From NCBI GenBank assembly GCA_903825305.1, contig CAIKAC010000017.1, positions 62,001 through 126,000 on the forward strand: a stretch of 64,000 nucleotides of DNA, in the 5' to 3' direction. The translations under genes were made by a program, and so were the position numbers. The notes under the pieces are model-generated. The model searched no databases. It saw only the letters and a list, made by a program, of their open reading frames with translations, and had not been told where the DNA came from. Source of the stretch: an uncultured Actinomycetes bacterium (GTDB lineage: Bacteria > Actinomycetota > Acidimicrobiia > Acidimicrobiales > RAAP-2). Every line of letters begins with the position of its first letter. The first letter of the stretch is position 1. This document shows positions 1 through 64,000 of this stretch, in pieces.

Positions 1-1
1 C

Positions 2-49
2 GTACTCGATGTGAGCGTTCCGCAATCGTCAACCATTAGCGGACCTTGA
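2..49 (+). CDS. ftsQ: FtsQ-like cell division protein, C-terminal end (partial)
   Basis: The first 15 codons read VLDVSVPQSSTISGP and then stop at 47-49. A short tail of this kind (a beta strand, then DVSVP) is typical of actinobacterial FtsQ, and ftsQ normally lies directly before ftsZ. The identification rests mainly on gene order because only the last residues are in the window. FtsQ is a single-pass divisome protein. Its stop codon lies inside a hairpin. Confidence 0.55.
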   Translation, partial: VLDVSVPQSSTISGP

Positions 50-74
50 GGTTTATTTTTCGAATAAGCCTCAA
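46..74 (+). terminator. 12-bp hairpin overlapping the ftsQ stop codon
   Basis: Arms 46-57 (TTGAGGTTTATT) and 63-74 (AATAAGCCTCAA) pair over 12 positions with a single G-U, closing a 5-nt loop. No T-run follows, so it is a weak intrinsic terminator at best. It could instead be an mRNA-processing or attenuation element separating ftsQ from ftsZ expression. Confidence 0.5.
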
Positions 75-100
75 TATCCCCCTGACCTAGAGGTGCAGAC

Positions 101-106
101 TACGCT
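101..106 (+). promoter_or_regulatory. Possible -10 box (TACGCT) upstream of ftsZ
   Basis: TACGCT fits the TANNNT form seen before many genes here, and the overlapping TAGACC at 106-111 lies 18 nt after a CTGACC. Either could give a ftsZ transcript with a leader of 70 nt or more that includes the small ORF at 146-193. No firm -35 can be assigned. Confidence 0.3.
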
Positions 107-145
107 TAGACCACATACCCGGGTTTGCTGGCAAGGAGAACCCGT

Positions 146-193
146 ATGACATTTCGCAAGACTCAATATCCGTTGGAAGGACAAGAACCATGA
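146..193 (+). CDS. 15-codon leader ORF coupled to ftsZ by ATGA overlap
   Basis: An ATG at 146 follows an AAGGAG ribosome binding site at 134-139. It encodes [15 protein letters not shown] and stops with TGA at 191-193, overlapping the ftsZ ATG at 190-192. The ATGA junction suggests translational coupling. ftsZ also has its own GGAAGG about 9 nt upstream, which lies inside this ORF, so the leader could tune ftsZ translation. No homology is known to me. It may be a chance ORF. Confidence 0.4.
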
Positions 194-1302
194 CGATCTC
201 AACCCAGAGCAACTACCTCGCTGTCATCAAGGTCGTCGGCGTAGGTGGCGGCGGCGTGAACGCGGTCAACCGCATGATCGAATCCGGCCTTCGAAACGTT
301 GAATTCATTGCCGCGAACACCGACGCTCAAGCGCTGCTTATGAGTGATGCTGACCTCAAGCTCGACATCGGTCGCGAACTCACCCGAGGCCTTGGTGCTG
401 GGTCGGACCCCGAAGTCGGCCGCCTCGCTGCTGAAGAGCACCGGGCTGAGATTGAAGAAGCCCTGCGTGGTGCCGACATGGTCTTCATCACCGCCGGCAA
501 GGGTGGTGGTACCGGTACCGGTGCCGCTCCCGTCGTCGCTGAGATTGCCAAGGGCCTCGGTGCGCTGACCATTGGTGTAGTGACGCGCCCCTTCGCTTTC
601 GAAGGACGTCGTCGTGCCAACCAAGCTGAGAAGGGCATTCAGATCCTCAAAGAAAAGGTCGACACCCTCATCGTCATCCCCAATGACCGCTTGCTGACGG
701 TCTCGAACGACCAAACCTCAATGATGAGCGCATTCAAGATGGCTGACGAAGTCCTCTTGCAAGGTGTGCGTGGCATTACCGACTTGATCACCACCCCTGG
801 ATTAATCAACACCGACTTTGCTGACGTCAAGATGATTATGAGCAATGCCGGCACCGCCATCATGGGCATTGGCAGTTCTCGCGGAGAAGGACGTGCCGTC
901 AACGCAGCACGTTCGGCCATCACGAGCCCCTTGCTCGAAGCTTCCATCGAGGGTGCTCGCGGCATTTTGCTCAACATCGCCGCTGGCCCCGATCTCGGGC
1001 TCTTTGAAGCCAATGAAGCGGCAGAGATCATTCACTCGGTTGCCCACCCCGATGCCAACATCATCTTCGGTACCGTGATCGACGAGAACATGGGTGACGA
1101 GGTCCGCGTGACGGTCATCGCTGCAGGCTTTGATCGCTGGGAAGAGCGCTCGACCACGTCGCAGGCTCCAGCCAGTTTGGGCTTGTTGAGTGAGCCTGAG
1201 ACGGTGGACATTTTTGCTGAAGTCACTGACACGCCCAGTTCGCGCTTTAGCAGCACGACTTCAGGTGATGACGACTTCGACGTTCCGTCTTTCCTTCAGT
1301 AA
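190..1302 (+). CDS. ftsZ: Cell division GTPase FtsZ
   Basis: The 370-aa product is a tubulin-like GTPase that polymerises into the Z ring at midcell. The N-terminal GVGGGG nucleotide loop (about 17-22), the tubulin signature GGGTGTG (105-111) and the NTDFADV synergy-loop motif (about 205-213) are all present. The C-terminal peptide [11 protein letters not shown] matches the conserved tail that binds SepF and other partners, with a final Gln where Arg is common. Length is normal for the family. A GGAAGG Shine-Dalgarno lies about 9 nt before the ATG. PLPBP follows after 5 nt, in the conserved division cluster. Confidence 0.98.
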
Positions 1303-1307
1303 CTCTT

Positions 1308-1967
1308 GTGAGTGACGCGCTAGTCGACGAGATCGCAGAGCGCCTCGCTGGCATCAAAGAACGCATCGCTGCGGCCGGGGGAGACCCCGGCCGTGTGCGT
1401 ATCGTCGGGGTGTCGAAAACCTTCGATGCTGATCATGCACGAGCAGCCGTGGGCGCTGGGCTGACCCACCTCGGCGAGAACTACGCCGGCGAGCTCATTG
1501 AAAAAGCTGAGGTGCTCAGCGATCTCCCCATCTCGTGGCACTACCTTGGCGCCATTCAAACCAACAAGGTGGGCAAGCTCGCTCCTGTGGTGTCATGCTT
1601 TGAGTCAACCGCTCGTGAGCGTGAACTCGCCGCCATCGCCACTCGCTCGCCCGGAGCTCACGCGATGGTCCAAGTTGATCTCACGGGTCTACCGCAGCGC
1701 AATGGCGCACACCCCGATGAGGTGGAACATCTCGTTGCTCGAGGCCGCGCTTTGGGTCTCGATGTGGTGGGACTCATGACCGTGGCGCTGCCTGAACCAG
1801 ACGCCGCTCGGGCCGCTTTTCGCCGCCTGCGCTCCATGGCTACGGATCTTGGCCTCGCGGAGTGCTCGATGGGAATGACCGAGGACCTTGAAATTGCCGT
1901 AGAGGAGGGAAGCACCGAAATTCGCATCGGAAGGGCCCTTTTTGGCTTCCGAGCCCCTCGAGGATGA
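1308..1967 (+). CDS. PLP homeostasis protein (YggS/PLPBP family)
   Basis: The 219-aa product resembles the single-domain alanine-racemase-fold proteins that bind pyridoxal phosphate and buffer it; they have no known enzymatic activity. The PLP lysine is in VGVSKTF (about Lys37). HLGENYAGE, WHYLGAIQTNKV and the C-terminal SMGMTEDLEIAVEEG phosphate-binding region are typical. The start is GTG at 1308, five nt after the ftsZ stop. Location between ftsZ and sepF is widespread in Gram-positive bacteria. Confidence 0.95.
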   Translation: MSDALVDEIAERLAGIKERIAAAGGDPGRVRIVGVSKTFDADHARAAVGAGLTHLGENYAGELIEKAEVLSDLPISWHYLGAIQTNKVGKLAPVVSCFESTARERELAAIATRSPGAHAMVQVDLTGLPQRNGAHPDEVEHLVARGRALGLDVVGLMTVALPEPDAARAAFRRLRSMATDLGLAECSMGMTEDLEIAVEEGSTEIRIGRALFGFRAPRG

Positions 1968-2055
1968 CGGTGGCGACCTCTATCGCCTAGAGTGTCTTGG
2001 AGTTTTGAAGACCGTGGCCGGGCAGTGATCCTGGCAGAAAGACGAGGCATCCCTC

Positions 2056-2634
2056 ATGGCGGGAAGCGTGCGCAAAGTGTTGGCCTACTTGGGCCTTGCA
2101 GACGACGAATACAGCGACTACGACGATCTTGACCGTCGTACCTACCCCCGCGGCGGCGCGAGCAACGACCGCTACGAAGACGATTACGCCCCTGAACCCC
2201 CTCGTCGGCCTCGTCCCCGCCCTGAGCCGGTCTATGAAGATGACTATGCCCCCGAGCCTCCTCGCCAGCCGGTACTGCGACCCGTACCGCCGCGCAACCC
2301 CGTAACGGGCCAGGCGCAACCACCGGCCAAGGCTCCCCGGCCCTCGTCGATTCGTATTCAAAAGGCCGAGTCAGCTGAGGTCATCACCGTGGCGCCGCGC
2401 ACCTTCAGCGATGCGCAAGAAATCGCTGACCACCTCAAGGCCAATCGTCCCGTCATCGTGAACCTTGAAGCTGCCAACGAAGAGCTTGGCCGGCGCATGA
2501 CTGACTTCTGCAGCGGCGTTGGCTATGCCTTGGGCTGCAAGGTAGAGCGCGTTGCTGCCAAAATCTTGCTGTTCACGCCCAACAACGTGACGGTTCGTGC
2601 CGAAGATCGTGGCCAGAGTCGTTTCGACTCCTAA
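2056..2634 (+). CDS. sepF: Cell division protein SepF
   Basis: The 192-aa product has a short N-terminal amphipathic membrane-targeting stretch (MAGSVRKVLAYLGL), then an acidic, Tyr/Pro/Arg-rich linker (about 16-95), then the SepF domain (about 110-185) with VITVAPRTFSDAQEIADHL and RMTDFCSGVGYALG. SepF anchors FtsZ to the membrane and bundles it; Actinobacteria usually lack FtsA, so SepF is the main anchor there. The 88-nt gap upstream has a possible TAGAGT -10 near 1989 but no strong ribosome binding site. Confidence 0.95.
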   Translation: MAGSVRKVLAYLGLADDEYSDYDDLDRRTYPRGGASNDRYEDDYAPEPPRRPRPRPEPVYEDDYAPEPPRQPVLRPVPPRNPVTGQAQPPAKAPRPSSIRIQKAESAEVITVAPRTFSDAQEIADHLKANRPVIVNLEAANEELGRRMTDFCSGVGYALGCKVERVAAKILLFTPNNVTVRAEDRGQSRFDS

Positions 2635-2640
2635 CCCCAC

Positions 2641-2904
2641 ATGATTCGCCACCTGATCGGGTATCTCCTCGAGATTTACCTCCTCTTGCTCATTGCTCGA
2701 GCGCTACTGAGCTGGTTTCAGGCTTCTCGATCGGGTGTCGTCATGACTCTGTCGGTGGTCTTAGCCGCCATTACAGAGCCCGTTCTTCGCCCAATTCGCA
2801 AAGTCATTCCTCCGGTGCGCGTCGGGGGCACCCAGTTAGACCTGTCCATCATGGTGATCTTCATCGTGGTGCAGTTCTTAATCTTGCCAATTCTGTTGAG
2901 ATAG
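2641..2904 (+). CDS. YggT family membrane protein
   Basis: The small 87-aa protein has two hydrophobic segments (about 4-22 and 63-85) around a loop containing EPVLRPIRKVIPPV, the hallmark of the YggT family (PF02325). Members are inner-membrane proteins of uncertain role that sit between sepF and divIVA in Gram-positive division clusters. The start codon lies 6 nt after the sepF stop, so it is probably co-transcribed with sepF. Confidence 0.93.
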   Translation: MIRHLIGYLLEIYLLLLIARALLSWFQASRSGVVMTLSVVLAAITEPVLRPIRKVIPPVRVGGTQLDLSIMVIFIVVQFLILPILLR

Positions 2905-2935
2905 CGCGGTTTAAGCCGGGGGCGTCAGAGATTGG

Positions 2936-2941
2936 TAAAGT
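2936..2941 (+). promoter_or_regulatory. Candidate -10 box (TAAAGT) for leaderless divIVA
   Basis: TAAAGT ends 7 nt before the ATG at 2949. This is the spacing expected if transcription starts at the initiation codon, and it supports the ATG over the upstream in-frame GTG at 2940. Confidence 0.45.
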
Positions 2942-2948
2942 GCGCGCC

Positions 2949-3605
2949 ATGGATAACGCTTCTAAATCAAAGTCTGTACTCGAGTCCCTTCGCACCGTAG
3001 AGTTCCGCACCGGCCTACGTGGCTACGACATGGACGAGGTCGATGACTACCTCGAGAAGGTAGCCGTCGAAGCCGATGCCCTCCTTGAGCAAAACCGTCA
3101 GTTGACTGAGCGTCTTCGTCTCGCAGCAGAGCGCATCGCCCAACTCGATGCCGATCGTGCCGAGCGTCCCGCTGAAGTGAAGCCAGCCCCCGCCGTTGCA
3201 GCTACTGCCGCGGTAGATGCCGCTGGTACCGAGTCACTGGCTCGCACCATGGAGATGGCGCAGCGCTTCGTCGATCAGACCAAGCGCGAGAGCGAGCAAG
3301 AAGCGGCACGCGTTGTCGAAGAAGCGCGCGCCAAGGCAGCAGCAATGCAAGCCGAAGCCGAAGGTCGCTACCGCTCTGACCTGTCGCGACTCGAAGGCCT
3401 CAAGACCAAGCTGGCCTCTGATGTCGAAGCAATGGCCCGTCAACTCGAAGGCGAGCGCACGCGTCTGCGCACCTCATTGGGTGAGATGATTCAGTGGATC
3501 GAAGACAACGTGCAGCCAGGTGCTGCGATCTTGGCCCTGCGCCAAGGTGGCGCCGATGCTGCAGCCGTTGAAGCCGCTGCACCCACCGACCCAGCCGCAG
3601 AGTAA
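2949..3605 (+). CDS. DivIVA/Wag31 family polar growth and septum protein
   Basis: The product is about 218 aa. The N-terminal DivIVA domain is clear: LRTVEFRTGLRGYDMDEVDDYLEKV, with the membrane-binding turn, is followed by long heptad-rich coiled coil (about 40-190) with many Arg, Glu and Ala. A Pro/Ala-rich linker sits near 80-95 and the tail is Ala-rich. DivIVA marks negatively curved membrane and recruits the cell-wall machinery. A GTG nine nt upstream (2940) is an alternative start, but it overlaps the TAAAGT box. Confidence 0.93.
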   Translation: MDNASKSKSVLESLRTVEFRTGLRGYDMDEVDDYLEKVAVEADALLEQNRQLTERLRLAAERIAQLDADRAERPAEVKPAPAVAATAAVDAAGTESLARTMEMAQRFVDQTKRESEQEAARVVEEARAKAAAMQAEAEGRYRSDLSRLEGLKTKLASDVEAMARQLEGERTRLRTSLGEMIQWIEDNVQPGAAILALRQGGADAAAVEAAAPTDPAAE

Positions 3606-3686
3606 CGACGCGGTGCCGGAAGGCGCCGTGGTCGCTGCTATGGTGCTGCGCGCCACGTTTGAGTGGAATTCATCCGAGGAGGAACG

Positions 3687-4442
3687 ATGACCCCCGCAAA
3701 AAAGGTCGCCGCAAAGAAAGCGGCTCCAACCAAGAAGGCCACCCCAGCGAAGAAAGCCGCTCCGGCTAAGAAGTCGACGCCGGCCAAAAAGGTCACCGTA
3801 AAGAAGGCAGCTCCGGCCAAGAAGGCGGCACCTGCCAAAAAGGTAGCGCCAGCGAAGAAAGCTGCCCCAGCGAAGAAAGCCACTCCGGCCAAGAAGGCGG
3901 CACCTGTCAAAAAGGTAGCGCCAGCGAAGAAAGCCACTCCGGCCAAGAAGGCGGCACCTGCCAAGGCAGCCGCTCCCAAACGTGAAGTTGAGGCTCCGGC
4001 TAAGAAGGTCGCTCCAGTAAAGAAGGCCGTTCCCGCACCCAAGGTGTACGCCAACCCCTATGTCAAGGACACGAAGTTCACGGACAAGATCATCGAGATC
4101 ATTAAGGCCGAGAAGGTTCGTGTCGCCGACCAACTCGCTGGGCGAATTGCCGATGCCCAGGAATTGGTTGCCAATGACAATGGACCTCGCGAAGTGCAAT
4201 TCGATGACGAGTCAGGCGAAGGTGCCGGAGCCGCGGTTGACCGTGAATTCCACCTCATGCAAGCCGCCACGCTTCAAGACGAACTCGAAGAGTTTGATGC
4301 AGCACTGAGTCGCATTAAGGCCAAGCGCTACGGCATGTGCGAAAAGTGTCACAAGCCCATCCCGAAGGCTCGCCTTGAGACAGTGCCAGCAGCACGCATT
4401 TGTGCACCGTGCGGCAAGCCCAGCTTGGATTGGCGTTTCTAA
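3687..4442 (+). CDS. TraR/DksA-type zinc finger protein with Lys/Ala/Pro-repeat N-terminus
   Basis: The 251-aa product starts at the ATG 3687 behind GAGGAGG (3676-3682); the upstream GTG at 3663 lies before that site. Residues about 3-115 are tandem variants of AKKAAPAKK, like histone-H1-type bacterial tails. The C-terminal half has a coiled-coil-like region and a four-Cys finger (CEKC...CAPC, about 221-242) of the DksA/TraR family, which binds the RNA polymerase secondary channel. The fusion suggests a nucleic-acid-binding tail on a polymerase-associated domain; that role is inferred. It lies just before lspA. Confidence 0.88.
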   Translation: MTPAKKVAAKKAAPTKKATPAKKAAPAKKSTPAKKVTVKKAAPAKKAAPAKKVAPAKKAAPAKKATPAKKAAPVKKVAPAKKATPAKKAAPAKAAAPKREVEAPAKKVAPVKKAVPAPKVYANPYVKDTKFTDKIIEIIKAEKVRVADQLAGRIADAQELVANDNGPREVQFDDESGEGAGAAVDREFHLMQAATLQDELEEFDAALSRIKAKRYGMCEKCHKPIPKARLETVPAARICAPCGKPSLDWRF

Positions 4443-4452
4443 TCTGTCTGAG

Positions 4453-4935
4453 GTGACTCATCAGCCCAAAGCGCTGCATTGGCTGGCGTTGGGTGTGGCA
4501 GCGCTGGTCGTGGTAATTGATCAGATAACTAAAACCCTTGCCCTTCACGCATTAGTCAACCACGCCGTACAGCTTGTCGGTCCGTTTTCCTTTGCGCTGG
4601 CGTACAACCCGGGGTCTTCGTTTTCACTCTTGCAAGGATCGACGGGGCCATTGATGGTGATTGAGGTGCTCTTCATTGGGCTCTTGGGTTTTCTTGGTAT
4701 GCGCAGCAGCCATCGATGGACGCAAGTGGCGCTGGGCCTCATGCTTGGTGGAGCGATGGGTAATTTCGTCGATCGCGTATTTCGAGACCACCACGGATCA
4801 GTTATCGACTTCATCGCCTCGACCTTTTGGCCCACCTTCAACGTCGCTGATGCGTGCATCACCGTGGGGGCTGTCATCATGGTGGTGGTCCTCGTGATGG
4901 ACCTCGTGCGGGGAGACACGACACGCGATGCATGA
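4453..4935 (+). CDS. lspA: Lipoprotein signal peptidase (signal peptidase II)
   Basis: The 160-aa inner-membrane aspartic protease removes signal peptides from prolipoproteins. Four hydrophobic segments are visible (about 9-25, 62-82, 92-108, 132-152). The catalytic Asp residues lie in GNFVDR (Asp107) and FNVADA (Asp133), and YNPGSSFS matches the conserved NxGxAF block. The GTG start at 4453 is chosen because the longer in-frame extension overlaps the zinc-finger gene. Likely substrates in this window are the lipobox proteins at 26332 and 36055. It overlaps the following rlu gene by 8 nt. Confidence 0.95.
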   Translation: MTHQPKALHWLALGVAALVVVIDQITKTLALHALVNHAVQLVGPFSFALAYNPGSSFSLLQGSTGPLMVIEVLFIGLLGFLGMRSSHRWTQVALGLMLGGAMGNFVDRVFRDHHGSVIDFIASTFWPTFNVADACITVGAVIMVVVLVMDLVRGDTTRDA

Positions 4936-5926
4936 TGAGAGCAGCTCAGGAGACTTAGACGTCGGGGCGGAACTTCTCGATGTCGCCATTCCCGCACTCA
5001 TGGACGCCATGCGTATCGATCGCGCACTGGCGACCTTGACGGGCATGTCCCGTTCAGAAGTGGCTCGAATTATTGAGTCGGGAGCCGTATTGCTTGATGG
5101 GATCGTCGTGACCAAAGTGTCGACACCCTTGGCAGAAGGCGCACACCTCGAAGCGGTGCTGCCTCCTCTTGATGACGGCACGGTCGCTCCCAATGCCGAC
5201 GTGGCGGTGCGAGTCCTCTACGAAGATGATGATGTCATCGTCGTGGATAAATCAGCCGAACAAGTGGTCCATCCAGGGGCTGGCAACAAAGAAGCAACCC
5301 TGATTGCAGGCTTGCTCGCGAGATACCCCGATATTGCTGATCTTGTGGACCAGGGTTACAGCGAAGCAAACCGCCCTGGTGTCGTGCATCGTCTTGACAA
5401 GGGGACATCAGGCGTGTTGATGGTGGCGAGAACACCACGGGCCGTCACGTCCCTTTCGGCCCAGCTCGCTGATCGCAGCGCTACGAGACGTTACGTAGGC
5501 GTGGTCGAAGGTCACCTCAAATCAGATCGAGGCGTGATCGACGCCCCCATCAGCCGAAGCGCTACGACGCCGACGAAAATGGCGGTCCGCAGCGATGGTC
5601 GAGAGGCTCGAACGGGCTATGAGGTATTAGCCCGCATTTCGAGGCCCCAGCGCAGCGTGGTGGGCCTCTCGTTGGAAACGGGCAGGACGCACCAAATCAG
5701 AGTCCACATGGCGGCAATCGGTAACCCCATCGTCAATGATCGTCGCTATGGCAAAAAGACGGAACGAAGCCTTGATGAGCTGCGTCTCGCCCTCCATGCT
5801 GGCCGACTCGAATTCAACCATCCAGCCGATGGACGGCGTATCCGTGTGGTTGCACCATGGCCGGCAGATTTGAGAACACTCGGTGGTGCTGAGGAAGCCC
5901 AAGCCTTCTTGGACCGCGAGGTTTAG
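4928..5926 (+). CDS. RluA/RluD family 23S rRNA pseudouridine synthase
   Basis: The 332-aa enzyme isomerises uridines in rRNA. An S4 RNA-binding domain (about 28-80, RIDRALATLTGMSRSEVARII) precedes the catalytic domain. HRLDKGTSG carries the catalytic Asp157, and GRTHQIRVHMAAIGNPIVND is the second family signature. The order lspA-rluD is common in bacteria. An RluD-like specificity (23S helix 69) is likely but not proven. Its TAG stop overlaps the minus-strand sigma factor stop in the tetramer TTAG (5923-5926). Confidence 0.93.
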   Translation: MHDESSSGDLDVGAELLDVAIPALMDAMRIDRALATLTGMSRSEVARIIESGAVLLDGIVVTKVSTPLAEGAHLEAVLPPLDDGTVAPNADVAVRVLYEDDDVIVVDKSAEQVVHPGAGNKEATLIAGLLARYPDIADLVDQGYSEANRPGVVHRLDKGTSGVLMVARTPRAVTSLSAQLADRSATRRYVGVVEGHLKSDRGVIDAPISRSATTPTKMAVRSDGREARTGYEVLARISRPQRSVVGLSLETGRTHQIRVHMAAIGNPIVNDRRYGKKTERSLDELRLALHAGRLEFNHPADGRRIRVVAPWPADLRTLGGAEEAQAFLDREV

Positions 5927-6771
5927 ACCTCGGAGCGCAGGGCTTCGATCGCTGAATTCTCGCGCAGCGCAGCCAAAGCCTCGGTTTCGGCTCGACGCAC
6001 CCGCCGAACACCGATCCCCATGGCATCTGCCGTGGCCTGAAGCGATGACGGCGTTGAACCATCGAGGCCAAAGCGTCGAGTCAACACAGCGCGCTGCAAT
6101 TCAGTCAGGCTTTCGAGGGCTCCATGGAGTTCATCGTCTGCCATGGATTGCTCAACGTCGTTGGTCCAGTCGTGACCATCATCGGCCACGAGGTCTCCCA
6201 AGGTGGTGCTCGAGTCACTCGTTGCGGGTTGGTCCAAACTCGCCGTGACGCCAGCAATGCCACTGAGGTTCTTGCGCTCGGCGGCGGTCATGCCGGTGGC
6301 TTCCGTGAGCTCTTCATCGGTGGGCTTGCGGCCCAAGATGGCGCTCAACTCTGCCGTGGTGGCTTCAAGGCGCTGGAGCTGCTCACCAACTTCCAAGGGG
6401 ATGCGGATAGTGCGGCCGTGTTGCTGCACCGCACGTTGCAGGGCTTGGCGAATCCACCACGTGGCATAGGTCGAGAATTTGAAGCCCTTTTCCCAGTCGA
6501 ACTTCTCTACAGCTCGAAGGAGGCCAAAGGTGCCCTCTTGAACAAGGTCCACCAGTTCCACACCACGGTCTTGGTAGCGGCGGGCCCAGTGCAAAACGAG
6601 GCGCAAGTTCGCGGCCACCATTTGCTTCTTAGCCTCCTGGTCTCCACCAGCCACGCGCTTGGCGAGCTCAATTTGCTCGTCGTAGTTCGGCATGGGGTAG
6701 CGGTCAAGGTCACGGAAAAAAAGACCAAGAGAGTCCGTTGACGTGGCGGCTGTCTTTGAATTAGAACCCAT
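5923..6771 (-). CDS. Sigma-70 family RNA polymerase sigma factor (group 1/2-like, short)
   Basis: The product is 282 aa from the ATG at 6771, which has AGGAGA upstream. Region 1.2 (about 14-45), region 2 (VAANLRLVLHWARRYQ, FKFSTYATWWIRQALQRAV), region 3 and region 4 are present; the long acidic region 1.1 is missing. Region 4.2 ends with IGVRRVRRAETEAL instead of the usual VTRERIRQIEAKAL, so -35 recognition may differ. This looks like a non-essential SigB/HrdB-like paralogue rather than the main sigma, though that is an inference. Confidence 0.9.
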   Translation of the reverse strand: MGSNSKTAATSTDSLGLFFRDLDRYPMPNYDEQIELAKRVAGGDQEAKKQMVAANLRLVLHWARRYQDRGVELVDLVQEGTFGLLRAVEKFDWEKGFKFSTYATWWIRQALQRAVQQHGRTIRIPLEVGEQLQRLEATTAELSAILGRKPTDEELTEATGMTAAERKNLSGIAGVTASLDQPATSDSSTTLGDLVADDGHDWTNDVEQSMADDELHGALESLTELQRAVLTRRFGLDGSTPSSLQATADAMGIGVRRVRRAETEALAALRENSAIEALRSEV

Positions 6772-6791
6772 TCGCTTCTCCTGTTCTCTGC

Positions 6792-6809
6792 CCCGACCTT
6801 CCGGTCGGG
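6792..6809 (-). promoter_or_regulatory. Hairpin in the sigma factor 5' leader
   Basis: CCCGACC (6792-6798) and GGTCGGG (6803-6809) form a perfect 7-bp stem with a 4-nt loop. It lies just upstream of the sigma gene's AGGAGA site, so it may affect mRNA stability or translation. Confidence 0.4.
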
Positions 6810-6857
6810 AAGCCTTACAGCTCGCGCTGAAGGCCTCTATGTGTGTCGTTGCAGATA

Positions 6858-6874
6858 GTGATAACACATATCAC
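6858..6874. promoter_or_regulatory. Palindromic operator-like site GTGATA-N5-TATCAC
   Basis: Two perfect 6-bp half-sites separated by 5 bp lie about 90 bp upstream of the sigma start. A second palindrome, GAAATT-N6-AATTTC, lies at 6899-6916. Both sit in the only gap that can hold the sigma promoter. The binding protein is unknown; the adjacent Rrf2 regulator is one candidate. Confidence 0.4.
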
Positions 6875-6934
6875 CGTAGGAGTATTCCCAGAGAGGGTGA
6901 AATTTATGGGAATTTCAAAAAAGTGCGCCGTTAC

Positions 6935-7369
6935 TTACGCAGAAGGGGCAATTCCTTGAGACCTTGAGACCATGTCGGCCAAGGTCAATGATTGCAATTC
7001 AGTGCGAATACGGTCACTCACCTCAGCCCAGACGGCAAGCAAAATGCATTGGCCCTCATGGTCACAAGCCCCATTTTCATGAGGTTGCCCAAAGTCACCG
7101 GCAACGATGGGGCCATCCACAGCCGAAACAATCTGGGCCAAATTGATGTTTTCTGGCTCGCGAGCCAATACGTAGCCGCCGCCCACCCCGCGCTTTGATC
7201 TCACGAGGCCCGCACCTTTTAAGGCAAGCAAGATCTGCTCCAAGTAGGGCTGGGGGAGACCGGTGCGCTCGGCGATGTCTCGAACCGAGGTGGGTGCCTC
7301 TCCGCCGCCATGGAGCGCAAGGCTCAGCAGAGCACGGCTGGCGTAGTCACCTCTGGTCGAAACCTTCAT
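6935..7369 (-). CDS. Rrf2 family transcriptional regulator with two cysteines
   Basis: The 144-aa protein has the Rrf2 winged helix (about 1-65: MKVSTRGDYASRALLSLAL, ERTGLPQPYLEQIL, RSKRGVGGGYVLAR) and a dimerisation helix. IscR/NsrR-type members bind an Fe-S cluster with three Cys; here Cys102 and Cys108 are in place (ACDHEGQC), but the position six residues later is Trp114. Cluster binding is therefore uncertain. A TAACCT box ends 6 nt before the ATG, consistent with a leaderless transcript. It is divergent from the phosphodiesterase-like gene. Confidence 0.92.
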   Translation of the reverse strand: MKVSTRGDYASRALLSLALHGGGEAPTSVRDIAERTGLPQPYLEQILLALKGAGLVRSKRGVGGGYVLAREPENINLAQIVSAVDGPIVAGDFGQPHENGACDHEGQCILLAVWAEVSDRIRTELQSLTLADMVSRSQGIAPSA

Positions 7370-7375
7370 GATTCA

Positions 7376-7381
7376 AGGTTA
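7376..7381 (-). promoter_or_regulatory. Candidate -10 box (TAACCT) for leaderless rrf2
   Basis: On the minus strand TAACCT is followed by exactly 6 nt and then the ATG at 7369. Confidence 0.45.
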
Positions 7382-7408
7382 GCCCTCAGGGGCTCAGTAC
7401 TTCGGATC

Positions 7409-7414
7409 TAACAT
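7409..7414 (+). promoter_or_regulatory. Candidate -10 box (TAACAT) for the 7424 gene
   Basis: TAACAT ends 9 nt before the ATG at 7424, so the mRNA would have almost no leader. It lies 28 bp from the opposing rrf2 box. Confidence 0.4.
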
Positions 7415-7423
7415 GGATTCTCC

Positions 7424-8527
7424 ATGACGCCCGAACCACTTGTGCCTCGCTATGGCGACCGAAGCCTGTGTGAGATCCTCGGCGCAATTACTGGCGAAGT
7501 CGCGAGCGGCGCCATGGCAGATTTGACCGCAGCCCTCTCAGGGGCGAGATCCACGGTCTTGGTAGTAGCCGACGGCCTCGGGGCGGAACAGCTCGAGGCG
7601 TATGCCCACTTGGCGCCGCAGCTTCATGGTGGCCAACTCGAGCCGGCAACTTCCGTCGCCCCTTCGACTACGGCTGCCGCATTGACGTCGTTGACGACCC
7701 AAGCCACACCCGGGGAGCACGGCATCATCGGATACCGCATGCGAATGGGTAATGACATTTTGCAAACCTTGCGGTGGAGCATCAACGCTGCGGACGCTAC
7801 CGAGCAATGTCGGCCAGAACTTGTCCAGCCTTTCGAGCCCCGATTGACGCGAGATGGCACTCCGGCGACCTATGTCGGCAAGGCTCAGTACGCCCTTGGA
7901 GGATTCACGCGAGCACATCTTCGTGGGGCGACCTATGACGGGATCAAGAATCCCGAAGAACTAGTCGACCACGTCGTGGCGGCAACGCAGCATGTACCGC
8001 TCGTCATCGCATATCACGACGCCATTGACCACGTGGCTCATGCTGATGGGCTTGGCGAGGGTTACTTCGCTGAGATTGCCCGGCTTGAAGCGATGGTGGA
8101 ACAGTTGCGCCTCCAGCTCAGTGATGATGTGGCGATCGTGGTCGTGGCCGATCACGGCCAAATCGATGTTGGCGCTCGTGAAATTCAGATTCCACCCGCA
8201 GCCATGCCCATGATTTCTTTCATGAGCGGCGAAGGCCGCTTCCGGTGGCTTCACGCAGTCGTGGGTGAACAGCGTGCGCTGCGTGCGCTGCTAGCCGAGG
8301 CCTTGGCTGACACGTGCTGGGTGTGGACTCGACGCGAAGCCATTGCTTTGGGGCTTTTTGGGCCTGACGTGAGCGTTGACGTAGAAGAGCGCCTGGGCGA
8401 TGTGTGCATCGTGCCTTTCGTCGACGCCTTCGTGCTTGATCCAACCGAACCTCAAGAAGCACGAATGCGAGGGCGGCATGGATCGCTCACCCGGGCCGAA
8501 ATGCTGGTTCCGGTCATCGTTCGTTAA
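7424..8527 (+). CDS. Alkaline-phosphatase-fold phosphodiesterase / nucleotide pyrophosphatase-like protein
   Basis: The 367-aa product fits the type I phosphodiesterase/nucleotide pyrophosphatase family (PF01663). Metal ligands are expected at VVADGLG (Asp50) and VVVADHGQ (about 239-246), the nucleophile Thr in APSTTAAALTSL (Thr83), and further ligands in HDAIDHVAHADG (about 199-210). GEHGIIGYRMRM matches the substrate-side loop. No signal peptide is visible, so it is probably cytoplasmic. The substrate is unknown. It precedes bpa in the same direction. Confidence 0.85.
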   Translation: MTPEPLVPRYGDRSLCEILGAITGEVASGAMADLTAALSGARSTVLVVADGLGAEQLEAYAHLAPQLHGGQLEPATSVAPSTTAAALTSLTTQATPGEHGIIGYRMRMGNDILQTLRWSINAADATEQCRPELVQPFEPRLTRDGTPATYVGKAQYALGGFTRAHLRGATYDGIKNPEELVDHVVAATQHVPLVIAYHDAIDHVAHADGLGEGYFAEIARLEAMVEQLRLQLSDDVAIVVVADHGQIDVGAREIQIPPAAMPMISFMSGEGRFRWLHAVVGEQRALRALLAEALADTCWVWTRREAIALGLFGPDVSVDVEERLGDVCIVPFVDAFVLDPTEPQEARMRGRHGSLTRAEMLVPVIVR

Positions 8528-8554
8528 GCCTGAACGTCAAGCCTTAGGGGTGGT

Positions 8555-8560
8555 TAGCAT
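8555..8560 (+). promoter_or_regulatory. Candidate -10 box (TAGCAT) for leaderless bpa
   Basis: TAGCAT is followed by 6 nt and the ATG at 8567. No Shine-Dalgarno sequence is present. Confidence 0.5.
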
Positions 8561-8566
8561 CGAAGC

Positions 8567-9055
8567 ATGGCAAATGAACAGCAGTCAGCAGAACTATTGA
8601 GCCCCGATGAAGTGCTGAGTCCCGACCAAAGTGTGGACTCCCATGAGGCAAATGCCGAGGCGGTGGATGAACCAGCCAAGGTGATGCGCATCGGCTCCAT
8701 GGTCAAGCAACTGCTCGATGAAGTGCGAGCGGCTCCCCTTGATGAAGCGGGCCGGGCTCGCCTGCGAGAAATCTACGAGACGTCGGTCAAAGAATTATCG
8801 ACGGGACTCAGCCCCGAGTTGGCAGCCGAGCTCAACAGCCTGACGCCACCCTTTGGCGACGGTATTCCGAGTTCCTCAGAACTTCGTATCGCCCAAGCCC
8901 AGCTGGTGGGTTGGCTTGAAGGCCTGTTCCACGGCATTCAAGCCGCCCTCATGGCCCAGCAGATGGCGGCGCGAGCCCAACTCGACCAGATGCGACAACA
9001 GAGCCTGCCCGATGGCTCCTCGCCAGATGGCATGCGACCGGGCACCTACCTGTAG
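8567..9055 (+). CDS. bpa: Bacterial proteasome activator Bpa (DUF2587)
   Basis: The 162-aa product has an acidic disordered N-terminus (about 1-38), then the helical core with VKQLLDEVRAAPLDEAGRARL and the highly conserved ELRIAQAQLVGWLEGLFHG and QMAARAQLDQMR. Bpa forms a dodecameric ring that opens the 20S proteasome without ATP, for degradation of unfolded proteins. The C-terminus is GTYL where mycobacterial Bpa has GQYL, the motif that docks into the proteasome. Its presence predicts 20S proteasome genes elsewhere in the genome. Confidence 0.92.
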   Translation: MANEQQSAELLSPDEVLSPDQSVDSHEANAEAVDEPAKVMRIGSMVKQLLDEVRAAPLDEAGRARLREIYETSVKELSTGLSPELAAELNSLTPPFGDGIPSSSELRIAQAQLVGWLEGLFHGIQAALMAQQMAARAQLDQMRQQSLPDGSSPDGMRPGTYL

Positions 9056-9152
9056 GGCTTTCGCAGACCCGAGCAGTTCGGGGTATGGTTCAGATGACAC
9101 TGATGTAATTCGATCTACGGCATTGGCTGGCGCTCCTGGAGGGGGGCTTTCG

Positions 9153-12100
9153 GTGAGTTCTAAGTCCTTTGTGCACCTACATACCCACACCGAGTATTCG
9201 ATGCTCGATGGCGCCGCTCGGATCGGCGATCTCGTGGACGCTGCAGTCAAAGACGGCATGCCAGCCCTTGGCATTACGGATCACGGAAACATGTACGGCG
9301 TCTTGGACTTCTATAAGGCCTGCACGGACGCCGGTATTAATCCCATCATTGGCACCGAGGCCTACATGGCCGCCAACTCCCGTTTCGAGCGGCCAGTTCG
9401 GCGAGGCAAGATCGATGACGGTGGGGGAGATACCGATGGTGGTAACAAGCTCTATTACCACCTGACCTTGCTGGCAGAGACCACACAGGGTTACCGAAAC
9501 TTGATGAAACTCTCGTCGGCGGCGTATCTCGAGGGTTATTACTACAAGCCTCGGCTCGACTGGGAATTGCTCGAGCAGTACCACGAAGGCTTGATTGCCA
9601 CTACCGGGTGCCTTGGTGGCGTCGTACTCCAAGCACTGCTGGCGGGAAATCCGGATGAGGCCACAAGGCTTGCGGCGCGCCTTCAAGACATCTTTGGCAA
9701 AGAGAGCCTGTTCGTTGAGATTCAAGACCATGGGTTAGCTGAGCAAAAGGCAACGAATCCTCAACTCATTGAGATCGCCAAGAAAATTGGTGCACCGCTT
9801 ATTGCCACCAACGACAGTCACTACACCCATCGCGAAGACCATGAGGCTCACGATGCCTTGCTGTGCGTTCAAACCGGGTCCAAGCTCTCAGATGCGAACC
9901 GTTTCAAATTCGATGGCACCGAGCACTATCTCAAGTCGGCCGAAGAGATGCGCTATCTCTTCCGTGAAGTAGAAACGGCCTGCGACTCAACGTTGATCAT
10001 TGCCGAACGCGCCAAGGTCGAACTCGAACTTGGTAAGCCCTCGCTTCCAGAATTCCCCGTCCCTGACGAGTTCACCGGGGCCGATTATCAAGAACGCTCG
10101 GCAAAATACCTTCGCCACCTGACCATGGAAGGAGCTCGCCGTCGCTACGGGGACTCTCTCAACGATGAGGTGCAAGAACGTATTGACTATGAGCTCAAAG
10201 TCATTGCCGATATGGGCTTTAGCGCTTACTTCCTGGTGGTCTGGGATCTCATTGCTTACGCGCGTCGCAGCAACATTCGTGTTGGGCCGGGCCGTGGATC
10301 GGCCGCTGGATGTTGTGTTGCCTATTGTCTCGAGATTGTGGATCTCGACCCCATTCGATATGACTTGCTCTTCGAGCGATTCCTCAATCCAGGTCGAAAG
10401 CAAATGCCCGACATCGACATGGACTTCGACGATCGCTACCGGGGCGAGATGATCAAGTACGCAGCGGAGCGCTACGGCTCTGACCATGTTGCTCAGATCA
10501 TCACCTTCTCAACCATCAAGGCCCGCGCAGCCGTGCGCGACGCAGCGCGCGTCTTGGATTTCTCCTATGCCGACGGTGACCGAGTGGCCAAGGCCATGCC
10601 ACCCGTGGTTATGGGTCGTGACGTGCCTCTCGATGCATGTTTTGAAAAGCTCCCGGGCCAAGAAGATGGCTACGTGGCCGCCGCCGAGCTGCGCCAAATG
10701 TATGAGACCGATGAAATTGCTCGACGCATCATTGACGTCGCCCGGGGTCTCGAAGGCCTTCGCCGAGGAGACGGCATCCATGCCGCCGCCGTGGTGATTA
10801 CGCGTGACCCCCTGATTGAGCACTTGCCCATTCAGCGCAAACCCGACGCTTCGGGAGACATCGAACATTCGCCCATCGTCACGCAGTTTGAAATGCACGG
10901 TGTCGAGGAGTTGGGCTTGCTCAAGATGGACTTCTTGGGCCTTCGTAACTTGTCGGTGATTGAACAGTGCCTTGACCTCGTGGAGCGAGGAGGGGAACCT
11001 CGCCCCGATATCGACAACGTGGATCTAGACGATGATGCAGTATTTGCCATGCTGCGACGGGGAGAATCCATCGGAGTCTTTCAACTTGAAGGCCGACCGA
11101 TGCGGGCGCTCATGCGCTCCTTGGCCCCCACGAGCTTCGATGATGTAGCCGCGCTTGTAGCCCTCTATCGGCCAGGGCCGATGAGTGCGAATATGCACAA
11201 TGACTACGCCGATAGGAAGAATGGGCGCAAGGCCATTACCTATCAGCATGAAGATCTTGAACCCTTGTTGGGCGACACTCAGGGTCTCATGATCTATCAA
11301 GAGTCCGTCATGCGAGTAGCGCAAAAGTTCGCCGGCTACTCACTCGAAGAAGCTGACAATCTCCGCAAGGCGTGTGGCAAGAAGATTCGAGAGTTGATTG
11401 CCGCTGAGCGCGAAAAGTTTGTGGCTGGCTGCGTTGAGCAGGGTTATGGCTTCGAACTCGGCACGGAACTCTTCGACATCATCGAACCCTTTGCTGACTA
11501 CGCCTTCAACAAGAGCCACTCCTATGGCTATGGCCTCGTGGCTTATCAAACCGCATGGCTCAAAGCCCACTACCCGGTCGAGTACATGGCGGCCTTGTTG
11601 ACAACGGTTCGAGACGACAAAGACAAGACGGCGGTGTATCTGTCGGAATGTCGCTCCATGAGCATTGAAGTCGTGGTGCCCGATGTGAACCGCTCGCTCG
11701 GGGACTTTGCGCCACGAGTGGACGAGAACTCATCGCTCAAGGGCATCAGCTTTGGTTTGGCGGCCGTTCGAAATGTAGGGGAAGCACTCGTTGAGCGCAT
11801 CGTTGCCGAGCGAGAAGCCAATGGCCCCTTTGAAGACTTTTATGACTTTTGTCGACGCGTCGACACCATGGTGCTCAATCGACGCACCATCGAATCACTC
11901 ATCAAGGCTGGAGCATTCGACTCTATGGGCCACACTCGACAGGGTCTCGTACTCGTGGCCGATGAGATCATTGAACGCACCGTCGAGCGTCGCAAAGAAC
12001 GCGACCTTGGCATCTCCACCCTCTTTGCCTCAGCCGCGCAAGATGCGGGCGACGACGATGCCGACTGGGAAGGCACCAATATCCCCATTCCTGATCGCGA

Positions 12101-12746
12101 GTTCGATAAGTCCACCAAGTTGGCCTTCGAAAAAGAGATGCTCGGCCTCTACGTTTCAGACCACCCCTTAATGGGCCTTGAGCGCGCATTGGCTCGCCAC
12201 ACTGATGCGACGATTGCGGACTTGAAAGAAATTGCCGAAGCCTCGGGAAGCGGGTCGAATGCAGAGGCTGTGGTGCGCCAAGTGGGTGGGGTAGTAACCG
12301 AACTCAAAACCAACTACACCAAGAAGGGCGAGCTGATGGCTCGCTTCATGCTCGAAGACCTCCAAGGTTCCATGGAAGTCTTCGTGTTCCCTAAAGCCAT
12401 GACCGACTACGGCAGTCTGCTCGAGAATGACGCCATTGTGGTCATTCGTGGACGTGTTGACACTCGAGACGAGATGCCCAAGATCACGGCCATGCAGATC
12501 TCTCGACCCGCTATTGACCCCAATGCCTCGAGCGAACTGAGACTCAATTTGCCCCTTGAGGCGCTGTCGGACTCCACCGTCAATGAATTAAAGGGGATTT
12601 TGCAAGAGCATCCAGGTGAAACGCCGGTCTTCATCCATATGGGCCAAAAGGTTCTGCGCCTGCCGCCCGAGTTCAATGTGAACCCCAACAACGTGGTTGG
12701 AGAAATCCGCCGACTCCTCGGCGCAAACGCCATTTTGGCTGCCTAA
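9153..12746 (+). CDS. dnaE: DNA polymerase III alpha subunit
   Basis: The 1197-aa product is the replicative polymerase. The PHP domain comes first (HLHTHTEYSMLDGA, ITDHGNMYG), then the C-family polymerase core with catalytic Asp residues in PDIDMDFDD (about 418-426). NKSHSYGYGLVAYQTAWLKAHYP, an HhH-like region and an OB-fold (about 1010-1090, VGGVVTELKTNYTKKG) follow. The GTG start at 9153 is chosen because GGAGGGGGG lies about 7 nt upstream and FVHLHTHTEYS should be near the N-terminus. Length fits actinobacterial DnaE1. Confidence 0.97.
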   Translation: MSSKSFVHLHTHTEYSMLDGAARIGDLVDAAVKDGMPALGITDHGNMYGVLDFYKACTDAGINPIIGTEAYMAANSRFERPVRRGKIDDGGGDTDGGNKLYYHLTLLAETTQGYRNLMKLSSAAYLEGYYYKPRLDWELLEQYHEGLIATTGCLGGVVLQALLAGNPDEATRLAARLQDIFGKESLFVEIQDHGLAEQKATNPQLIEIAKKIGAPLIATNDSHYTHREDHEAHDALLCVQTGSKLSDANRFKFDGTEHYLKSAEEMRYLFREVETACDSTLIIAERAKVELELGKPSLPEFPVPDEFTGADYQERSAKYLRHLTMEGARRRYGDSLNDEVQERIDYELKVIADMGFSAYFLVVWDLIAYARRSNIRVGPGRGSAAGCCVAYCLEIVDLDPIRYDLLFERFLNPGRKQMPDIDMDFDDRYRGEMIKYAAERYGSDHVAQIITFSTIKARAAVRDAARVLDFSYADGDRVAKAMPPVVMGRDVPLDACFEKLPGQEDGYVAAAELRQMYETDEIARRIIDVARGLEGLRRGDGIHAAAVVITRDPLIEHLPIQRKPDASGDIEHSPIVTQFEMHGVEELGLLKMDFLGLRNLSVIEQCLDLVERGGEPRPDIDNVDLDDDAVFAMLRRGESIGVFQLEGRPMRALMRSLAPTSFDDVAALVALYRPGPMSANMHNDYADRKNGRKAITYQHEDLEPLLGDTQGLMIYQESVMRVAQKFAGYSLEEADNLRKACGKKIRELIAAEREKFVAGCVEQGYGFELGTELFDIIEPFADYAFNKSHSYGYGLVAYQTAWLKAHYPVEYMAALLTTVRDDKDKTAVYLSECRSMSIEVVVPDVNRSLGDFAPRVDENSSLKGISFGLAAVRNVGEALVERIVAEREANGPFEDFYDFCRRVDTMVLNRRTIESLIKAGAFDSMGHTRQGLVLVADEIIERTVERRKERDLGISTLFASAAQDAGDDDADWEGTNIPIPDREFDKSTKLAFEKEMLGLYVSDHPLMGLERALARHTDATIADLKEIAEASGSGSNAEAVVRQVGGVVTELKTNYTKKGELMARFMLEDLQGSMEVFVFPKAMTDYGSLLENDAIVVIRGRVDTRDEMPKITAMQISRPAIDPNASSELRLNLPLEALSDSTVNELKGILQEHPGETPVFIHMGQKVLRLPPEFNVNPNNVVGEIRRLLGANAILAA

Positions 12747-12789
12747 TCCCTGAGAAAGCCCTCTTTTTTTGGGGACCCCGCGGGAGCCG

Positions 12790-12795
12790 TAGAAT
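12790..12795 (+). promoter_or_regulatory. Candidate -10 box (TAGAAT) for the 12802 gene
   Basis: TAGAAT is followed by exactly 6 nt and the ATG at 12802, as expected for a leaderless transcript. Confidence 0.5.
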
Positions 12796-12801
12796 AGATG
12801 A

Positions 12802-13476
12802 ATGGCAATGCAGGTAGTAACCAAGGACACGACCGCACTCTCAGAGTTAGAAATCGAAGAGATGGCGGGCCTTTGCGCAGATCGCGAGCCGCGATTTGAC
12901 ATTGGATTTCTCACCGACATCAAGGATGAGTGGGTGCTTGTTTCACTCGCTCGCGAAGGCAACAAGCTACGTGGCTATGCCTTCGCCACCCTTGAGCGCA
13001 TCGGCGGCACCCCTTCCCTTCTGATTGGCGTTGGTCTAATTGATCGCAATGCCAAGTCCGAACAAAGCTTGAAGGCGCTGCTTGCTGATCAGTTGCGCCG
13101 CGCACTGCTGGCGTTCCCCGATGAAGACGTGCTCATTGGTACGCGCCTGATGCTCATCGATGGCTATCGCCTCTTTCAGGGTCTCGAAGACGTGGTGCCG
13201 CGCACGGATCACAAGCCCTCAGGCGAAGAACGCGCTTGGGCTCGTCGCCTCGCCAAGCGCTTTGGTGACGAGAAGGGTCTCGACGACCGCACCTTCATTG
13301 TGACCCCGAGCAAAGCCGGTCCCGTCGGTGGCCTTGACCTCGTGGCTCCCAAGGCCAAGATTCCGGCTGGCACCGAAGTGTTCTTCAAAAGTGTCAACTA
13401 CGAAAAGGGGCACCGCTTGGTGGCCTTTGGTTGGGCCATGGCTGAGGATCTCGCCAGCGGCAAGTTGATGCGCTAG
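12802..13476 (+). CDS. Unknown conserved-looking protein, 224 aa
   Basis: I do not recognise the family. The product is soluble, of mixed alpha/beta character and without signal peptide or membrane segment. An internal ATG two codons in is an alternative start. The middle (LRGYAFATLERIGGTPSLL, about 52-70) has a rhythm reminiscent of the GNAT fold, but no acetyl-CoA loop is convincing. It follows dnaE in the same direction, with its own TAGAAT box. Its stop shares the tetramer CTAG (13473-13476) with the opposing gene. Confidence 0.75.
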   Translation: MAMQVVTKDTTALSELEIEEMAGLCADREPRFDIGFLTDIKDEWVLVSLAREGNKLRGYAFATLERIGGTPSLLIGVGLIDRNAKSEQSLKALLADQLRRALLAFPDEDVLIGTRLMLIDGYRLFQGLEDVVPRTDHKPSGEERAWARRLAKRFGDEKGLDDRTFIVTPSKAGPVGGLDLVAPKAKIPAGTEVFFKSVNYEKGHRLVAFGWAMAEDLASGKLMR

Positions 13477-14204
13477 GCGCGCGGTAACAACCCAACACAA
13501 ATTTTGTAGCAGTGGCCGTCGTAGGGACGGCTCAACGAGGCCAAAAGAAATGCTGGCTTGAAGCCAAGTGCCGTGGCGAGTTCTTTGCCGCTCAGCAACT
13601 CTCGACGAGCAGCATCGAGTGCTCGGGACGCTTCTCGGTCCTCACAGCGCAGCCACACGTCATCTCGCTCCCAGCCAAAGCGCACCCAGGTGGAGAGATC
13701 TTCGTGCCGACGAAGCAATTGGGGGCCTCGAGTTGGTACGACCAAGGCCGTAGAGGGCCTCGTGCCGTCGAATTCCCAGAACGGTGCCGAGGGGCCACGA
13801 AAGCCCAAGAGCGGCCCGTCTAGAGGCGCTTGAACGCGAGTGAGCAAGTGTTTGACTGCCCGACCCCGTAGTGAACCAATCAAACGAGGCAAGTGCGACA
13901 CCGTGGCCGCTTCTGGGTGGGCGAGATCATCGGTTTCAGGGTCGGCTGCCAAGGTGGCCTCCACGACGTCGAAGGCCGAGAGGTCTGGGGGATTGGCCTC
14001 CGTCCACGGCACGCGCAGACGAATGAGTGATCCTGAGGCGAGGTCAATACCCACGAGGTCATCCCAGGGCGAGCCAAGCACCAGGACGTAGTGCGTTGAT
14101 CCGCCTCGCATATCCAGGCGTGCGACTTTGGGGAGGTTCTTGAGAACCTCGCGGACTGCCTCAGCGGGCGGGTCTGATCTTCTTAGGCTTCTGGTCGTGC
14201 TCAT
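13473..14204 (-). CDS. Unknown protein, last gene of a four-gene minus operon
   Basis: The 243-aa product is not recognised. It is soluble with no signal peptide; patches rich in Trp/Arg (about 160-205, [19 protein letters not shown] and [19 protein letters not shown]) suggest a beta-rich domain. The ATG start overlaps the stop of the DUF255 gene by 4 nt, so the two are translationally coupled. It ends in a CTAG shared with the convergent 12802 gene. Confidence 0.75.
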
Positions 14205-16231
14205 GAGTGGGAGGCATCTCGTCGCGCATCGATGAGCTGCGCCTCCAACGTAGTGGCATCGCTAGCTGGTTGTTGGCACACGTGGTGCTGACACACATAG
14301 GCCTTCGTGGCTGATCTGCCAGCCAAGATGGCAAGGTCGTGGCTGCCGATGATGGTGGTGCGATAGGGCACGAAACAGGCCGCATTGGCATTCACGAATT
14401 CGGGCTCAGCGCCGGGGATGACCACCTCAATTCCGGCTTCGAGAAATCCAAGGGCTTCGATGAGATCAGGTACGGAACTTGCTTGACGCTCCATCATGGG
14501 GTCGGCGAGATGGACGCTGTTTCCCAGCATCGCAAGCAAATCGGCGTCATCGGTGATGGTGGCGAGGCGAGCGAGCGCGCGCGCCACCGTGGCAAAGCCC
14601 GACGGCGTTGCCCCATCGATGAGATCTTTGGCTCTCACCAAGGTGGTCGCCTCATGCTCGGCGGTGGTGAAGAAACCACCTTCTGGGTCAGCGAATGCCA
14701 CCATGATGTACTCGCGCAGCGCCTGAGCGTCACTGAGGTAGCGACCGTCTCCGGTGAGTTCTAAGAGTTGGAGTTTGGCTTCCAGCCACCAGGCGCAGTC
14801 AGCCAGCATTGCCGATGGCCCCGCAGCGTCAGCTAAGCGTGAACGCAACCACCTACCAGAAGGCGCCATAGTGGCCGATAAGACGGCATCAAGATTCGTT
14901 GCGGCCTCTGCCCAAGCAGGATGAGCCAAGGTAGCGGCAGCCTCACAGAGCGCGGACAAGAACATTGCGTTCCACTCCAAGATGACCTTGTCGTCTCGTG
15001 CGGGTTGCACTCTGGTCATCCGTTGTTCGAGTAGCGCAATTCGTGTTGCTTCTTCGGCGTCATTGCGAATCAACGGAGCGCCTCGAGGTCGACGCGGCAC
15101 GCTCAGGCCGTGTTCAAAGTTCCCTCCTTCGCTGATGTCGTAGTACGCACAGGCCTCATCGAGTTCCAAAGTTCCCGAGACGTCGCTAAGAGCCTTGGCT
15201 ACCAAGTCTCGGTTGAAACAGGCATGGGAGCCTTCAATGCCGTCGGCATCTGCATCCATGGAAGCCGCCAACGCGCCATCGGGCAGCATCAAATCTCGAA
15301 GCACCCAGGAAATCGTCTCGCTCGCCACCTGGGCGTATGCCTCATTGCCGGTGAGGGCAAAGGCGCGAACGTAGCTGCGAATTAAGAGCGCTTGGTCGCT
15401 CAGCATCTTTTCAAAATGTGGCACCGTCCACGAAGCATCAACGCTGTAGCGAGCGAAACCACCGGCGAGGTGGTCATAGATACCCCCGGCAGCCATCGCA
15501 TCGAGGGTGGTGGTCGCCATCATGAGGCTTCGTTCATCACCGCTGCGGACATGGTGAGCGAGACAAGCATCGACAAAGCTTGGGCGTGGGAATTTAGGAG
15601 ATGCTCCAAAGCCCCCGAGCGTGGCGTCAAAGCGTTCGCCCAGTTCATGCATCAGCGTGTCAAGTGCCCGATCCACGGTGATATTCGTTTCATGATCTTC
15701 GCGGGTGAGCAGGTCAAGAAAGCGCGCTTCGCGGCCGATGGCGTGCGCGAGTTCGTCGGCTTGGGCTTCGACTTCACTGCGACGGTTGGCATAGGCGTCA
15801 GCCAAGGTCACGACGACGCGGCTAAAGCTGGGCTGGCCGCCGCGATCTACGGGAGGAAAGTACGTCGCTGCGTAATACGGCCGACCATCGGGTGTGGCGA
15901 AGACGGTGAGTGGCCAACCCCCGTGGCCGTTCATGGTCTGACAGGCCGACATATAGATGGCGTCAAGATCGGGGCGTTCTTCGCGGTCGATTTTGATGGG
16001 GATGAAGTATCGATTGAGCAGGGCTGCCGCAGCTTCATCTTCAAAGGACTCGTGAGCCATGACGTGGCACCAATGACACGCGGCATAACCGATGGATATG
16101 AGTAACGGTCGATTGAGCTGATCCGCCTTGGCCAAGGTTGCTTCGGACCAGTCATGCCAGTCAACGGGATTATCGACATGTTGCAAGAGATAGGGCGAGG
16201 TAATGGCTTCGGGGTGGTCACGCAACATCAT
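14201..16231 (-). CDS. DUF255 / thioredoxin-domain protein (YyaL, SPATA20 family)
   Basis: The 676-aa product begins with a thioredoxin-like domain whose motif is [15 protein letters not shown] (about 49-63). [14 protein letters not shown] at 12-25 is the family's N-terminal signature. The rest is an alpha/alpha-toroid resembling N-acylglucosamine epimerase/cellobiose epimerase folds (for example [21 protein letters not shown]). The function of the family is unsettled; thiol redox or sugar-related activity has been proposed. It starts ATGATG at 16231, with ATGA overlap to the GNAT gene upstream. Confidence 0.92.
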
Positions 16232-16785
16232 GGCGAAGGGCTTTCGTGGCTCGGGGTTGTGAGATGGGTTTCAAAAATGAGTTCGAGGCCATCGACCTCG
16301 TCGATCTGGTTCCCGACTTCTATCATGCCGAGTTTCCGCGCAACGGCGAGGGAAGCCACGTTCGAAGGGCTGATGCTTGCTCGCGCCACTGATACCTCGC
16401 CAGAGCTAGCCATGGCATCAAGGAAGCCACGTGCAGCGGCTGTCGCAATACCCTGGCCGCGGACCCTTTCACCCACGGTGTAGCCGATTTCTACACACCG
16501 TCGCTCATCGGGGCGTTCGTGGCCGCCAATGTGGCCGACCAGGGTGTTCGTGTCGCGATGAATGATGGCGCGCACTAACCAGGTGTTGTTTCGAGGGTCT
16601 TCAATGAGGCGACGCCCAAAGAGTCGGCCCATCCAGGCTTCTTCGTCGATGAAGAGTCGGTGTGGATTGTCCCATCCAAGCAGCGTGGCCCCCGCAACGG
16701 CATCGCCCGATTGAATGGCCGTGAGTGCGTCAAGATCAAGCCAGACGAGATCGAGTGTTTCCAGCGAGATGGTGGTGGGGAGCAC
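16228..16785 (-). CDS. GNAT family N-acetyltransferase
   Basis: The 185-aa product from GTG 16785 starts 2 nt past the stop of the VOC gene; a TTG at 16791 is an alternative. The acetyl-CoA-binding signature [20 protein letters not shown] (about 107-126), the following [16 protein letters not shown] and the final beta strands match the RimJ/RimL-like group that modifies protein N-termini or small amines. The substrate cannot be named from the sequence. The longer upstream reading frame overlaps the VOC gene and was not used. Confidence 0.88.
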
Positions 16786-16787
16786 GC

Positions 16788-17174
16788 TCAAGCGCCCCGG
16801 TAGGTGCCCGCACTCCAGAGGTTTCCCTCGGGGTCTCGAAACTCCAGTTGTTGAGATCCATAATCGGTCGTGGTGGGTGGGCCACTGAGCGACACCCCGG
16901 CGCACGAGAGTCGCTCAACAAGCCCTTCAACGTCTTGGGTTGAGAGATAGATGGCCCCGCTTCCTGGCGCGACCGGCCAGTGGTCATCTCCAGCGGGACG
17001 AGCCGAGCCGAGCATGAGTCCTCCACCTTCGGGCCAGACAAGTTCAGCGTGCGCGATGCCCTCATCGCTAGGGATAACGAGAGTTGCCTCGAAGCCCACG
17101 ACTTCGGTGAGGAAGCGCAGCAACTCGGGCGCATCATTGGCTCGCAAAGTCGGCCATACGCCGGGATGAGTCAC
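16788..17174 (-). CDS. VOC/glyoxalase-fold protein
   Basis: The 128-aa product shows the paired beta-alpha-beta-beta-beta modules of the vicinal oxygen chelate superfamily. FRDPEGNLWSAGTYRG near the C-terminus is a typical second-module ending, where a metal Glu or a substrate contact usually lies. PELLRFLTEVVGFEATL near residues 16-32 is the first-module helix. Substrate is unknown; relatives include bleomycin-binding and glyoxalase-like proteins. It is the first gene of a minus-strand operon and has TAGGTT 6 nt before its GTG start. Confidence 0.85.
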   Translation of the reverse strand: MTHPGVWPTLRANDAPELLRFLTEVVGFEATLVIPSDEGIAHAELVWPEGGGLMLGSARPAGDDHWPVAPGSGAIYLSTQDVEGLVERLSCAGVSLSGPPTTTDYGSQQLEFRDPEGNLWSAGTYRGA

Positions 17175-17180
17175 AGTTTG

Positions 17181-17186
17181 AACCTA
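17181..17186 (-). promoter_or_regulatory. Candidate -10 box (TAGGTT) for leaderless VOC operon
   Basis: On the minus strand TAGGTT is followed by 6 nt and the GTG at 17174. Confidence 0.45.
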
Positions 17187-17229
17187 GCAAATCACTTCGC
17201 CGGGATTGGTGGTGTGCTTGGCTGTTGCG

Positions 17230-18333
17230 GTGGATAATCAGGATTGGCACGCAAGGGTTTCAGGGACACTGCTCGGCGGGGCGCTTGGAGACGCGCTCGG
17301 TGGCCCGGTCGAGTTTTATGAGATCCATGAGATTCTCGAGATCACCGGTGGATCGTTGGTGACGCGCTTTTACGGCGAACCGACCATCACCGATGACACC
17401 CAGATGACCTTGTTCACCTGTGAAGGTCTCTTAGGGGCGAACTTGCAGTTTGCTGCGAGTGGCGTTTGTCATCCACCAAGTGCACTGTTTCGTAGCTACC
17501 TCCACTGGCTCGTCACGCAAGGAGACAGCTGGGATGCAGTAGGCATAGAGGGCGAAGCGTGGTCGTCATGGCTGGCTGACCATGAAGTGCTCCATCGCGT
17601 GGAAGCGCCAGGTGTTACCTGCCTCAGCGCGCTGCGCAGTGGCGAAATTGGTCGGATCGATCGACCAATCAATGACTCCAAAGGCTGCGGGGGCATTATG
17701 CGAGCCGCGCCTGCGGGCTTCTTAGACATTGGCAAAGCCCCGGGTGCCAATCTGATTGGTGCCCACGAGTTGGGTTGCGAAGTCGCTGCCGTCACTCATG
17801 GTCACCATGATGGGATTGAACCAGCGGGCTTTTTCGCCATGGTCATTGCCGGTCTCTTCGCGGAGAACTCACTTGAGCGTTCGGTGGAGTTGGCCCTGGG
17901 CACCGCGAGCGAGCATCTGCGTGGTCTTGTGGAACGCGCCATTGCACTTGGCGAGCGTCACCCACCAGAACCAGAACAAATTGAACGAGAACTCGGCGGT
18001 GGCTGGGTTGCCGATGAAGCACTCGCCATTGCGCTGAGCTGTGCTTGGAATCCGACCAACGTGCTCGAGGGAATTGCCTCGGCGGTGACCCACACGGGCG
18101 ACTCTGATTCAACAGGGTCGATGTGCGGCAACATGCTTGGGGCGCTCCATGGATCAGATGCGCTACCCAGAGAACTCCTTGATCAGATTGTTGGTATCGA
18201 CGTTGTCGAAGACGTGATTCACGATGTCAACACCTGGCTCGATATTGCCTTTGGCGGACCCGAAGAAGCGCCTGGCGAAGAGGCAGCAAGATCTCTCATG
18301 CAGCGTTACTTTCCCGGCGGCTGGAGCAGTTAG
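17230..18333 (+). CDS. ADP-ribosylglycohydrolase family protein
   Basis: The 367-aa product has the helical ARH fold that removes ADP-ribose from proteins or small molecules. SGTLLGGALGDALGGPVEF (about 10-28) is the family start. Metal ligands are expected in TITDDTQMTLF (about 55-65) and in THTGDSDSTGSMCGNMLGA (about 288-306). The start is uncertain: TTG 17206, GTG 17209 or 17212 and GTG 17230 are all in frame without a strong ribosome binding site. Its stop is fused in TTAG with the opposing menE. Confidence 0.9.
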   Translation: MDNQDWHARVSGTLLGGALGDALGGPVEFYEIHEILEITGGSLVTRFYGEPTITDDTQMTLFTCEGLLGANLQFAASGVCHPPSALFRSYLHWLVTQGDSWDAVGIEGEAWSSWLADHEVLHRVEAPGVTCLSALRSGEIGRIDRPINDSKGCGGIMRAAPAGFLDIGKAPGANLIGAHELGCEVAAVTHGHHDGIEPAGFFAMVIAGLFAENSLERSVELALGTASEHLRGLVERAIALGERHPPEPEQIERELGGGWVADEALAIALSCAWNPTNVLEGIASAVTHTGDSDSTGSMCGNMLGALHGSDALPRELLDQIVGIDVVEDVIHDVNTWLDIAFGGPEEAPGEEAARSLMQRYFPGGWSS

Positions 18334-19469
18334 GACTTTGAAAGCGATTGCCGGGATACTTTTCCTAGGTCGGTCCGGGGGAGGGCATCAACGATCACGA
18401 GTTCTTTCGGAGCCGCGTAGTCGGCCAGCGTGTCACGCACCGCATGTTTGAGGTCTTCGAGGCTCGGTCCTTGGCCATTGGGCACTACCCACGCAACCAC
18501 TCGTTCACCCCATTCGGGATCTGGTCGCTTCCACACAGCAACTTCCGCAACTGAATCGAGACGTTCGATAATTCTTTCCACGTCTAAGGGGTAGACCTTC
18601 TCGCCACCGGTCGTGATCACGTCGGCGATGCGGCCACGAACATCAAGGGAACCATCGTCAGCGATGCGTCCCAGGTCGCCGGTTGCGATCCATGGCAGCT
18701 CGCTGGGGGGACCCGCGACGAAGGGGTCGCTTCCATCGCGATAGCTGCGAAGTGACGTTGGTGATGCGATGAGGATTTCGCCGAAACCCTGTTCGTCTTC
18801 ATCGCGAATTGCGATTGCTACCTCGTCAAGCGGCCACCCGTCATAGACAACGCCAGAACCGGTTTCAGTCATGCCATAGGTGGTCACCACATTGGGGGCC
18901 ATCTCTTCGGGGGCTGCGGCGCCTCCGAGGAGCACGCGCTCGTAACCGAGCGTCGTGCATCGGCGTAGCACGGTGGCCACTAACGACACATGCGTGATGC
19001 CTCGACTCGGGCCTTCGTTGATGATGGCAGTATCAGGTCGGCCAATCACGCTGAGAGCGCTGCCCACGACCAATGCTCGGGCGATCACACTGAGGCCGCC
19101 GATGTGAGTGGTGGGTAAACAGCACAACCAGTGACTCGAGGGGCCTGAGCTGAGGGCCTGTGAGGTGAGACGTGCCGAGGCCGTGACAGCATCATGCGTG
19201 AGAATCGCGGCCTTGGGGTCAGCGGTCGATCCTGAGGTGAGGGCGACGATGGCATCGCCAGGTTCGGCGCCCATTCCGCCCTTTAAGCGCCGCTCACCGT
19301 CTTTGGTGATGAGGCGAGTAGGGGAGAGTGCTCGAAGAGCTCGCTCGGAAAGCTCGGTGCCCCAACGAGGATCGAGCACGCAGATCGCGTCGCCTCGAGA
19401 CCAGATGGATTCAATGATTTTCGGGAGTTGTTGGTCTTGTTCGAGGTCTAAGGCGACAAGTTCGGGCAC
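18330..19469 (-). CDS. menE: o-Succinylbenzoate-CoA ligase
   Basis: The 379-aa acyl-adenylate-forming enzyme is expected to activate o-succinylbenzoate for menaquinone synthesis. The AMP-binding P-loop [13 protein letters not shown] (about 77-89), YGMTETGSG (about 197-205), the TGDLGR Asp hinge (about 270-275) and DLGKVSR near the C-terminus are present. It is shorter than typical acyl-CoA ligases because the N-terminal region is reduced, as in other actinobacterial MenE. Divergent from menB, with TAATCT 6 nt before its GTG. Confidence 0.88.
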
Positions 19470-19475
19470 AAGAAC

Positions 19476-19481
19476 AGATTA
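19476..19481 (-). promoter_or_regulatory. Candidate -10 box (TAATCT) for leaderless menE
   Basis: On the minus strand TAATCT is followed by 6 nt and the GTG at 19469. Confidence 0.5.
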
Positions 19482-19496
19482 TGAGGGTCCAGCCGT

Positions 19497-19502
19497 TAGC
19501 GT
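19497..19502 (+). promoter_or_regulatory. Candidate -10 box (TAGCGT) for leaderless menB
   Basis: TAGCGT is followed by 7 nt and the GTG at 19510. Together with the menE box 16 bp away it makes a compact divergent men promoter. Confidence 0.45.
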
Positions 19503-19509
19503 GGAGGCC

Positions 19510-20415
19510 GTGACTGACTACCCCACCAACACCGTCATTACCGGCCAGCCGGTTGATCCCGTCGATGCCTTTCGGGCCCTAGGAGATCCTGCGTGGACTT
19601 CTCATGGTGACTGGACCGATATCCGATATGAGACCGCCGAGGGCATCGCCAAGATCACCATTTGTCGACCCGAGCGGCGCAACGCCTTCCGGCCGCAAAC
19701 CTTGTTTGAACTTGAGCGGGCATTTTCTATGGCTCGTGATGATCTCAGCGTCGGTGTGATTGTGCTCTGTGGTGAGGGACCCGATGCATTCTGTTCGGGC
19801 GGTGACCAAAAGATTCGGGGCAATGACGGCTACATCGGCGATGACGAGGTTGCCAATCACGGGGTCGGCCGGCTCAATGTGTTGGATCTTCAAATTTTGA
19901 TTCGCCGCATCCCCAAGCCCGTCATCGCAATGATCGCCGGTTACGCCATTGGTGGCGGTCACATTCTGCACTTGGTGTGTGACCTCTCCATTGCTGCTGA
20001 CAACGCTCGGTTCGGACAAACCGGACCCAAGGTGGGCAGTTTTGATGGTGGCTATGGTTCGTCCTTGCTCGCGCGCACGATTGGGTTGAAGCGCGCCAAA
20101 GAAGTGTGGTTCCTGTGTCGCCAATACGACGCCGAGACGGCGTTGGAGTGGGGTCTTGTGAACTCGGTGGTGCCACTGAAAGATTTGGAGCGCGAGACGG
20201 TTGCGTGGTGTCGCCAAATTTTGACCTTGTCACCCTTAGCTTTGCGCATGCTCAAAGCCGGATTTAATGCTGCTGACGATGGCCTCGCTGGTGTGCAACA
20301 GCTCGCTGGTGACGCCACCATGCTGTTCTACATGTCAGAAGAGGGCCAAGAGGGCCGAAACGCCTTCGTGGAACACCGTGCTCCCGACTTCTCACAATTC
20401 CCTCGACGTCCGTGA
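19510..20415 (+). CDS. menB: 1,4-Dihydroxy-2-naphthoyl-CoA synthase
   Basis: The 301-aa crotonase-fold enzyme cyclises o-succinylbenzoyl-CoA. CoA-binding and oxyanion-hole motifs are visible in [12 protein letters not shown] (about 96-107) and [15 protein letters not shown] (about 144-158). The MenB-specific [21 protein letters not shown] (about 168-188) is clear. GTG 19510 is preferred over GTG 19501 because the GTG at 19501 lies within the TAGCGT box. Upstream in-frame codons run antisense through menE and are not genuine. menA overlaps the end by 4 nt. Confidence 0.95.
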
Positions 20416-21293
20416 CCGAACCTGAGATTGGGCGCATTGCGCGCTGGGTGCATGGCGCTCGGCCGCGCACCTTGCCAGCCGCTGTGGTGCCGGTCGTGGT
20501 GGGCACGATGGCCATTCGACCCGATGTGATTTATTGGGGTCGCATGGCAGTGGCGGCCATCGTGGCCTTGGGTCTGCAAATTGGAACGAACTACGCCAAT
20601 GACTACTCAGATGGTGTTCGAGGTACCGACGAGCGGCGGGTGGGCCCCGTTCGGCTCGTGGGTCAAGGTTTGGCCCAGCCAGCAACGGTGCGCCTTGCCG
20701 CGTTTATCAGTTTTGGAATTGCCGGTCTCGGCGGCCTGTGGCTGTGCTCACTCACCTCGTGGTGGCTGTTGATTCCTGGCGTGTTAGCGGTGATCGCGGG
20801 TTGGCTCTACACCGGGGGACCCAAGCCCTATGGCTACCTCGGCCTTGGCGAGGTCTTTGTCTTCATCTTCTTTGGGCTCTTTGCCACGGTCGGATCGGGC
20901 TATGTCCAAGGCCAACACCTACCGGCACTGCTGTGGCTCGCGGCGATTCCCGTAGGCCTCCTCGCTACGGCTTTGTTGGAAGCTAACAACCTGCGTGACA
21001 TCTCGGGGGATGAGAAGTCCAACAAGCTCACCTTGGCGGTGCGGCTCGGCCGCCACCGTGCGGGCTGGCTCTATGTCGGCTCCATGATCGTTGCGGTCAT
21101 CGTGATTGTCGCTATGGGCATCATTCATCCGTGGTGCGCGCTGGCGTTGATCGGTTTTGTTGCCACCATTGCGCCTGCTCGCTTGGCTCTGAGTTCACGT
21201 CAAGGTCGCGAGTTGCTCCCTATGCTCAAAGCCACGGGTCAAGCCCAACTTCTCATTGGAGCGTTGTTGGCGGCGGGGCTCGCTATTCGCTAG
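20412..21293 (+). CDS. menA: 1,4-Dihydroxy-2-naphthoate polyprenyltransferase
   Basis: The 293-aa UbiA-family membrane enzyme attaches the prenyl chain to DHNA. The first Asp-rich motif is [14 protein letters not shown] (about 57-70) and the second is [15 protein letters not shown] (about 193-207). About eight hydrophobic segments are visible. It starts with GTG in a GTGA overlap with menB, so the two are coupled. Its end overlaps the convergent menH end by 11 nt. Confidence 0.94.
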
Positions 21294-22041
21294 CGAGAAT
21301 GTCGCCAATGAGCGCCGCCACTCGATCAGCTTGCTCGAGATGCGCAGCGTGGCCGGCTTCATCGACCAGGTGCAAGTAACCGTGACGCAGCCGTTGAACC
21401 ATGGCGGTATTGAGGTCAACGTAGCGCTGATCCTGAGCGCCAACGATGAGATCCACACGGACGCTAATGCTGTCGAGGTCATCCCAGCTTGGCCGCTGGG
21501 TGCCAGTGCCGCTAAGGCGCAGTGAAGACGCAAGGCCAGCTGGCGTATTGACGAGTCGCTCGTCTTCACCGGCCAATTCTGGGGAGAGGCTGGCAAAGAG
21601 TGGCTGGGCAAGCCAGCGTTGTAAAAATGCGGCGACATCATCCTCGGCTTCAATTTCATCAGCGAGCGCTTCGTCTCGCATCCGGCGCTGTGCTCGCTCT
21701 TGGTCATCTTGAATGCCAGCCGTGCCGCTTATCAAGATGCTGCGTGTGAGCCCCTCGATGTTGGCCAGGGTGGCGGTGAGTGCCACGCGTGCACCGAGTG
21801 AATAGCCCAACAAGCTGAATTGCTGTCCAGCAGTAAGGGAGGCAATCATGGCTGCGGTTTCATCCAAATTCGCCCGGACGTGAGCCGAGCCACCGTGGCC
21901 GGGGAGATCAAGGGCCACGATGGTGTGCGATTCTTGAAGGTGAGTGGCTAGGGTTCGCCATGACTCACCCGTTTGGGTGAAACCATGGCAGGCCACAAGT
22001 AGTGGGCCTGATCCATAAGTTGTGACATGAAGAGAGGACAT
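21283..22041 (-). CDS. menH: MenH-like alpha/beta hydrolase
   Basis: The 252-aa hydrolase from ATG 22041 begins SSLHVTTYGSGPLLVACHG, the usual first strand and oxyanion segment. The nucleophile elbow is GYSLGAR (Ser81), the Asp is likely in IVGAQD (about 206-211), and the His lies in EAGHAAHLEQ (about 231-240). In a men cluster this is best read as SHCHC synthase, although general hydrolases look similar. A TACGCT box lies 9 nt before the ATG. Its first codons overlap menD's in opposite orientation. Confidence 0.85.
   Translation of the reverse strand: MSSLHVTTYGSGPLLVACHGFTQTGESWRTLATHLQESHTIVALDLPGHGGSAHVRANLDETAAMIASLTAGQQFSLLGYSLGARVALTATLANIEGLTRSILISGTAGIQDDQERAQRRMRDEALADEIEAEDDVAAFLQRWLAQPLFASLSPELAGEDERLVNTPAGLASSLRLSGTGTQRPSWDDLDSISVRVDLIVGAQDQRYVDLNTAMVQRLRHGYLHLVDEAGHAAHLEQADRVAALIGDILASE
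22016..22021 (+). promoter_or_regulatory. Candidate -10 box (TAAGTT) for menD
   Basis: TAAGTT is followed by 5 nt and the ATG at 22027. It lies inside the menH coding sequence. Confidence 0.35.
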
Positions 22042-23742
22042 CGCGACATGAGCGTAGCCAGCGCAGAGACGCAAGCGACATTCTGCGCCACGCTCTTTGA
22101 TGAATTTGCCCGTGCCGGCCTGACTCATGTGGTTGTCTGTCCGGGCTCGCGCTCTACGCCCTTGGCCCTAGCCGCAGCTGCAAGTGGTCTCGAGGTACAG
22201 GTGCGCCTGGACGAGCGCTCCGCTGGGTTTTTCGCCTTAGGCATTGCTCGAGTAACGCATCGCCCCGTTGTCATTGTGGTGACCTCTGGCACCGCCGTTG
22301 CCGAACTCTCGGCTGCAGTCGTTGAAGCATCGCTCGACCGAGTGCCCCTCATCGTGCTCAGTGCCGATCGGCCGATTGAGCTTCATCAGCGAGGTGCAGC
22401 ACAAACCATCAACCAAGCAGGAATCTTCAGCGCCCACGCCCGGTTCAGTATTGACATCCAAGCGCCCGGCGCTATGACTCATATGCAGTGGCGCCCCATG
22501 GCTTCGCGACTCGTGCTCGAATCCCTAGGGGGTGCAGAATCCGCTGGGGTGGCCCATGCCAACCTGGGATTCACCGAGCCATTGGTCGCCGCTCCGGGCG
22601 ACCTGCCAGTTGGGCGTTCCGACGGAGGACCGTGGCTTCGACGTTCACGCATTGGCAGTGAGCGTCGAGGACTCCAAGATCTGCGTCCTCGACGAGTAGT
22701 GGTCCTTGGCGGGGGCATTGATGATGAGGTGGCGGTCGAACAGCTCGTGACAACGTCGCCCGTTCCCGTCTTGGCTGATCCGCGATCTGGCGCTCGTCGC
22801 GTAAGCGCTCCCAACCTCATCACCGCTGCCGATGCCATTGTTCGCAGCGCTGAAGCGCTCACCACTTATCGGCCTGATCAGATCGTGATCGTTGGAGCGC
22901 CAGCTGCGTCCAAGGAATTGGCCTTATGGATGGAAAGCTGCGCCACACAAGGGACATCCCTGCTCACGTTGGGCCCCGATGGGCCCCGACGATTTCCCCT
23001 CTCGGCCAGCGTGGAGCATCGCACGGTCGCATCTTTGGCAGATGCTGCCTATGCATTGTCGATGGAGCCAACGCCTGGCGATGATGCATTCGTGCAACTC
23101 TGGCGAGATGCTGAACATAAGGTTCGCGCATCCCTCGCTGATTTCCTTTCCTCCCAGACTTGGTCGGAGATGAGTGTGGTGGCTTCGGTCGCCAAAGCGT
23201 CAACGCGCGACGAGGTTCTCGTGGCTTCATCATCCATGCCCATTCGAGACCTTGAGTTCTTTGGCGGCCTCTGTGCGGCACGCGTCGTGTCGAATCGAGG
23301 AGCGAACGGCATCGATGGGGTGGTCTCAACGGCCCTGGGTGTGGCCGCAAGCAAACGAAGCACCACCTGTGTGATTGGAGACTTGGCCTTCCTCTACGAC
23401 GTCTCAGCACTCGTTGATGGCGTCACCGATGGCGATGGGCTTCGCATCGTCGTGCTTGACAACCGAGGGGGAGGCATCTTCTCGTTCTTGCCGCAACGGC
23501 GAGAAGTCAACGGCGATCGTTTTGAACAACTCTTCGGCACGCCACCACACGTTGATCCCCTGGCCGTGGCTCATGGCTTTGGTATTACAGCCAATGAAAT
23601 TCGTGACCTTCGAGAGCTTGAGGCGGCGATGGCTAAGCCCGTTGCGGGCCTCGAGGTGCTGGTGTGTCGGATGCCCGATCGCGACACCAATGCCCAATTG
23701 CACGCAAACCTGCACGCCCAATTAGCCGCAGCACTGCACTAG
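22027..23742 (+). CDS. menD: SEPHCHC synthase (2-oxoglutarate decarboxylase type)
   Basis: The 571-aa ThDP-dependent enzyme joins isochorismate and 2-oxoglutarate in menaquinone synthesis. VVCPGSRSTPLALAAA (about 36-51) and LDERSAGFFALG (about 65-76, with the ThDP-activating Glu) are diagnostic. The C-terminal ThDP/Mg site is GDLAFLYDVSAL...VVLDNRGGGIFSFLP (about 452-492). ATG 22027 follows a TAAGTT box; ATG 22048, behind AGAGAGGA, is the alternative. Ends flush against the next minus-strand gene. Confidence 0.95.
   Translation: MKRGHRDMSVASAETQATFCATLFDEFARAGLTHVVVCPGSRSTPLALAAAASGLEVQVRLDERSAGFFALGIARVTHRPVVIVVTSGTAVAELSAAVVEASLDRVPLIVLSADRPIELHQRGAAQTINQAGIFSAHARFSIDIQAPGAMTHMQWRPMASRLVLESLGGAESAGVAHANLGFTEPLVAAPGDLPVGRSDGGPWLRRSRIGSERRGLQDLRPRRVVVLGGGIDDEVAVEQLVTTSPVPVLADPRSGARRVSAPNLITAADAIVRSAEALTTYRPDQIVIVGAPAASKELALWMESCATQGTSLLTLGPDGPRRFPLSASVEHRTVASLADAAYALSMEPTPGDDAFVQLWRDAEHKVRASLADFLSSQTWSEMSVVASVAKASTRDEVLVASSSMPIRDLEFFGGLCAARVVSNRGANGIDGVVSTALGVAASKRSTTCVIGDLAFLYDVSALVDGVTDGDGLRIVVLDNRGGGIFSFLPQRREVNGDRFEQLFGTPPHVDPLAVAHGFGITANEIRDLRELEAAMAKPVAGLEVLVCRMPDRDTNAQLHANLHAQLAAALH
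22051..22056 (-). promoter_or_regulatory. Candidate -10 box (TACGCT) for menH
   Basis: On the minus strand TACGCT is followed by 9 nt and the menH ATG at 22041. It lies inside the menD coding sequence. Confidence 0.35.
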
Positions 23743-24993
23743 TCACCGCAATTGCGTTGAGGGAATAAAGAGGCCCTGGCCGTCAAGGGGTACGTGGTGA
23801 GTCAATTGGAGGCTGGCAATCTCGGGCGCGCCGATGTGCTGAGCATCCAACAAGAGCAGCTCTGGGTGGTGGCCGTCGAGTCGGTTGGTGGGCACGATTA
23901 CATAGGGCTGAGCGCTACGAGACCCCGTTGCCATGACTACTTGCCCAGCAAGAACACCTACGGGCAAGCGTCGCTGTTCAATGGATCCGAGATCGAGATC
24001 CACGCAACTGAGCACCACAGCTTCGTCATCGTCGTGAGCTTCGACTCCAATCACGCGACGCGCGCCACTCCTTGCATCCACGCTGAGATCCGAGACGCTC
24101 GAAAAGCGATGATCTGAAATTTTGGCGACACGGCACGTCACGGTATTGATGGTGATAGTGGCGAGCTTGAGGCCGTTGCGCCGTCTTCGAACAACGCTGA
24201 TTTCGAATCCAGCATCCGTCTCTCGCGCACTCAAGATTCGCTCAATGGCGAGATCGGCAACGGGTATGAGGTCACCACCGGGTGCGGCGAGGTCACGATC
24301 GAAGAATTGGAGGTAGTTCGCCCCAATGACGCAGAGTCGCTCTTCGTTGAGCGCGAGATGGAAAGGCCGGCTCAGGCGTTCGTCAAGCCGCCGAGCAAGT
24401 ATTGCGTTGCTCATTGGGTTGTAGGCCAGAACTTCGGCTCCGCCGGTTTTGTCGTGGGCAACGAGATAGATCCAACCTCGCGAATCGTCGCGAAGCCATC
24501 GCTCGCTGCTGGGTCGAGTGAGCGCACCATCGAAGGTTTCAACGCCCACAGTTTCGAGACTTGGCCGCAGCAGGTAGGGCAGGCCATCCACGCCACCGAC
24601 AAGCAGGCGTTGGGCGCCGAGCATGAGGTAATCACAGCCACCTCGACTCGCCACATCAATGCGATCGCGCAAGGGTGTCACGCCGAGTACATCACTGACG
24701 GCTTTGGTCACCACAAAAGCACCTCGTTGGCGCGTGACGCGATTGCGGGCGATGGTCAACGCTGTGACAAAAGCCGAGGTGACGCAGACATCGGGATCGT
24801 CAACGTAGGCCTCAAGGGGCGTGGCCGACAACCAAAACACGCTGCCTTCAAGATCACGAGGCCAGGTGCCGAGGGTGCCTTGGATCTCGGTGGTGTCGAA
24901 CTCTTCTCGGTGCGGTTGCCAGGGACCTTGCAAGGAGGCCGGAATATCGCCAACGAGTGGTGGCAGGGCGAAGAAACGCTGACGTGTGCGCAC
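23743..24993 (-). CDS. Divergent carotenoid-cleavage-oxygenase-like protein
   Basis: The 416-aa protein resembles the RPE65/carotenoid oxygenase beta-propeller family: GLPYLLRPSLETVGVETFDG, a VAHDKTGG segment (cf. AHPKxDPxTG), RPFHLAL, and LLLLDAQHIGAPEIASLQL near the end. The usual last iron ligand, His in VPxGFHG, is Gln in VPLDGQGLFIP. The other His ligands cannot be assigned with confidence, so an enzymatic role is doubtful. The start is GTG 24993, 6 nt after TAGCCT. It ends against menD, so a quinone or isoprenoid link is possible but unproven. Confidence 0.65.
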   Translation of the reverse strand: MRTRQRFFALPPLVGDIPASLQGPWQPHREEFDTTEIQGTLGTWPRDLEGSVFWLSATPLEAYVDDPDVCVTSAFVTALTIARNRVTRQRGAFVVTKAVSDVLGVTPLRDRIDVASRGGCDYLMLGAQRLLVGGVDGLPYLLRPSLETVGVETFDGALTRPSSERWLRDDSRGWIYLVAHDKTGGAEVLAYNPMSNAILARRLDERLSRPFHLALNEERLCVIGANYLQFFDRDLAAPGGDLIPVADLAIERILSARETDAGFEISVVRRRRNGLKLATITINTVTCRVAKISDHRFSSVSDLSVDARSGARRVIGVEAHDDDEAVVLSCVDLDLGSIEQRRLPVGVLAGQVVMATGSRSAQPYVIVPTNRLDGHHPELLLLDAQHIGAPEIASLQLTHHVPLDGQGLFIPSTQLR

Positions 24994-24999
24994 GAGGGC

Positions 25000-25005
25000 A
25001 GGCTA
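25000..25005 (-). promoter_or_regulatory. Candidate -10 box (TAGCCT) for the 24993 gene
   Basis: On the minus strand TAGCCT is followed by 6 nt and the GTG at 24993. Confidence 0.45.
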
Positions 25006-25051
25006 GTCGCATGGCAACAAGAGGGCAGATCGCGTGTGGGAGACTGAATGA

Positions 25052-26347
25052 ATGCCGGGAATATCTGAGGACCTGCGAGCTCGTGGCCTGATTCACCAGG
25101 TGACCGACGACGCCCTGTTAAGCAATCTTGACCAAGGTGGGGTCACCCTCTATGCGGGCTTCGATCCAACCGCCGACTCGCTCCATGCTGGGAACCTCTT
25201 GCAGTTGTGCACCTTGCGCCGAATCCAACAAGCGGGCAATCGACCCATTGTGCTTGCTGGTGGCGCAACGGGCATGATCGGCGATCCTGGTGGTCGAAGC
25301 GACGAACGCAATTTGCTCGATGCTGACACCCTTCAAGCAAATCTCGCTGCCATTGAGCGTCAACTCGCTTCGTTTCTTGATTTTTCCGCCCAAGGTGGCA
25401 AGAGCCAAGCCATCTTGGTTAACAACGCCGACTGGCTGGCAGACGTGCGGCTGCTCGATTTCTTGCGAGACACGGGCAAGCACTTCACCGTGAATCAAAT
25501 GGTGGCCAAAGAGTCAGTGAAGTCTCGACTCGAGCGTCCCGATCAAGGCATTTCCTACACCGAGTTCTCCTACATGTTGCTGCAGGCCTACGACTTTGCC
25601 CAACTCTTCGAGCGCTACGGCTGCACCGCACAAATTGGTGGTTCTGACCAATGGGGCAACATCACGATGGGTGCTGAGTTGGTGCGAAAGATTCACGGTG
25701 CTCAAGCCTTTGGCATGACCTCTCCCTTGGTGACCAATGCCGATGGCACCAAGTTTGGAAAGTCTGCGGGGAACGCGGGTCGAATCTGGCTCGATAGAAA
25801 CAAAACCAGCCCATTTGGGTTCTACCAATTCTTTATCAATACTGATGACGCCATGGTGGCGACGTACCTGCGCTTTTTTAGTTTCCTCGATCTCGCAAGC
25901 ATTGCCGACCTTGAAGCCGAGACCATTGCCGCACCAAGCAAGCGCAGCGCTCAGCGGGCGCTCGCATCTGCCATGGTCGAATTGGTTCATGGCGCCGATG
26001 ATCTGCGCAGGGCGGAACTCGCCACCGAAGCCCTCTTTGGAGGATCGCTGGCCACGCTCGATGAAGCAACCTTGGGCGAGCTCATCGGTGACGTGCCTTC
26101 GTCTCGGGTGTCGCGCTCAAGGCTCGAAGCATCACCTTTGCTGATTGATGTCCTGGCGGAAGCCGAGTTGGTGAATTCCAAGTCTGAAGCTCGCAGAAGC
26201 ATTGAACAACGCGGCGCCTTCGTGAACGATGTGCTCCGAGATGGCGTGGATGCCACGGTGAATACCGACGACTTACTCTTTGGGCGATTTATCGTTTTGC
26301 GCAAGGGCAAGCGGACCTATCACGTGATCGAATGCGCCGAGGCGTAA
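25052..26347 (+). CDS. tyrS: Tyrosyl-tRNA synthetase
   Basis: The 431-aa class I synthetase charges tRNA-Tyr. The HIGH-type motif is PTADSLHAGNLL (about 38-49) and the KMSKS-type motif is KFGKS (about 233-237). Tyr-specific GGATGMIGDPGGR and QIGGSDQWGNI are present. A C-terminal S4-like domain (about 365-430, LVNSKSEARRSIEQRGAFVN) binds tRNA. A GGGAGA about 10-15 nt before the ATG may serve as the ribosome binding site. The downstream lipoprotein gene overlaps its end by 16 nt. Confidence 0.97.
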   Translation: MPGISEDLRARGLIHQVTDDALLSNLDQGGVTLYAGFDPTADSLHAGNLLQLCTLRRIQQAGNRPIVLAGGATGMIGDPGGRSDERNLLDADTLQANLAAIERQLASFLDFSAQGGKSQAILVNNADWLADVRLLDFLRDTGKHFTVNQMVAKESVKSRLERPDQGISYTEFSYMLLQAYDFAQLFERYGCTAQIGGSDQWGNITMGAELVRKIHGAQAFGMTSPLVTNADGTKFGKSAGNAGRIWLDRNKTSPFGFYQFFINTDDAMVATYLRFFSFLDLASIADLEAETIAAPSKRSAQRALASAMVELVHGADDLRRAELATEALFGGSLATLDEATLGELIGDVPSSRVSRSRLEASPLLIDVLAEAELVNSKSEARRSIEQRGAFVNDVLRDGVDATVNTDDLLFGRFIVLRKGKRTYHVIECAEA

Positions 26348-26802
26348 TCATCCTCTTGGGCCTGAGCGCCTTCGCACTCTCGGCGTGTTCAGGGGCGGGA
26401 TCATCGGGCACACCGTCCCAGCAACTTCATACCTGGGTGGCGGGGACCGGTCTTCGCGCAAGCACCACGGCGATCTTGACCGACATGGCCCATGTCAACG
26501 CGGCGCTTGGCTCACAGCAACCCAATGCGGTGCAAACTACGTGCTCGGTGATGGCCAATGATGCCGATGCGGCTAATTCCAATTTGCCGAGTCCAAATGA
26601 GCAGGTGTCGACCTTGCTCTCAGATGCCTATAGCCAAGTGGGGATTGCGGCGAACGACTGCTTCATAGCGCTGAAGGTTCCCGCGAATTTGACCGCCTAT
26701 CGGGCCCACGAATCCCAAGCGCGCGGCCTCTTCGCTGAGGCCGCCACCATCATTGAGGCTCAAACGGGACAGCGAATCTTGCCGGCTGTCGCCACTCCTT
26801 AA
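26332..26802 (+). CDS. Predicted small lipoprotein
   Basis: The 156-aa product starts with a lipoprotein signal peptide (RRGVIILLGLSAFALSAC; lipobox LSAC, Cys19), so it should be exported and lipid-anchored after cleavage by LspA. The mature part is Ala/Thr/Ser-rich and helical, with two further Cys (in TTCSVM and ANDCFI) that could form a disulfide. No known domain is recognised. The ATG lies inside the tyrS end. Its TAA is fused with the opposing gene in TTAA (26799-26802). Confidence 0.8.
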   Translation: MRRGVIILLGLSAFALSACSGAGSSGTPSQQLHTWVAGTGLRASTTAILTDMAHVNAALGSQQPNAVQTTCSVMANDADAANSNLPSPNEQVSTLLSDAYSQVGIAANDCFIALKVPANLTAYRAHESQARGLFAEAATIIEAQTGQRILPAVATP

Positions 26803-27023
26803 GCCTGCTTCGGCCTCAAGTCAATCCTGAGGGTCAAGATGCCATCGTCAAGCGAGGCCTGGGCGTCTCCGAGCATTGCGTAATCTTGAAAATCGAGTTG
26901 CGCCTGGCGCATGAACTGCTGACGTTCTGGGCCTTCAATGGGGGGCATTCCCCTACGTTGTACGGCTTCAGCCCGCTCTCGAAATCGTTGGACCATTGCC
27001 GCTGGATCAAACTGTTCTGCCAT
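26799..27023 (-). CDS. Small uncharacterised protein (74 aa)
   Basis: The ATG at 27023 has GGGAGG at a proper distance, so it is favoured over the ATG 51 nt further upstream. The product is a basic helical segment (MVQRFRERAEAVQRRGMPPIEGPERQQFMRQAQLDFQDYA in pieces, about 11-50) followed by a short beta hairpin ending LRIDLRPKQA. No signal peptide or cysteine. I do not recognise the family. Confidence 0.7.
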   Translation of the reverse strand: MAEQFDPAAMVQRFRERAEAVQRRGMPPIEGPERQQFMRQAQLDFQDYAMLGDAQASLDDGILTLRIDLRPKQA

Positions 27024-27183
27024 GGTGAGCCTCCCAACTCCAAGCCTAGGTTCACAGAGCCGGCGGCGAGGCACCTTGGGCAGATAGACTCAACAGTCTC
27101 AAAGCGTCCGCGGGGAGAACGTTGGCGTGGAGCGGAACGCTTGTCGTCGGCGATGTTGGCGAGTGGGCAGTGAGGAGCTACAG

Positions 27184-27399
27184 GTGAAAAAGGGTCGCCA
27201 CCGCAGATTTGAAGAGGCCCGGAGCTTGAAGCGCTCGTTTGGTTCAGAGCCCAAAGCCTGTGCCGAATGTGGTGCTGAGCCCGAGGATTCCCATGCCACT
27301 TGGTGCATGGCAGAAGAAGACGCCTTCGATGAAATCTTGGGCACCGTGTCAACGCGGACGAGCGATGAACACGATCCCTTAGACGACGAGGTTCGCTAG
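27184..27399 (+). CDS. Small protein with a Cys cluster (71 aa)
   Basis: The GTG at 27184 follows GAGGAG at 27172-27177. The product has a basic start (VKKGRHRRFEEARSLKR) and a compact CAECG...WC cluster (about 26-41) that could bind zinc, followed by an acidic tail. No family is recognised. It ends in CTAG shared with the convergent Cys-rich gene, which might reflect a functional pairing or mere compaction. Confidence 0.65.
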   Translation: MKKGRHRRFEEARSLKRSFGSEPKACAECGAEPEDSHATWCMAEEDAFDEILGTVSTRTSDEHDPLDDEVR

Positions 27400-28148
27400 G
27401 CCTGCTTTGATTTGCTGCGCACCACGGGGTGGGGCAGCAGCTGGCCTTTGGCAGTCCGAGCCGCTCGCTCATCCATGAAGGCGAGCAAGCGCTTGTAGTT
27501 GCGCTTGCCGATCATCTCAATGAGCTCATCTTTCATGGTGTCAACCACCCGCGAGGTTCCGCGATAGGCGCTGGGGTCTTCTGAGCACCACCAATGGAAT
27601 TCGAACCCACCATCGCCCCAGTGTCGACGTTCCCATTGACCAATGGAGGTGGTGACGTGATCGTCGGGACCCTCTTCTTCATCGCGTCGCAAGGGGAGTT
27701 GCCAACAGACTTCTGGCTTCCACTGCACGAAACTCTCATTGTGATTTGCCGCTGCCACGTGAAAGGCGCAGCCTGATCCCAAGGCGAAATCCGGCCGGTT
27801 CAAAAACACACAGGCATCGTCAACTTGTGCCGTCACACGGTCGCCAGCCTCATTGGTCATGATCAACTCATCAGGGGCGACATCTTTGAATTGCCACTCT
27901 TGGGCGGTGAGTTGCTTTGCTCGCTGCAAGGTGCGTCGCTCATCTTCTTCGTCGAGCAAGTGCGCACCATAGGAACAGCAACCTTGTCCCAATTCCGGCG
28001 ATGCTTCGGTGAGCACACCTTGACATCCATCATTAAAGATGCACACCCAGTTGCTCTCAAGGTACGTCAGGTCAAATCTCCAGGTGCGGTCCTCTTCGTC
28101 ATCTTCGAAGCTGACCCACTCATGGGCGTCGCGTGGGGCCTTAGTCAC
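27396..28148 (-). CDS. Cysteine-rich protein with a C-x5-C...CC cluster
   Basis: The 250-aa product from GTG 28148 contains CIFNDGCQG...GQGCCSYG (about 35-65), resembling the Cys clusters of YkgJ-like zinc/iron-binding proteins, and further Cys in ACVFLN, GCAFH, VCWQLP and WWCSED. Trp- and Asp/Glu-rich stretches are frequent (EFHWWCSEDPS). No signal peptide. The function is unknown; metal binding is inferred from the Cys pattern. TAGCGT lies 7 nt before the GTG and decides the start. Confidence 0.75.
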   Translation of the reverse strand: MTKAPRDAHEWVSFEDDEEDRTWRFDLTYLESNWVCIFNDGCQGVLTEASPELGQGCCSYGAHLLDEEDERRTLQRAKQLTAQEWQFKDVAPDELIMTNEAGDRVTAQVDDACVFLNRPDFALGSGCAFHVAAANHNESFVQWKPEVCWQLPLRRDEEEGPDDHVTTSIGQWERRHWGDGGFEFHWWCSEDPSAYRGTSRVVDTMKDELIEMIGKRNYKRLLAFMDERAARTAKGQLLPHPVVRSKSKQA

Positions 28149-28155
28149 GGCCGCC

Positions 28156-28161
28156 ACGCTA
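28156..28161 (-). promoter_or_regulatory. Candidate -10 box (TAGCGT) for the 28148 gene
   Basis: On the minus strand TAGCGT is followed by 7 nt and GTG 28148. Confidence 0.45.
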
Positions 28162-28190
28162 GTGCTGCTCGGAGGTGGCGGCGTGCACTT

Positions 28191-28196
28191 TAGAAT
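28191..28196 (+). promoter_or_regulatory. Candidate -10 box (TAGAAT) for leaderless nfuA
   Basis: TAGAAT is followed by exactly 6 nt and the ATG at 28203. It overlaps a minus-strand TAAAGT (28187-28192). Confidence 0.5.
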
Positions 28197-28202
28197 GCAT
28201 CT

Positions 28203-28856
28203 ATGACCCAGATCGCCGAACAAAGCACCCAAGTCGTAGAGATAACTCCTGAGGCCGCCACCATTGTGGCCGAGGCAATTGCCGCTGAGCCCAATCCCGA
28301 ATCACTTTCTCTGTGGCTCGAAGTTCGAGGCGTCGAACAAGCGCGCTACGTCTATGACCTGTACTTCGCGGCTACCGCAGACGCATCTGATGATGATGCA
28401 CGCTACGAGAGCAATGGCGTTCGAGTCGTTGTGCCCAAGGCGTCGATGGCTCCCTTGGCGAATGCCCGACTTGAGTTCTCCGACGACCAAGGTGGTGGCT
28501 TGGTCATGGTGAACCCCAACTCGCCTAGTGCTGCAGAAATTGCGCCTGGTGTTCCCGAAGCTGTGTTGGCTCAAGGCCTGGAATCAGATTTGGCACTGCG
28601 AGCTATCGCCATCTTGGAAGAACAGGTCAACCCTTCGATCGCCGGCCACGGCGGCCGTGCCGATCTGGTGGCGCTCGATGCCGACTCAGGCGTAGCGTAC
28701 CTTGCGCTTTCGGGAGGATGTCAAGGATGCGCGATGTCGCGCGCGACCTTGAGTCAGGGCATTGAAGTGGCGCTCAAAGATGGCCTGCCAGAAATCCTCG
28801 AGGTCGTCGACGTAACGGATCACGCCACCGGCGCGAACCCCTACTACGCCAACTGA
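28203..28856 (+). CDS. nfuA: Fe-S cluster carrier NfuA-like (A-type-like + NifU C-terminal domain)
   Basis: The 217-aa product has an N-terminal domain resembling HesB/IscA carriers but without their Cys (about 10-105) and a C-terminal NifU-like domain (about 120-205). The Cys pair is in GGCQGCAMS (Cys173, Cys176), which holds a bridging [4Fe-4S] cluster between two subunits in known NfuA. Its role is delivery of clusters to apoproteins. Lack of the N-terminal Cys matches E. coli NfuA. Confidence 0.9.
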   Translation: MTQIAEQSTQVVEITPEAATIVAEAIAAEPNPESLSLWLEVRGVEQARYVYDLYFAATADASDDDARYESNGVRVVVPKASMAPLANARLEFSDDQGGGLVMVNPNSPSAAEIAPGVPEAVLAQGLESDLALRAIAILEEQVNPSIAGHGGRADLVALDADSGVAYLALSGGCQGCAMSRATLSQGIEVALKDGLPEILEVVDVTDHATGANPYYAN

Positions 28857-28862
28857 TTTCTC

Positions 28863-28882
28863 CTAGGGCCTCGGGGCCCTAG
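28863..28882 (+). promoter_or_regulatory. Perfect 8-bp hairpin between nfuA and aroC
   Basis: CTAGGGCC (28863-28870) and GGCCCTAG (28875-28882) flank a TCGG loop. No T-run follows. The right arm ends inside the aroC TAGCAT box, so it could stop nfuA transcripts or act as an operator on the aroC promoter. Confidence 0.55.
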
Positions 28883-28885
28883 CAT
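28880..28885 (+). promoter_or_regulatory. Candidate -10 box (TAGCAT) for leaderless aroC
   Basis: TAGCAT is followed by 6 nt and the GTG start of aroC at 28892. No ribosome binding site is present. Confidence 0.55.
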
Positions 28886-28891
28886 GGTCAC

Positions 28892-30082
28892 GTGCTTCGC
28901 TTCCTTACCGCCGGAGAATCTCATGGCCAAGCCTTGGTCGTCACCGTTGAGGGCTTGCCAGCTGGCTTAGCCATCACAGAGGCCGACATTCAGCGCGATC
29001 TTGCTCGCCGCCGCTTGGGCTTTGGCCGGGGACCGCGCATGCGATTCGAAGCCGATGAACTGGCCTTGATCGCAGGTATCCGCCACGGGCGCACCATTGG
29101 ATCTCCCGTTGCCATTGAAATTCGCAACTCCGAGTGGCCCAAGTGGACAGAAGAGATGAACCCAGCCCCGGGCGCTCCTTCCAAAGTGCTCTCGACCCCC
29201 CGGCCGGGACACGCAGATTTGACCGGCATGCAAAAGTACGGATTCGACGATGCCCGCGACGTACTCGAGCGAGCCTCGGCCCGAGAGACCGCAGCCCGCG
29301 TAGTGGCTGGATCCTTGGCCAAAGCGCTGCTCTCAGAACTTGGCACCTCGGTCTTGAGCCACACCGTGGCGCTCGGTGGTGTTGCCACCCCTGAATCGGC
29401 TCGTCCAAGACCTGAGGACCTCGACCAGGTTGATGAGAATGAAGTTCGGTGCTTCGATGCATCAAGTGCTGAAGCCATGATTCTGGCCATCAAAGCCGCT
29501 GCCAAAGAAGGAGATTCTTTGGGCGGCGTTTCTGAAGTCTTGGCCTATGGTGTGCCACTTGGCCTTGGCAGTCACGTTCACTGGGATCGCAAAATCGACG
29601 GACTCATCGCCCAAGCCCTGATGAGCATCCAAGCCATCAAAGGCGTGGAGTTTGGATCAGCATTCCGCCAAGCGGCTCAGCGAGGCAGCGAAGCTCACGA
29701 CGCCATCCACTACGACGCGACTCCCGGAGCTGAATCAGGTGGCTTTGTTCGCGAAACCGCCCGGGCCGGTGGCATCGAAGGTGGGATGACCACCGGTGGC
29801 CTCTTGGTGGCGCGGGCTGCCATGAAGCCACTCGCCACCTTGAATCGCCCAACGTTGGAAACCGTGGATGTGGCGACCAAGGAATCGACGGTCTCATTTA
29901 AAGAACGCACTGACGTCACAGCAGTTCCCGCCATGGGTGTGGTGGCCGAAGCCATGGTGGCGTTGGTATTGGCGAGCGAATCACAGCGTAAGTTCGGCGG
30001 TGACTCGGTGGCCGAGTTCAAGCGCAACTTTGAGTCATTCATGACGCACGTGGGGGAGACGCCCTCGGCCGCAGGGTCGTGA
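28892..30082 (+). CDS. aroC: Chorismate synthase
   Basis: The 396-aa FMN-dependent enzyme makes chorismate from EPSP, the last step of the shikimate pathway. The signatures GESHGQALVVTVEGLPAG (N-terminus), RPGHADLTGMQKYGFDDARDVLERASARET (split here, about 109-138) and GGIEGGMTTGGL (about 293-304) are all present. Chorismate feeds aromatic amino acids, folate and the menaquinone route encoded nearby. First gene of aroC-K-B-Q-pepQ-efp-nusB, all overlapping or closely spaced. Confidence 0.98.
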   Translation: MLRFLTAGESHGQALVVTVEGLPAGLAITEADIQRDLARRRLGFGRGPRMRFEADELALIAGIRHGRTIGSPVAIEIRNSEWPKWTEEMNPAPGAPSKVLSTPRPGHADLTGMQKYGFDDARDVLERASARETAARVVAGSLAKALLSELGTSVLSHTVALGGVATPESARPRPEDLDQVDENEVRCFDASSAEAMILAIKAAAKEGDSLGGVSEVLAYGVPLGLGSHVHWDRKIDGLIAQALMSIQAIKGVEFGSAFRQAAQRGSEAHDAIHYDATPGAESGGFVRETARAGGIEGGMTTGGLLVARAAMKPLATLNRPTLETVDVATKESTVSFKERTDVTAVPAMGVVAEAMVALVLASESQRKFGGDSVAEFKRNFESFMTHVGETPSAAGS

Positions 30083-30609
30083 GCGAGGCCACCCACGTCG
30101 TGTTCGTGGGACTTATGGGGGCAGGAAAGAGCACGGTTGGCTCCATTGTCGCCCGCAAACTCGGGTGGCAATTTGCCGATACTGACCAAGTGGTCGCAGC
30201 ACTCGCGGGCAAGAGCGTGGCTGACATTTTTGATCACGATGGAGAAGCTGCCTTTCGCTTGGCTGAACTCGCAGCTTTAGATGCGCTGCTCGATGACCCC
30301 ACGCCACGCGTCATTGCCACGGGTGGCGGTGTGGTCACCACCGAAGAGGCCCGCCAGCGCCTGATGGAGGAGAGAGGGGATCTCATCACCATTTGGCTTG
30401 ACGTAAGTCCTTCGGCAGCAGTGGCACGCATCAGTGACCCTTCGACACGACCCTTACTCGAAGGCAATCCCGTGGGTCGCTTGCAGGTCATCGCATCAGA
30501 ACGGCAACACTGGTACGAATTGGTAGCTGACATTCGCATTGATGTCAACCGTAAATCAGTCTCGCAAGTCACGCGTGACGTACTCGAAGCGCTAGGTGGT
30601 GAGCAGTAG
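30079..30609 (+). CDS. aroK: Shikimate kinase
   Basis: The 176-aa P-loop kinase phosphorylates shikimate. Walker A is GLMGAGKST (11-19), DTDQ (about 34-37) contacts shikimate, FR (about 57-58) lies in the EAAFR segment, and ATGGG (about 78-82) completes the substrate site. The ATP lid Arg is in STRPLLEGN (about 116-124). It starts with GTG in a 4-nt overlap with aroC. Confidence 0.96.
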   Translation: MSEATHVVFVGLMGAGKSTVGSIVARKLGWQFADTDQVVAALAGKSVADIFDHDGEAAFRLAELAALDALLDDPTPRVIATGGGVVTTEEARQRLMEERGDLITIWLDVSPSAAVARISDPSTRPLLEGNPVGRLQVIASERQHWYELVADIRIDVNRKSVSQVTRDVLEALGGEQ

Positions 30610-31685
30610 TGGATGTCATGGTGAATGTTGCCCCGACACCCTACGACGTGGTCATTGGTGCCGGCGTCCGACGTGAATTGGGTCCTCGACTCAACCAACT
30701 AATCCCCAACGCCAAGCGATGTGTCATCGTGAGCCAAGCATCGATTGCGAGCCAAGCTTGGTTTAGCGAGATCGACCCTGGAATCGACACTGAGATCGCA
30801 TTGATTGGTGATGGCGAAGATGAAAAGAGTCTCCAGAGCGTGGAGCAGTTGTGTCGCCACTTTGTTGCTGCGGGCTTGTCACGCGGTGATGTCGTCATCG
30901 CCGTGGGCGGTGGCTTGGTGAGCGATGTCGCGGGGTTCGCTGCGTCGATTTATCACCGAGGTATTGCGACGATTACCGTTTCGACGACCTTGCTGGGCCA
31001 AATCGATGCCGCCATTGGGGGCAAAACCGGCGTGAACTTGCCCGAGGGGAAGAATCTCGTTGGGACCTTCTCGCAGCCTCGTTTGGTGATCTGCGACACG
31101 GAATTACTCACCACGTTGGACGAGGCGCAGTGGCGTTGCGGTCGCGGAGAAATGGCAAAGTACGCATTTTTAGGCGACGAAGAACCCTCAACCGCAATCT
31201 TGGACGAGGCGCTCGAGGAGCAGGTGACACGCTGTGTTGCCATCAAGGCCGATGTGGTGGCAAGCGACGAACGAGAATCGGGCCGCCGAATGCTCTTGAA
31301 CTATGGCCACACCTTGGGTCACGCCATCGAGGCCGTTGGCCTCTCCCGGCGCTCAGTTGGCATCGTCGACCATGTCACGGAGATTCAACACGGCGAAGCG
31401 GTGGCTATTGGCTTGGCCTTTGCCGCTCGGCTGGCTCGGCGGCTTGGGCGAATTGATGATGCTCGGGTAGTCCTTCACGACGACATCGTGGTGGGCTTTG
31501 GACTCAGTCCCGCCCTTCCCGAGGGTCTGAGTGCTGCGGCATTGCTTGAAGCGATGGGCCGTGACAAAAAGGCGCACCATGACCTCACCTTCGTGCTTGA
31601 CGGTCCCCATGGCGTAGAACCGGTGGCTGGCGTAGATCCAGAGGTCGTGGTCGCTACGCTGATGGAGATGGGAGCCACACCATGA
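30609..31685 (+). CDS. aroB: 3-Dehydroquinate synthase
   Basis: The 358-aa NAD- and metal-dependent enzyme performs the second shikimate step. GDGEDEKSL, GGGLVSDVAGFAASIYHRG and TTLLGQIDAAIGGKTGVN form the NAD and substrate sites. Metal ligands are expected at Glu in MAKYAFLGDEEP and His in LNYGHTLGHAIE. GTG 30609 overlaps the aroK stop by one base; an ATG 9 nt later is an alternative start. Confidence 0.96.
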   Translation: MDVMVNVAPTPYDVVIGAGVRRELGPRLNQLIPNAKRCVIVSQASIASQAWFSEIDPGIDTEIALIGDGEDEKSLQSVEQLCRHFVAAGLSRGDVVIAVGGGLVSDVAGFAASIYHRGIATITVSTTLLGQIDAAIGGKTGVNLPEGKNLVGTFSQPRLVICDTELLTTLDEAQWRCGRGEMAKYAFLGDEEPSTAILDEALEEQVTRCVAIKADVVASDERESGRRMLLNYGHTLGHAIEAVGLSRRSVGIVDHVTEIQHGEAVAIGLAFAARLARRLGRIDDARVVLHDDIVVGFGLSPALPEGLSAAALLEAMGRDKKAHHDLTFVLDGPHGVEPVAGVDPEVVVATLMEMGATP

Positions 31686-32125
31686 CGGACAGCATTCTCC
31701 TTATTTCTGGACCCAACCTCAATTTGCTCGGGGAACGTGAGCCCGAGATCTATGGCCCTGAGCATCTCGAAGACCATGTCGCGACAGCCGCCGCAGAAGC
31801 CAAACGCCACGCACTGGCGTTGCGTCACATTCAGTCCAACCATGAAGGTGAGCTGATTGAGGCAATCCATGGTGCACGCGGCCAGGACGCTGCCATCGTG
31901 ATTAACGCAGGCGCCTACACCCACACCTCGTGGGCCATTCATGATGCGCTCGCCGCTTACGACGGCGTGGTGGTTGAGCTTCATTTGTCGAACCCTGCTT
32001 CGCGCGAACCATTTAGACACACCTCGGTGATCGCTCCCGTCGCCGACGGCGCGATTGTGGGCTTCGGGGGCTTGGGTTATGCCCTCGCGGTGGAAGCCGT
32101 TGCCCGATTGTTGTCATCTCACTAG
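31682..32125 (+). CDS. aroQ: 3-Dehydroquinate dehydratase, type II
   Basis: The 147-aa enzyme has the flavodoxin-like type II fold. GPNLNLLGEREPEIYG holds the catalytic Tyr (about 24). The substrate-binding Asn/His and Arg lie in NAGAYTHTSWAIHDA and HLSNPASREPFRHTS. It starts in an ATGA overlap with aroB. The order B-Q-pepQ-efp-nusB is common in Gram-positive bacteria. Confidence 0.96.
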   Translation: MTDSILLISGPNLNLLGEREPEIYGPEHLEDHVATAAAEAKRHALALRHIQSNHEGELIEAIHGARGQDAAIVINAGAYTHTSWAIHDALAAYDGVVVELHLSNPASREPFRHTSVIAPVADGAIVGFGGLGYALAVEAVARLLSSH

Positions 32126-32155
32126 AAATTGTTTTCGTAAAAGGTAGGAATAATC

Positions 32156-33271
32156 ATGGCTGAACTTCGTCCCTTGCAAGTTGCCGGACGCATCGATCGA
32201 CTTCGCGTCGCATTTGAAGGTGCAGGTATCGATGCGTTGATCGTGAGCAATTTGGTCAATGTTCGTTACCTCACGGGATTTACTGGTTCGGCGGGAACCT
32301 TGGTAGTCACCCCCGAGACAGCGGTGCTAACGACCGATGGTCGCTACCGCACCCAATCAGCCGAGCAGGTTTCCGCTGCTGGTTTGGGTGGCGTCGTCGA
32401 CGTCATCATCGGCGGAGTTGGTGAACAGCGAGACGCCATTGTGGCGGCCGTGAGTGCCACACCTCGCGTTGGCCTGGAGTCCAACCACGTGAGTTGGGCC
32501 GAAGCCACCCGCTGGGAAGAACTCTTGGGGCGCGCTCCCATCGCATGCAGCGATGTGGTTGAGGTCTTGCGCGAAATTAAAGACGACGGCGAAATTGATC
32601 GCATGCGTCGCGCCGCCAGCATTGCGGACGCGGCCCTCGCCCAAGTACTGCCCATCCTCGCTGCGACGGGGACCACGCCCGTCAGTGAAGTGGCCTTTGC
32701 TCTGGCCCTCGATACGGCCATGCGCAGTCTCGGGGCTGAGGCCTTGGCGTTCGAAACCATCGTGGCGGCGGGGGAGAACTCAGCCAAACCCCACCACAGC
32801 CCAACTGATCGAATCATCCAACCCGGCGAGCCGGTCATCATTGACTTTGGCGCCATGTACGAGGGATATCGCTCCGACATGACGCGCACCATTGTTGCGG
32901 GCACCAAGCCCAACGCCGAGGTGCAGGCCATGTTGGATCTCGTTAAGGCCAGCCAAGCTGCAGGCGTTCAAGCCGTGAAGCCAGGTGTGACGACGGGAAG
33001 CATCGATGAGGTGTGTCGTACGGTCATCGCCGAAGCCGGCATGGCAGAACGCTTTGAGCACTCCACGGGGCACGGTGTGGGATTGGATATTCACGAGGCT
33101 CCTTGGGTGGCAGCTACGGCGGAGACTATCTTGGAACCCGGAACGGTTATCACGGTTGAACCTGGCGTCTATGTTGCTGGGGTTGGCGGCGTTCGGATTG
33201 AAGACACGCTGGTGGTAACCAAAGATGGTGCGGAAGCACTCACTCAATTCACGAAGGAAGTAGCTGCCTAA
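32156..33271 (+). CDS. M24 family Xaa-Pro peptidase
   Basis: The 371-aa cytoplasmic peptidase has a creatinase-like N-terminal domain (about 1-130) and the pita-bread catalytic domain. Dinuclear metal ligands are visible: Asp in IDFGAMYEGYRSDMTR, His in HSTGHGVGLDIHEAP, Glu in VEPGVYV and Glu in RIEDTLVV. Proline aminopeptidase/dipeptidase activity is expected. A GGTAGGA ribosome binding site precedes ATG 32156. Its stop and the efp start overlap in TAATG. Confidence 0.94.
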   Translation: MAELRPLQVAGRIDRLRVAFEGAGIDALIVSNLVNVRYLTGFTGSAGTLVVTPETAVLTTDGRYRTQSAEQVSAAGLGGVVDVIIGGVGEQRDAIVAAVSATPRVGLESNHVSWAEATRWEELLGRAPIACSDVVEVLREIKDDGEIDRMRRAASIADAALAQVLPILAATGTTPVSEVAFALALDTAMRSLGAEALAFETIVAAGENSAKPHHSPTDRIIQPGEPVIIDFGAMYEGYRSDMTRTIVAGTKPNAEVQAMLDLVKASQAAGVQAVKPGVTTGSIDEVCRTVIAEAGMAERFEHSTGHGVGLDIHEAPWVAATAETILEPGTVITVEPGVYVAGVGGVRIEDTLVVTKDGAEALTQFTKEVAA

Positions 33272-33831
33272 TGGCTGTCTCAACGAATGATCTCAAGAAC
33301 GGCATGACCCTGGACATCGACAAGGTCTTGTTTCAAGTAGTCGAATTTCAACACGTTAAGCCAGGCAAGGGTGGTGCCTTCGTTCGCACCAAGTTGCGCA
33401 ATGTACGAAATGGTGCCGTTATTGAACGCACATTCCGCGCTGACGAAAAGCTCGAACAGGCCATTATTGACAAGCGCGACACGCAGTTTTTGTTCAGAGA
33501 CGGCGACGATTACGTCTTCATGGATTTGACGACCTATGACCAAACGACGGTGAGCCCGGCGGCGCTGGGCGATGCAGCGCACTTTTTGAAAGTGGGCGGC
33601 ACCGCCAACTTGCACTCCTATGGCGACGAGATCGTTGCGGTTGAACTGCCGGCGTCGGTGGAGCTGATCGTGACTGAGACCGAACCTGGTGTCCAAGGTG
33701 ACCGTGTCTCTGGTGCGCGCAAGCCAGCCACACTCGAAACTGGCTTCAGCGTGCAGGTGCCCTTGTTCGTCAACATTGACGATGTCATCAAGGTCGACAC
33801 ACGCTCCGGCGACTACATCACACGCGCTTAG
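33271..33831 (+). CDS. efp: Translation elongation factor P
   Basis: The 186-aa tRNA-shaped protein relieves ribosome stalling at polyproline. Three beta-barrel domains are evident. The tip loop is KPGKGGAFVRTKLRN, with Lys33 at the position that is modified in many bacteria. Actinobacterial EF-P is often unmodified, so no modification enzyme need be sought here. The C-terminus (DTRSGDYITRA) is typical. Confidence 0.97.
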   Translation: MAVSTNDLKNGMTLDIDKVLFQVVEFQHVKPGKGGAFVRTKLRNVRNGAVIERTFRADEKLEQAIIDKRDTQFLFRDGDDYVFMDLTTYDQTTVSPAALGDAAHFLKVGGTANLHSYGDEIVAVELPASVELIVTETEPGVQGDRVSGARKPATLETGFSVQVPLFVNIDDVIKVDTRSGDYITRA

Positions 33832-34238
33832 TGACTACTCCTATTGGCGAGGTTCGACACGAAGCTCGCGAGCGAGCCTTGGCTATTTTGTACGAAGCTT
33901 CCATGAAGTCCGAATCGATGGACGACGTGTTGGCTTCGCTCGAAATCGATCCGGACCCCTATGCGCGAGAACTCGTCATCAGTGCTGCGGCGAATCACGA
34001 TCGAGCTCTCGAGCTCATTGAGGCCGCCAGCGTGAACTGGGATCTCGAGCGCATTTCACTCATTGATCGCCTGGTGATGGAATTGGCCATTGGGGAGATG
34101 CTGATTGAGGATCGCCCTCCACGAGCCGTCATTTTGGACGAGGCCGTGGAGTTGGCCAAAATCTATTCAACCGAAGCCTCGGGTTCCTTTGTCAATGGAA
34201 TTTTGAGCTCGGTCGCCAACACCCTCATTATCTCCTGA
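33831..34238 (+). CDS. nusB: Transcription antitermination factor NusB
   Basis: The 135-aa all-helical protein binds boxA RNA with S10 during rRNA transcription. RHEARERALAILYEASMK at the N-terminus is the Arg-rich RNA-binding helix. LERISLIDRLVMELAIGEML, PPRAVILDEAVELAKIYSTEASGSFVNGIL (in parts) are standard. GTG 33831 overlaps the efp stop by one base. It ends the aro operon; the oxidase module starts 62 nt later. Confidence 0.96.
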   Translation: MTTPIGEVRHEARERALAILYEASMKSESMDDVLASLEIDPDPYARELVISAAANHDRALELIEAASVNWDLERISLIDRLVMELAIGEMLIEDRPPRAVILDEAVELAKIYSTEASGSFVNGILSSVANTLIIS

Positions 34239-34300
34239 GGCGAACCATGGCGCTCGACGCCAACCGATAACGTTGAGTCGGTCATAGCGGAGGTGAATCC

Positions 34301-36058
34301 ATGACGGGAATGGGCGGTTCGCTCAGTAGTCAAAATACGGTTGTCACCCAGCACTTCGAGCGTCTCTTGTTCGAGCAATTGCTCATTGCCCTGATTTTGG
34401 TGGCAGCTGCCGGTGCCATCGGGGCGTTGTGGTTTCGCCGCGCCCAACAAGACAACCTCACCGAAGTTGCCGAACCCAGTGGACGCAGACTTCTTCGCAT
34501 TGGATTTGGCATCATCTGGATTATCGATGGTTTGCTGCAGCTCCAGGTGCAAATGCCCATCGGCATGCCGACTCAAGTCGTGGCGCCAACGGCTGCATCA
34601 GCGCCAGGATGGCTCGCGTCCTTGGTGACGAGTGGCGTCGATGCGTGGTTGCGTCACCCCATAACCGCAGCGGTCGCCACGGTGTGGATTCAGGTAGGCA
34701 TCGGTTGCTGGCTTCTGATTGCTCGCAGGGGTCGCTGGTCTCAAGCGGCAGGTGTGGCCGCCGCCGCATGGGGTCTCGGTGTGTGGATCTTTGGCAATAG
34801 CCTCGGCGGCCTCTTCATGGCGCCCATCAGTTGGATGACCGGTGCTCCGGGGGCCGTTGCCTTCTATGTGGTGGCCGGCGTGCTCATTGCCCTGCCTGAC
34901 CGTGTGGTCGCCTCGAAGAGCACGATGACGTGGGTAACGCGAGCCATGGGCGCACTCATCCTGTATTTCGGGATTCTCCAGGCGTGGCCGGGTCGCGGCT
35001 TCTGGTCAGGTGGGACCGCGTCGAGTCCAGGGGCTATTCCGGCCATGGCCCAAAACATGGGCAGTGTCTCTCAGCCTGGCTTTGCCGCGTCCATTCAGCA
35101 CTGGTTCGCGAGCACCACGTTGAGTTATTCCTGGCTCTACAACGCCGTGGTCGTGGTGGTGTTACTTGGTGTTGGTGCGGCCTATTTGTCGCGGCGCCCC
35201 CAATTCTTGCGCCCGGCGTCCTGGGTTTATCTGGCAGCCTGCGTCATCAACTGGGTGCTGGTGCAAGACTTTGGTGTCTTTGGCGGCATGGGAACTGATC
35301 TCAACTCCATGATCCCCTGGGGGCTGTGTGCGCTTGGCATCGCCAAGTTGTCAATAGCGGCCGACGAAGCAGTTGAGGTTCCCGAGGTCACGCTGGATAT
35401 GGCCGCTTCAGAGCGAGCTCGGCTGCGCCAAGTCGGGTCGCTTGCTGCCCTGTTTGTCTTTGCCTTCGGGGCCATCCCCATGTTGTTGCTCCCGATCCTG
35501 CCTGGCGCTACAGCGGATGCTGCCGTTGCCTCGGGAGCCCAGGTGACCCCCCTCGCGGGACCTGCACCTTCATTTACCTTGATGAATCAAAACAATCAGA
35601 CGGTGTCGCTGGCTTCGCTGAAAGGTCGAGCCGTGGTGCTCGGATTCCTCGATCCTGTTTGCACGAACGACTGCCCTGTCGAGGCCCACGAGTTCGAAGC
35701 CGCTGCCGCCGCGTTGCCCGCTTCTACGATCTTCATAGCGGTTGACGTGAACCCGCTCTATCTCTCGACTGCCTCACTTCGAACCTTCATTGCGAATGAA
35801 GGGTTGAGTTCGTTCAAGAATTTTGACTACGTGACTGGAACGATCCCCGAGCTCAACAAAGTGTGGAGTAAATACGGCGTCGACGTACAGATTGCGGCCA
35901 ATGGTTCCATGGTCGCGCACACGGAACCGGTTTACGTCATTGGTCCCAACGGCAACCTTGCTGCTACTTGGGCGGTGCAGACCGGCGCGAATGCATCCAA
36001 CCCCGTTGGTCAGTCGTCAACTTCCATTCTGATTTCTCAGGTGAAGGCGGCTTCGTGA
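34301..36058 (+). CDS. Polytopic membrane protein fused to a SCO-type copper chaperone domain
   Basis: The 585-aa product has about ten hydrophobic segments (residues about 20-400), then an extracytoplasmic thioredoxin-fold SCO1/SenC-like domain (about 425-580). SCO signatures are LDPVCTNDCP with Cys454 and Cys458 (C-x3-C) and the downstream copper His540 in VAHTEPVYVIGPNG. SCO proteins deliver Cu to the CuA site of oxidase subunit II. An AGCGGAGG site precedes the ATG. Context (CtaG, coxB-A-C) fits oxidase assembly. The fused transmembrane part is not recognised; a DoxX-like origin is a guess. Confidence 0.85.
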   Translation: MTGMGGSLSSQNTVVTQHFERLLFEQLLIALILVAAAGAIGALWFRRAQQDNLTEVAEPSGRRLLRIGFGIIWIIDGLLQLQVQMPIGMPTQVVAPTAASAPGWLASLVTSGVDAWLRHPITAAVATVWIQVGIGCWLLIARRGRWSQAAGVAAAAWGLGVWIFGNSLGGLFMAPISWMTGAPGAVAFYVVAGVLIALPDRVVASKSTMTWVTRAMGALILYFGILQAWPGRGFWSGGTASSPGAIPAMAQNMGSVSQPGFAASIQHWFASTTLSYSWLYNAVVVVVLLGVGAAYLSRRPQFLRPASWVYLAACVINWVLVQDFGVFGGMGTDLNSMIPWGLCALGIAKLSIAADEAVEVPEVTLDMAASERARLRQVGSLAALFVFAFGAIPMLLLPILPGATADAAVASGAQVTPLAGPAPSFTLMNQNNQTVSLASLKGRAVVLGFLDPVCTNDCPVEAHEFEAAAAALPASTIFIAVDVNPLYLSTASLRTFIANEGLSSFKNFDYVTGTIPELNKVWSKYGVDVQIAANGSMVAHTEPVYVIGPNGNLAATWAVQTGANASNPVGQSSTSILISQVKAAS

Positions 36059-37194
36059 AGACAGCACTGAGTCTCGCCGCACTTGGCGTTGGGGCGGCCT
36101 TGTCCCTTTCTGCCTGTGCGCAAACATCATCCATGAATGCGATGCCCTCGATGAATTTGGCCTTGGGGCCATCGCTGAACGCAGGAATCGTTGATGGGAC
36201 TACGTCGGAAGTTGTGGTGCCCATGGGTCACCTCAATGATCCGTTCAATACCTTCTACGAAACCTTTACGTCGAACAATGGCTCGACGTGGTCGCTGTCG
36301 ACCCCTAAAGGATCATCGACCAACGGGGGCATCGTCATTGCTTCACCCGCCCACGGCGCTTCGGCGATTCGATCCTTTGACAACTCTCACGTCAGTGCAC
36401 TGACGCCACTCTCGATGGGTACCCAAGTCCTGTCTGGCGGAGTGATCATCCCTGCCATAGCTCAATCGCCGAGCGCCCTGAGCGTGCAGGGAGGAGCGAG
36501 CTACTGGGTGACCAAGCAGGGGAGCGTGGAGATGAGTACGTCTCTCTCGGCTACGCCGATCACCCTTGCCACCGCAGCCTCGTTGAACCATGCGCCCGGG
36601 GGAGCAGCCTGTGGGGTGGCGACGATCAATTCGGTCGCTATAAATGCGTCTGGTGAACTCGCGGTTGGTGTTCGCTGTTCACGCGGTGGCACGTCGGCCA
36701 TAGTAACGCGAGCGACGACTGCTTCATCATGGAACGTGGCGAAGCTGCCAAGCATGGCTGCAGATGCAACGATGCGGCTCGACGCGACAGCCACAGGATT
36801 TATCGCCCTCGTGAGAACCGGTGGTGCTGCACCCTCATTGCGTGCGGTTGCCATCCATGGAAATGACGCGACAGTGAGCCCCAGTGTGGGATTGATGTAT
36901 GGCCTGCTCCGGGCAAGTGTGCCCGATGGACACGGCGGCTACGAAGTGTTGATTGCTACGAGTAAGGGATGTTCTGTGGTTGACCTTGCCCCGGGACAGT
37001 CAGCAACTTCCATTGGCGTGGCATTGCCAGCAAATGCTCAGTCCATTGCCCGAACGTCGATTCACGGCGCGGACGTGCTCGAAGTCGTGGAGGTCTCGGG
37101 AGGAAAGGCATCCTTTGCGGTGCTTGGCACCAAGGGGGCGTGGCGAGCAATTCAAAGCATCAAGGTTGCCATTCCCTACGGCTCCGCAGCGTGA
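36055..37194 (+). CDS. Predicted lipoprotein of the oxidase module
   Basis: The 379-aa product starts at GTG 36055, overlapping the SCO-fusion stop (GTGA). The signal peptide TALSLAALGVGAALSLSAC has a lipobox LSAC. The mature part is rich in Ser, Thr, Ala and Gly, with repeated beta-strand-like units (NGSTWSLSTPKGSS, GGAACGVATINSVAINASGELAVGVRC), suggesting a beta-propeller or sheet protein outside the membrane. No known domain is recognised. Co-transcription suggests an accessory role in copper or electron transfer. Confidence 0.75.
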   Translation: MKTALSLAALGVGAALSLSACAQTSSMNAMPSMNLALGPSLNAGIVDGTTSEVVVPMGHLNDPFNTFYETFTSNNGSTWSLSTPKGSSTNGGIVIASPAHGASAIRSFDNSHVSALTPLSMGTQVLSGGVIIPAIAQSPSALSVQGGASYWVTKQGSVEMSTSLSATPITLATAASLNHAPGGAACGVATINSVAINASGELAVGVRCSRGGTSAIVTRATTASSWNVAKLPSMAADATMRLDATATGFIALVRTGGAAPSLRAVAIHGNDATVSPSVGLMYGLLRASVPDGHGGYEVLIATSKGCSVVDLAPGQSATSIGVALPANAQSIARTSIHGADVLEVVEVSGGKASFAVLGTKGAWRAIQSIKVAIPYGSAA

Positions 37195-37236
37195 GTTGTT
37201 TGCCAAAGGTAGTCATGTCGTGCTGAGGTGGCACCC

Positions 37237-38106
37237 ATGGATTGGATGAGCCAGACCTGGAGTGTCAGCCCTCTCTGGATTCCCGTTGTCTTGTTGATAG
37301 CGATTGAAGAGTTTGGTTTGGCGCACATGCGCTCGCGCATGAATGCCAAGCGATTTGCTTCCTGGCGACGCCGAGGCTTTGGCTATGACCTTGCTCTTGG
37401 TGCAGTGGCTTTGGTCGACTCGAGCCCGGCTATGGGCTTCTCCATGGACCATCTCACCGCGCACATGATGATCCACATCATGGAGATGTTTTACATTCCC
37501 TGCCTGCTCGTCGTATGTGCTCCTGGTCTGCCCGCGATGTTCGCGTTGCCCGTGAATGTGAGGCGCCGAGCTCTCAGGTGGTGGTATCTCGGAGCTGGGT
37601 CCATCATCCGCAACAGCATCGGCAAGATGGTGACTGCTCCGCTCTTTGCCATCGTGGCTTTCAACGCCCTTATGGTGGCGTGGCACATTCCTCGTCTGTT
37701 TAACTACGTCATGTGGCACCCCGCGGTGCACACCTGGCTCATGGGTCCGAGCTTCGTGATCGCCGGGTACTTGTTCTGGCGAGTGATTCTGGGCTCAGGC
37801 CCTTGGGGGCCCCGGGGCTCAACGAGGATGCAGCTCCTAGAGGTTGCCGTAACCGCCTTCGAAATGGTGATCCTCGCCATGGCCCTGTCGATCTTTAGCC
37901 ACGGTCCGTGGTATTCGATGAATATCGCCATGCTCGGACCCAGCGCAGCGCTGAAAGATCAGCAGCTCGCCGCTGGGATCTTGTGGATCTGCGGGGATCT
38001 CTGGGTCATCCCAACGCTCTATGTAATCATTCGTCGACTGATTTCGAGTACCGGAGGCGTGAGTGACGCTTTTGAAAAATTCCTCGGTCGCGAAGAAGTC
38101 GCTTAG
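37237..38106 (+). CDS. CtaG-type cytochrome c oxidase assembly membrane protein (caa3_CtaG family)
   Basis: The product is about 289 aa from ATG 37237; GTG 37228 is an alternative. Seven hydrophobic segments carry the His/Met-rich motif HLTAHMMIHIMEMFYIP (about 74-90) of the Bacillus-type CtaG family (PF09678), which binds copper for the oxidase. Further His residues lie in VAWHIPRLFNYVMWHPAVHTW. It is unrelated to the Cox11-type CtaG of proteobacteria. Its stop shares TTAG (38103-38106) with the opposite-strand small gene. Confidence 0.88.
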   Translation: MDWMSQTWSVSPLWIPVVLLIAIEEFGLAHMRSRMNAKRFASWRRRGFGYDLALGAVALVDSSPAMGFSMDHLTAHMMIHIMEMFYIPCLLVVCAPGLPAMFALPVNVRRRALRWWYLGAGSIIRNSIGKMVTAPLFAIVAFNALMVAWHIPRLFNYVMWHPAVHTWLMGPSFVIAGYLFWRVILGSGPWGPRGSTRMQLLEVAVTAFEMVILAMALSIFSHGPWYSMNIAMLGPSAALKDQQLAAGILWICGDLWVIPTLYVIIRRLISSTGGVSDAFEKFLGREEVA

Positions 38107-38447
38107 TCCTCAGATTGCGCGTCAGATTCCGCAAGTTGTTCTAAATAGGCATTCCACGCGTCGAGTTTGACTTGGTCGGCAGCACTGGCAGCCTCTTGCC
38201 GGGGAGTGGCCGGCTTGGCGGCTTTGGGGGCGTCATCTTCGTGGAGAAGTTTCCACCACATATAGATCGCAAAACACTCAAAAATCGGCCATTCGAAAAC
38301 ATATGCCCACGAAAGGGCGTTGCCGCCAAGTGCACGGGAAAGCTCAAACACGAAGGCCGGGACGCACAGCACGGTGGCGAGCGCGAGACCCAGGTGAACT
38401 TTGAGTCGACCAGTTCCCGGTGTTGGCGGCGAAGGAGGAGTGCTCAC
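38103..38447 (-). CDS. Small membrane protein opposite to the oxidase genes
   Basis: The 114-aa product from GTG 38447 (ATG 38456 is an alternative) has two hydrophobic segments (about 18-36 and 45-62, VHLGLALATVLCVPAFVFELSR and AYVFEWPIFECFAIYMWW in parts) and a charged Ala-rich tail. No family is recognised. A role as an accessory oxidase subunit is possible but rests only on location. Confidence 0.65.
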   Translation of the reverse strand: MSTPPSPPTPGTGRLKVHLGLALATVLCVPAFVFELSRALGGNALSWAYVFEWPIFECFAIYMWWKLLHEDDAPKAAKPATPRQEAASAADQVKLDAWNAYLEQLAESDAQSED

Positions 38448-38454
38448 CACCTGC

Positions 38455-38460
38455 ATCGTA
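38455..38460 (-). promoter_or_regulatory. Candidate -10 box (TACGAT) for the 38447 gene
   Basis: On the minus strand TACGAT is followed by 7 nt and GTG 38447; it also covers the alternative ATG at 38456, which favours the GTG. Confidence 0.4.
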
Positions 38461-38474
38461 GTTGTCTAGGTATC

Positions 38475-38524
38475 AATTGAAATGCTTGACGCCTGCATGA
38501 TCAGCCTGCGATAGTGTTTCAATT
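38475..38524 (+). promoter_or_regulatory. cox promoter (TTGACG-N18-GATAGT) flanked by inverted repeats
   Basis: TTGACG at 38486-38491 and GATAGT at 38510-38515 form a sigma-70-type promoter with an 18-bp spacer. AATTGAAA (38475-38482) and TTTCAATT (38517-38524) are perfect inverted repeats outside the two boxes. GCCTGC occurs twice in the spacer (38491-38496, 38504-38509). An operator for a repressor or a DNA loop is plausible. A leader of about 65 nt with AAAGGGGG leads to the next gene. Confidence 0.6.
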
Positions 38525-38586
38525 CCGTAAAGTTTTAATAACATTGCAGTAAGAATAAAGACAGACGACCAAGAAAGGGGGAACGG

Positions 38587-39306
38587 ATGAAGCGAATCGT
38601 ATGGGGACTTATTTCTCTGGTTATTGCAGTTGTGGCTGTAGGTCTGGTGATCTTCGGATTCTCCAAGCAGCAATACCAAGCTCCGACGGGAACCGTGGCG
38701 GCCAAATCAGTCGGCACGATCCAATACCAGGGCATGACCCGCGACCACGTGGTGCTGACCTTTGGCACCTATCCGGACTCACAAGGCAAGTACGGCACGA
38801 TGCTCGCAGCTGAGGGCGCAGCGAGCACCCCCGGTGGCAACGTGCACCCTGGTGGTAACCCAAGCTGGCCGGCCTATGCGCCGAGCAACCAGTTCTCGGT
38901 CCCAGCTGGCGCGTATGTCACGGTTGTCTGGCACCAATACGACTCAGGTGGCGCGGTCAACGACCCCTACTTCGCTCAGGTGCACGGCACCATCGGCGGG
39001 ACTGAGACCGTAAATGGCAAGACAATAACTGGCGTTGATGCCAACAACATGGCCCACACCTTCACGGTGCGCCCGGCTCCGGGTACGGCCTCAGGATTCT
39101 TCCTGAGTGTGCCCTCGCCAGTGTCGTCACTTGGCAACAATGCCGCCAATAACGCTGGCGGGCAGACGGTCACCTTCAGCTTCATTGCTGGAGCCAAGGG
39201 TCTCTACGCTTGGAACTGCGAGTATCCATGCGGACTCGGAATCGGAGGATTTGGTGCAGTGATGGGAAGCTACGGATACATGTCGGGGTACCTCCATGTC
39301 GTCTAA
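38587..39306 (+). CDS. Membrane-anchored cupredoxin-like protein of the oxidase operon
   Basis: The 239-aa product has one N-terminal transmembrane anchor (about 4-25) and an exported domain. The segment NNMAHTFTVRPAPG and the C-terminal WNCEYPCGLGIGGFGAVMG...GYMSGYL resemble cupredoxin copper sites (one His, Cys pair, Met). The CuA His expected three residues after the second Cys is absent, so a type-1-like or altered copper site is more likely than CuA. It could be an electron donor to the oxidase. A AAAGGGGG ribosome binding site precedes ATG 38587. Confidence 0.65.
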   Translation: MKRIVWGLISLVIAVVAVGLVIFGFSKQQYQAPTGTVAAKSVGTIQYQGMTRDHVVLTFGTYPDSQGKYGTMLAAEGAASTPGGNVHPGGNPSWPAYAPSNQFSVPAGAYVTVVWHQYDSGGAVNDPYFAQVHGTIGGTETVNGKTITGVDANNMAHTFTVRPAPGTASGFFLSVPSPVSSLGNNAANNAGGQTVTFSFIAGAKGLYAWNCEYPCGLGIGGFGAVMGSYGYMSGYLHVV

Positions 39307-40126
39307 CCACGAAGACATCAAGCGCGAGCAAATCGCAGAAGCTGTTGAAGGCTGGACGCACGGGGGCCCTCTCTACCGTCGTCCCGCATTCCGCATCATG
39401 ATCTTGGTAGTGCTGTTCTCTGCCTTTGGTATTTGGGCAGCAGCCTTCTTTACCGACAAGATCATGCCGTCGATTCTTTCGACCCAGATGGGTTCTGTTC
39501 ACGACACCGTGATTTTATTCACGGTGCTGGCAGCGCCCGTTTCAGCACTCGTCTACGCCATTGCCGCTTACAGCGTGTATAAGTGGCGCCGCACGGGTGG
39601 AGACGAACCGCCGCCCGACGGTCCGCCCATCCGCGAGAACACCTTGGTGACCAGCTTGTGGCTGGGCATGTCGGTGATCTTGGTCGTAGTGCTGTTGGTC
39701 TGGGGTATGACGGCATTGTCGTCAGAAAACCAGGGTCAGCTCAAGCCAGTGACCGTGGACGTCTACGGCCAGCAGTGGCTGTGGACCTTTAAGTACCCCG
39801 GAACTGGTGTCGAATCGAACCAGTTGGTCGTACCAACGGGTCGTCAAATCCGTTTCGTGATTACGAGTTATGACGTAACCCACGGCTTCTGGCCAAACTC
39901 ACTTGGCGTCCAAGTTGACGCCAACCCTGGATTTAACACTTACATCACGGCAGACCCCACCAAGACCGGTCAGTTCGCCGTTCGCTGTTCGCAGCTATGT
40001 GGCCTGTATCACGCCTACATGGATGCCAACGGCAAGGTCGTTACTCCAGCGCAATTCTCGGCTTGGCTCATCAGCCAGGGCGCTTCATCATCGGCGGCCA
40101 ACGCATACGCGTTGGGCGGAAAGTAA
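39296..40126 (+). CDS. coxB: Cytochrome c oxidase subunit II
   Basis: The 276-aa product has hydrophobic segments near 33-52, 70-95 and 117-138 and a CuA domain outside. CuA ligands are His196 (DVTHGFWP), Cys231, Cys235, His239 and Met242 in CSQLCGLYHAYM. The usual CSELC Glu, which contributes to CuA by its backbone and to the Mg site, is Gln here. The aromatic electron-entry patch is GQQWLWTFKYP. No fused cytochrome c domain. The start overlaps the cupredoxin-like gene by 11 nt. Confidence 0.95.
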   Translation: MSSNHEDIKREQIAEAVEGWTHGGPLYRRPAFRIMILVVLFSAFGIWAAAFFTDKIMPSILSTQMGSVHDTVILFTVLAAPVSALVYAIAAYSVYKWRRTGGDEPPPDGPPIRENTLVTSLWLGMSVILVVVLLVWGMTALSSENQGQLKPVTVDVYGQQWLWTFKYPGTGVESNQLVVPTGRQIRFVITSYDVTHGFWPNSLGVQVDANPGFNTYITADPTKTGQFAVRCSQLCGLYHAYMDANGKVVTPAQFSAWLISQGASSSAANAYALGGK

Positions 40127-40138
40127 GAAGGGGTCATC

Positions 40139-42058
40139 GTGAGTACAACTGCACTCCTAGAAGACACCAAGCTTGGTCCGAAGGCAGGTGGCCTGTACCG
40201 GCACCAAAACTTCCTGACCGGCATCATCACGGGCGGGCTGGCCATGCTTGTCGGCTGGCTCATAGCTCACTACACCTTGCAGAGCAACGCCAACTGGGGC
40301 TCGGACATGGTCGTTACCGTGACGATGGCGGCCTGGGTCGTGGGCTTCATGGCGGGTATCGGCGCGTTCAACGCCGTGTTCCGCTGGATGATTGGCCACG
40401 ACCAAGACCATGAAGATGAGCTTTACGCAGCAGGCGTCAGTCAAGGCTGGAAGCGCTACTTCAAGTTCTGCACCGACCACAAGGTGGTAGGTACGCAGTA
40501 CCTGGTCCTCGTAATGACCTTGTTTGCTGTTGGTGGCACCTTGGCCATGATCATCCGTACGCAGTTGATCTCGCCCAACAACCACTTGATCTCGCCGCAA
40601 ACCTATAACGCAGTGATCTCGATTCACGGCATGATCATGATCATCGCCACCATCATCATGGTGTCGGGTCCTTGGGCAAACTTCATCCTGCCGATTCAGG
40701 TTGGCGCGAAAGACATGGCCTTCCCACGACTCAATGCTTTGAGTCTGTGGCTGGTTGTCGCTGCGGTTCCGCCGATTCTGATCAGCCTCTTCATTGGTGG
40801 CGTTGACTCGGGTTGGACGACGTACGCGCCTCTTTCGGTGCAGTCGCCTCCAGGCCAAGATGCTTTCTCCATCACCATCATCACCTTCGTGGTGTCGGTG
40901 ACGGTGGCTGGTATCAACACCATTACGACGACGCTGACCATGCGAGCCAAGGGAATGACCATGGGTCGTCTCCCGATTTTCGTATGGGGATCCATCGTCT
41001 CCGCCGGTCTTGGCCTTTACGCCATGCCTGCATTCTTGGCAGCTCAGTCCATGTTGTTGACCGACCGCGTGGTTGGCACCAGCTTCTTTGCACCAGCCCA
41101 AGGTGGCGCCGGTTGGCTCTATGAAAACATCTTCTGGATCATGGGACACCCTGAGGTGTACGTGATCTTGATCCCAGGTGTCGCCGCCGCCATGGATGTT
41201 GCCTCGACCTTCTCTCGGAAGCCTGTCTTTGGTTACAAGATCGGTATCGGTGCTTTCTTCGGTCTTGCGGTGTTGGCCATCATGGTGTGGGCTCACCACA
41301 TGTTTACGACGGGCTGGGCACCAAACTTGGCTGACCCGTGGATGCTCACCACTGAGTTGATCTCTATCCCGACCGGAATTTTCTTCTTGGTAATCATTGG
41401 AACGCTGTGGCGAGGATCCATCTGGACTCGCTTGCCGATGTACTGGGTCTATCTGTTCCTGTGGAACTTCATCATCGGTGGTGTGACTGGTATCTACCTG
41501 TCAGACGTCCCCGCAGACCAGTACTTCCACGGCGACATGTTCGTGACTGCCCACTTCCACTACACCTTGTTGGGTGGTGCGATGATTGGCGCCACTGCAG
41601 CTCTGTGTTACTGGTTCCCCAAGATGAGTGGTCGTATGCTCAACGAGCGCATCGGAAAGACCGCATTCTGGGTTGTCGCCATCTTCTTCCAGGTCACGTA
41701 CTTCGGTATGTTCTGGGAAGGTTTCCAAGGCATGCCCCGTCGAATTGCGGCCTACGCACCGTATTTCCACACGGCAAACGTGATTGCCACGGTTGGCGCG
41801 TACGGTCTGTTCCTCGGGTGGGTGATCTTGCTCTACGCCTTGATCCACTCGTGGATGAACGGCAAGGTTGCGCCTTCGAACCCCTGGCACGCCAAGTCGC
41901 TTGAGTGGCACATTTCGTCGCCGCCGCCCTTGGAGAACTTCTTGGTAGACCCAATTGTCACCTCTGACCCCTACACCTACGGTGAGGATGAAGCGGCGAC
42001 GCCAGCTAAGAACCCAACCCCGGCAACTGTCGGCTCGAGCGAGGAGGGGGCTCACTGA
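40139..42058 (+). CDS. coxA: Cytochrome c oxidase subunit I (A-type)
   Basis: The 639-aa heme-copper core has two extra N-terminal membrane segments (about 27-46, 57-80) before the canonical core begins at DHKVVGTQYL (113). Heme ligands His163 and His474 and heme a3 His472, and CuB ligands His337, His386 and His387, are in place, with GHPEVY giving Glu339 and the His-linked Tyr341. D-channel Asn181, Asp192 and Asn199 are present. The K-channel Lys in IPTGIK is Phe415 (IPTGIFF). GTG 40139 follows AAGAAGGGG. Confidence 0.97.
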   Translation: MSTTALLEDTKLGPKAGGLYRHQNFLTGIITGGLAMLVGWLIAHYTLQSNANWGSDMVVTVTMAAWVVGFMAGIGAFNAVFRWMIGHDQDHEDELYAAGVSQGWKRYFKFCTDHKVVGTQYLVLVMTLFAVGGTLAMIIRTQLISPNNHLISPQTYNAVISIHGMIMIIATIIMVSGPWANFILPIQVGAKDMAFPRLNALSLWLVVAAVPPILISLFIGGVDSGWTTYAPLSVQSPPGQDAFSITIITFVVSVTVAGINTITTTLTMRAKGMTMGRLPIFVWGSIVSAGLGLYAMPAFLAAQSMLLTDRVVGTSFFAPAQGGAGWLYENIFWIMGHPEVYVILIPGVAAAMDVASTFSRKPVFGYKIGIGAFFGLAVLAIMVWAHHMFTTGWAPNLADPWMLTTELISIPTGIFFLVIIGTLWRGSIWTRLPMYWVYLFLWNFIIGGVTGIYLSDVPADQYFHGDMFVTAHFHYTLLGGAMIGATAALCYWFPKMSGRMLNERIGKTAFWVVAIFFQVTYFGMFWEGFQGMPRRIAAYAPYFHTANVIATVGAYGLFLGWVILLYALIHSWMNGKVAPSNPWHAKSLEWHISSPPPLENFLVDPIVTSDPYTYGEDEAATPAKNPTPATVGSSEEGAH

Positions 42059-42765
42059 TGAGCGTCGTCGAGGAACACAGCAGTCACGACCACCACGGTT
42101 ACTACGCCGAGGGTGGGAACCACCACGACACACCACAAGCCAAGCACCGCAAGGAGCACATGCTTGTGTGGATGTTGATCGGTGGAGACATGGTTTTCAC
42201 CGCCCTGATCATCTTCGCCTGGTTCTATCTCAAGGCGTTGAACGTGGAAGGTATGTGGCGTGGTGCGGCGTGTACGCCAAACTTCAATGCCGGTATCAAC
42301 CAGTCGTGCACCGACGGGATTGGTAACTCAATTACCCACATCATCCCAACAGCTTCGCCAGTACACACCTTTGCGGTAGCGATTCTCGCCATCGTGGGGG
42401 CAGGTCTGATGTGGTTCGCTGAGGTTCAGGCTCGTCAAGGTGCGTCTCGCAAGACGACGACGCCCCTGCTTGGCTTGGCATCGTTGGCGATCTTGGGATC
42501 TCTGGTCTGGCAGATCTACCAATTCCAGGTCCTGCCTTTCACGACTGTCCAAGGTGCCTACGCGTCAGTGTTTGAGTACATCATGGGCTCGAATGTTGGT
42601 CACCTTTTGTTGATCTTGTTGGTTGCGACTGGATTGTTCATTCGCAGCTCCAAGGGTCTTCACGAGAACGGCCGCTGGTACCAGATTCACCTGTCTCGCC
42701 TGTTTTCAGTGTGGGTGGCCTTCAGCATTACCTTGTTGGCCTGCATGGTGACCTTTTTTAACTAA
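42058..42765 (+). CDS. coxC: Cytochrome c oxidase subunit III
   Basis: The 235-aa product has a His-rich cytoplasmic N-terminus (EEHSSHDHHGYYAEGGNHHD, residues about 5-24) and five transmembrane segments. HMLVWMLIGGDMVFTALIIFAWFYL and the ending GRWYQIHLSRLFSVWVAFSITLLACMVTF (in parts) match actinobacterial and SoxM-type subunit III. It lacks the first two helices of longer forms. It starts at the ATG sharing its A with the coxA TGA. Subunit III supports proton uptake and stability of subunit I. Confidence 0.9.
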   Translation: MSVVEEHSSHDHHGYYAEGGNHHDTPQAKHRKEHMLVWMLIGGDMVFTALIIFAWFYLKALNVEGMWRGAACTPNFNAGINQSCTDGIGNSITHIIPTASPVHTFAVAILAIVGAGLMWFAEVQARQGASRKTTTPLLGLASLAILGSLVWQIYQFQVLPFTTVQGAYASVFEYIMGSNVGHLLLILLVATGLFIRSSKGLHENGRWYQIHLSRLFSVWVAFSITLLACMVTFFN

Positions 42766-42771
42766 ATTCTC

Positions 42772-42792
42772 GAACCGGTTGCACGCCGGTTC
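42772..42792 (+). terminator. Hairpin after coxC
   Basis: GAACCGG (42772-42778) and CCGGTTC (42786-42792) form a perfect 7-bp stem with a 7-nt loop just after the coxC stop. No T-run follows, so termination is uncertain. Confidence 0.4.
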
Positions 42793-42817
42793 TGGTACAT
42801 TCAATTCACACCGTGAA

Positions 42818-42837
42818 ACGAGTCCTGTGAGGCTTGT
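42818..42837 (+). promoter_or_regulatory. PyrR-binding RNA hairpin next to the pyrR ribosome binding site
   Basis: AGTCCTGTGAGGCT at 42821-42834 matches the known PyrR-loop consensus ARUCCNGNGAGGYU at all 14 positions. The fold is also as known: lower stem 42818-42822 with 42833-42837, bulged U42823, CC/GG pair 42824-42825 with 42831-42832, and pentaloop UGUGA. It ends 3 nt before the GGAGGGAG site (42840-42847) of pyrR, so UMP-bound PyrR would hide the site, as proposed for mycobacteria. Confidence 0.8.
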
Positions 42838-42852
42838 ACGGAGGGAGCAAGA

Positions 42853-43422
42853 GTGGCGAATAGAGAACGCAGACATACGCGGCACCCAGGTGCCGCGTTT
42901 GTCGTACACGCAGACGTGATGAGCGCTGATGACGTGGCACGAGCTTTGACTCGAATGGCGCATGAAATTGTTGAGCGCAATCACGGCATTGACGATGTGG
43001 TGATTGTCGGGCTCCAGACTGGCGGTCTCGAGCTTGCCGAGGCTTTGGTTGCGCGTCTCGAGCAAATTACTGGCGTTGCACCCCCACTGGGCGCCCTTGA
43101 CGTGGCCTTCTACCGTGACGATTTGGGACTTCGGCCAGTACTTCCTGAGGCGGTGACCTCGATCCCCGGGGATTTGACGGGCAAGCGTGTGGTCATAGTT
43201 GACGATGTGTTGTTTACCGGTCGGACCATTCGAGCGGCGCTGAATGCCTTGGGGGATTTTGGCAGAGCTGCGTCAATCCAACTCTGCGTTGGAGTCGATC
43301 GAGGGCACCGAGAGTTGCCGATTCGCCCCGATTACGTGGGCAAGAACTTGCCCACCGCGCGAGACGAGATGGTGGACGTCTCACTAGAGGGTGTTCAGTT
43401 GGGTCGGATGGTGCCCCGATGA
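42853..43422 (+). CDS. pyrR: Pyrimidine regulator PyrR / uracil phosphoribosyltransferase
   Basis: The 189-aa product senses UMP and binds pyr mRNA; many members have uracil phosphoribosyltransferase activity. The type I PRTase PRPP loop is VVIVDDVLFTGRTIRAAL (about 115-132) and GLQTGGLELAEAL gives the pyrophosphate loop. PIRPDYVGKNLPT is a PyrR signature. GTG 42853 fits GGAGGGAG; the first 22 residues are poorly conserved, and ATG 42919 is an alternative start lacking a ribosome binding site. First gene of the pyr operon. Confidence 0.94.
   Translation: MANRERRHTRHPGAAFVVHADVMSADDVARALTRMAHEIVERNHGIDDVVIVGLQTGGLELAEALVARLEQITGVAPPLGALDVAFYRDDLGLRPVLPEAVTSIPGDLTGKRVVIVDDVLFTGRTIRAALNALGDFGRAASIQLCVGVDRGHRELPIRPDYVGKNLPTARDEMVDVSLEGVQLGRMVPR
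42877..42900 (+). terminator. Strong terminator-like hairpin inside the pyrR 5' end
   Basis: ACGCGGCAC (42877-42885) and GTGCCGCGT (42890-42898) form a perfect 9-bp, GC-rich stem with a CCAG loop, ending in a short TTT. It lies 24 nt after the pyrR GTG. It may be an attenuator acting with the PyrR hairpin, or a translational feature of the early coding region. Confidence 0.5.
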
Positions 43423-44408
43423 ATGCCGACAGCTTGGTGGGTCGCAACCTCCTCTCGATCAATGACTTGTCGGCCACTGGCTTGGCGGAGGTGCTCGAAG
43501 TCGCAGAGTCGTTCGTCGAGGTGAGCGGTCGAAGCGTCAAAAAGATCCCTGCACTCAAAGGCAAAGTGGTCGCATCTCTGTTTTTTGAGGAATCAACTCG
43601 TACGCGGTTGAGTTTTGAAACTGCCGCAAAACGTCTGAGTGCGGATGTGCTGTCACTGGCAGTGGCATCGAGTTCTGTCAAGAAGGGCGAAAGTCTTAAA
43701 GACACGATTGAGACCATTGAGTCATTGGGCATCGATGCGGTGGTGCTTCGCCATCGCAGTTCTGGAGCTCCTCATCAGGTGGCGGGTTGGGTGAAGGGTG
43801 CTCGCGTCATCAATGCAGGCGATGGCACCCATGAGCACCCAAGTCAGGCTCTGATTGATTTGTTCACGGTGCGCCGAGCCTTGGCTGAGCGACAGGGGGT
43901 AGAGAGCCGCGATTCAGGCTTGAGCTTGCTGAAAGGCGCAAAAGTGCTCATCATCGGCGACATTAATCATTCGCGAGTTGCGCGCTCCGAAATGCTTGCC
44001 TATGCCAAGGCTGGCGCCCAGGTTCGCGTGATTGGTCCGGGAACACTGCTGCCGAGCGACGTTGGCATCTTCGGTGCCCAGCGTGCGGATGATTTGGAAA
44101 AAGAGTTGGCCAACGCTGACGTGGTTTCGCTGCTTCGCATGCAAGAAGAACGAGGATCGGGAGATTTCGTGCCTAGCCTCCATGAGTTTTCCGCTCTCTA
44201 TGGCATCGATGAGCGTCGTGCTGCACTGATTCGACCAGATGCAGTGATCACGCACCCCGGGCCTATGGTGCGAGGAGTTGAAGTGTCCTCTGCCGTGGCG
44301 GATGATCCGCGCATGTTGGTGCGCCAACAAGTTGCAAACGGCGTGCCGATCCGAATGGCGATTTTGTTCCTCGCCCTCTCAACACCAGGGGAGTCGCTCC
44401 ATGGCTGA
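43419..44408 (+). CDS. pyrB: Aspartate carbamoyltransferase catalytic subunit
   Basis: The 329-aa enzyme condenses carbamoyl phosphate with aspartate. The carbamoyl-phosphate signature FEESTRTRLSFETAAKRL (about 49-66), LRHRSSGAPHQVAGW (about 109-123), GDGTHEHPSQALIDLFT (about 131-147) and HPGPMVRGVE are present. No pyrI regulatory subunit follows. It overlaps pyrR by 4 nt (ATGA) and pyrC by 8 nt. Confidence 0.97.
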   Translation: MNADSLVGRNLLSINDLSATGLAEVLEVAESFVEVSGRSVKKIPALKGKVVASLFFEESTRTRLSFETAAKRLSADVLSLAVASSSVKKGESLKDTIETIESLGIDAVVLRHRSSGAPHQVAGWVKGARVINAGDGTHEHPSQALIDLFTVRRALAERQGVESRDSGLSLLKGAKVLIIGDINHSRVARSEMLAYAKAGAQVRVIGPGTLLPSDVGIFGAQRADDLEKELANADVVSLLRMQEERGSGDFVPSLHEFSALYGIDERRAALIRPDAVITHPGPMVRGVEVSSAVADDPRMLVRQQVANGVPIRMAILFLALSTPGESLHG

Positions 44409-45723
44409 GCTCATCATGATCCAAGGCGGCACCGCAGTGTTCGACAGCGGTACCCGTCAGGTTGACCTCATTATTCGTGACGGCGTCATTGCCGAAATTG
44501 GCGAACGACTCAGTGTGCCAGCAGGCGCAGAGGTTCTCAATGCTGAGCAAGCCTGGGTGGGGCCGGGTTTCGTTGATCTTCACGCCCACCTTCGCGAACC
44601 CGGTGGAGAAGCCGCCGAAACGGTGGCCTCTGGTGCGGCGGCCGGGGTGAAAGGTGGCTACAGCGCACTTGTAGCCATGCCCAATACCGTTCCGGCGATC
44701 GATTCAGTGCCCGTGGCAGCCCACGTCCTCGATCTCGGTCGACGCTCGATGCTCGATGTTGTGCCTGCTGGGGCCATCACCATAGACAGGGCGGGGGAGC
44801 GATCGGCCCCTATGGGTGAATTGGCGGCCCTGGGGCTGACGTTTTTTACCGATGATGGCATGGGCGTTCAACGCGCCGGCGTGATGCGTCGGGCCATGCT
44901 CTATGCCAAGGGCCTAAGGCTCACCTTGGCCCAGCACTGTGAGGATGAATCCCTCGCAGGTGGCGGCTGTATGAACGCATCGGCGCTGAGTAGTCGCCTC
45001 GGCCTCGCTGGTCGCCCCGCAATTGCCGAAGAGGCCATGGTGGCGCGAGACCTGCTTCTCGCTGAACACACGGGGGCATCGTTGCACTTGTTGCACTTGT
45101 CCACCGCGCGTTCGCTCGAGATGGTCAAAGCTGCAAAAGCTCGCGGCATTGCCGTCACAGCGGAAGTCGCCCCTCACCACTTCACCCTCACCGAAGCATG
45201 CTGTGAGGGTTATGACCCCCTGTTCAAAGTGCACCCACCGCTCAGAGGTGCCAGCGATGTTCAAGCCTTGGCCCAAGGACTGCGCATGAGAGAAATCGAC
45301 GCAGTAGCCACTGACCACGCTCCTCATGCACCAGAAACCAAGGACCGCCCCTTTGATGAGGCGACCCCGGGAATGCTGGGCCTAGAAACGGCATTCGGAT
45401 TGACCCTCGAAGCCCTTGGAGGCGACGATGCCGATCCGGTACTGCTCTTCGAATTGCTGAGCCGAAACCCAGCGCGCATCGCCAAACTCACCGCGGGTGA
45501 CGAGCGGCGACATGGACTCAGTGCCCACGGCGGTGACCTGTCCGTTGGTTCTGACGCCAATCTCGTGGTTGTTGATCCCAGCACTTCGTGGGTCGTGGAT
45601 CGCAACCAACTCGCAAGCCTTGCTCGCAATACCCCCTATGACGGCCGGACTATACGAGGTCGAATTCGACACACCGTGGTCGCTGGATCGTTAGTACTCA
45701 ATGATGGAGAGTTCACCCGATGA
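44401..45723 (+). CDS. pyrC: Dihydroorotase (type I, multifunctional-type)
   Basis: The 440-aa zinc amidohydrolase cyclises carbamoyl aspartate. Metal ligands are expected in DLHAHLREPG (about 59-68), VAPHHFTLTE (about 256-265) and the DHAPHAPE motif (about 341-348). It starts at ATG 44401 inside the pyrB end; the longer reading frame runs in the wrong frame of pyrB. Its stop overlaps the carA start (ATGA). Type I dihydroorotases are often active with their own pyrB partner, as in Aquifex; here this is only a possibility. Confidence 0.96.
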   Translation: MAELIMIQGGTAVFDSGTRQVDLIIRDGVIAEIGERLSVPAGAEVLNAEQAWVGPGFVDLHAHLREPGGEAAETVASGAAAGVKGGYSALVAMPNTVPAIDSVPVAAHVLDLGRRSMLDVVPAGAITIDRAGERSAPMGELAALGLTFFTDDGMGVQRAGVMRRAMLYAKGLRLTLAQHCEDESLAGGGCMNASALSSRLGLAGRPAIAEEAMVARDLLLAEHTGASLHLLHLSTARSLEMVKAAKARGIAVTAEVAPHHFTLTEACCEGYDPLFKVHPPLRGASDVQALAQGLRMREIDAVATDHAPHAPETKDRPFDEATPGMLGLETAFGLTLEALGGDDADPVLLFELLSRNPARIAKLTAGDERRHGLSAHGGDLSVGSDANLVVVDPSTSWVVDRNQLASLARNTPYDGRTIRGRIRHTVVAGSLVLNDGEFTR

Positions 45724-46811
45724 AACGAATGCCTGCTTACCTCGCGCTCAGCGACGGGACACTCTTTGAAGGTGAAGCCGCTGCAGCACTCTTGACCGGA
45801 GAGGTGGCAACCGGTGAAGCCGTATTTAACACTGCCATGAGTGGCTACCAAGAGGTCATTACCGATCCAAGCTACGCAGGACAAGTGGTGGCCTTTACCT
45901 ACCCTCACATCGGCAACTACGGCGTGACCCAACGCGACGAAGAATCACACCGGGCCTTCTTGTCCGGTGTAGTTGTCCGGGATCTGCCGGTGCGTCATTC
46001 CAATTGGCGCTCTGAAGGGGACCTTGAGTCATACCTAGCCGCCGAAGGAGTACCTGCCATTACGGGCATCGACACGCGTCGACTCACCCGGCACTTGCGC
46101 AGCCGGGGCTCGCTCCCTTGTGCGTTTGGCACGGGCGACCCCGAGGCAATTATTGAAGCAGCTCGACAGGCAAAAGGTACTGACAACCAAGACCTCGCGT
46201 CGGTGGTGTCGACAACCGAGGCCTACCGAGTTGGCTCAGGCAAATTGCGCGTCGTCGCCTTGGACCTTGGCATCAAGGGGACCATTTTGAAACACTTGGC
46301 GGAATTTGCCACGGTCGAAGTGGTGCCGTCCTCAACGACGGCGGATGAGATTTTGAGTCTGGATCCTGATGGCATCTTTTTATCCAACGGACCTGGGGAC
46401 CCGGCGGCGCTCGGACACGTCTCGGAGACCGTTGCCAATGTGCTGGGCAAGCGACCAGTGCTCGGTATCTGTCTCGGTCATCAAGTCCTTGCTCAAAGCC
46501 TCGGTGGCCGCACGTATAAGTTGCCCTTTGGTCACCATGGATCCAACCATCCGGTGAAGCGCTTGAGTAACGGTCATGTTGAAATCACGGCGCAGAACCA
46601 CAACTACGCCGTGGAAGAAGGCTCCGTGCCCGGCGCGGTGGTGACGCATGTGAATCTCAATGATGGCGTGATCGAGGGCATTGCCATCCCTGCACTCGAT
46701 GCGGTCAGCGTGCAACATCACCCAGAGGCGGGGCCGGGCCCCCATGACGCCAGCTATCTCTTCGACGAATTCAAGGTTCGAATTATCGCTGCTACGGGAG
46801 GTTCGCTCTAA
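45720..46811 (+). CDS. carA: Carbamoyl-phosphate synthase small subunit
   Basis: The 363-aa glutaminase subunit supplies ammonia for carbamoyl phosphate. An N-terminal domain (about 1-150, [20 protein letters not shown]) precedes the class I glutamine amidotransferase domain with nucleophile Cys251 in GICLGH. The His-Glu pair is in [13 protein letters not shown]. Its TAA overlaps the carB ATG by one base. Confidence 0.97.
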
Positions 46812-49800
46812 TGCCGAGACGCGACGATTTGCAATCCATTTTGGTGATTGGCTCCGGGCCCATCGTGATTGGCCAAGCGTGTGAGTTTGATTACTCGGGA
46901 ACCCAAGCTTGTCGAGTACTTCGCGAAGAGGGCTACCGCGTTATTTTGGCGAACTCCAATCCGGCGACGATTATGACCGACCCGGCAACAGCCGACGTGA
47001 CCTATGTCGAGCCACTCGACCCTGACATTCTCGAAGCCATCATCGAAAAGGAACGCCCCGATGCCGTACTTCCGACCCTGGGCGGCCAAACAGCCCTGAA
47101 CTTGACCATGGCGTTGCAGCGCCGGGGAACCTTTGATCGCTTTGGTGTGGAAGTCATTGGCGCTCGGCCAGAGGCCATTGAGACAGCCGAAGACCGTGAC
47201 AAATTCAAAGTTGCGATGACCGAAATTGGACTCAAAGTTCCCGAGTCCGGCTTTGCCCACTCGCTCGACGAAGCCATTGAGATTGCGGCCGGCATTGGGT
47301 ACCCCATCATGGTGCGCCCGTCCTACATTCTTGGCGGGCAAGGCACCGGTATTGCCCCCGACGAAGAGCGCTTCCGCGTCTTGGCTTCCGAAGGCCTTGC
47401 CGCTTCTCCCGTCGGTGAAATCTTGGTTGAGCGCTCCATCGCTGGTTGGAAAGAATTTGAACTCGAAGTCATGCGTGACCGAGCGGATAACTGCGTGATC
47501 GTGTGTTCCATTGAGAACGTAGACCCCATGGGTGTCCACACCGGCGACTCCATTACGGTGGCGCCTGCGCAAACGCTTTCGGACGTTGAGTATCAAGCCA
47601 TGCGCGATGAAGCCTTTGCATGCCTCCGTCGAGTGGGTGTCGAAACCGGTGGCTCTAATGTTCAGTTCGCCGTAAGCCCAACAACGGGTGAGCGTCTCGT
47701 GATCGAAATGAACCCTCGAGTATCTCGCTCGTCGGCACTGGCCTCGAAGGCCACGGGCTTTCCCATCGCCAAAATCGCTGCTCGTCTAGCAGTCGGCTAC
47801 ACCTTGGACGAGATCACCAACGACATCACCACGGCCACACCGGCGAGTTTTGAGCCCACCATCGACTATGTCGTGACCAAAGTGCCACGCTGGGCCTTTG
47901 AAAAGTTCCCTGGCACTGAACCGGTGCTCGGAACTCGAATGCAGAGCGTCGGCGAGGTCATGGCCATTGGCAGAACCTTCCCCGAGTCGCTACAGAAGGC
48001 CTTCCGCTCACTCGAAATTGGTCGAGCTGGACTCGTGGGTGCCACCCCTGAACCTGAAGCACTCAAACTCAGCGACGCTGACTTGCTTGCCGCGTGTGAT
48101 CACCCCACGCCCGATCGACTCTTCATGGTGGCTGAAGCCTTAGGCCGAGGTCTGGGCGTTGACGCCATTTACGAAGCCTGCATGATTGACCCGTGGTTCT
48201 TGGCCCAAATTGAGCTGATCACCGATCAAGCTGGGGAACTTGGTGAACTCACTCTCGAAGAGTTGGATCGATCACGAATGTATCGAGCCAAGCGGTTGGG
48301 TTTTTCAGATGTGCAAATCGCCGATTTCACGGGAAGCACCGAAGCTGCGGTAGCAAAGCGCCGCGCTGAGTTGGGGGTAAATCCCACCTTTAAAACCGTC
48401 GACACCTGTGCGGCCGAATTCGAGGCCTACACGCCGTATCACTTTGCGACGTGGGAAGAAGAAGATGAGATTGGCGACTCTGAGGCAGAGCGCATCATCA
48501 TCTTGGGCTCGGGTCCTAACCGCATCGGACAAGGTATTGAGTTCGACTACTGCTGCGTCCATGCTTCCCAAGCCCTAAGGGCCGCTGGGTTCGAGACCAT
48601 CATGGTCAACTGCAACCCAGAAACGGTGTCAACGGACTACGACACCTCAAACCGCTTGTACTTTGAGCCCCTTACCCGAGAAGACGTGCGGGCCATCATT
48701 AATACTGAGATTGCTCACTCCAAGGGCAGTGGGAAATTAGCGGGAGTGATTGTGAGTTTGGGCGGTCAAACGCCACTCAAGCTGGCTCATGATATTGATC
48801 CTGCCTTGGTGTTGGGCACGTCTCCCGCTTCGATCGATCTTGCTGAAGACCGCCGACAATTCAATGACCTCCTGGCGCGCAACGAAATGGCGCAACCGCC
48901 AGGTGGCACCGCGACGACCCTGGAAGAAGCACGCAGCATTGCCAACCAAGTTGGGTACCCAGTATTGGTGCGTCCGAGTTACGTGCTTGGTGGACGAGCC
49001 ATGGAAATTGTCTATGACGACGCCGGTCTTGCGCGGGCCATGGCGACGCTGATTGGCCACAGCAGTGATCGCGGTGCGTTGGCGAGAGAAGGTGGCGTCA
49101 CCCAAGACCGCCCGATTTTGATCGATCGCTTCTTGGAAGATGCGATTGAAGTGGATGTCGATGCTGTTCGAGACGCCACGGGTGAAATCATGATCGGTGG
49201 CGTCATGGAACACGTCGAAGAAGCGGGCATTCACTCTGGTGACTCGGCCTGTGCCCTTCCACCGCAGACGCTCAGCCCTGACGTGGTGGCCACCTTGGAA
49301 GATTGGGCGCGCCGTTTAGCAACATCGCTCGAAGTGGTGGGCTTGCTCAACGTTCAGTTCGCTGTGAAAGACGGAGAGGTCTACGTGATCGAGGCAAACC
49401 CTCGAGCATCACGCACCGTTCCCTTTGTGGCGAAGGCCACCGGCGTTCCCCTTGCTGCCATCGCGGCCCGCGTGATGGCGGGCGCGAGTCTCGAAGAGCT
49501 TCGGGCGGAAGGTTTGGCGCCGCAAGGTCCTGTGCGCAACGACTACGTCAGTGTGAAAGAAGCGGTACTTCCCTTTAATCGTTTCCCACGCTTTGACACC
49601 TTGTTGGGTCCTGAAATGCGCTCAACGGGTGAAGTAATGGGCGTAGACCGCACCTTCGGCTTGGCTTTTGTGAAAGCACAAATGGCTGCAGGAACACGCC
49701 TGCCATTGTCGGGTCGCATCTTCTTCTCGCTGGCCGATCGAGACAAGCCGGCGGGCGCTGAGGTGGCCAAGGCATTTTGTGACTTAGGGTTCACGATTTC

Positions 49801-50131
49801 TGCCACCGTGGGCACCGCCGGATACCTGCGTGACCAAGGCATAGAGGTAGAACAACTTGTAGCCAAGATTGGTGATGCTGGTCTTGCTCCTGATGCTGTT
49901 GAATTCTTGGCCTCGGGACAAGTGCAGCTCGTCATCAACACGCCGAGTGGGCGAGGGTCTCGAGCTGATGGGGCCCATATTCGCGCGGCCTGCGTCGAAC
50001 ATGGCGTGCCCTGCTTGACTACCTTGTCAGCGAGCCGGGCTGCGGCAGAAGGAATCGGTGACTGGTTGACCCACCCCGTTGAAGTGCTGTCGTTGCAGGA
50101 GTTGCATGCGAAGACGGAGCTTGCGCCTTGA
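46811..50131 (+). CDS. carB: Carbamoyl-phosphate synthase large subunit
   Basis: The 1106-aa product has duplicated ATP-grasp halves (about 1-400 and 545-935), an oligomerisation segment between them and a C-terminal MGS-like allosteric domain (about 940-1080). [20 protein letters not shown] opens the first half and [20 protein letters not shown] the second. It forms carbamoyl phosphate from bicarbonate, glutamine ammonia and 2 ATP, feeding PyrB and arginine synthesis. pyrD overlaps its end by 4 nt. Confidence 0.98.
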
Positions 50132-51042
50132 GCGAGGTGCTCGCGACCAAGGTCGGGTCCTTGGCGTTGGCGTCGTGCGTAATGACGGCGTCGGGCACGT
50201 CGGGCCATGGCGATGAGCTCGGGGCCTATGGCGATCTATCCCAGCTTGGCGCGGTGGTAGTCAAGTCACTGAGCCCCTTTGCCCACCCCGGTAATCCGTC
50301 GCCTCGGGTAGCGACGGTGCCGGTAGGGATGATGAATTCTGTTGGCTTACAAGGCGAAGGCATCGAGCAGTGGCTTGCTACGGAACTGCCCCGTTTACAA
50401 CAAAGGGGTGCTCGGATCGTGGTCAGCGTGTGGGGACGCACTATCGAGGACTACGCAAGCTGCGGCGAACTGCTCCATGGAGCCCCCATTGATGCCATTG
50501 AAGTCAACGTCAGTTGCCCGAACGTAGAAGACCGTTCGCGCATGTTCGCACACTCAGCAGAGGCCACATTCAACGCCGTAGCCGCAGTTGGAGCCGCCGG
50601 GTCCATCCCACGCTGGGCCAAGCTCAGCCCGAATACCTTTGAGTTGCCGGAGATTGCCGCTGCTGCGGCCCAGGCGGGAGCCGAAGCCGTCACCGCCATC
50701 AACACGGTGCTCGGCATGAGCATTGATGTTGAACGCAAGAGTGCTCGCCTGGGTGCTGGAGGGGGTGGTCTTTCAGGACCCGCCATTCACAACGTTGCCG
50801 TGAGAGCAGTTTTTGAATGCGCGAAAGCTAACCCAGGGCTGTCCATTGTGGGGGTGGGGGGCGTTATGCGCGGCCTCGACGCCATTGAGCTCTTGATGGC
50901 TGGAGCTTGTGCAGTCCAAGTGGGAACCGCGAGCTTCGTAGATCCAAGGGCGCCGTGGCGGATTGCCAAGGAAGTTGAGGCGTGGATGCACGATCGCTCC
51001 ATCACCTCGGTGCAAGAGCTCATAGGAGCAGCACATGGCTAG
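50128..51042 (+). CDS. pyrD: Dihydroorotate dehydrogenase, class 1-like
   Basis: The 304-aa FMN TIM-barrel enzyme oxidises dihydroorotate. [10 protein letters not shown] (about 127-136) holds the Cys expected as catalytic base of cytosolic class 1 enzymes; membrane-type class 2 has Ser and an N-terminal extension, both absent here. FMN phosphate motifs are GVGGVMRG and [10 protein letters not shown]. It looks most like class 1B, which normally pairs with the Fe-S subunit PyrK, but no pyrK is in the operon. Confidence 0.93.
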
Positions 51043-51889
51043 CGAAGGATTCGGATCACAACTTAGCCATGCCATCGCCGCAACATCACCTCTTTGTGTG
51101 GGCCTCGATCCATCGCCGGCCCTGCTCAACGCCTGGGGACTCAACGATGATGCGCAAGCCTTGGAGGCGATGGGGCAGACGGTGATCGAAGCGGCACAGG
51201 GCGTTGCGGCTGCCATCAAGCCACAGGTGGCGTACTTCGAACGACATGGTGCTCGTGGCATCGCCGCTCTTGAATCACTTTTGCGCCTCGCGCGCTCGAC
51301 CGGTTTGCTCGTGATTGCTGACGCGAAGCGTGGTGACATCGACGCCACCATGGATGCCTATGGTCAGGCATGGATCGGCGACGACGCGCCACTTCGCGCC
51401 GACGCCCTCACCGTCATGCCCTATATGGGCCTCGGGGCGATGGAGGCAGTCTTCGAGCGTGCTGAACGCCATGGTGCTGGAATCTTTTGCGTCGTAGCGA
51501 GCTCGAACCGAGAAGGTCGCAGTATTCAAACGGCACGCGGCCCTCACGATTCGGTAGAAGCCATGGTGCTCGCTAATCTCGCACAGCGAAACCGCGACTA
51601 TTGCAGTCGAACAGGGGAGATGTATGGCCCCTTTGGCGCGGTCGTGGGAGCCACGAGAGAAGCCGGGGATCTCGACCTTGGGAGTCTTGGCGGTTGTTTC
51701 TTGGTGCCGGGCTTTGGCGCACAAGGTGCGAGTGCCGAGGATGTCGGGGTTCTTTTTGGCTCGGCTCCTGCGAATTCTGTGTTGGTTAATAGCTCGAGGG
51801 CCATTTTGTCCAAGGGACCAGACCGCGGAACGATTCGTGCAGAAATTTCTCGTCAAGCCGAGTTACTCAACAAGGCCCTCGGGGGATAG
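51035..51889 (+). CDS. pyrF: Orotidine 5'-phosphate decarboxylase (type 2)
   Basis: The 284-aa enzyme makes UMP from OMP. The catalytic Asp-Lys-Asp array is in VIADAKRGDIDATMDAYGQ (about 92-110). KPQVAYFERHGARG and VPGFGAQGAS are typical of the longer type 2 form found in Actinobacteria. It overlaps the pyrD end by 8 nt and closes the pyrimidine operon. Confidence 0.96.
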   Translation: MASEGFGSQLSHAIAATSPLCVGLDPSPALLNAWGLNDDAQALEAMGQTVIEAAQGVAAAIKPQVAYFERHGARGIAALESLLRLARSTGLLVIADAKRGDIDATMDAYGQAWIGDDAPLRADALTVMPYMGLGAMEAVFERAERHGAGIFCVVASSNREGRSIQTARGPHDSVEAMVLANLAQRNRDYCSRTGEMYGPFGAVVGATREAGDLDLGSLGGCFLVPGFGAQGASAEDVGVLFGSAPANSVLVNSSRAILSKGPDRGTIRAEISRQAELLNKALGG

Positions 51890-51923
51890 TCCCCTCCATT
51901 GGGGCATCACGTCGCTTCGCTGC

Positions 51924-51929
51924 TAACGT
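51924..51929 (+). promoter_or_regulatory. Candidate -10 box (TAACGT) for mihF
   Basis: TAACGT is followed by 8 nt and the ATG at 51938. Confidence 0.4.
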
Positions 51930-51937
51930 TTTGCGCC

Positions 51938-52255
51938 ATGGCAGATCGTCACCAGTTGACGCCCGAAGAGCGCGCCGCCGCGGTCGCAAAGGCAGTGGCA
52001 TCGAGGCGTGTTCGCGCTGAGGTCAAGCGCAAGATCAAAACCCGTCAGCTGAGTTTGAGCGAAGTACTGGCTATCGCAGAACGCGATGAAGCTATCGCCT
52101 CAATGAGGGTCATCACCTTGCTTGAGTCACTGCCAGCTTTGGGCAAGATTAAGGCCAAGCGTTTGTTGGATCAGGTGGGCATTGCCGAATCGCGTCGCGT
52201 GAAAGGCCTCGGGCCCAAGCAACGAGCAGAGTTGCTCCGAGTCAGTGCCCGCTGA
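51938..52255 (+). CDS. mihF: Actinobacterial integration host factor (mIHF)
   Basis: The 105-aa nucleoid-associated protein has an N-terminal helix (LTPEERAAAVAKAVASRRVRAEVKRKIK in parts, about 5-35) and a helix-two-turn-helix DNA-binding region with LESLPALGKIKAKRLLDQVGI (about 64-84). This is the family defined in Mycobacterium and Streptomyces, unrelated to HU-type IHF, and it sits before gmk as in many Actinobacteria. gmk overlaps its end by 11 nt. Confidence 0.93.
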   Translation: MADRHQLTPEERAAAVAKAVASRRVRAEVKRKIKTRQLSLSEVLAIAERDEAIASMRVITLLESLPALGKIKAKRLLDQVGIAESRRVKGLGPKQRAELLRVSAR

Positions 52256-52799
52256 ACCACTCATCATCGTGCTCATCGGCCCGGGTGGAACGGGCAAGGG
52301 TACGGTCGCTGAGCGCTTGCTCGATGCCGATGAGGCCCTTTGGCTGTCGCGCAGTTGGACGACGCGAAGCCCCCGAGAGGGCGAAGCAGCCGATGCCTAT
52401 GTATTTGTTGATCGCGAAGAATTCGAGGCCCATGTCCAGCGGGGTGGATTCTTGGAGTGGGCAGAGTTTTTGGGCAATTGCTACGGCACCCCCGTACCTC
52501 AGCCCCCCGAAGGGCATGACGTTTTGCTGGAAATTGAACTCGAGGGGGCCATACAGGTGCTCGAGCGGCGTCCCGATGCTGTCGTCATTTTGCTCGCTCC
52601 ACCTTCAGAAGAGGCCCAAGCCGCACGGCTTCGAGGGAGGGGCGACCCCGAGGAACACGTGGTCAAACGGGTGGCTAAAGGCCGAGAAGAACTGGCTCGA
52701 GGGCAAGAAATTGCCCACCATGTGGTGGTGAATCACGAGGTCGAGCAAGCAGTTGCCGAAGTGCTCGGTATACTGGATGCCCGTCGCCAAGATCGCTAA
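52245..52799 (+). CDS. gmk: Guanylate kinase
   Basis: The 184-aa kinase phosphorylates GMP. The P-loop GPGGTGKGTV (about 12-21), SRSWTTRSPREGE (about 35-47) and GNCYGTP (about 81-87) for GMP binding, and DVLLEIELEGA (about 94-104) are present. In the P-loop, Thr replaces the usual Ser (GPSGAGKGT). GTG 52245 starts inside mihF. It precedes rpoZ, a common association. Confidence 0.94.
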   Translation: MPAEPLIIVLIGPGGTGKGTVAERLLDADEALWLSRSWTTRSPREGEAADAYVFVDREEFEAHVQRGGFLEWAEFLGNCYGTPVPQPPEGHDVLLEIELEGAIQVLERRPDAVVILLAPPSEEAQAARLRGRGDPEEHVVKRVAKGREELARGQEIAHHVVVNHEVEQAVAEVLGILDARRQDR

Positions 52800-52833
52800 C
52801 GCTTGGCACCGCCAACCGAGGAGTAACCCACCC

Positions 52834-53217
52834 ATGTCCACCAAGCGCATGACCCTTATGGACCCTCCCATCGAGGAGCTCCTTGACAAGGTTGACTCCA
52901 AGTTCACGCTCGTTACCCTGGGCGCCAAGCGCGCACGAGAAATCAATGCCTACTACCAGGGCCTTGGTGACGTGTTGGGCCGCGTGGTACCTCCTCAGGT
53001 TTCGAGTAGCTCTTCCAAGCCTTTGACAATCTCCTTCGAAGAAATTGCCGCATCGAAGGTGGAATACCACCGTCCTGACGCTGAAGAGCTCGCAGCAGAA
53101 GCCGCCGCGGCCGCTGATGCCGAAGACTTTGGCTTCTTGAACCCCTTCGACGTCGTGGAAACGACGATCACCGTCGCTGGTGACGCTCCGGTCATCCCCA
53201 GCGACGACGCCAGCTGA
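52834..53217 (+). CDS. rpoZ: RNA polymerase omega subunit
   Basis: The 127-aa product starts at ATG 52834, preceded by GAGGAG. The conserved core is MDPPIEELLDKVDSKFTLVTLGAKRAREINAYY (in parts, about 8-42), and ISFEEIAASKVEY follows. An acidic Ala-rich tail of about 45 residues (AEELAAEAAAAADAEDFG) extends beyond the typical length. Omega aids assembly of the beta-prime subunit. Confidence 0.95.
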   Translation: MSTKRMTLMDPPIEELLDKVDSKFTLVTLGAKRAREINAYYQGLGDVLGRVVPPQVSSSSSKPLTISFEEIAASKVEYHRPDAEELAAEAAAAADAEDFGFLNPFDVVETTITVAGDAPVIPSDDAS

Positions 53218-53237
53218 TTTAGCGCGGCGCGTTTGTC

Positions 53238-54437
53238 ATGAGCGAGACCTCGAGGTTCGTAGTCCTCGGTGTCTCTGGCGGTATTGCCGCGTACAAAGCT
53301 GTTGAGGTCTGCCGGCGACTCATTGATGAGGGCTGCCACGTGGCGCCGATTCTCACCCAAGAAGCCACCCGCTTCGTGGGAGCCATCACCTTCTCGGCGT
53401 TAGCGTCAGAGCCTGCGCAAACCGAGCTCTATGACGTCAAGAGTCGCATCCCACACACCAGGCTGGGTCAAGAGGCAGCCGTCATTGTTATTGCTCCTGC
53501 CACCGCCAATGTGGTGGCCAAGATCGCCCACGGCATCGCCGACGATCTCTTGACCAATACGGTGCTGGCTTCACGCGCCCAACTTGTCTTGGCCCCAGCG
53601 ATGCACACGGAAATGTGGGAGAACGCTGCGGTAAAGGCGAACATCGAAATCTTGCGGTCGCGAGGCGTCATCATTGTGGACCCCGAAGCGGGGCGATTGG
53701 CCGGTGGTGATGTCGGTGTTGGTCGACTCGCCGATCCCGAGCGCATCGTGAAGGCCGTGTGTTCGGCACTGGGTAATCCGTTACGCGACTTCGCGGGTCG
53801 CCATGTGGTGGTGAGTGCCGGCGGAACCCGAGAAGCCATTGACCCCGTGCGCTTTCTCTCCAATCGATCGTCAGGCAAGCAGGGCCATGCCATCGCCAAT
53901 GCCGCTTCTCGCCGGGGGGCTCGGGTCACGCTCGTGACGGCGGCTTCGCCTCAGGGAATTGATCAGGGCATTGACATTGTGCGAGTCGATACCGCCGAGG
54001 AAATGGATCATGCCATTCGAGAGGCAGGCGGTGATGCCGATGCCATCATCATGGCGGCCGCGGTGGCGGATTTTCGCCCCGTGAACCCTCAAGACTCGAA
54101 AATCAAACGAGATCAGGGGATTCCCGTCATCGAACTTGAACCAACGGTTGACATCTTGGCGCGATGCGTTGAACAGCGTCAGCCAGGCCAAGTCATCGTG
54201 GGATTTGCCGCCGAGACCAATGATGCGCTGGAGCATGGTCGGGCAAAGCTAGATCGCAAAGGTTGTGACCTTCTGGTGGTCAATGATGTGAGCGAGCCAG
54301 GGGTCGGCTTTGACCACGAAACCAATGCCGTGGTGATTTTGGAGGCGGGCGAGCAAGATATCTCGACCGGATTGACGTCAAAAGACGCCGTTGCCGATGC
54401 TCTGCTAGATAGAGTTGGGCGCCGCTTGGCACACTAG
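53238..54437 (+). CDS. coaBC: Bifunctional phosphopantothenoylcysteine decarboxylase / synthetase
   Basis: The 399-aa product makes 4'-phosphopantetheine for coenzyme A. The FMN decarboxylase domain (about 1-175) has GVSGGIAAYKAVEVCRRL, the active His in RIPHTRLGQ (about His75), APATANVVAKIAHG and APAMHTEMW. The synthetase domain (about 185-395) opens with VVSAGGTREAIDPVRFLSN and has SSGKQG. It lies 20 nt after rpoZ, the usual order gmk-rpoZ-coaBC-metK-priA. Confidence 0.97.
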   Translation: MSETSRFVVLGVSGGIAAYKAVEVCRRLIDEGCHVAPILTQEATRFVGAITFSALASEPAQTELYDVKSRIPHTRLGQEAAVIVIAPATANVVAKIAHGIADDLLTNTVLASRAQLVLAPAMHTEMWENAAVKANIEILRSRGVIIVDPEAGRLAGGDVGVGRLADPERIVKAVCSALGNPLRDFAGRHVVVSAGGTREAIDPVRFLSNRSSGKQGHAIANAASRRGARVTLVTAASPQGIDQGIDIVRVDTAEEMDHAIREAGGDADAIIMAAAVADFRPVNPQDSKIKRDQGIPVIELEPTVDILARCVEQRQPGQVIVGFAAETNDALEHGRAKLDRKGCDLLVVNDVSEPGVGFDHETNAVVILEAGEQDISTGLTSKDAVADALLDRVGRRLAH

Positions 54438-54455
54438 GGAAGGAGATCCCACGAC

Positions 54456-55652
54456 ATGAGTGTTCGTCATACTTTTACCTCGGAATCGGTAACCGAAGGC
54501 CACCCCGACAAGATGGCCGACCAGATTTCTGATGGAGTGCTCGATGCGATTCTGGAGCAAGATCCTGATAGCCGCGTCGCCTGTGAGACCTTGTTGACCA
54601 CCGGGCTCGTGGTGGTGGCAGGAGAATTGCGCACTAAGGCCCAAATCAACGTCACCGATATCGTTCGCGAAACCGTCAATGCCATTGGCTACGACGACGA
54701 TGCCAAGGGGCTCAACGGCGATACCTGCGGGGTCCTCGTGGCCCTCGGCAAGCAGTCGCCCGACATTGCAGCCGGTGTGGACCTCGCTCTCGAGCAGCGC
54801 TCAGGCAGTGGCGGAGAAGATCAACTCAACCTCCAAGGTGCCGGCGACCAAGGCATGATGTTCGGTTTCGCATGCAACGAGACTCCTGATCTCATGCCCC
54901 TGCCGATTTGGCTGAGCCACCGCTTGGCTCAGCGACTCGCCCAGGTGCGGCGAAGTGGCCAGCTTGGATACCTGCGCCCTGACGGCAAGGTGCAGGTGAG
55001 CGTGATCTACGAAGACGGCAATCCCGTGGCTATCGACACGGTCTTGATTAGCTCTCAGCATGCGCCTGGGGTGAGTCTCGAGGAAACCTTGAAGCCCGAC
55101 CTCATCGCCGAAGTCATCAATCCCTTGCTGCCGAGCAATCTCGACACCTCGAACGTTCGAATTCTCGTGAACCCAACGGGCATCTTCGAAATTGGTGGCC
55201 CTCAAGGAGATGCTGGATTGACGGGACGAAAGATCATCGTCGATACCTACGGCGGATTCGCTCGACATGGTGGAGGCGCCTTCTCGGGCAAAGACCCCTC
55301 CAAGGTTGACCGTTCAGCGGCATACGCTGCGCGCTGGGTGGCCAAAAATGTGGTGGCCTCTGGTGCGGCGGCAAAGTGCGAAGTGCAAGTTGCCTATGCC
55401 ATTGGTGTGGCTCATCCCGTGTCGTTGCTTGTGGAAACCTTTGGCACCTCGACGGTCGATGAAGACAAGATCTTGGCTGCAGTTAACGAACATTTCGACC
55501 TCCGCCCAGCTGCGATCGAGCGTGATCTTGAATTGCGTCGGCCGATTTACAAGAAGACTGCCTCCTATGGCCACTTCGGTCGAAGTGAACCTGAATTCAC
55601 CTGGGAGCAGACGTCACGCGCTGACGATCTGCGTCGCAGCTTGGGTCTCTAA
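54456..55652 (+). CDS. metK: S-adenosylmethionine synthetase
   Basis: The 398-aa enzyme joins methionine and [15 protein letters not shown] (about 15-26), [10 protein letters not shown] (about 128-137) and [19 protein letters not shown] (about 269-287) carry the ATP, metal and phosphate residues. AAGGAGAT lies upstream of ATG 54456. No SAM riboswitch fits in the 18-nt gap. Confidence 0.98.
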
Positions 55653-55660
55653 TCGAAGCG

Positions 55661-57442
55661 GTGGCGGACAATTCAGACGAGGTCATCGTCTCGGTCGTAA
55701 CCTCCGTCGCTCCGCTATCTAAGGCACTGAGTTACCGGGTCCCCGAAAGTTTTCGTGGGCCCACGTCGATTGGCTCTCGCGTTGCCGTTCCCCTCCATGG
55801 AAGAACGGTAACGGGGTGGATCGTTGGTGAAGAGGCCAACGATCAGCTTGAGGCCCAGCAACTCAAGTCCCTAACGCGAAGCCAGGGTTATGGACCGCCA
55901 GAATCGCTCGTTGACCTCTGTCGCTTTGCAGCGTGGCGTTGGGCGGGCTCCCTTGCTCATTTCCTGTCTGCGGCATCTCCCGCCACCATTGTTGCTTCGC
56001 TTCCTGACGCACCAAAGCAGGTGATGGTGGAGGTACCGGATTCTGCCCTGGGTCGGTGCTTTGGAGCTTTGCAACCCGGAGACATCGTGTTAGGGGAACT
56101 TGGCCCAGCACATGATCCCTTTGATGTGGTCTTGGGGGCCGTGGCCGCGTGCGCCAATGACGACCAGGGTGGCTCGCTCTTGGTGATGGTTCCCTCTAAG
56201 GGCTATGCAAAGCGTTTGAGTGGTCGACTTGCCCGGCGAGGCGTGCGCTGCGTGGAGGTAAACGACGCATGGGATGCGGCCCGTTCTGGTTGGCCCGTCG
56301 TGGTTGGCACACGCAACGTAGCCTTTGCACCCGTTCCTCGCGTTGCTGGGGCTGTGGTTCTTGACGCTGAAGATCCAGCCTTGATTTCTTCGGCGGCGCC
56401 AACTGTCTCTGGACTTGAAGTTCTGGCTGAACGGGTGCGTAGAGATCAAGGACGCATGGTGGCGCTGTCACCAGTTCCGCACGCACGCCTGCTCGACGGT
56501 CGGGTTCCGATCAAGGTTGCTGAACCCCCCGAGCGAGAGGGGTGGGCGACGCCCATCATCGTGAACCGCCAAGGAGGGGATCCACGGTTGGGCTGGATCT
56601 CTCAAGAATTAGTTGCTGCAGCCCGTGATGCACTCGAGCACCAACACAGTGGCGTGGCTGGCGTGTGCGTCATCAATCGAAAAGGTCGGGCCAAGTTGCT
56701 TGTTTGCAAACGCTGCGACACCGTAGCTCGTTGTGCCAACTGTGAAGCGGCGGTGAGCTTGGGCGACACCTTGGTCTGTCCACGTTGTGGCGCCACGCAA
56801 CCAAGTGTTTGCAAAAGCTGTGGTTCGATGAGTTTTAAGCAACTGCGATTGGGAACCCAACGCTTGGCAGAAGAGTTCGGTGCCCTCCTTGGTGTTCCCT
56901 GCGGTGAAGTAACGGCTGAGACCAAAGAATTGGATCCCAAGGCTCGCTTCCTCGTGGGAACCGAAGCCGTGCTCTATCGACTCAGAACTACTTCACTGGT
57001 TGGATTTGTTGATATCGATCACCACCTCTTGGCGTCAAGAGCGAGCGCAGAGATCGATGCGCTGCGCTTACTGGCCCGAGCGAGTCGCCTTGTTGGTGGC
57101 CGAGGCGCGATGCAGCGCGGACGCGTGCTCGTGCAGACCCGGCTCGAAGAACATCGAGTCTTTGACGCGTTGAAAAAGGGCGATCCAACCCCGGTATTGA
57201 ACGCTGATCGAGACCTTCGAGCGCAGTTGCAGTTGCCGCCGTTTCGCGCCATGGCTGCCATTAGTGGGGCTGGGCAACAAGAACTGTGCGCCGCCCTCGA
57301 AGCGCTGGGGGCTGACGTGATCACCATGGAGGACCATGCCGTGGTCGTGGGAGACAATCACGAGGTCTTGTGCACCTTGCTCGAACAAGCTGGCCGGCCG
57401 AAGGCTCGTGTTCGAGTGGCCCTTGACCCGGAAGAGGTCTGA
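55661..57442 (+). CDS. priA: PriA-like primosomal protein lacking helicase motifs
   Basis: The 593-aa product has the PriA 3'-DNA-binding domain (about 1-110), a helicase-like region and the paired zinc sites (CKRC...CANC...CPRC...CKSC, about 349-390). The Walker A GSGKT is absent (the region reads ELGPAHDPF) and the DEEH box is LDAED (about 228-232). This matches the actinobacterial form thought to lack helicase activity, so it probably loads or marks restart sites. GTG 55661 starts 8 nt after metK. Confidence 0.88.
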   Translation: MADNSDEVIVSVVTSVAPLSKALSYRVPESFRGPTSIGSRVAVPLHGRTVTGWIVGEEANDQLEAQQLKSLTRSQGYGPPESLVDLCRFAAWRWAGSLAHFLSAASPATIVASLPDAPKQVMVEVPDSALGRCFGALQPGDIVLGELGPAHDPFDVVLGAVAACANDDQGGSLLVMVPSKGYAKRLSGRLARRGVRCVEVNDAWDAARSGWPVVVGTRNVAFAPVPRVAGAVVLDAEDPALISSAAPTVSGLEVLAERVRRDQGRMVALSPVPHARLLDGRVPIKVAEPPEREGWATPIIVNRQGGDPRLGWISQELVAAARDALEHQHSGVAGVCVINRKGRAKLLVCKRCDTVARCANCEAAVSLGDTLVCPRCGATQPSVCKSCGSMSFKQLRLGTQRLAEEFGALLGVPCGEVTAETKELDPKARFLVGTEAVLYRLRTTSLVGFVDIDHHLLASRASAEIDALRLLARASRLVGGRGAMQRGRVLVQTRLEEHRVFDALKKGDPTPVLNADRDLRAQLQLPPFRAMAAISGAGQQELCAALEALGADVITMEDHAVVVGDNHEVLCTLLEQAGRPKARVRVALDPEEV

Positions 57443-57452
57443 TCGGGACCGC

Positions 57453-57458
57453 TATCCT
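57453..57458 (+). promoter_or_regulatory. Candidate -10 box (TATCCT) for leaderless def
   Basis: TATCCT is followed by exactly 6 nt and the def GTG at 57465. The AAGGGG between them overlaps the start region and would be too close to act as a standard ribosome binding site. Confidence 0.45.
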
Positions 57459-57464
57459 GAAGGG

Positions 57465-57995
57465 GTGACTGCTTTTCCTGTTCGGCTCTATGGTGATCCC
57501 GTGTTGAAGGTGGCCACCCAAGAGGTGACCGACATTGATGGGAAAATTGCCTCCTTGGTCGACACGATGATTGAGACCATGTACGAGGCGAATGGCGTAG
57601 GCCTGGCAGCCAATCAGATTGGCGTGTCCAAGTCGGTATTTGTCTACGACATTGGAGATGGACCCATCACCATCGTGAATCCCAAGATTGTGGAATCCGA
57701 CGGCGAGTGGACCTTCGAAGAAGGGTGTCTCTCGGTACCTGGACTCTCGTGGGAGATCACAAGGCCCAACGCGATTCACTTGGTGGGCCTCGACCTCGAT
57801 GGCAATGAGATTTCTATTGAGACGGATGAGTACGAGGGTCGCGTCTTTCAACATGAGCTAGACCACCTCAACGGCGTGGTGTTGTTAGAGCGCCTCGATG
57901 ATGATCAGCGAGCAGAAGCGAAAAAGATTTTGCGCAAACGAGCGGAAGCGCAAAGCGTTCGTGAATCAGGCGGCCTGCGCGGCTTGTTCTCTTAG
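57465..57995 (+). CDS. def: Peptide deformylase
   Basis: The 176-aa metallopeptidase removes formyl from nascent chains. Its three motifs are GVGLAANQIG (about 43-52), EEGCLSVPG (about 86-94; Cys metal ligand) and QHELDHLNG (about 129-137; two His ligands and Glu). The GTG at 57465 is chosen because the family starts near FPVRLYGDPVL; the longer frame overlaps priA. fmt, the formylating partner, starts 5 nt downstream. Confidence 0.96.
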   Translation: MTAFPVRLYGDPVLKVATQEVTDIDGKIASLVDTMIETMYEANGVGLAANQIGVSKSVFVYDIGDGPITIVNPKIVESDGEWTFEEGCLSVPGLSWEITRPNAIHLVGLDLDGNEISIETDEYEGRVFQHELDHLNGVVLLERLDDDQRAEAKKILRKRAEAQSVRESGGLRGLFS

Positions 57996-58000
57996 GGCTC

Positions 58001-58885
58001 ATGGCCCGAATCGCGTTTCTCGGGACCCCCGCATTGGCGGTTACCACCCTGAAGGGTCTTGTCGATGCCGGCCACGACCTTGCCATCGTGATTACCCGCC
58101 CCGATGCCAAACGAGGGCGTGGGGGAGCGCTGAGTCCTTCGCCGGTCAAGCAATGGGCGCTCGATCACGGCCTGGTGGTGAGTCATGATCTTGGCGACCT
58201 TGACGGACTCGACATAGATCTCGGGGTGGTGGTGGCCTATGGAGCGCTGTTGCCCGGCTCATTGGTCGATGCCATCCCCATGCTCAATATTCACTTTTCC
58301 GAACTGCCTCGCTGGCGAGGTGCGGCACCAGTTGAACGAGCCATTTTGGCGGGCGATGAAGACATTGGCGTCTGCATTATGCGCATCGTCGAAGAACTTG
58401 ACGCTGGGGCGGTGTATGCACGCGCAAGCGTGAGCAGCGGGGAGAAGAGTTTGCAGCAGCTTTGGAATGAATTGAGTGAGCTCGGCACTGAGTTGCTGTG
58501 TGAGCTTCTCAAGAGCGGTGATCTCAATCAGATGGAGACCCACGAGCAAGTTGGCGAGATCTCCTATGCCAAAAAAGTGACCGCCGAAGATCTCCACCTC
58601 GATTTTGAGACATCAAGTGAACAACTGCTGCGCCAAATTCGCTTAGGCAAAGCATGGTCCCGAGCCGGTGGCGAACGGGTAGTTATTCACCAGGCCCGAA
58701 GGGGCGACGTGCATGATCTCGCGCCCGGCTACCTTGCTGGGACCACCGTAGGAACTCGTGACGGTTCCTTGGTCTTGCTTGAAGTTCAGCCAGCGGGAAA
58801 ACGAGCCATGGATGCACGCGACTGGCGCCGAGGCAGCGGGGCCTCAATTGATCGTTTCGACCCGATTACGCCGATGGGGTTCTAG
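58001..58885 (+). CDS. fmt: Methionyl-tRNA formyltransferase
   Basis: The 294-aa enzyme formylates initiator Met-tRNA with 10-formyl-THF. The N-terminal catalytic domain has FLGTPALAV and LNIHFSELPRWRGAAPVERAIL (in parts, about 94-116, with catalytic Asn and His), followed by the Asp in EELDAGAV. A C-terminal tRNA-binding OB domain lies at about 205-290. The rsmB gene that often follows fmt is missing; rpe comes next. Confidence 0.96.
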   Translation: MARIAFLGTPALAVTTLKGLVDAGHDLAIVITRPDAKRGRGGALSPSPVKQWALDHGLVVSHDLGDLDGLDIDLGVVVAYGALLPGSLVDAIPMLNIHFSELPRWRGAAPVERAILAGDEDIGVCIMRIVEELDAGAVYARASVSSGEKSLQQLWNELSELGTELLCELLKSGDLNQMETHEQVGEISYAKKVTAEDLHLDFETSSEQLLRQIRLGKAWSRAGGERVVIHQARRGDVHDLAPGYLAGTTVGTRDGSLVLLEVQPAGKRAMDARDWRRGSGASIDRFDPITPMGF

Positions 58886-58888
58886 GCT
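58883..58888 (+). promoter_or_regulatory. Candidate -10 box (TAGGCT) for rpe, overlapping the fmt stop
   Basis: TAGGCT begins with the fmt TAG stop codon and ends 7 nt before the rpe GTG at 58896. Confidence 0.4.
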
Positions 58889-58895
58889 GAATCTC

Positions 58896-59585
58896 GTGAG
58901 CACGCGACCTTCCAAGCATGATGCAGGGCCTCTTGGGGACATCAAGATTGCCCCATCGATATTGGCCTGCGACTTTGCCCGACTCATCGATCACATTGAT
59001 GAGGTGGGATCTGAGGCTGATTGGCTTCATGTCGATGTCATGGATGGGCACTTTGTGCCCAATATCTCGATTGGACCTCCAGTAGTTGCTTCGCTCTCCA
59101 AGCACACGGACGCGTTTTTGGACTGTCACCTCATGATTACGGACCCGGATGCCTATCTTGAGGCCTTCGCCAAGGCTGGAGCTTCCAGCGTCACGGTACA
59201 TGTTGAAATTGGTGACCTTCACGCCACCATCGCCCTCGCGCGAGCGCTAGGACTGCGCGTCGGGGTGGCTGCGAATCCCGATTCACCTTTTGAGATGATT
59301 GAGCCATATCTCGGTCTCGTCGATCTCGTGCTCTGCATGACGGTGTTTCCTGGCTTTGGCGGCCAATCATTCATTCCCGACGTCTTGCCCAAAATCGCGC
59401 AAGTTCGAGCTGCGATCGACAAGGCGGGATACGCCTGCGAGGTGGAAGTCGACGGTGGGATCGATCTCGCGACCACCACCCAAGCGGTTGAGGCTGGCGC
59501 GACAGTACTCGTTGCGGGGAGCGCGATCTTTGGTGCAGAGAATCCCAAAGATGCTGCTGCGGCACTGCGCGCGAAAGCGCTCTAG
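58896..59585 (+). CDS. rpe: Ribulose-phosphate 3-epimerase
   Basis: The 229-aa TIM-barrel enzyme interconverts ribulose 5-phosphate and xylulose 5-phosphate. APSILACDFARL (about 19-30), WLHVDVMDGHFVPNISIGP (about 44-62), VFPGFGGQSF (about 150-159) and VEVDGGID (about 183-190) carry metal and phosphate ligands. The GTG at 58896 is just past the fmt stop. Its product ribulose 5-phosphate is a substrate of RibB, encoded two genes on. Confidence 0.96.
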   Translation: MSTRPSKHDAGPLGDIKIAPSILACDFARLIDHIDEVGSEADWLHVDVMDGHFVPNISIGPPVVASLSKHTDAFLDCHLMITDPDAYLEAFAKAGASSVTVHVEIGDLHATIALARALGLRVGVAANPDSPFEMIEPYLGLVDLVLCMTVFPGFGGQSFIPDVLPKIAQVRAAIDKAGYACEVEVDGGIDLATTTQAVEAGATVLVAGSAIFGAENPKDAAAALRAKAL

Positions 59586-59588
59586 CCC

Positions 59589-60578
59589 ATGACGGATCTC
59601 ATCGCGCGGGCGATGGACCGAGCGATCGCACTCGGTGATGCAGTTCGAGGGACGACGGGGGACAACCCTTGGGTGGGTTGTGTGATCCTCGACCAATCAG
59701 GTGAGATCATCGGTGAGGGCGCTACCCAAGCCCCAGGACAAGCGCACGCTGAAGTCATGGCACTTGCCCAGGCCGGCGACAGGGCCCAGGGGGCAACGGC
59801 GGTCGTCACTCTGGAGCCTTGTTCCCACGTTGGGCGCACGCCTGCATGCGTTGAAGCTCTGATCGAAGCTGGCGTCTCGTCTGTGTTGTACGCCATTGAG
59901 GACCCTGACCAACGAGTTGGCGGCACCGGGGCTGCAGCGCTTCGTGGTGCTGGTATCGACGTAGCAGCAGGGGTGCGCGCACGCGAAGTCAGCGAGCAAC
60001 TTGCTCCCTATCTCCACCATCGGCGAACGGGACGACCACTTGTGGTCCTCAAGATGGCCTCGACACTCGATGGAAGAACTGCTGCTGCTGATGGCACATC
60101 GAAGTGGGTCACCAGCGAAGAAGCCCGTGCCGATGTTGCTAATTTGCGAGCGCGCAGCGATGCCATCATTGTGGGTGCGGGAACGGTGCGAAGCGACGAC
60201 CCCTTGCTGACGGCGCGGACAACGCCTGAGCCCGTGCGTCAACCGCAGCGCATTGTGCTCGGGGCTATCCCCGAGGGGGCTCGCGTTCTACCTGCTCGTA
60301 GCTACGAAGGCGATCTCGCAGCGCTGATCGATGAATTGGGCCAATCGGGGGTACTTCAAGTCCTGATTGAAGGCGGAGCGAGCGTCGCCCAGGCCTTTAT
60401 TGAAGCAAACTTGGTAGATCGAGTCGTGCTCTACCTTGCACCTGCCATCATGGGAGGTGACGATGGAGCACCGGTCCTGCGCGGTCATGGTGCTCCGACG
60501 ATCGACGCAATGAAGCGTGGCCGGTTGATTTCGGCAGTTCAGGTCGGAGATGACCTACGAGTGGAGGTAGCCCTGTAA
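59589..60578 (+). CDS. ribD: Bifunctional riboflavin biosynthesis deaminase/reductase
   Basis: The 329-aa product has an N-terminal zinc deaminase domain (HAEVMAL about 50-56, PCSHVGRTPAC about 76-86) and a C-terminal DHFR-like reductase domain (LKMASTLDGRTAAADGTSKWV about 154-174). It converts the GTP-derived pyrimidine to ARP-phosphate. No FMN riboswitch precedes it: the gap after rpe is 3 nt. The stop overlaps the ribBA ATG by one base. Confidence 0.96.
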   Translation: MTDLIARAMDRAIALGDAVRGTTGDNPWVGCVILDQSGEIIGEGATQAPGQAHAEVMALAQAGDRAQGATAVVTLEPCSHVGRTPACVEALIEAGVSSVLYAIEDPDQRVGGTGAAALRGAGIDVAAGVRAREVSEQLAPYLHHRRTGRPLVVLKMASTLDGRTAAADGTSKWVTSEEARADVANLRARSDAIIVGAGTVRSDDPLLTARTTPEPVRQPQRIVLGAIPEGARVLPARSYEGDLAALIDELGQSGVLQVLIEGGASVAQAFIEANLVDRVVLYLAPAIMGGDDGAPVLRGHGAPTIDAMKRGRLISAVQVGDDLRVEVAL

Positions 60579-61798
60579 TGCCGATGTCATCAATTGAAGA
60601 GGCGATCCAAGCTATTGCCGATAAGCGCATTGTCATTGTGGTGGACGATGAAGATCGCGAGAATGAGGGCGATCTCATCATGGCTGCCGAAGCGGCGACG
60701 CCAGAGAACATCGCGTTCTTCTTGGCCCACACCTCAGGCGTGATTTGCACCCCCTTGCTCGACACGCGAGCCGACGAGCTTGACTTGCCGCTCATGGTTT
60801 CAGCAAACACTGAATCGCAGCGCACCGCATTCACGGTGAGCGTCGACTATCGCCACGGGACGACGACGGGTATTTCAGCGGCCGACCGAGCCGCCACGAT
60901 TCGCTCACTTATTGATCCAGATACCAAGCCAACTGATCTCAATCGCCCTGGGCATATCTTCCCGTTGCGCTACCGCGAGGGCGGAGTGCTGAAGCGCGCC
61001 GGTCACACCGAAGCCACCGTTGACTTGGCTCGCTTGGCGGGCTTGGCACCCTCGGGTGTGTTGTGTGAAGTCGTGACCAAAGATAAATCCGACATGGCTC
61101 GCTTGCCGGAGTTGGAAATCTTCGCCCAAGAGCACGGCCTGCCGCTCATCTCGATTGCTGATCTGATTCGCTATCGGCGCCAACACGAAAAGCTCGTTGA
61201 GAGAATTTCAGAAGCGACGATCCCAACTGAGCACGGTGACTTCCAAGCAGTCGTCTTTGAGTCGGTCCTTGATGGAGAGCAGCACGTCGCCCTCATCAAG
61301 GGCGACATCGAAGGCGCTGAAGACCTCTTGGTGCGAGTTCACTCCGAATGCCTCACGGGCGATGCCTTTGGCTCGCTGCGCTGCGATTGTGGCCCTCAGC
61401 TGCATGCCGCGATGGATCGCGTTTCCCAAGAAGGCAAGGGCGTCATCGTGTACCTGCGAGGACACGAAGGTCGCGGCATCGGCCTGGGCCATAAGATTCG
61501 CGCCTATCAACTCCAAGAACAAGGCCGCGACACCGTCGATGCCAACACTGACCTCGGCTTGCCCGTCGACAGTCGTGAATATGGCATTGGCGCTCAGATT
61601 TTGAATGAGCTTGGTGTCACCACGATGCGTCTCATGACCAACAATCCAGCCAAGTACGGCGGCTTGGAGGGCTTTGGTTTGAACATCACGAGTCGCGTTC
61701 CCTTGGAGTCGAACCCGACCCCGCAGAACATTGAATACTTGCGAACTAAGAAAGAGCGCATGGGTCACTTGCTGGAGGGTCTCGATGACATCGTCTGA
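60578..61798 (+). CDS. ribBA: Bifunctional DHBP synthase / GTP cyclohydrolase II
   Basis: The 406-aa product supplies both riboflavin precursors. The N-terminal DHBP synthase has [16 protein letters not shown] (about 23-38) and [12 protein letters not shown]. The C-terminal cyclohydrolase II has the zinc site [15 protein letters not shown] (about 249-263), [14 protein letters not shown] and MTNNPAKY. ribH overlaps its end by 14 nt. The riboflavin synthase gene ribE, usually found in this cluster, is absent. Confidence 0.97.
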
Positions 61799-62312
61799 TG
61801 AAACACGCTTAGATGAGCAACGCCTCGAAGCCTTGAGGCAGAGCAGCGTCAAAGTGGTCGAGGGCGGCCTTGATGGGGCTGGGCTTCGCATTGGGGTAGT
61901 TGCCGGCCGCTTTAACGGTGGGATCAGCCAGCGTTTGCTCGATGGTGTTCTTCGGCGCGCTGAATCGCTGGGAATTGGCAATGCCGATGTGAGTGTTTCT
62001 TGGGTGCCCGGCGCCTTTGAGTTGCCCATCGTGGCGCAAAAGCTCTGCACCTCTGGATCTGTCGATGCGGTTATTTGCTTGGGCGCTGTGATCCGTGGCG
62101 ACACGCCCCATTTTGATTACGTGGCCGGCGAAGCAGCACGGGGGATTCAAAACGTCGCGCTGACCACAGGCGTGCCGGTGATCTTCGGTGTCTTGACGAC
62201 CAATACGGTCGAACAGGCACTGGAGCGTTGCATGGATGATGACAGCAATAAGGGCGCTGAAGCACTCGAGACGGCAGTAGAAACCGTTCGCGTCTTGCGT
62301 CGCTGGTCCTAA
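61785..62312 (+). CDS. ribH: 6,7-Dimethyl-8-ribityllumazine synthase
   Basis: The 175-aa subunit of an icosahedral or pentameric complex makes the riboflavin precursor lumazine. GVVAGRFNGGISQRLLDG (about 37-54), WVPGAFELPIVAQKL (about 71-85), GAVIRGDTPHFDYVAGEAARGI (in parts, about 100-121, with catalytic His) and GVLTTNTVEQALER are typical. The start ATG 61785 lies inside ribBA. The unusually long N-terminus of about 35 residues is not conserved. Confidence 0.95.
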   Translation: MTSSDETRLDEQRLEALRQSSVKVVEGGLDGAGLRIGVVAGRFNGGISQRLLDGVLRRAESLGIGNADVSVSWVPGAFELPIVAQKLCTSGSVDAVICLGAVIRGDTPHFDYVAGEAARGIQNVALTTGVPVIFGVLTTNTVEQALERCMDDDSNKGAEALETAVETVRVLRRWS

Positions 62313-62349
62313 CAGACGCCAATCGGTCAGCGGGTCGTTCAAATTGGGC

Positions 62350-62355
62350 CACAAT
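62350..62355 (+). promoter_or_regulatory. Weak -10-like box (CACAAT) before hisG
   Basis: CACAAT is followed by 6 nt and the GTG at 62362. The spacing fits the leaderless pattern though the first base is not T. Confidence 0.3.
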
Positions 62356-62361
62356 GGGCAG

Positions 62362-63246
62362 GTGCTGAATCTCGTCTTGCCCAAAGGTTCCCTTGAACGC
62401 GCCACTCTCGAACTCTTTGAGCATGCTGACTTGGCCGTCAAGCGCTCGAGCGACGTGGACTACCGAGCCAGCATCGATGACCCCAGAGTCAATGAAGTGC
62501 GCATTCTGCGTCCCCAAGAGATCCCGGTGTACATCGCCGAAGGTCGCTTTGACTTTGGCATCACGGGCCGAGACTGGATTGAAGAGCGCGGAGCCGAAGT
62601 CGTCACTCTTGGCGAGTTGAACTACTCGAAGAACACGTCGAATCCCATTCGCGTTGTGTTGGCAGTAGCCGAGAACTCTGCGTATCACAGCATGGAGGAT
62701 CTGGCCCAGCACGAAGGTGTACTGCGGGTCTCCACTGAATACCCCGGTCTCACGGCTCGGGCACTCAGCGCTGCGGGGATTAACGCCGAGGTCTCACTTT
62801 CTTATGGCGCCACCGAAGCCAAGGTTCCCGACATTGCTGACTGTGTCGTGGAAATCACCGAGACCGGTCGTGCCCTGAAAGCCGCAGGCCTTCGCATCAT
62901 TGACACCTTGCTGGTATCTCGCACCGAGGTAATTGCAAGTCCTCAAGCAGCAGCGGATCCCGAAAAACTCCACGCCATGCGTCAACTCTTGACCTTGCTC
63001 GAGGGAACGCTCGAGGCTCGAGAAAAAGTCTTGGTCAAACTCAATGTTGCCGCTGAGCAGCTCGACGCAGTCCTCAGCGTCTTGCCAGCGTTGCGCTCGC
63101 CGACGATTTCAGAACTTTCTGGTGGCGCCGGTTACGCCTTGGAAACGGTGGTGGCCAAGGCAGTGATCAACACCTTGATTCCGGCTCTGAAAGACCATGG
63201 GGCCAGCGATATTCTCGAAATCCCCCTGGCCAAGATCGTCCACTAA
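62362..63246 (+). CDS. hisG: ATP phosphoribosyltransferase (long form)
   Basis: The 294-aa enzyme from GTG 62362 commits PRPP and ATP to histidine synthesis. LVLPKGSLERATLELF opens the domain. GITGRDWIEERGAEV and the PRPP loop region (about 150-175) follow. The C-terminal domain (about 215-290, ending ILEIPLAKIVH) is the ACT-like regulatory domain of the long form, which is feedback-inhibited by histidine and needs no HisZ. A TTG at 62344 is an alternative start. Confidence 0.94.
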   Translation: MLNLVLPKGSLERATLELFEHADLAVKRSSDVDYRASIDDPRVNEVRILRPQEIPVYIAEGRFDFGITGRDWIEERGAEVVTLGELNYSKNTSNPIRVVLAVAENSAYHSMEDLAQHEGVLRVSTEYPGLTARALSAAGINAEVSLSYGATEAKVPDIADCVVEITETGRALKAAGLRIIDTLLVSRTEVIASPQAAADPEKLHAMRQLLTLLEGTLEAREKVLVKLNVAAEQLDAVLSVLPALRSPTISELSGGAGYALETVVAKAVINTLIPALKDHGASDILEIPLAKIVH

Positions 63247-63262
63247 GACGACGCTGAGGTTC

Positions 63263-63586
63263 TCAGGCCTCAGAGCTGTGGGCAGCCTGAATTTGCACCC
63301 AGGCCAACCGAAGTTGGGTTAACCCTTCCACAATGGGCCCAGCGGCATCGCCCAAGCGCGACTCAGAGGCTCCGAGCAGGCCGGCCAAGGCATCAATGGC
63401 AAATTGGGCTTCTCCTAAACGTGGGGGCTGTTCCCCGAGATACACCGCCGCCAATTCAAAGAGCCCGTAACAGTGGTTTGCGATCACTACGGCTGGATCA
63501 CTCGAAGCAAGCGATGCTCGAAGCTTTTCAAGGCTTTCTTCGCTCTCAGAGGCATTTTCGGGGTTCGGGGAGGATGGATCAGTCAT
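63263..63586 (-). CDS. DUF1844 family protein
   Basis: The 107-aa product has an acidic Ser/Glu/Pro-rich N-terminus and the helical DUF1844 core: CYGLFELAAVYLGE, LGEAQFAIDALAGLLGASESRLG (in parts) and GLTQLRLAWVQIQ. In Actinobacteria this gene lies next to infC, as here. Its function is not established. A TACGCT box ends 7 nt before ATG 63586, again a leaderless arrangement. Confidence 0.88.
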   Translation of the reverse strand: MTDPSSPNPENASESEESLEKLRASLASSDPAVVIANHCYGLFELAAVYLGEQPPRLGEAQFAIDALAGLLGASESRLGDAAGPIVEGLTQLRLAWVQIQAAHSSEA

Positions 63587-63593
63587 GGGTGCT

Positions 63594-63599
63594 AGCGTA
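63594..63599 (-). promoter_or_regulatory. Candidate -10 box (TACGCT) for DUF1844, overlapping TAGCGT on the other strand
   Basis: On the minus strand TACGCT is followed by 7 nt and the ATG at 63586. The plus strand reads TAGCGT at 63593-63598, a possible -10 for the infC leader. Confidence 0.4.
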
Positions 63600-63793
63600 G
63601 ATCTCCGTTACCAGACAAGCGGGGAAGCGGTTCGCAATCGAACGATGCTTCCTCCACCACTTCACCAGAGAACCTACGGGCCTGTGCAGGTGGTCGAGAA
63701 GGCGTCGCACGTGGTGCGACCCCGTGTCCTCGCTTGCCTGCAAGGAGTTCCGACGACTAAGCGGTCGTCGGGCAAGAGCAAGGGAGTAGCCCG
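63600..63793 (+). promoter_or_regulatory. Structured infC leader with three hairpins
   Basis: Hairpin A: GGAAGC (63623-63628) with GCTTCC (63647-63652), enclosing GTTCG (63630-63634) with CGAAC (63639-63643). Hairpin B: GTCGCAC (63704-63710) with GTGCGAC (63714-63720), 3-nt loop. Hairpin C: CGACGAC (63751-63757) with GTCGTCG (63764-63770). Then a GGGAG site lies just before the infC start. Infc leaders elsewhere (L20/IF3 types) control this operon; I could not assign this one to a known family. Confidence 0.6.
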
Positions 63794-64000
63794 ATAGCAG
63801 CAGGCGCAGCACCAGAACACCGGATCAACGAACGGATCCGCGTCCGAGAGGTACGACTTGTCGACCCCGAAGGTAACCAGCTTGGTATCAAGCCAGTGCC
63901 CGAGGCCTTGTCTATCGCTCGGAACCTCGATCTTGATCTCGTTGAGGTCGCTCCCATGGCCAACCCCCCGGTTTGTCGAATCATGGACTACGGAAAGTTC
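63794..64000 (+). CDS. infC: Translation initiation factor IF-3, N-terminal part (partial, AUA start)
   Basis: In frame from 63794 the translation is [18 protein letters not shown], then [21 protein letters not shown], which is the IF-3 N-terminal domain; the window ends at residue 69. Between an in-frame TAA at 63758 and the conserved region there is no ATG, GTG, TTG or CTG. ATA at 63794 lies about 7 nt after GGGAG (63782-63786). infC is known for rare start codons that allow self-repression. It is divergent from DUF1844. Confidence 0.9.

Follow-up and report, generated by a model that had tools for sequence, protein, structure and literature searches.

The window, by which we mean the whole stretch of 64,000 nucleotides that was analysed, harbors a gene cluster for a heme-copper oxidase whose subunit I (COX1) does not have the lysine of the K-channel (K-less below; COX1 with the lysine are called K-bearing). 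The genes of the cluster are the following:

34301..36058, plus strand, protein with C-terminal SCO1/SenC domain, conserved upstream in relatives
37228..38106, plus strand, CtaG (Caa3_CtaG) assembly factor
38103..38456, minus strand, small protein conserved in the cluster
38587..39306, plus strand, cup, membrane-anchored cupredoxin-like protein, operon partner that recurs with K-less types 1, 2 and 4
39296..40126, plus strand, subunit II with full CuA motif, Thr119 at the position of Glu101(II) of the Rhodobacter (Rs) enzyme
40139..42058, plus strand, K-less subunit I (COX1) of heme-copper oxidase with two extra N-terminal helices, 639 aa, GTG start, Pfam COX1 408.4 bits
42058..42765, plus strand, putative subunit III without match in Pfam or NCBIfam, 235 aa, conserved gene following COX1

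The SCO1/SenC-domain protein probably functions in copper delivery. The genome (1.94 Mb in 27 contigs) encodes heme A synthase and also a second, canonical COX1 that is K-bearing (L001). Within the subunit I gene of the window, all on the plus strand, lie the codons of the residues to which we refer below:

40679..40681, Asn181, D-channel (Rs N121)
40712..40714, Asp192, D-channel (Rs D132)
40733..40735, Asn199, D-channel (Rs N139)
41153..41161, Glu339 (Rs E286) to Tyr341 (Rs Y288, active-site tyrosine)
41192..41194, Met352, position of Ser299 of the K-channel
41351..41353, Thr405, codon ACT (Rs T352, bovine T309), reported hydrogen-bond partner of a CuB ligand
41354..41356, Glu406, codon GAG (Rs M353), in 90/90 COX1 of two K-less lineages, 0/163 K-bearing and 0/1 with Lys-to-Gln exchange
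41363..41365, Ser409, codon TCT (Rs A356), Ser in 89/90 K-less versus 8/163 K-bearing COX1
41381..41383, Phe415, codon TTC, position of the K-channel lysine (Rs K362)
41465..41467, Asn443, helix IX, in 79/84 COX1 of the main K-less clade and 8/163 K-bearing COX1
41504..41506, Asp456, outer end of helix IX, in 83/84 COX1 of the main K-less clade and 0/6 of the second K-less lineage

From 41351 onward the gene reads act gag ttg atc tct atc ccg acc gga att ttc, which is T405-E406-L-I-S-I-P-T412-G-I-F415. In three phmmer alignments this stretch ran without a gap against PTGVK or PTGIK of COX1 from Thermus and mycobacteria, confirming what had been read from the letters of the gene, namely that Phe415 (TTC at 41381-41383) stands in place of the K-channel lysine. 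Rhodobacter numbering was set via 1m56_A, through an alphaproteobacterial stretch, and gives F415 = K362, E406 = M353 and M352 = S299. The other residues that the sequence-only reading had named were all found as well: the histidine ligands (H163, H337, H386, H387, H472 and H474), the D-channel trio (N181, D192 and N199), E339 and Y341. Also the two additional N-terminal membrane segments are there; in the AlphaFold model of the subunit (pLDDT 81.8) the extra helices span residues 25-47 and 56-74, followed by 76-84.

In its metal ligands, in CuA and in the equivalents of Tyr288, the D-channel trio and Glu286 the enzyme is like the A-type oxidases (aa3/caa3; Rhodobacter sphaeroides aa3, Thermus caa3), and its model superimposes on 3omi_C with a VIA-align Z of 53.5 and an rmsd of 1.3 over 492 residues. 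It differs from them by the replacement of K362, S299 and E101(II), by a glutamate at Rs 353, by the two extra N-terminal helices and by the cupredoxin-like operon partner; its score against TIGR02891 (CtaD), 534.8, is under the cut-off of 670.75. Table 2 of PMC3084760 defines type A by both channels, including Lys, Thr, Ser and Tyr of the K-channel. Of the features of type A1, the six histidine ligands and the cross-linking tyrosine of helix VI are present, as are the D-channel residues with the Glu286 equivalent (N181, D192, N199, E339) and CuA in subunit II; of the K-channel, Thr and Tyr are kept and Lys, Ser and Glu101(II) are absent. By its residues the enzyme therefore falls outside the definition of type A, the K-channel being missing, although its position in the tree is within family A (weak root, 72/94). 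It is no B-type oxidase either, which would have an alternative Thr/Ser/Tyr K-channel and no D-channel: it has Phe at the lysine site, and its D-channel is present. K-channel variants in family A are already published; the sections of PMC8239418 on them (Degli Esposti, 2021) describe such variants, with seven K-channel losses under one of two scenarios, and a basal "2TM" COX1 lineage with two extra N-terminal helices, which the COX1 of the window resembles in these helices when compared by text description rather than residue by residue.

Among 254 distinct COX1 sequences, 163 were K-bearing and 91 K-less, and 90 of the 91 belong to two lineages. The main lineage (84 sequences) covers the class of the window's organism, other Actinomycetota and Chloroflexota; the second (six sequences) is nested among ordinary actinobacterial enzymes. 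Glu406 was found in 84/84 sequences of the main and 6/6 of the second lineage, in 0/163 K-bearing COX1 and in 0/1 with Lys exchanged for Gln, totals over the 254 sequences that include loci selected by a DNA pattern for Glu406 (see below), the row counts not being independent. The COX1 of a congener, 93% identical, is also without the lysine. In a scan of genome contigs the closest named COX1 records among the best 80 of 592 relatives were 68-74% identical and came from Acidimicrobiaceae and actinobacterial metagenome-assembled genomes (MAGs); within these best 80, L003-L011 are without the lysine and L012-L082 have it (71/71). A family search (E 1e-150) matched 49 of 172 genomes, and in the 40 sequences aligned from the 50 matches listed the lysine was absent throughout (40/40).

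The DNA pattern, T-E-x-I-x-x-P-x-G, fixes Glu406 and leaves the lysine site free. It matched 44 of 395 genomes in the class of the window's organism, and the 30 loci listed were all COX1 and all K-less. In the phylum of L010, a Chloroflexi MAG, 37 of 251 genomes matched, the 20 new loci listed being 11 COX1, all K-less, and nine other genes; in the phylum of the window's organism (19 of 246 genomes) the nine loci from new genomes (L198-L206) were five COX1, again all K-less, and four other genes. In a sample of the gammaproteobacterial class the pattern occurred in 5 of 274 genomes, none of the five in COX1, K-less COX1 with another motif lying outside its reach. Plasmid records gave 909 matches, every one below 60% identity. 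According to the part of PMC10654088 that concerns its origin, the cox cluster of Acidithiobacillus appears to be derived from Chloroflexi, Actinobacteria and other lineages.

Because the pattern itself selects Glu406, a protein search blind to the residue was run in the phylum of the window's organism, where it matched 126 of 246 genomes at E 1e-70. The rows were 30 loci and 80 further ones among the matches listed, in list order with skips, and lean to relatives of the window's COX1; of the 109 rows without the latter, 93 had Lys and no Glu406, 15 had Glu406 and no Lys, and one (L303) had Gln and no Glu406. This COX1 (L303:2-1750) has Gln in place of the K-channel lysine, Ile in place of Glu286 and PSG instead of PTG; among the 254 sequences it is the sole K-less one without Glu406.

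The sequence-only reading had proposed to look for another protonatable residue near Phe415, and the search yielded Glu406, invariant in both K-less lineages. A lysine elsewhere at the same structural site was not found: within 345-357 and 404-423 neither K-less lineage has a recurrent Lys, Arg or His, and the idea of a relocated basic residue close by was dropped. The sole other acid in these two stretches is at position 353 (90/90 K-less), where Glu occurs also in 30 of 70 K-bearing rows. As to phenylalanine being standard in a well-studied A-type subgroup, a large subgroup does have Ile, Val, Phe or Leu as its usual residue here, but no biochemical study of this K-less subgroup was found in the open-access literature.

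Two residues of the K-channel, H96 and E101, belong to subunit II. The passage on the channel in PMC10341450 names Y288, T359, K362, S365, H96 and E101. Subunit II of the window has the complete CuA motif CSQLCGLYHAYM with the upstream histidine, and beyond the lysine noticed earlier the K-channel has lost Ser299 in subunit I (Met352) and Glu101 in subunit II (Thr119); these losses, Glu406 and the clade-wide extent of the K-less state are new relative to that first reading. A subunit II frame with CuA motif was present at 118 of the 138 COX1 loci compared, and Glu101(II) was found in 66/66 partners of K-bearing and 0/52 partners of K-less COX1. For the second K-less lineage two subunits II were read by eye, and the glutamate was absent in both. 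In subunit I of the main K-less clade the positions of S299 and S365 are mostly replaced, and Tyr and Thr are kept; in the second lineage the S299 position still has Ser or Thr. Tyr341 is present in 90/90 K-less COX1 and the three CuB histidines in 89/90, the exception being L118 (see below).

In a FastTree phylogeny of 253 tips, calculated with seven diagnostic columns left out of the alignment, the K-less COX1 formed clades of 83 (0.994) and six (1.0) sequences, plus L303. An IQ-TREE of 47 chosen rows, which did not include L303, recovered K-less clades with 100/99 and 100/100, the starred branches forcing two changes, and the second clade is surrounded by K-bearing A1 enzymes of actinobacteria. 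When nine outgroup rows were added, the main K-less clade grouped with K-bearing A2 types (95/99) on the side of family A, the root branch being weak (72/94); its sisters were K-bearing L218, which has two extra N-terminal segments, and L241 (93/92). The second clade was again placed next to K-bearing rows from actinobacteria (87/99, with neighbours at 86/95 and 81/93). In the trees the combination of K-less state and Glu406 thus has a separate second occurrence; since only two origins were found, the coupling of Lys and Glu406 rests on few independent events. An ancestral K-less state was considered, as midpoint rooting of the 47 rows places the root within the main K-less clade. With the outgroups the root moves out of this clade, and the comparison therefore leans towards loss of the lysine, favoured rather than proven in view of the weak root branch and the long branches leading to the outgroups.

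The main K-less clade is not uniform. Asn199 is kept in 53 of its 84 COX1, and ten have Ala at Glu339, as in A2-like enzymes. In 30 of the 84, Glu is found at N199 (Rs N139), and D192 (Rs D132) is replaced by Arg (26) or Lys (4), so that both canonical channels are gone in these sequences (L126, L127, L129-L133, L156-L159 and others).

What A-type oxidases need a second proton channel for has long been asked, and work on it has relied largely on crippling mutants such as K362M. Evolution appears to have run the removal of the K-channel twice, with the same residue, Glu406, arising both times, and the swap offers a way to tell Lys362 as a channel from Lys362 as a local charge. A report of the swap of Lys for Glu406 was not found in the open-access (PMC) literature. 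Proton coupling may differ in many ordinary-looking COX1 of Actinomycetota and Chloroflexota.

Starting from the substitutions, their clade-wide coupling and the second, separate occurrence, we propose that the K-less enzyme is a CuA oxidase from the family A lineage which, to judge from its residues, reduces O2, and that in it a carboxylate on helix VIII has replaced a K-channel removed from both subunits; in this proposal we place about equal belief and doubt. The channel would have been removed by the exchange of Lys362 for Phe and of Ser299 for Met in subunit I, and of Glu101 for Thr in subunit II. The job of Lys362, to bring the charge-compensating proton to the CuB/Tyr side as the binuclear centre is reduced, would have passed to Glu406, which we infer to be buried and proton-carrying and which sits on helix VIII, adjacent to the threonine hydrogen bonded to a CuB ligand. 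On a helical wheel drawn from what we take to be the heme contacts, its side chain points to helix IX, on the flank opposite K362. Bovine T309, the counterpart of Thr405, is described in the pertinent section of PMC10766771 as hydrogen bonded to the CuB ligand His290 and as widely conserved among enzymes of the aa3 and ba3 types. Protons would be relayed from Glu406 via a hydroxyl ladder of Thr405, Ser409 and Thr412, and in enzymes of the window's type Glu406 could be refilled from the intact D-channel. Such a refill would not be valid for all K-less enzymes, because the sub-branch of 30 sequences has Arg or Lys for D132 and Glu for N139. The altered proton route suggested in the sequence-only reading thus gains substance from the K-channel residues gone in both subunits and from Glu406; the role given there to the extra helices is unsupported (see below).

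A wider claim is more tentative, and we doubt it somewhat more than we believe it: that at least two times in family A the K-channel was dropped, in subunit I and subunit II alike, and the supply of protons to the CuB side was rebuilt on a helix-VIII glutamate (Rs 353), and that one sub-branch, having also lost the canonical entrance of the D-channel, reduces O2 with neither textbook channel.

Alternatively, the D-channel alone could bring in all protons, Glu406 being structural or tuning the potentials of heme a3 and CuB, and the K-path could have been lost because the electron donor is of high potential and slow turnover is tolerated. The intact D-channel residues of the window's type and the recurrent cupredoxin-like partner are in line with this, and mutants without the K-channel lysine still perform the first reduction, as stated in the relevant part of PMC8079940. 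Since it leaves unexplained both why Glu406 is invariant in the two K-less lineages and how the sub-branch with the altered D-channel works, we consider this explanation rather unlikely.

It is less probable still that the protons for the chemistry enter from the P side, the outside, and run along helices VIII and IX, via Asp456, Asn443 and Glu406, as in nitric oxide reductases, with less energy conserved. Asp456 (83/84) and Asn443 (79/84) mark the main K-less clade, one sub-branch of which is without both canonical channels, but in the second lineage both residues are missing (0/6 each), and the helix VIII glutamate of the one nitric oxide reductase aligned corresponds to position 408 rather than 406. 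An equation of Glu406 with that glutamate was rejected on the same alignment, in which one NOR-like row (L348) was compared along with eight other outgroup rows, their types assigned by motif.

That the enzyme is itself a nitric oxide reductase and not an oxidase seems very improbable. A relative, L118, has a CuB ligand replaced by Gln, and PMC8756737, where it treats the alternative nitric oxide reductases, ascribes to them cupredoxin subunits; the heme-copper fold with a cupredoxin subunit II is common to them, eNOR and the enzyme of the window. The same part of PMC8756737 defines eNOR by Gln at the site of the tyrosine, whereas the enzyme of the window retains Tyr341 and all CuB histidines, and its main clade keeps the tyrosine in 84/84 and all three histidines in 83/84 sequences.

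A replacement proton path formed by the extra N-terminal helices, which do exist in the AlphaFold model and which the sequence-only reading had thought perhaps involved, is hardly credible, since by hydropathy two extra segments are seen also in 11 of the 14 K-bearing COX1 whose N-terminus is long (among A2-like sequences, 11 of 13), and none in the second K-less lineage, where four sequences out of six have full frames (546-581 aa), L204 is a fragment and L238 incomplete. With the same hydropathy cut, the 84 K-less rows with a long N-terminus had two segments in 55 cases and one in 29. Judged by this distribution, the helices are neither needed nor sufficient for loss of the lysine, being present in K-bearing relatives and absent from the second K-less lineage; they may predate the loss, because K-bearing L218 with its two extra segments is sister to the main K-less clade.

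The order cup-subunit II-subunit I-subunit III recurs in types 1, 2 and 4. Beside the A2-like COX1 of L010, L011, L162, L165, L166 and L168 no cup was present in the stretches compared. The protein has no Pfam or NCBIfam match; its model (pLDDT 79.4) consists of one membrane helix and a beta-sandwich, with structural matches to CupA (Z 9.7), nitrosocyanin (9.1) and rusticyanin (8.2) that are little above the tool's quoted background. Of the CuA motif, the two cysteines are present and the second histidine is absent. H157, W209, C211, P214, C215, M226 and M232 are kept in all rows that align over this region, 25 out of 27.

The COX1 relative L118:6136-8283, 43-45% identical, has Gln for the CuB ligand His337, Leu for Glu339 (Rs Glu286) and Ser for the D-channel aspartate, and is possibly, to judge from these exchanges, a copy of changed function or a decayed one. 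Its genes are also arranged in the order cup-subunit II-subunit I-subunit III, and its genome holds the type found in the window too.
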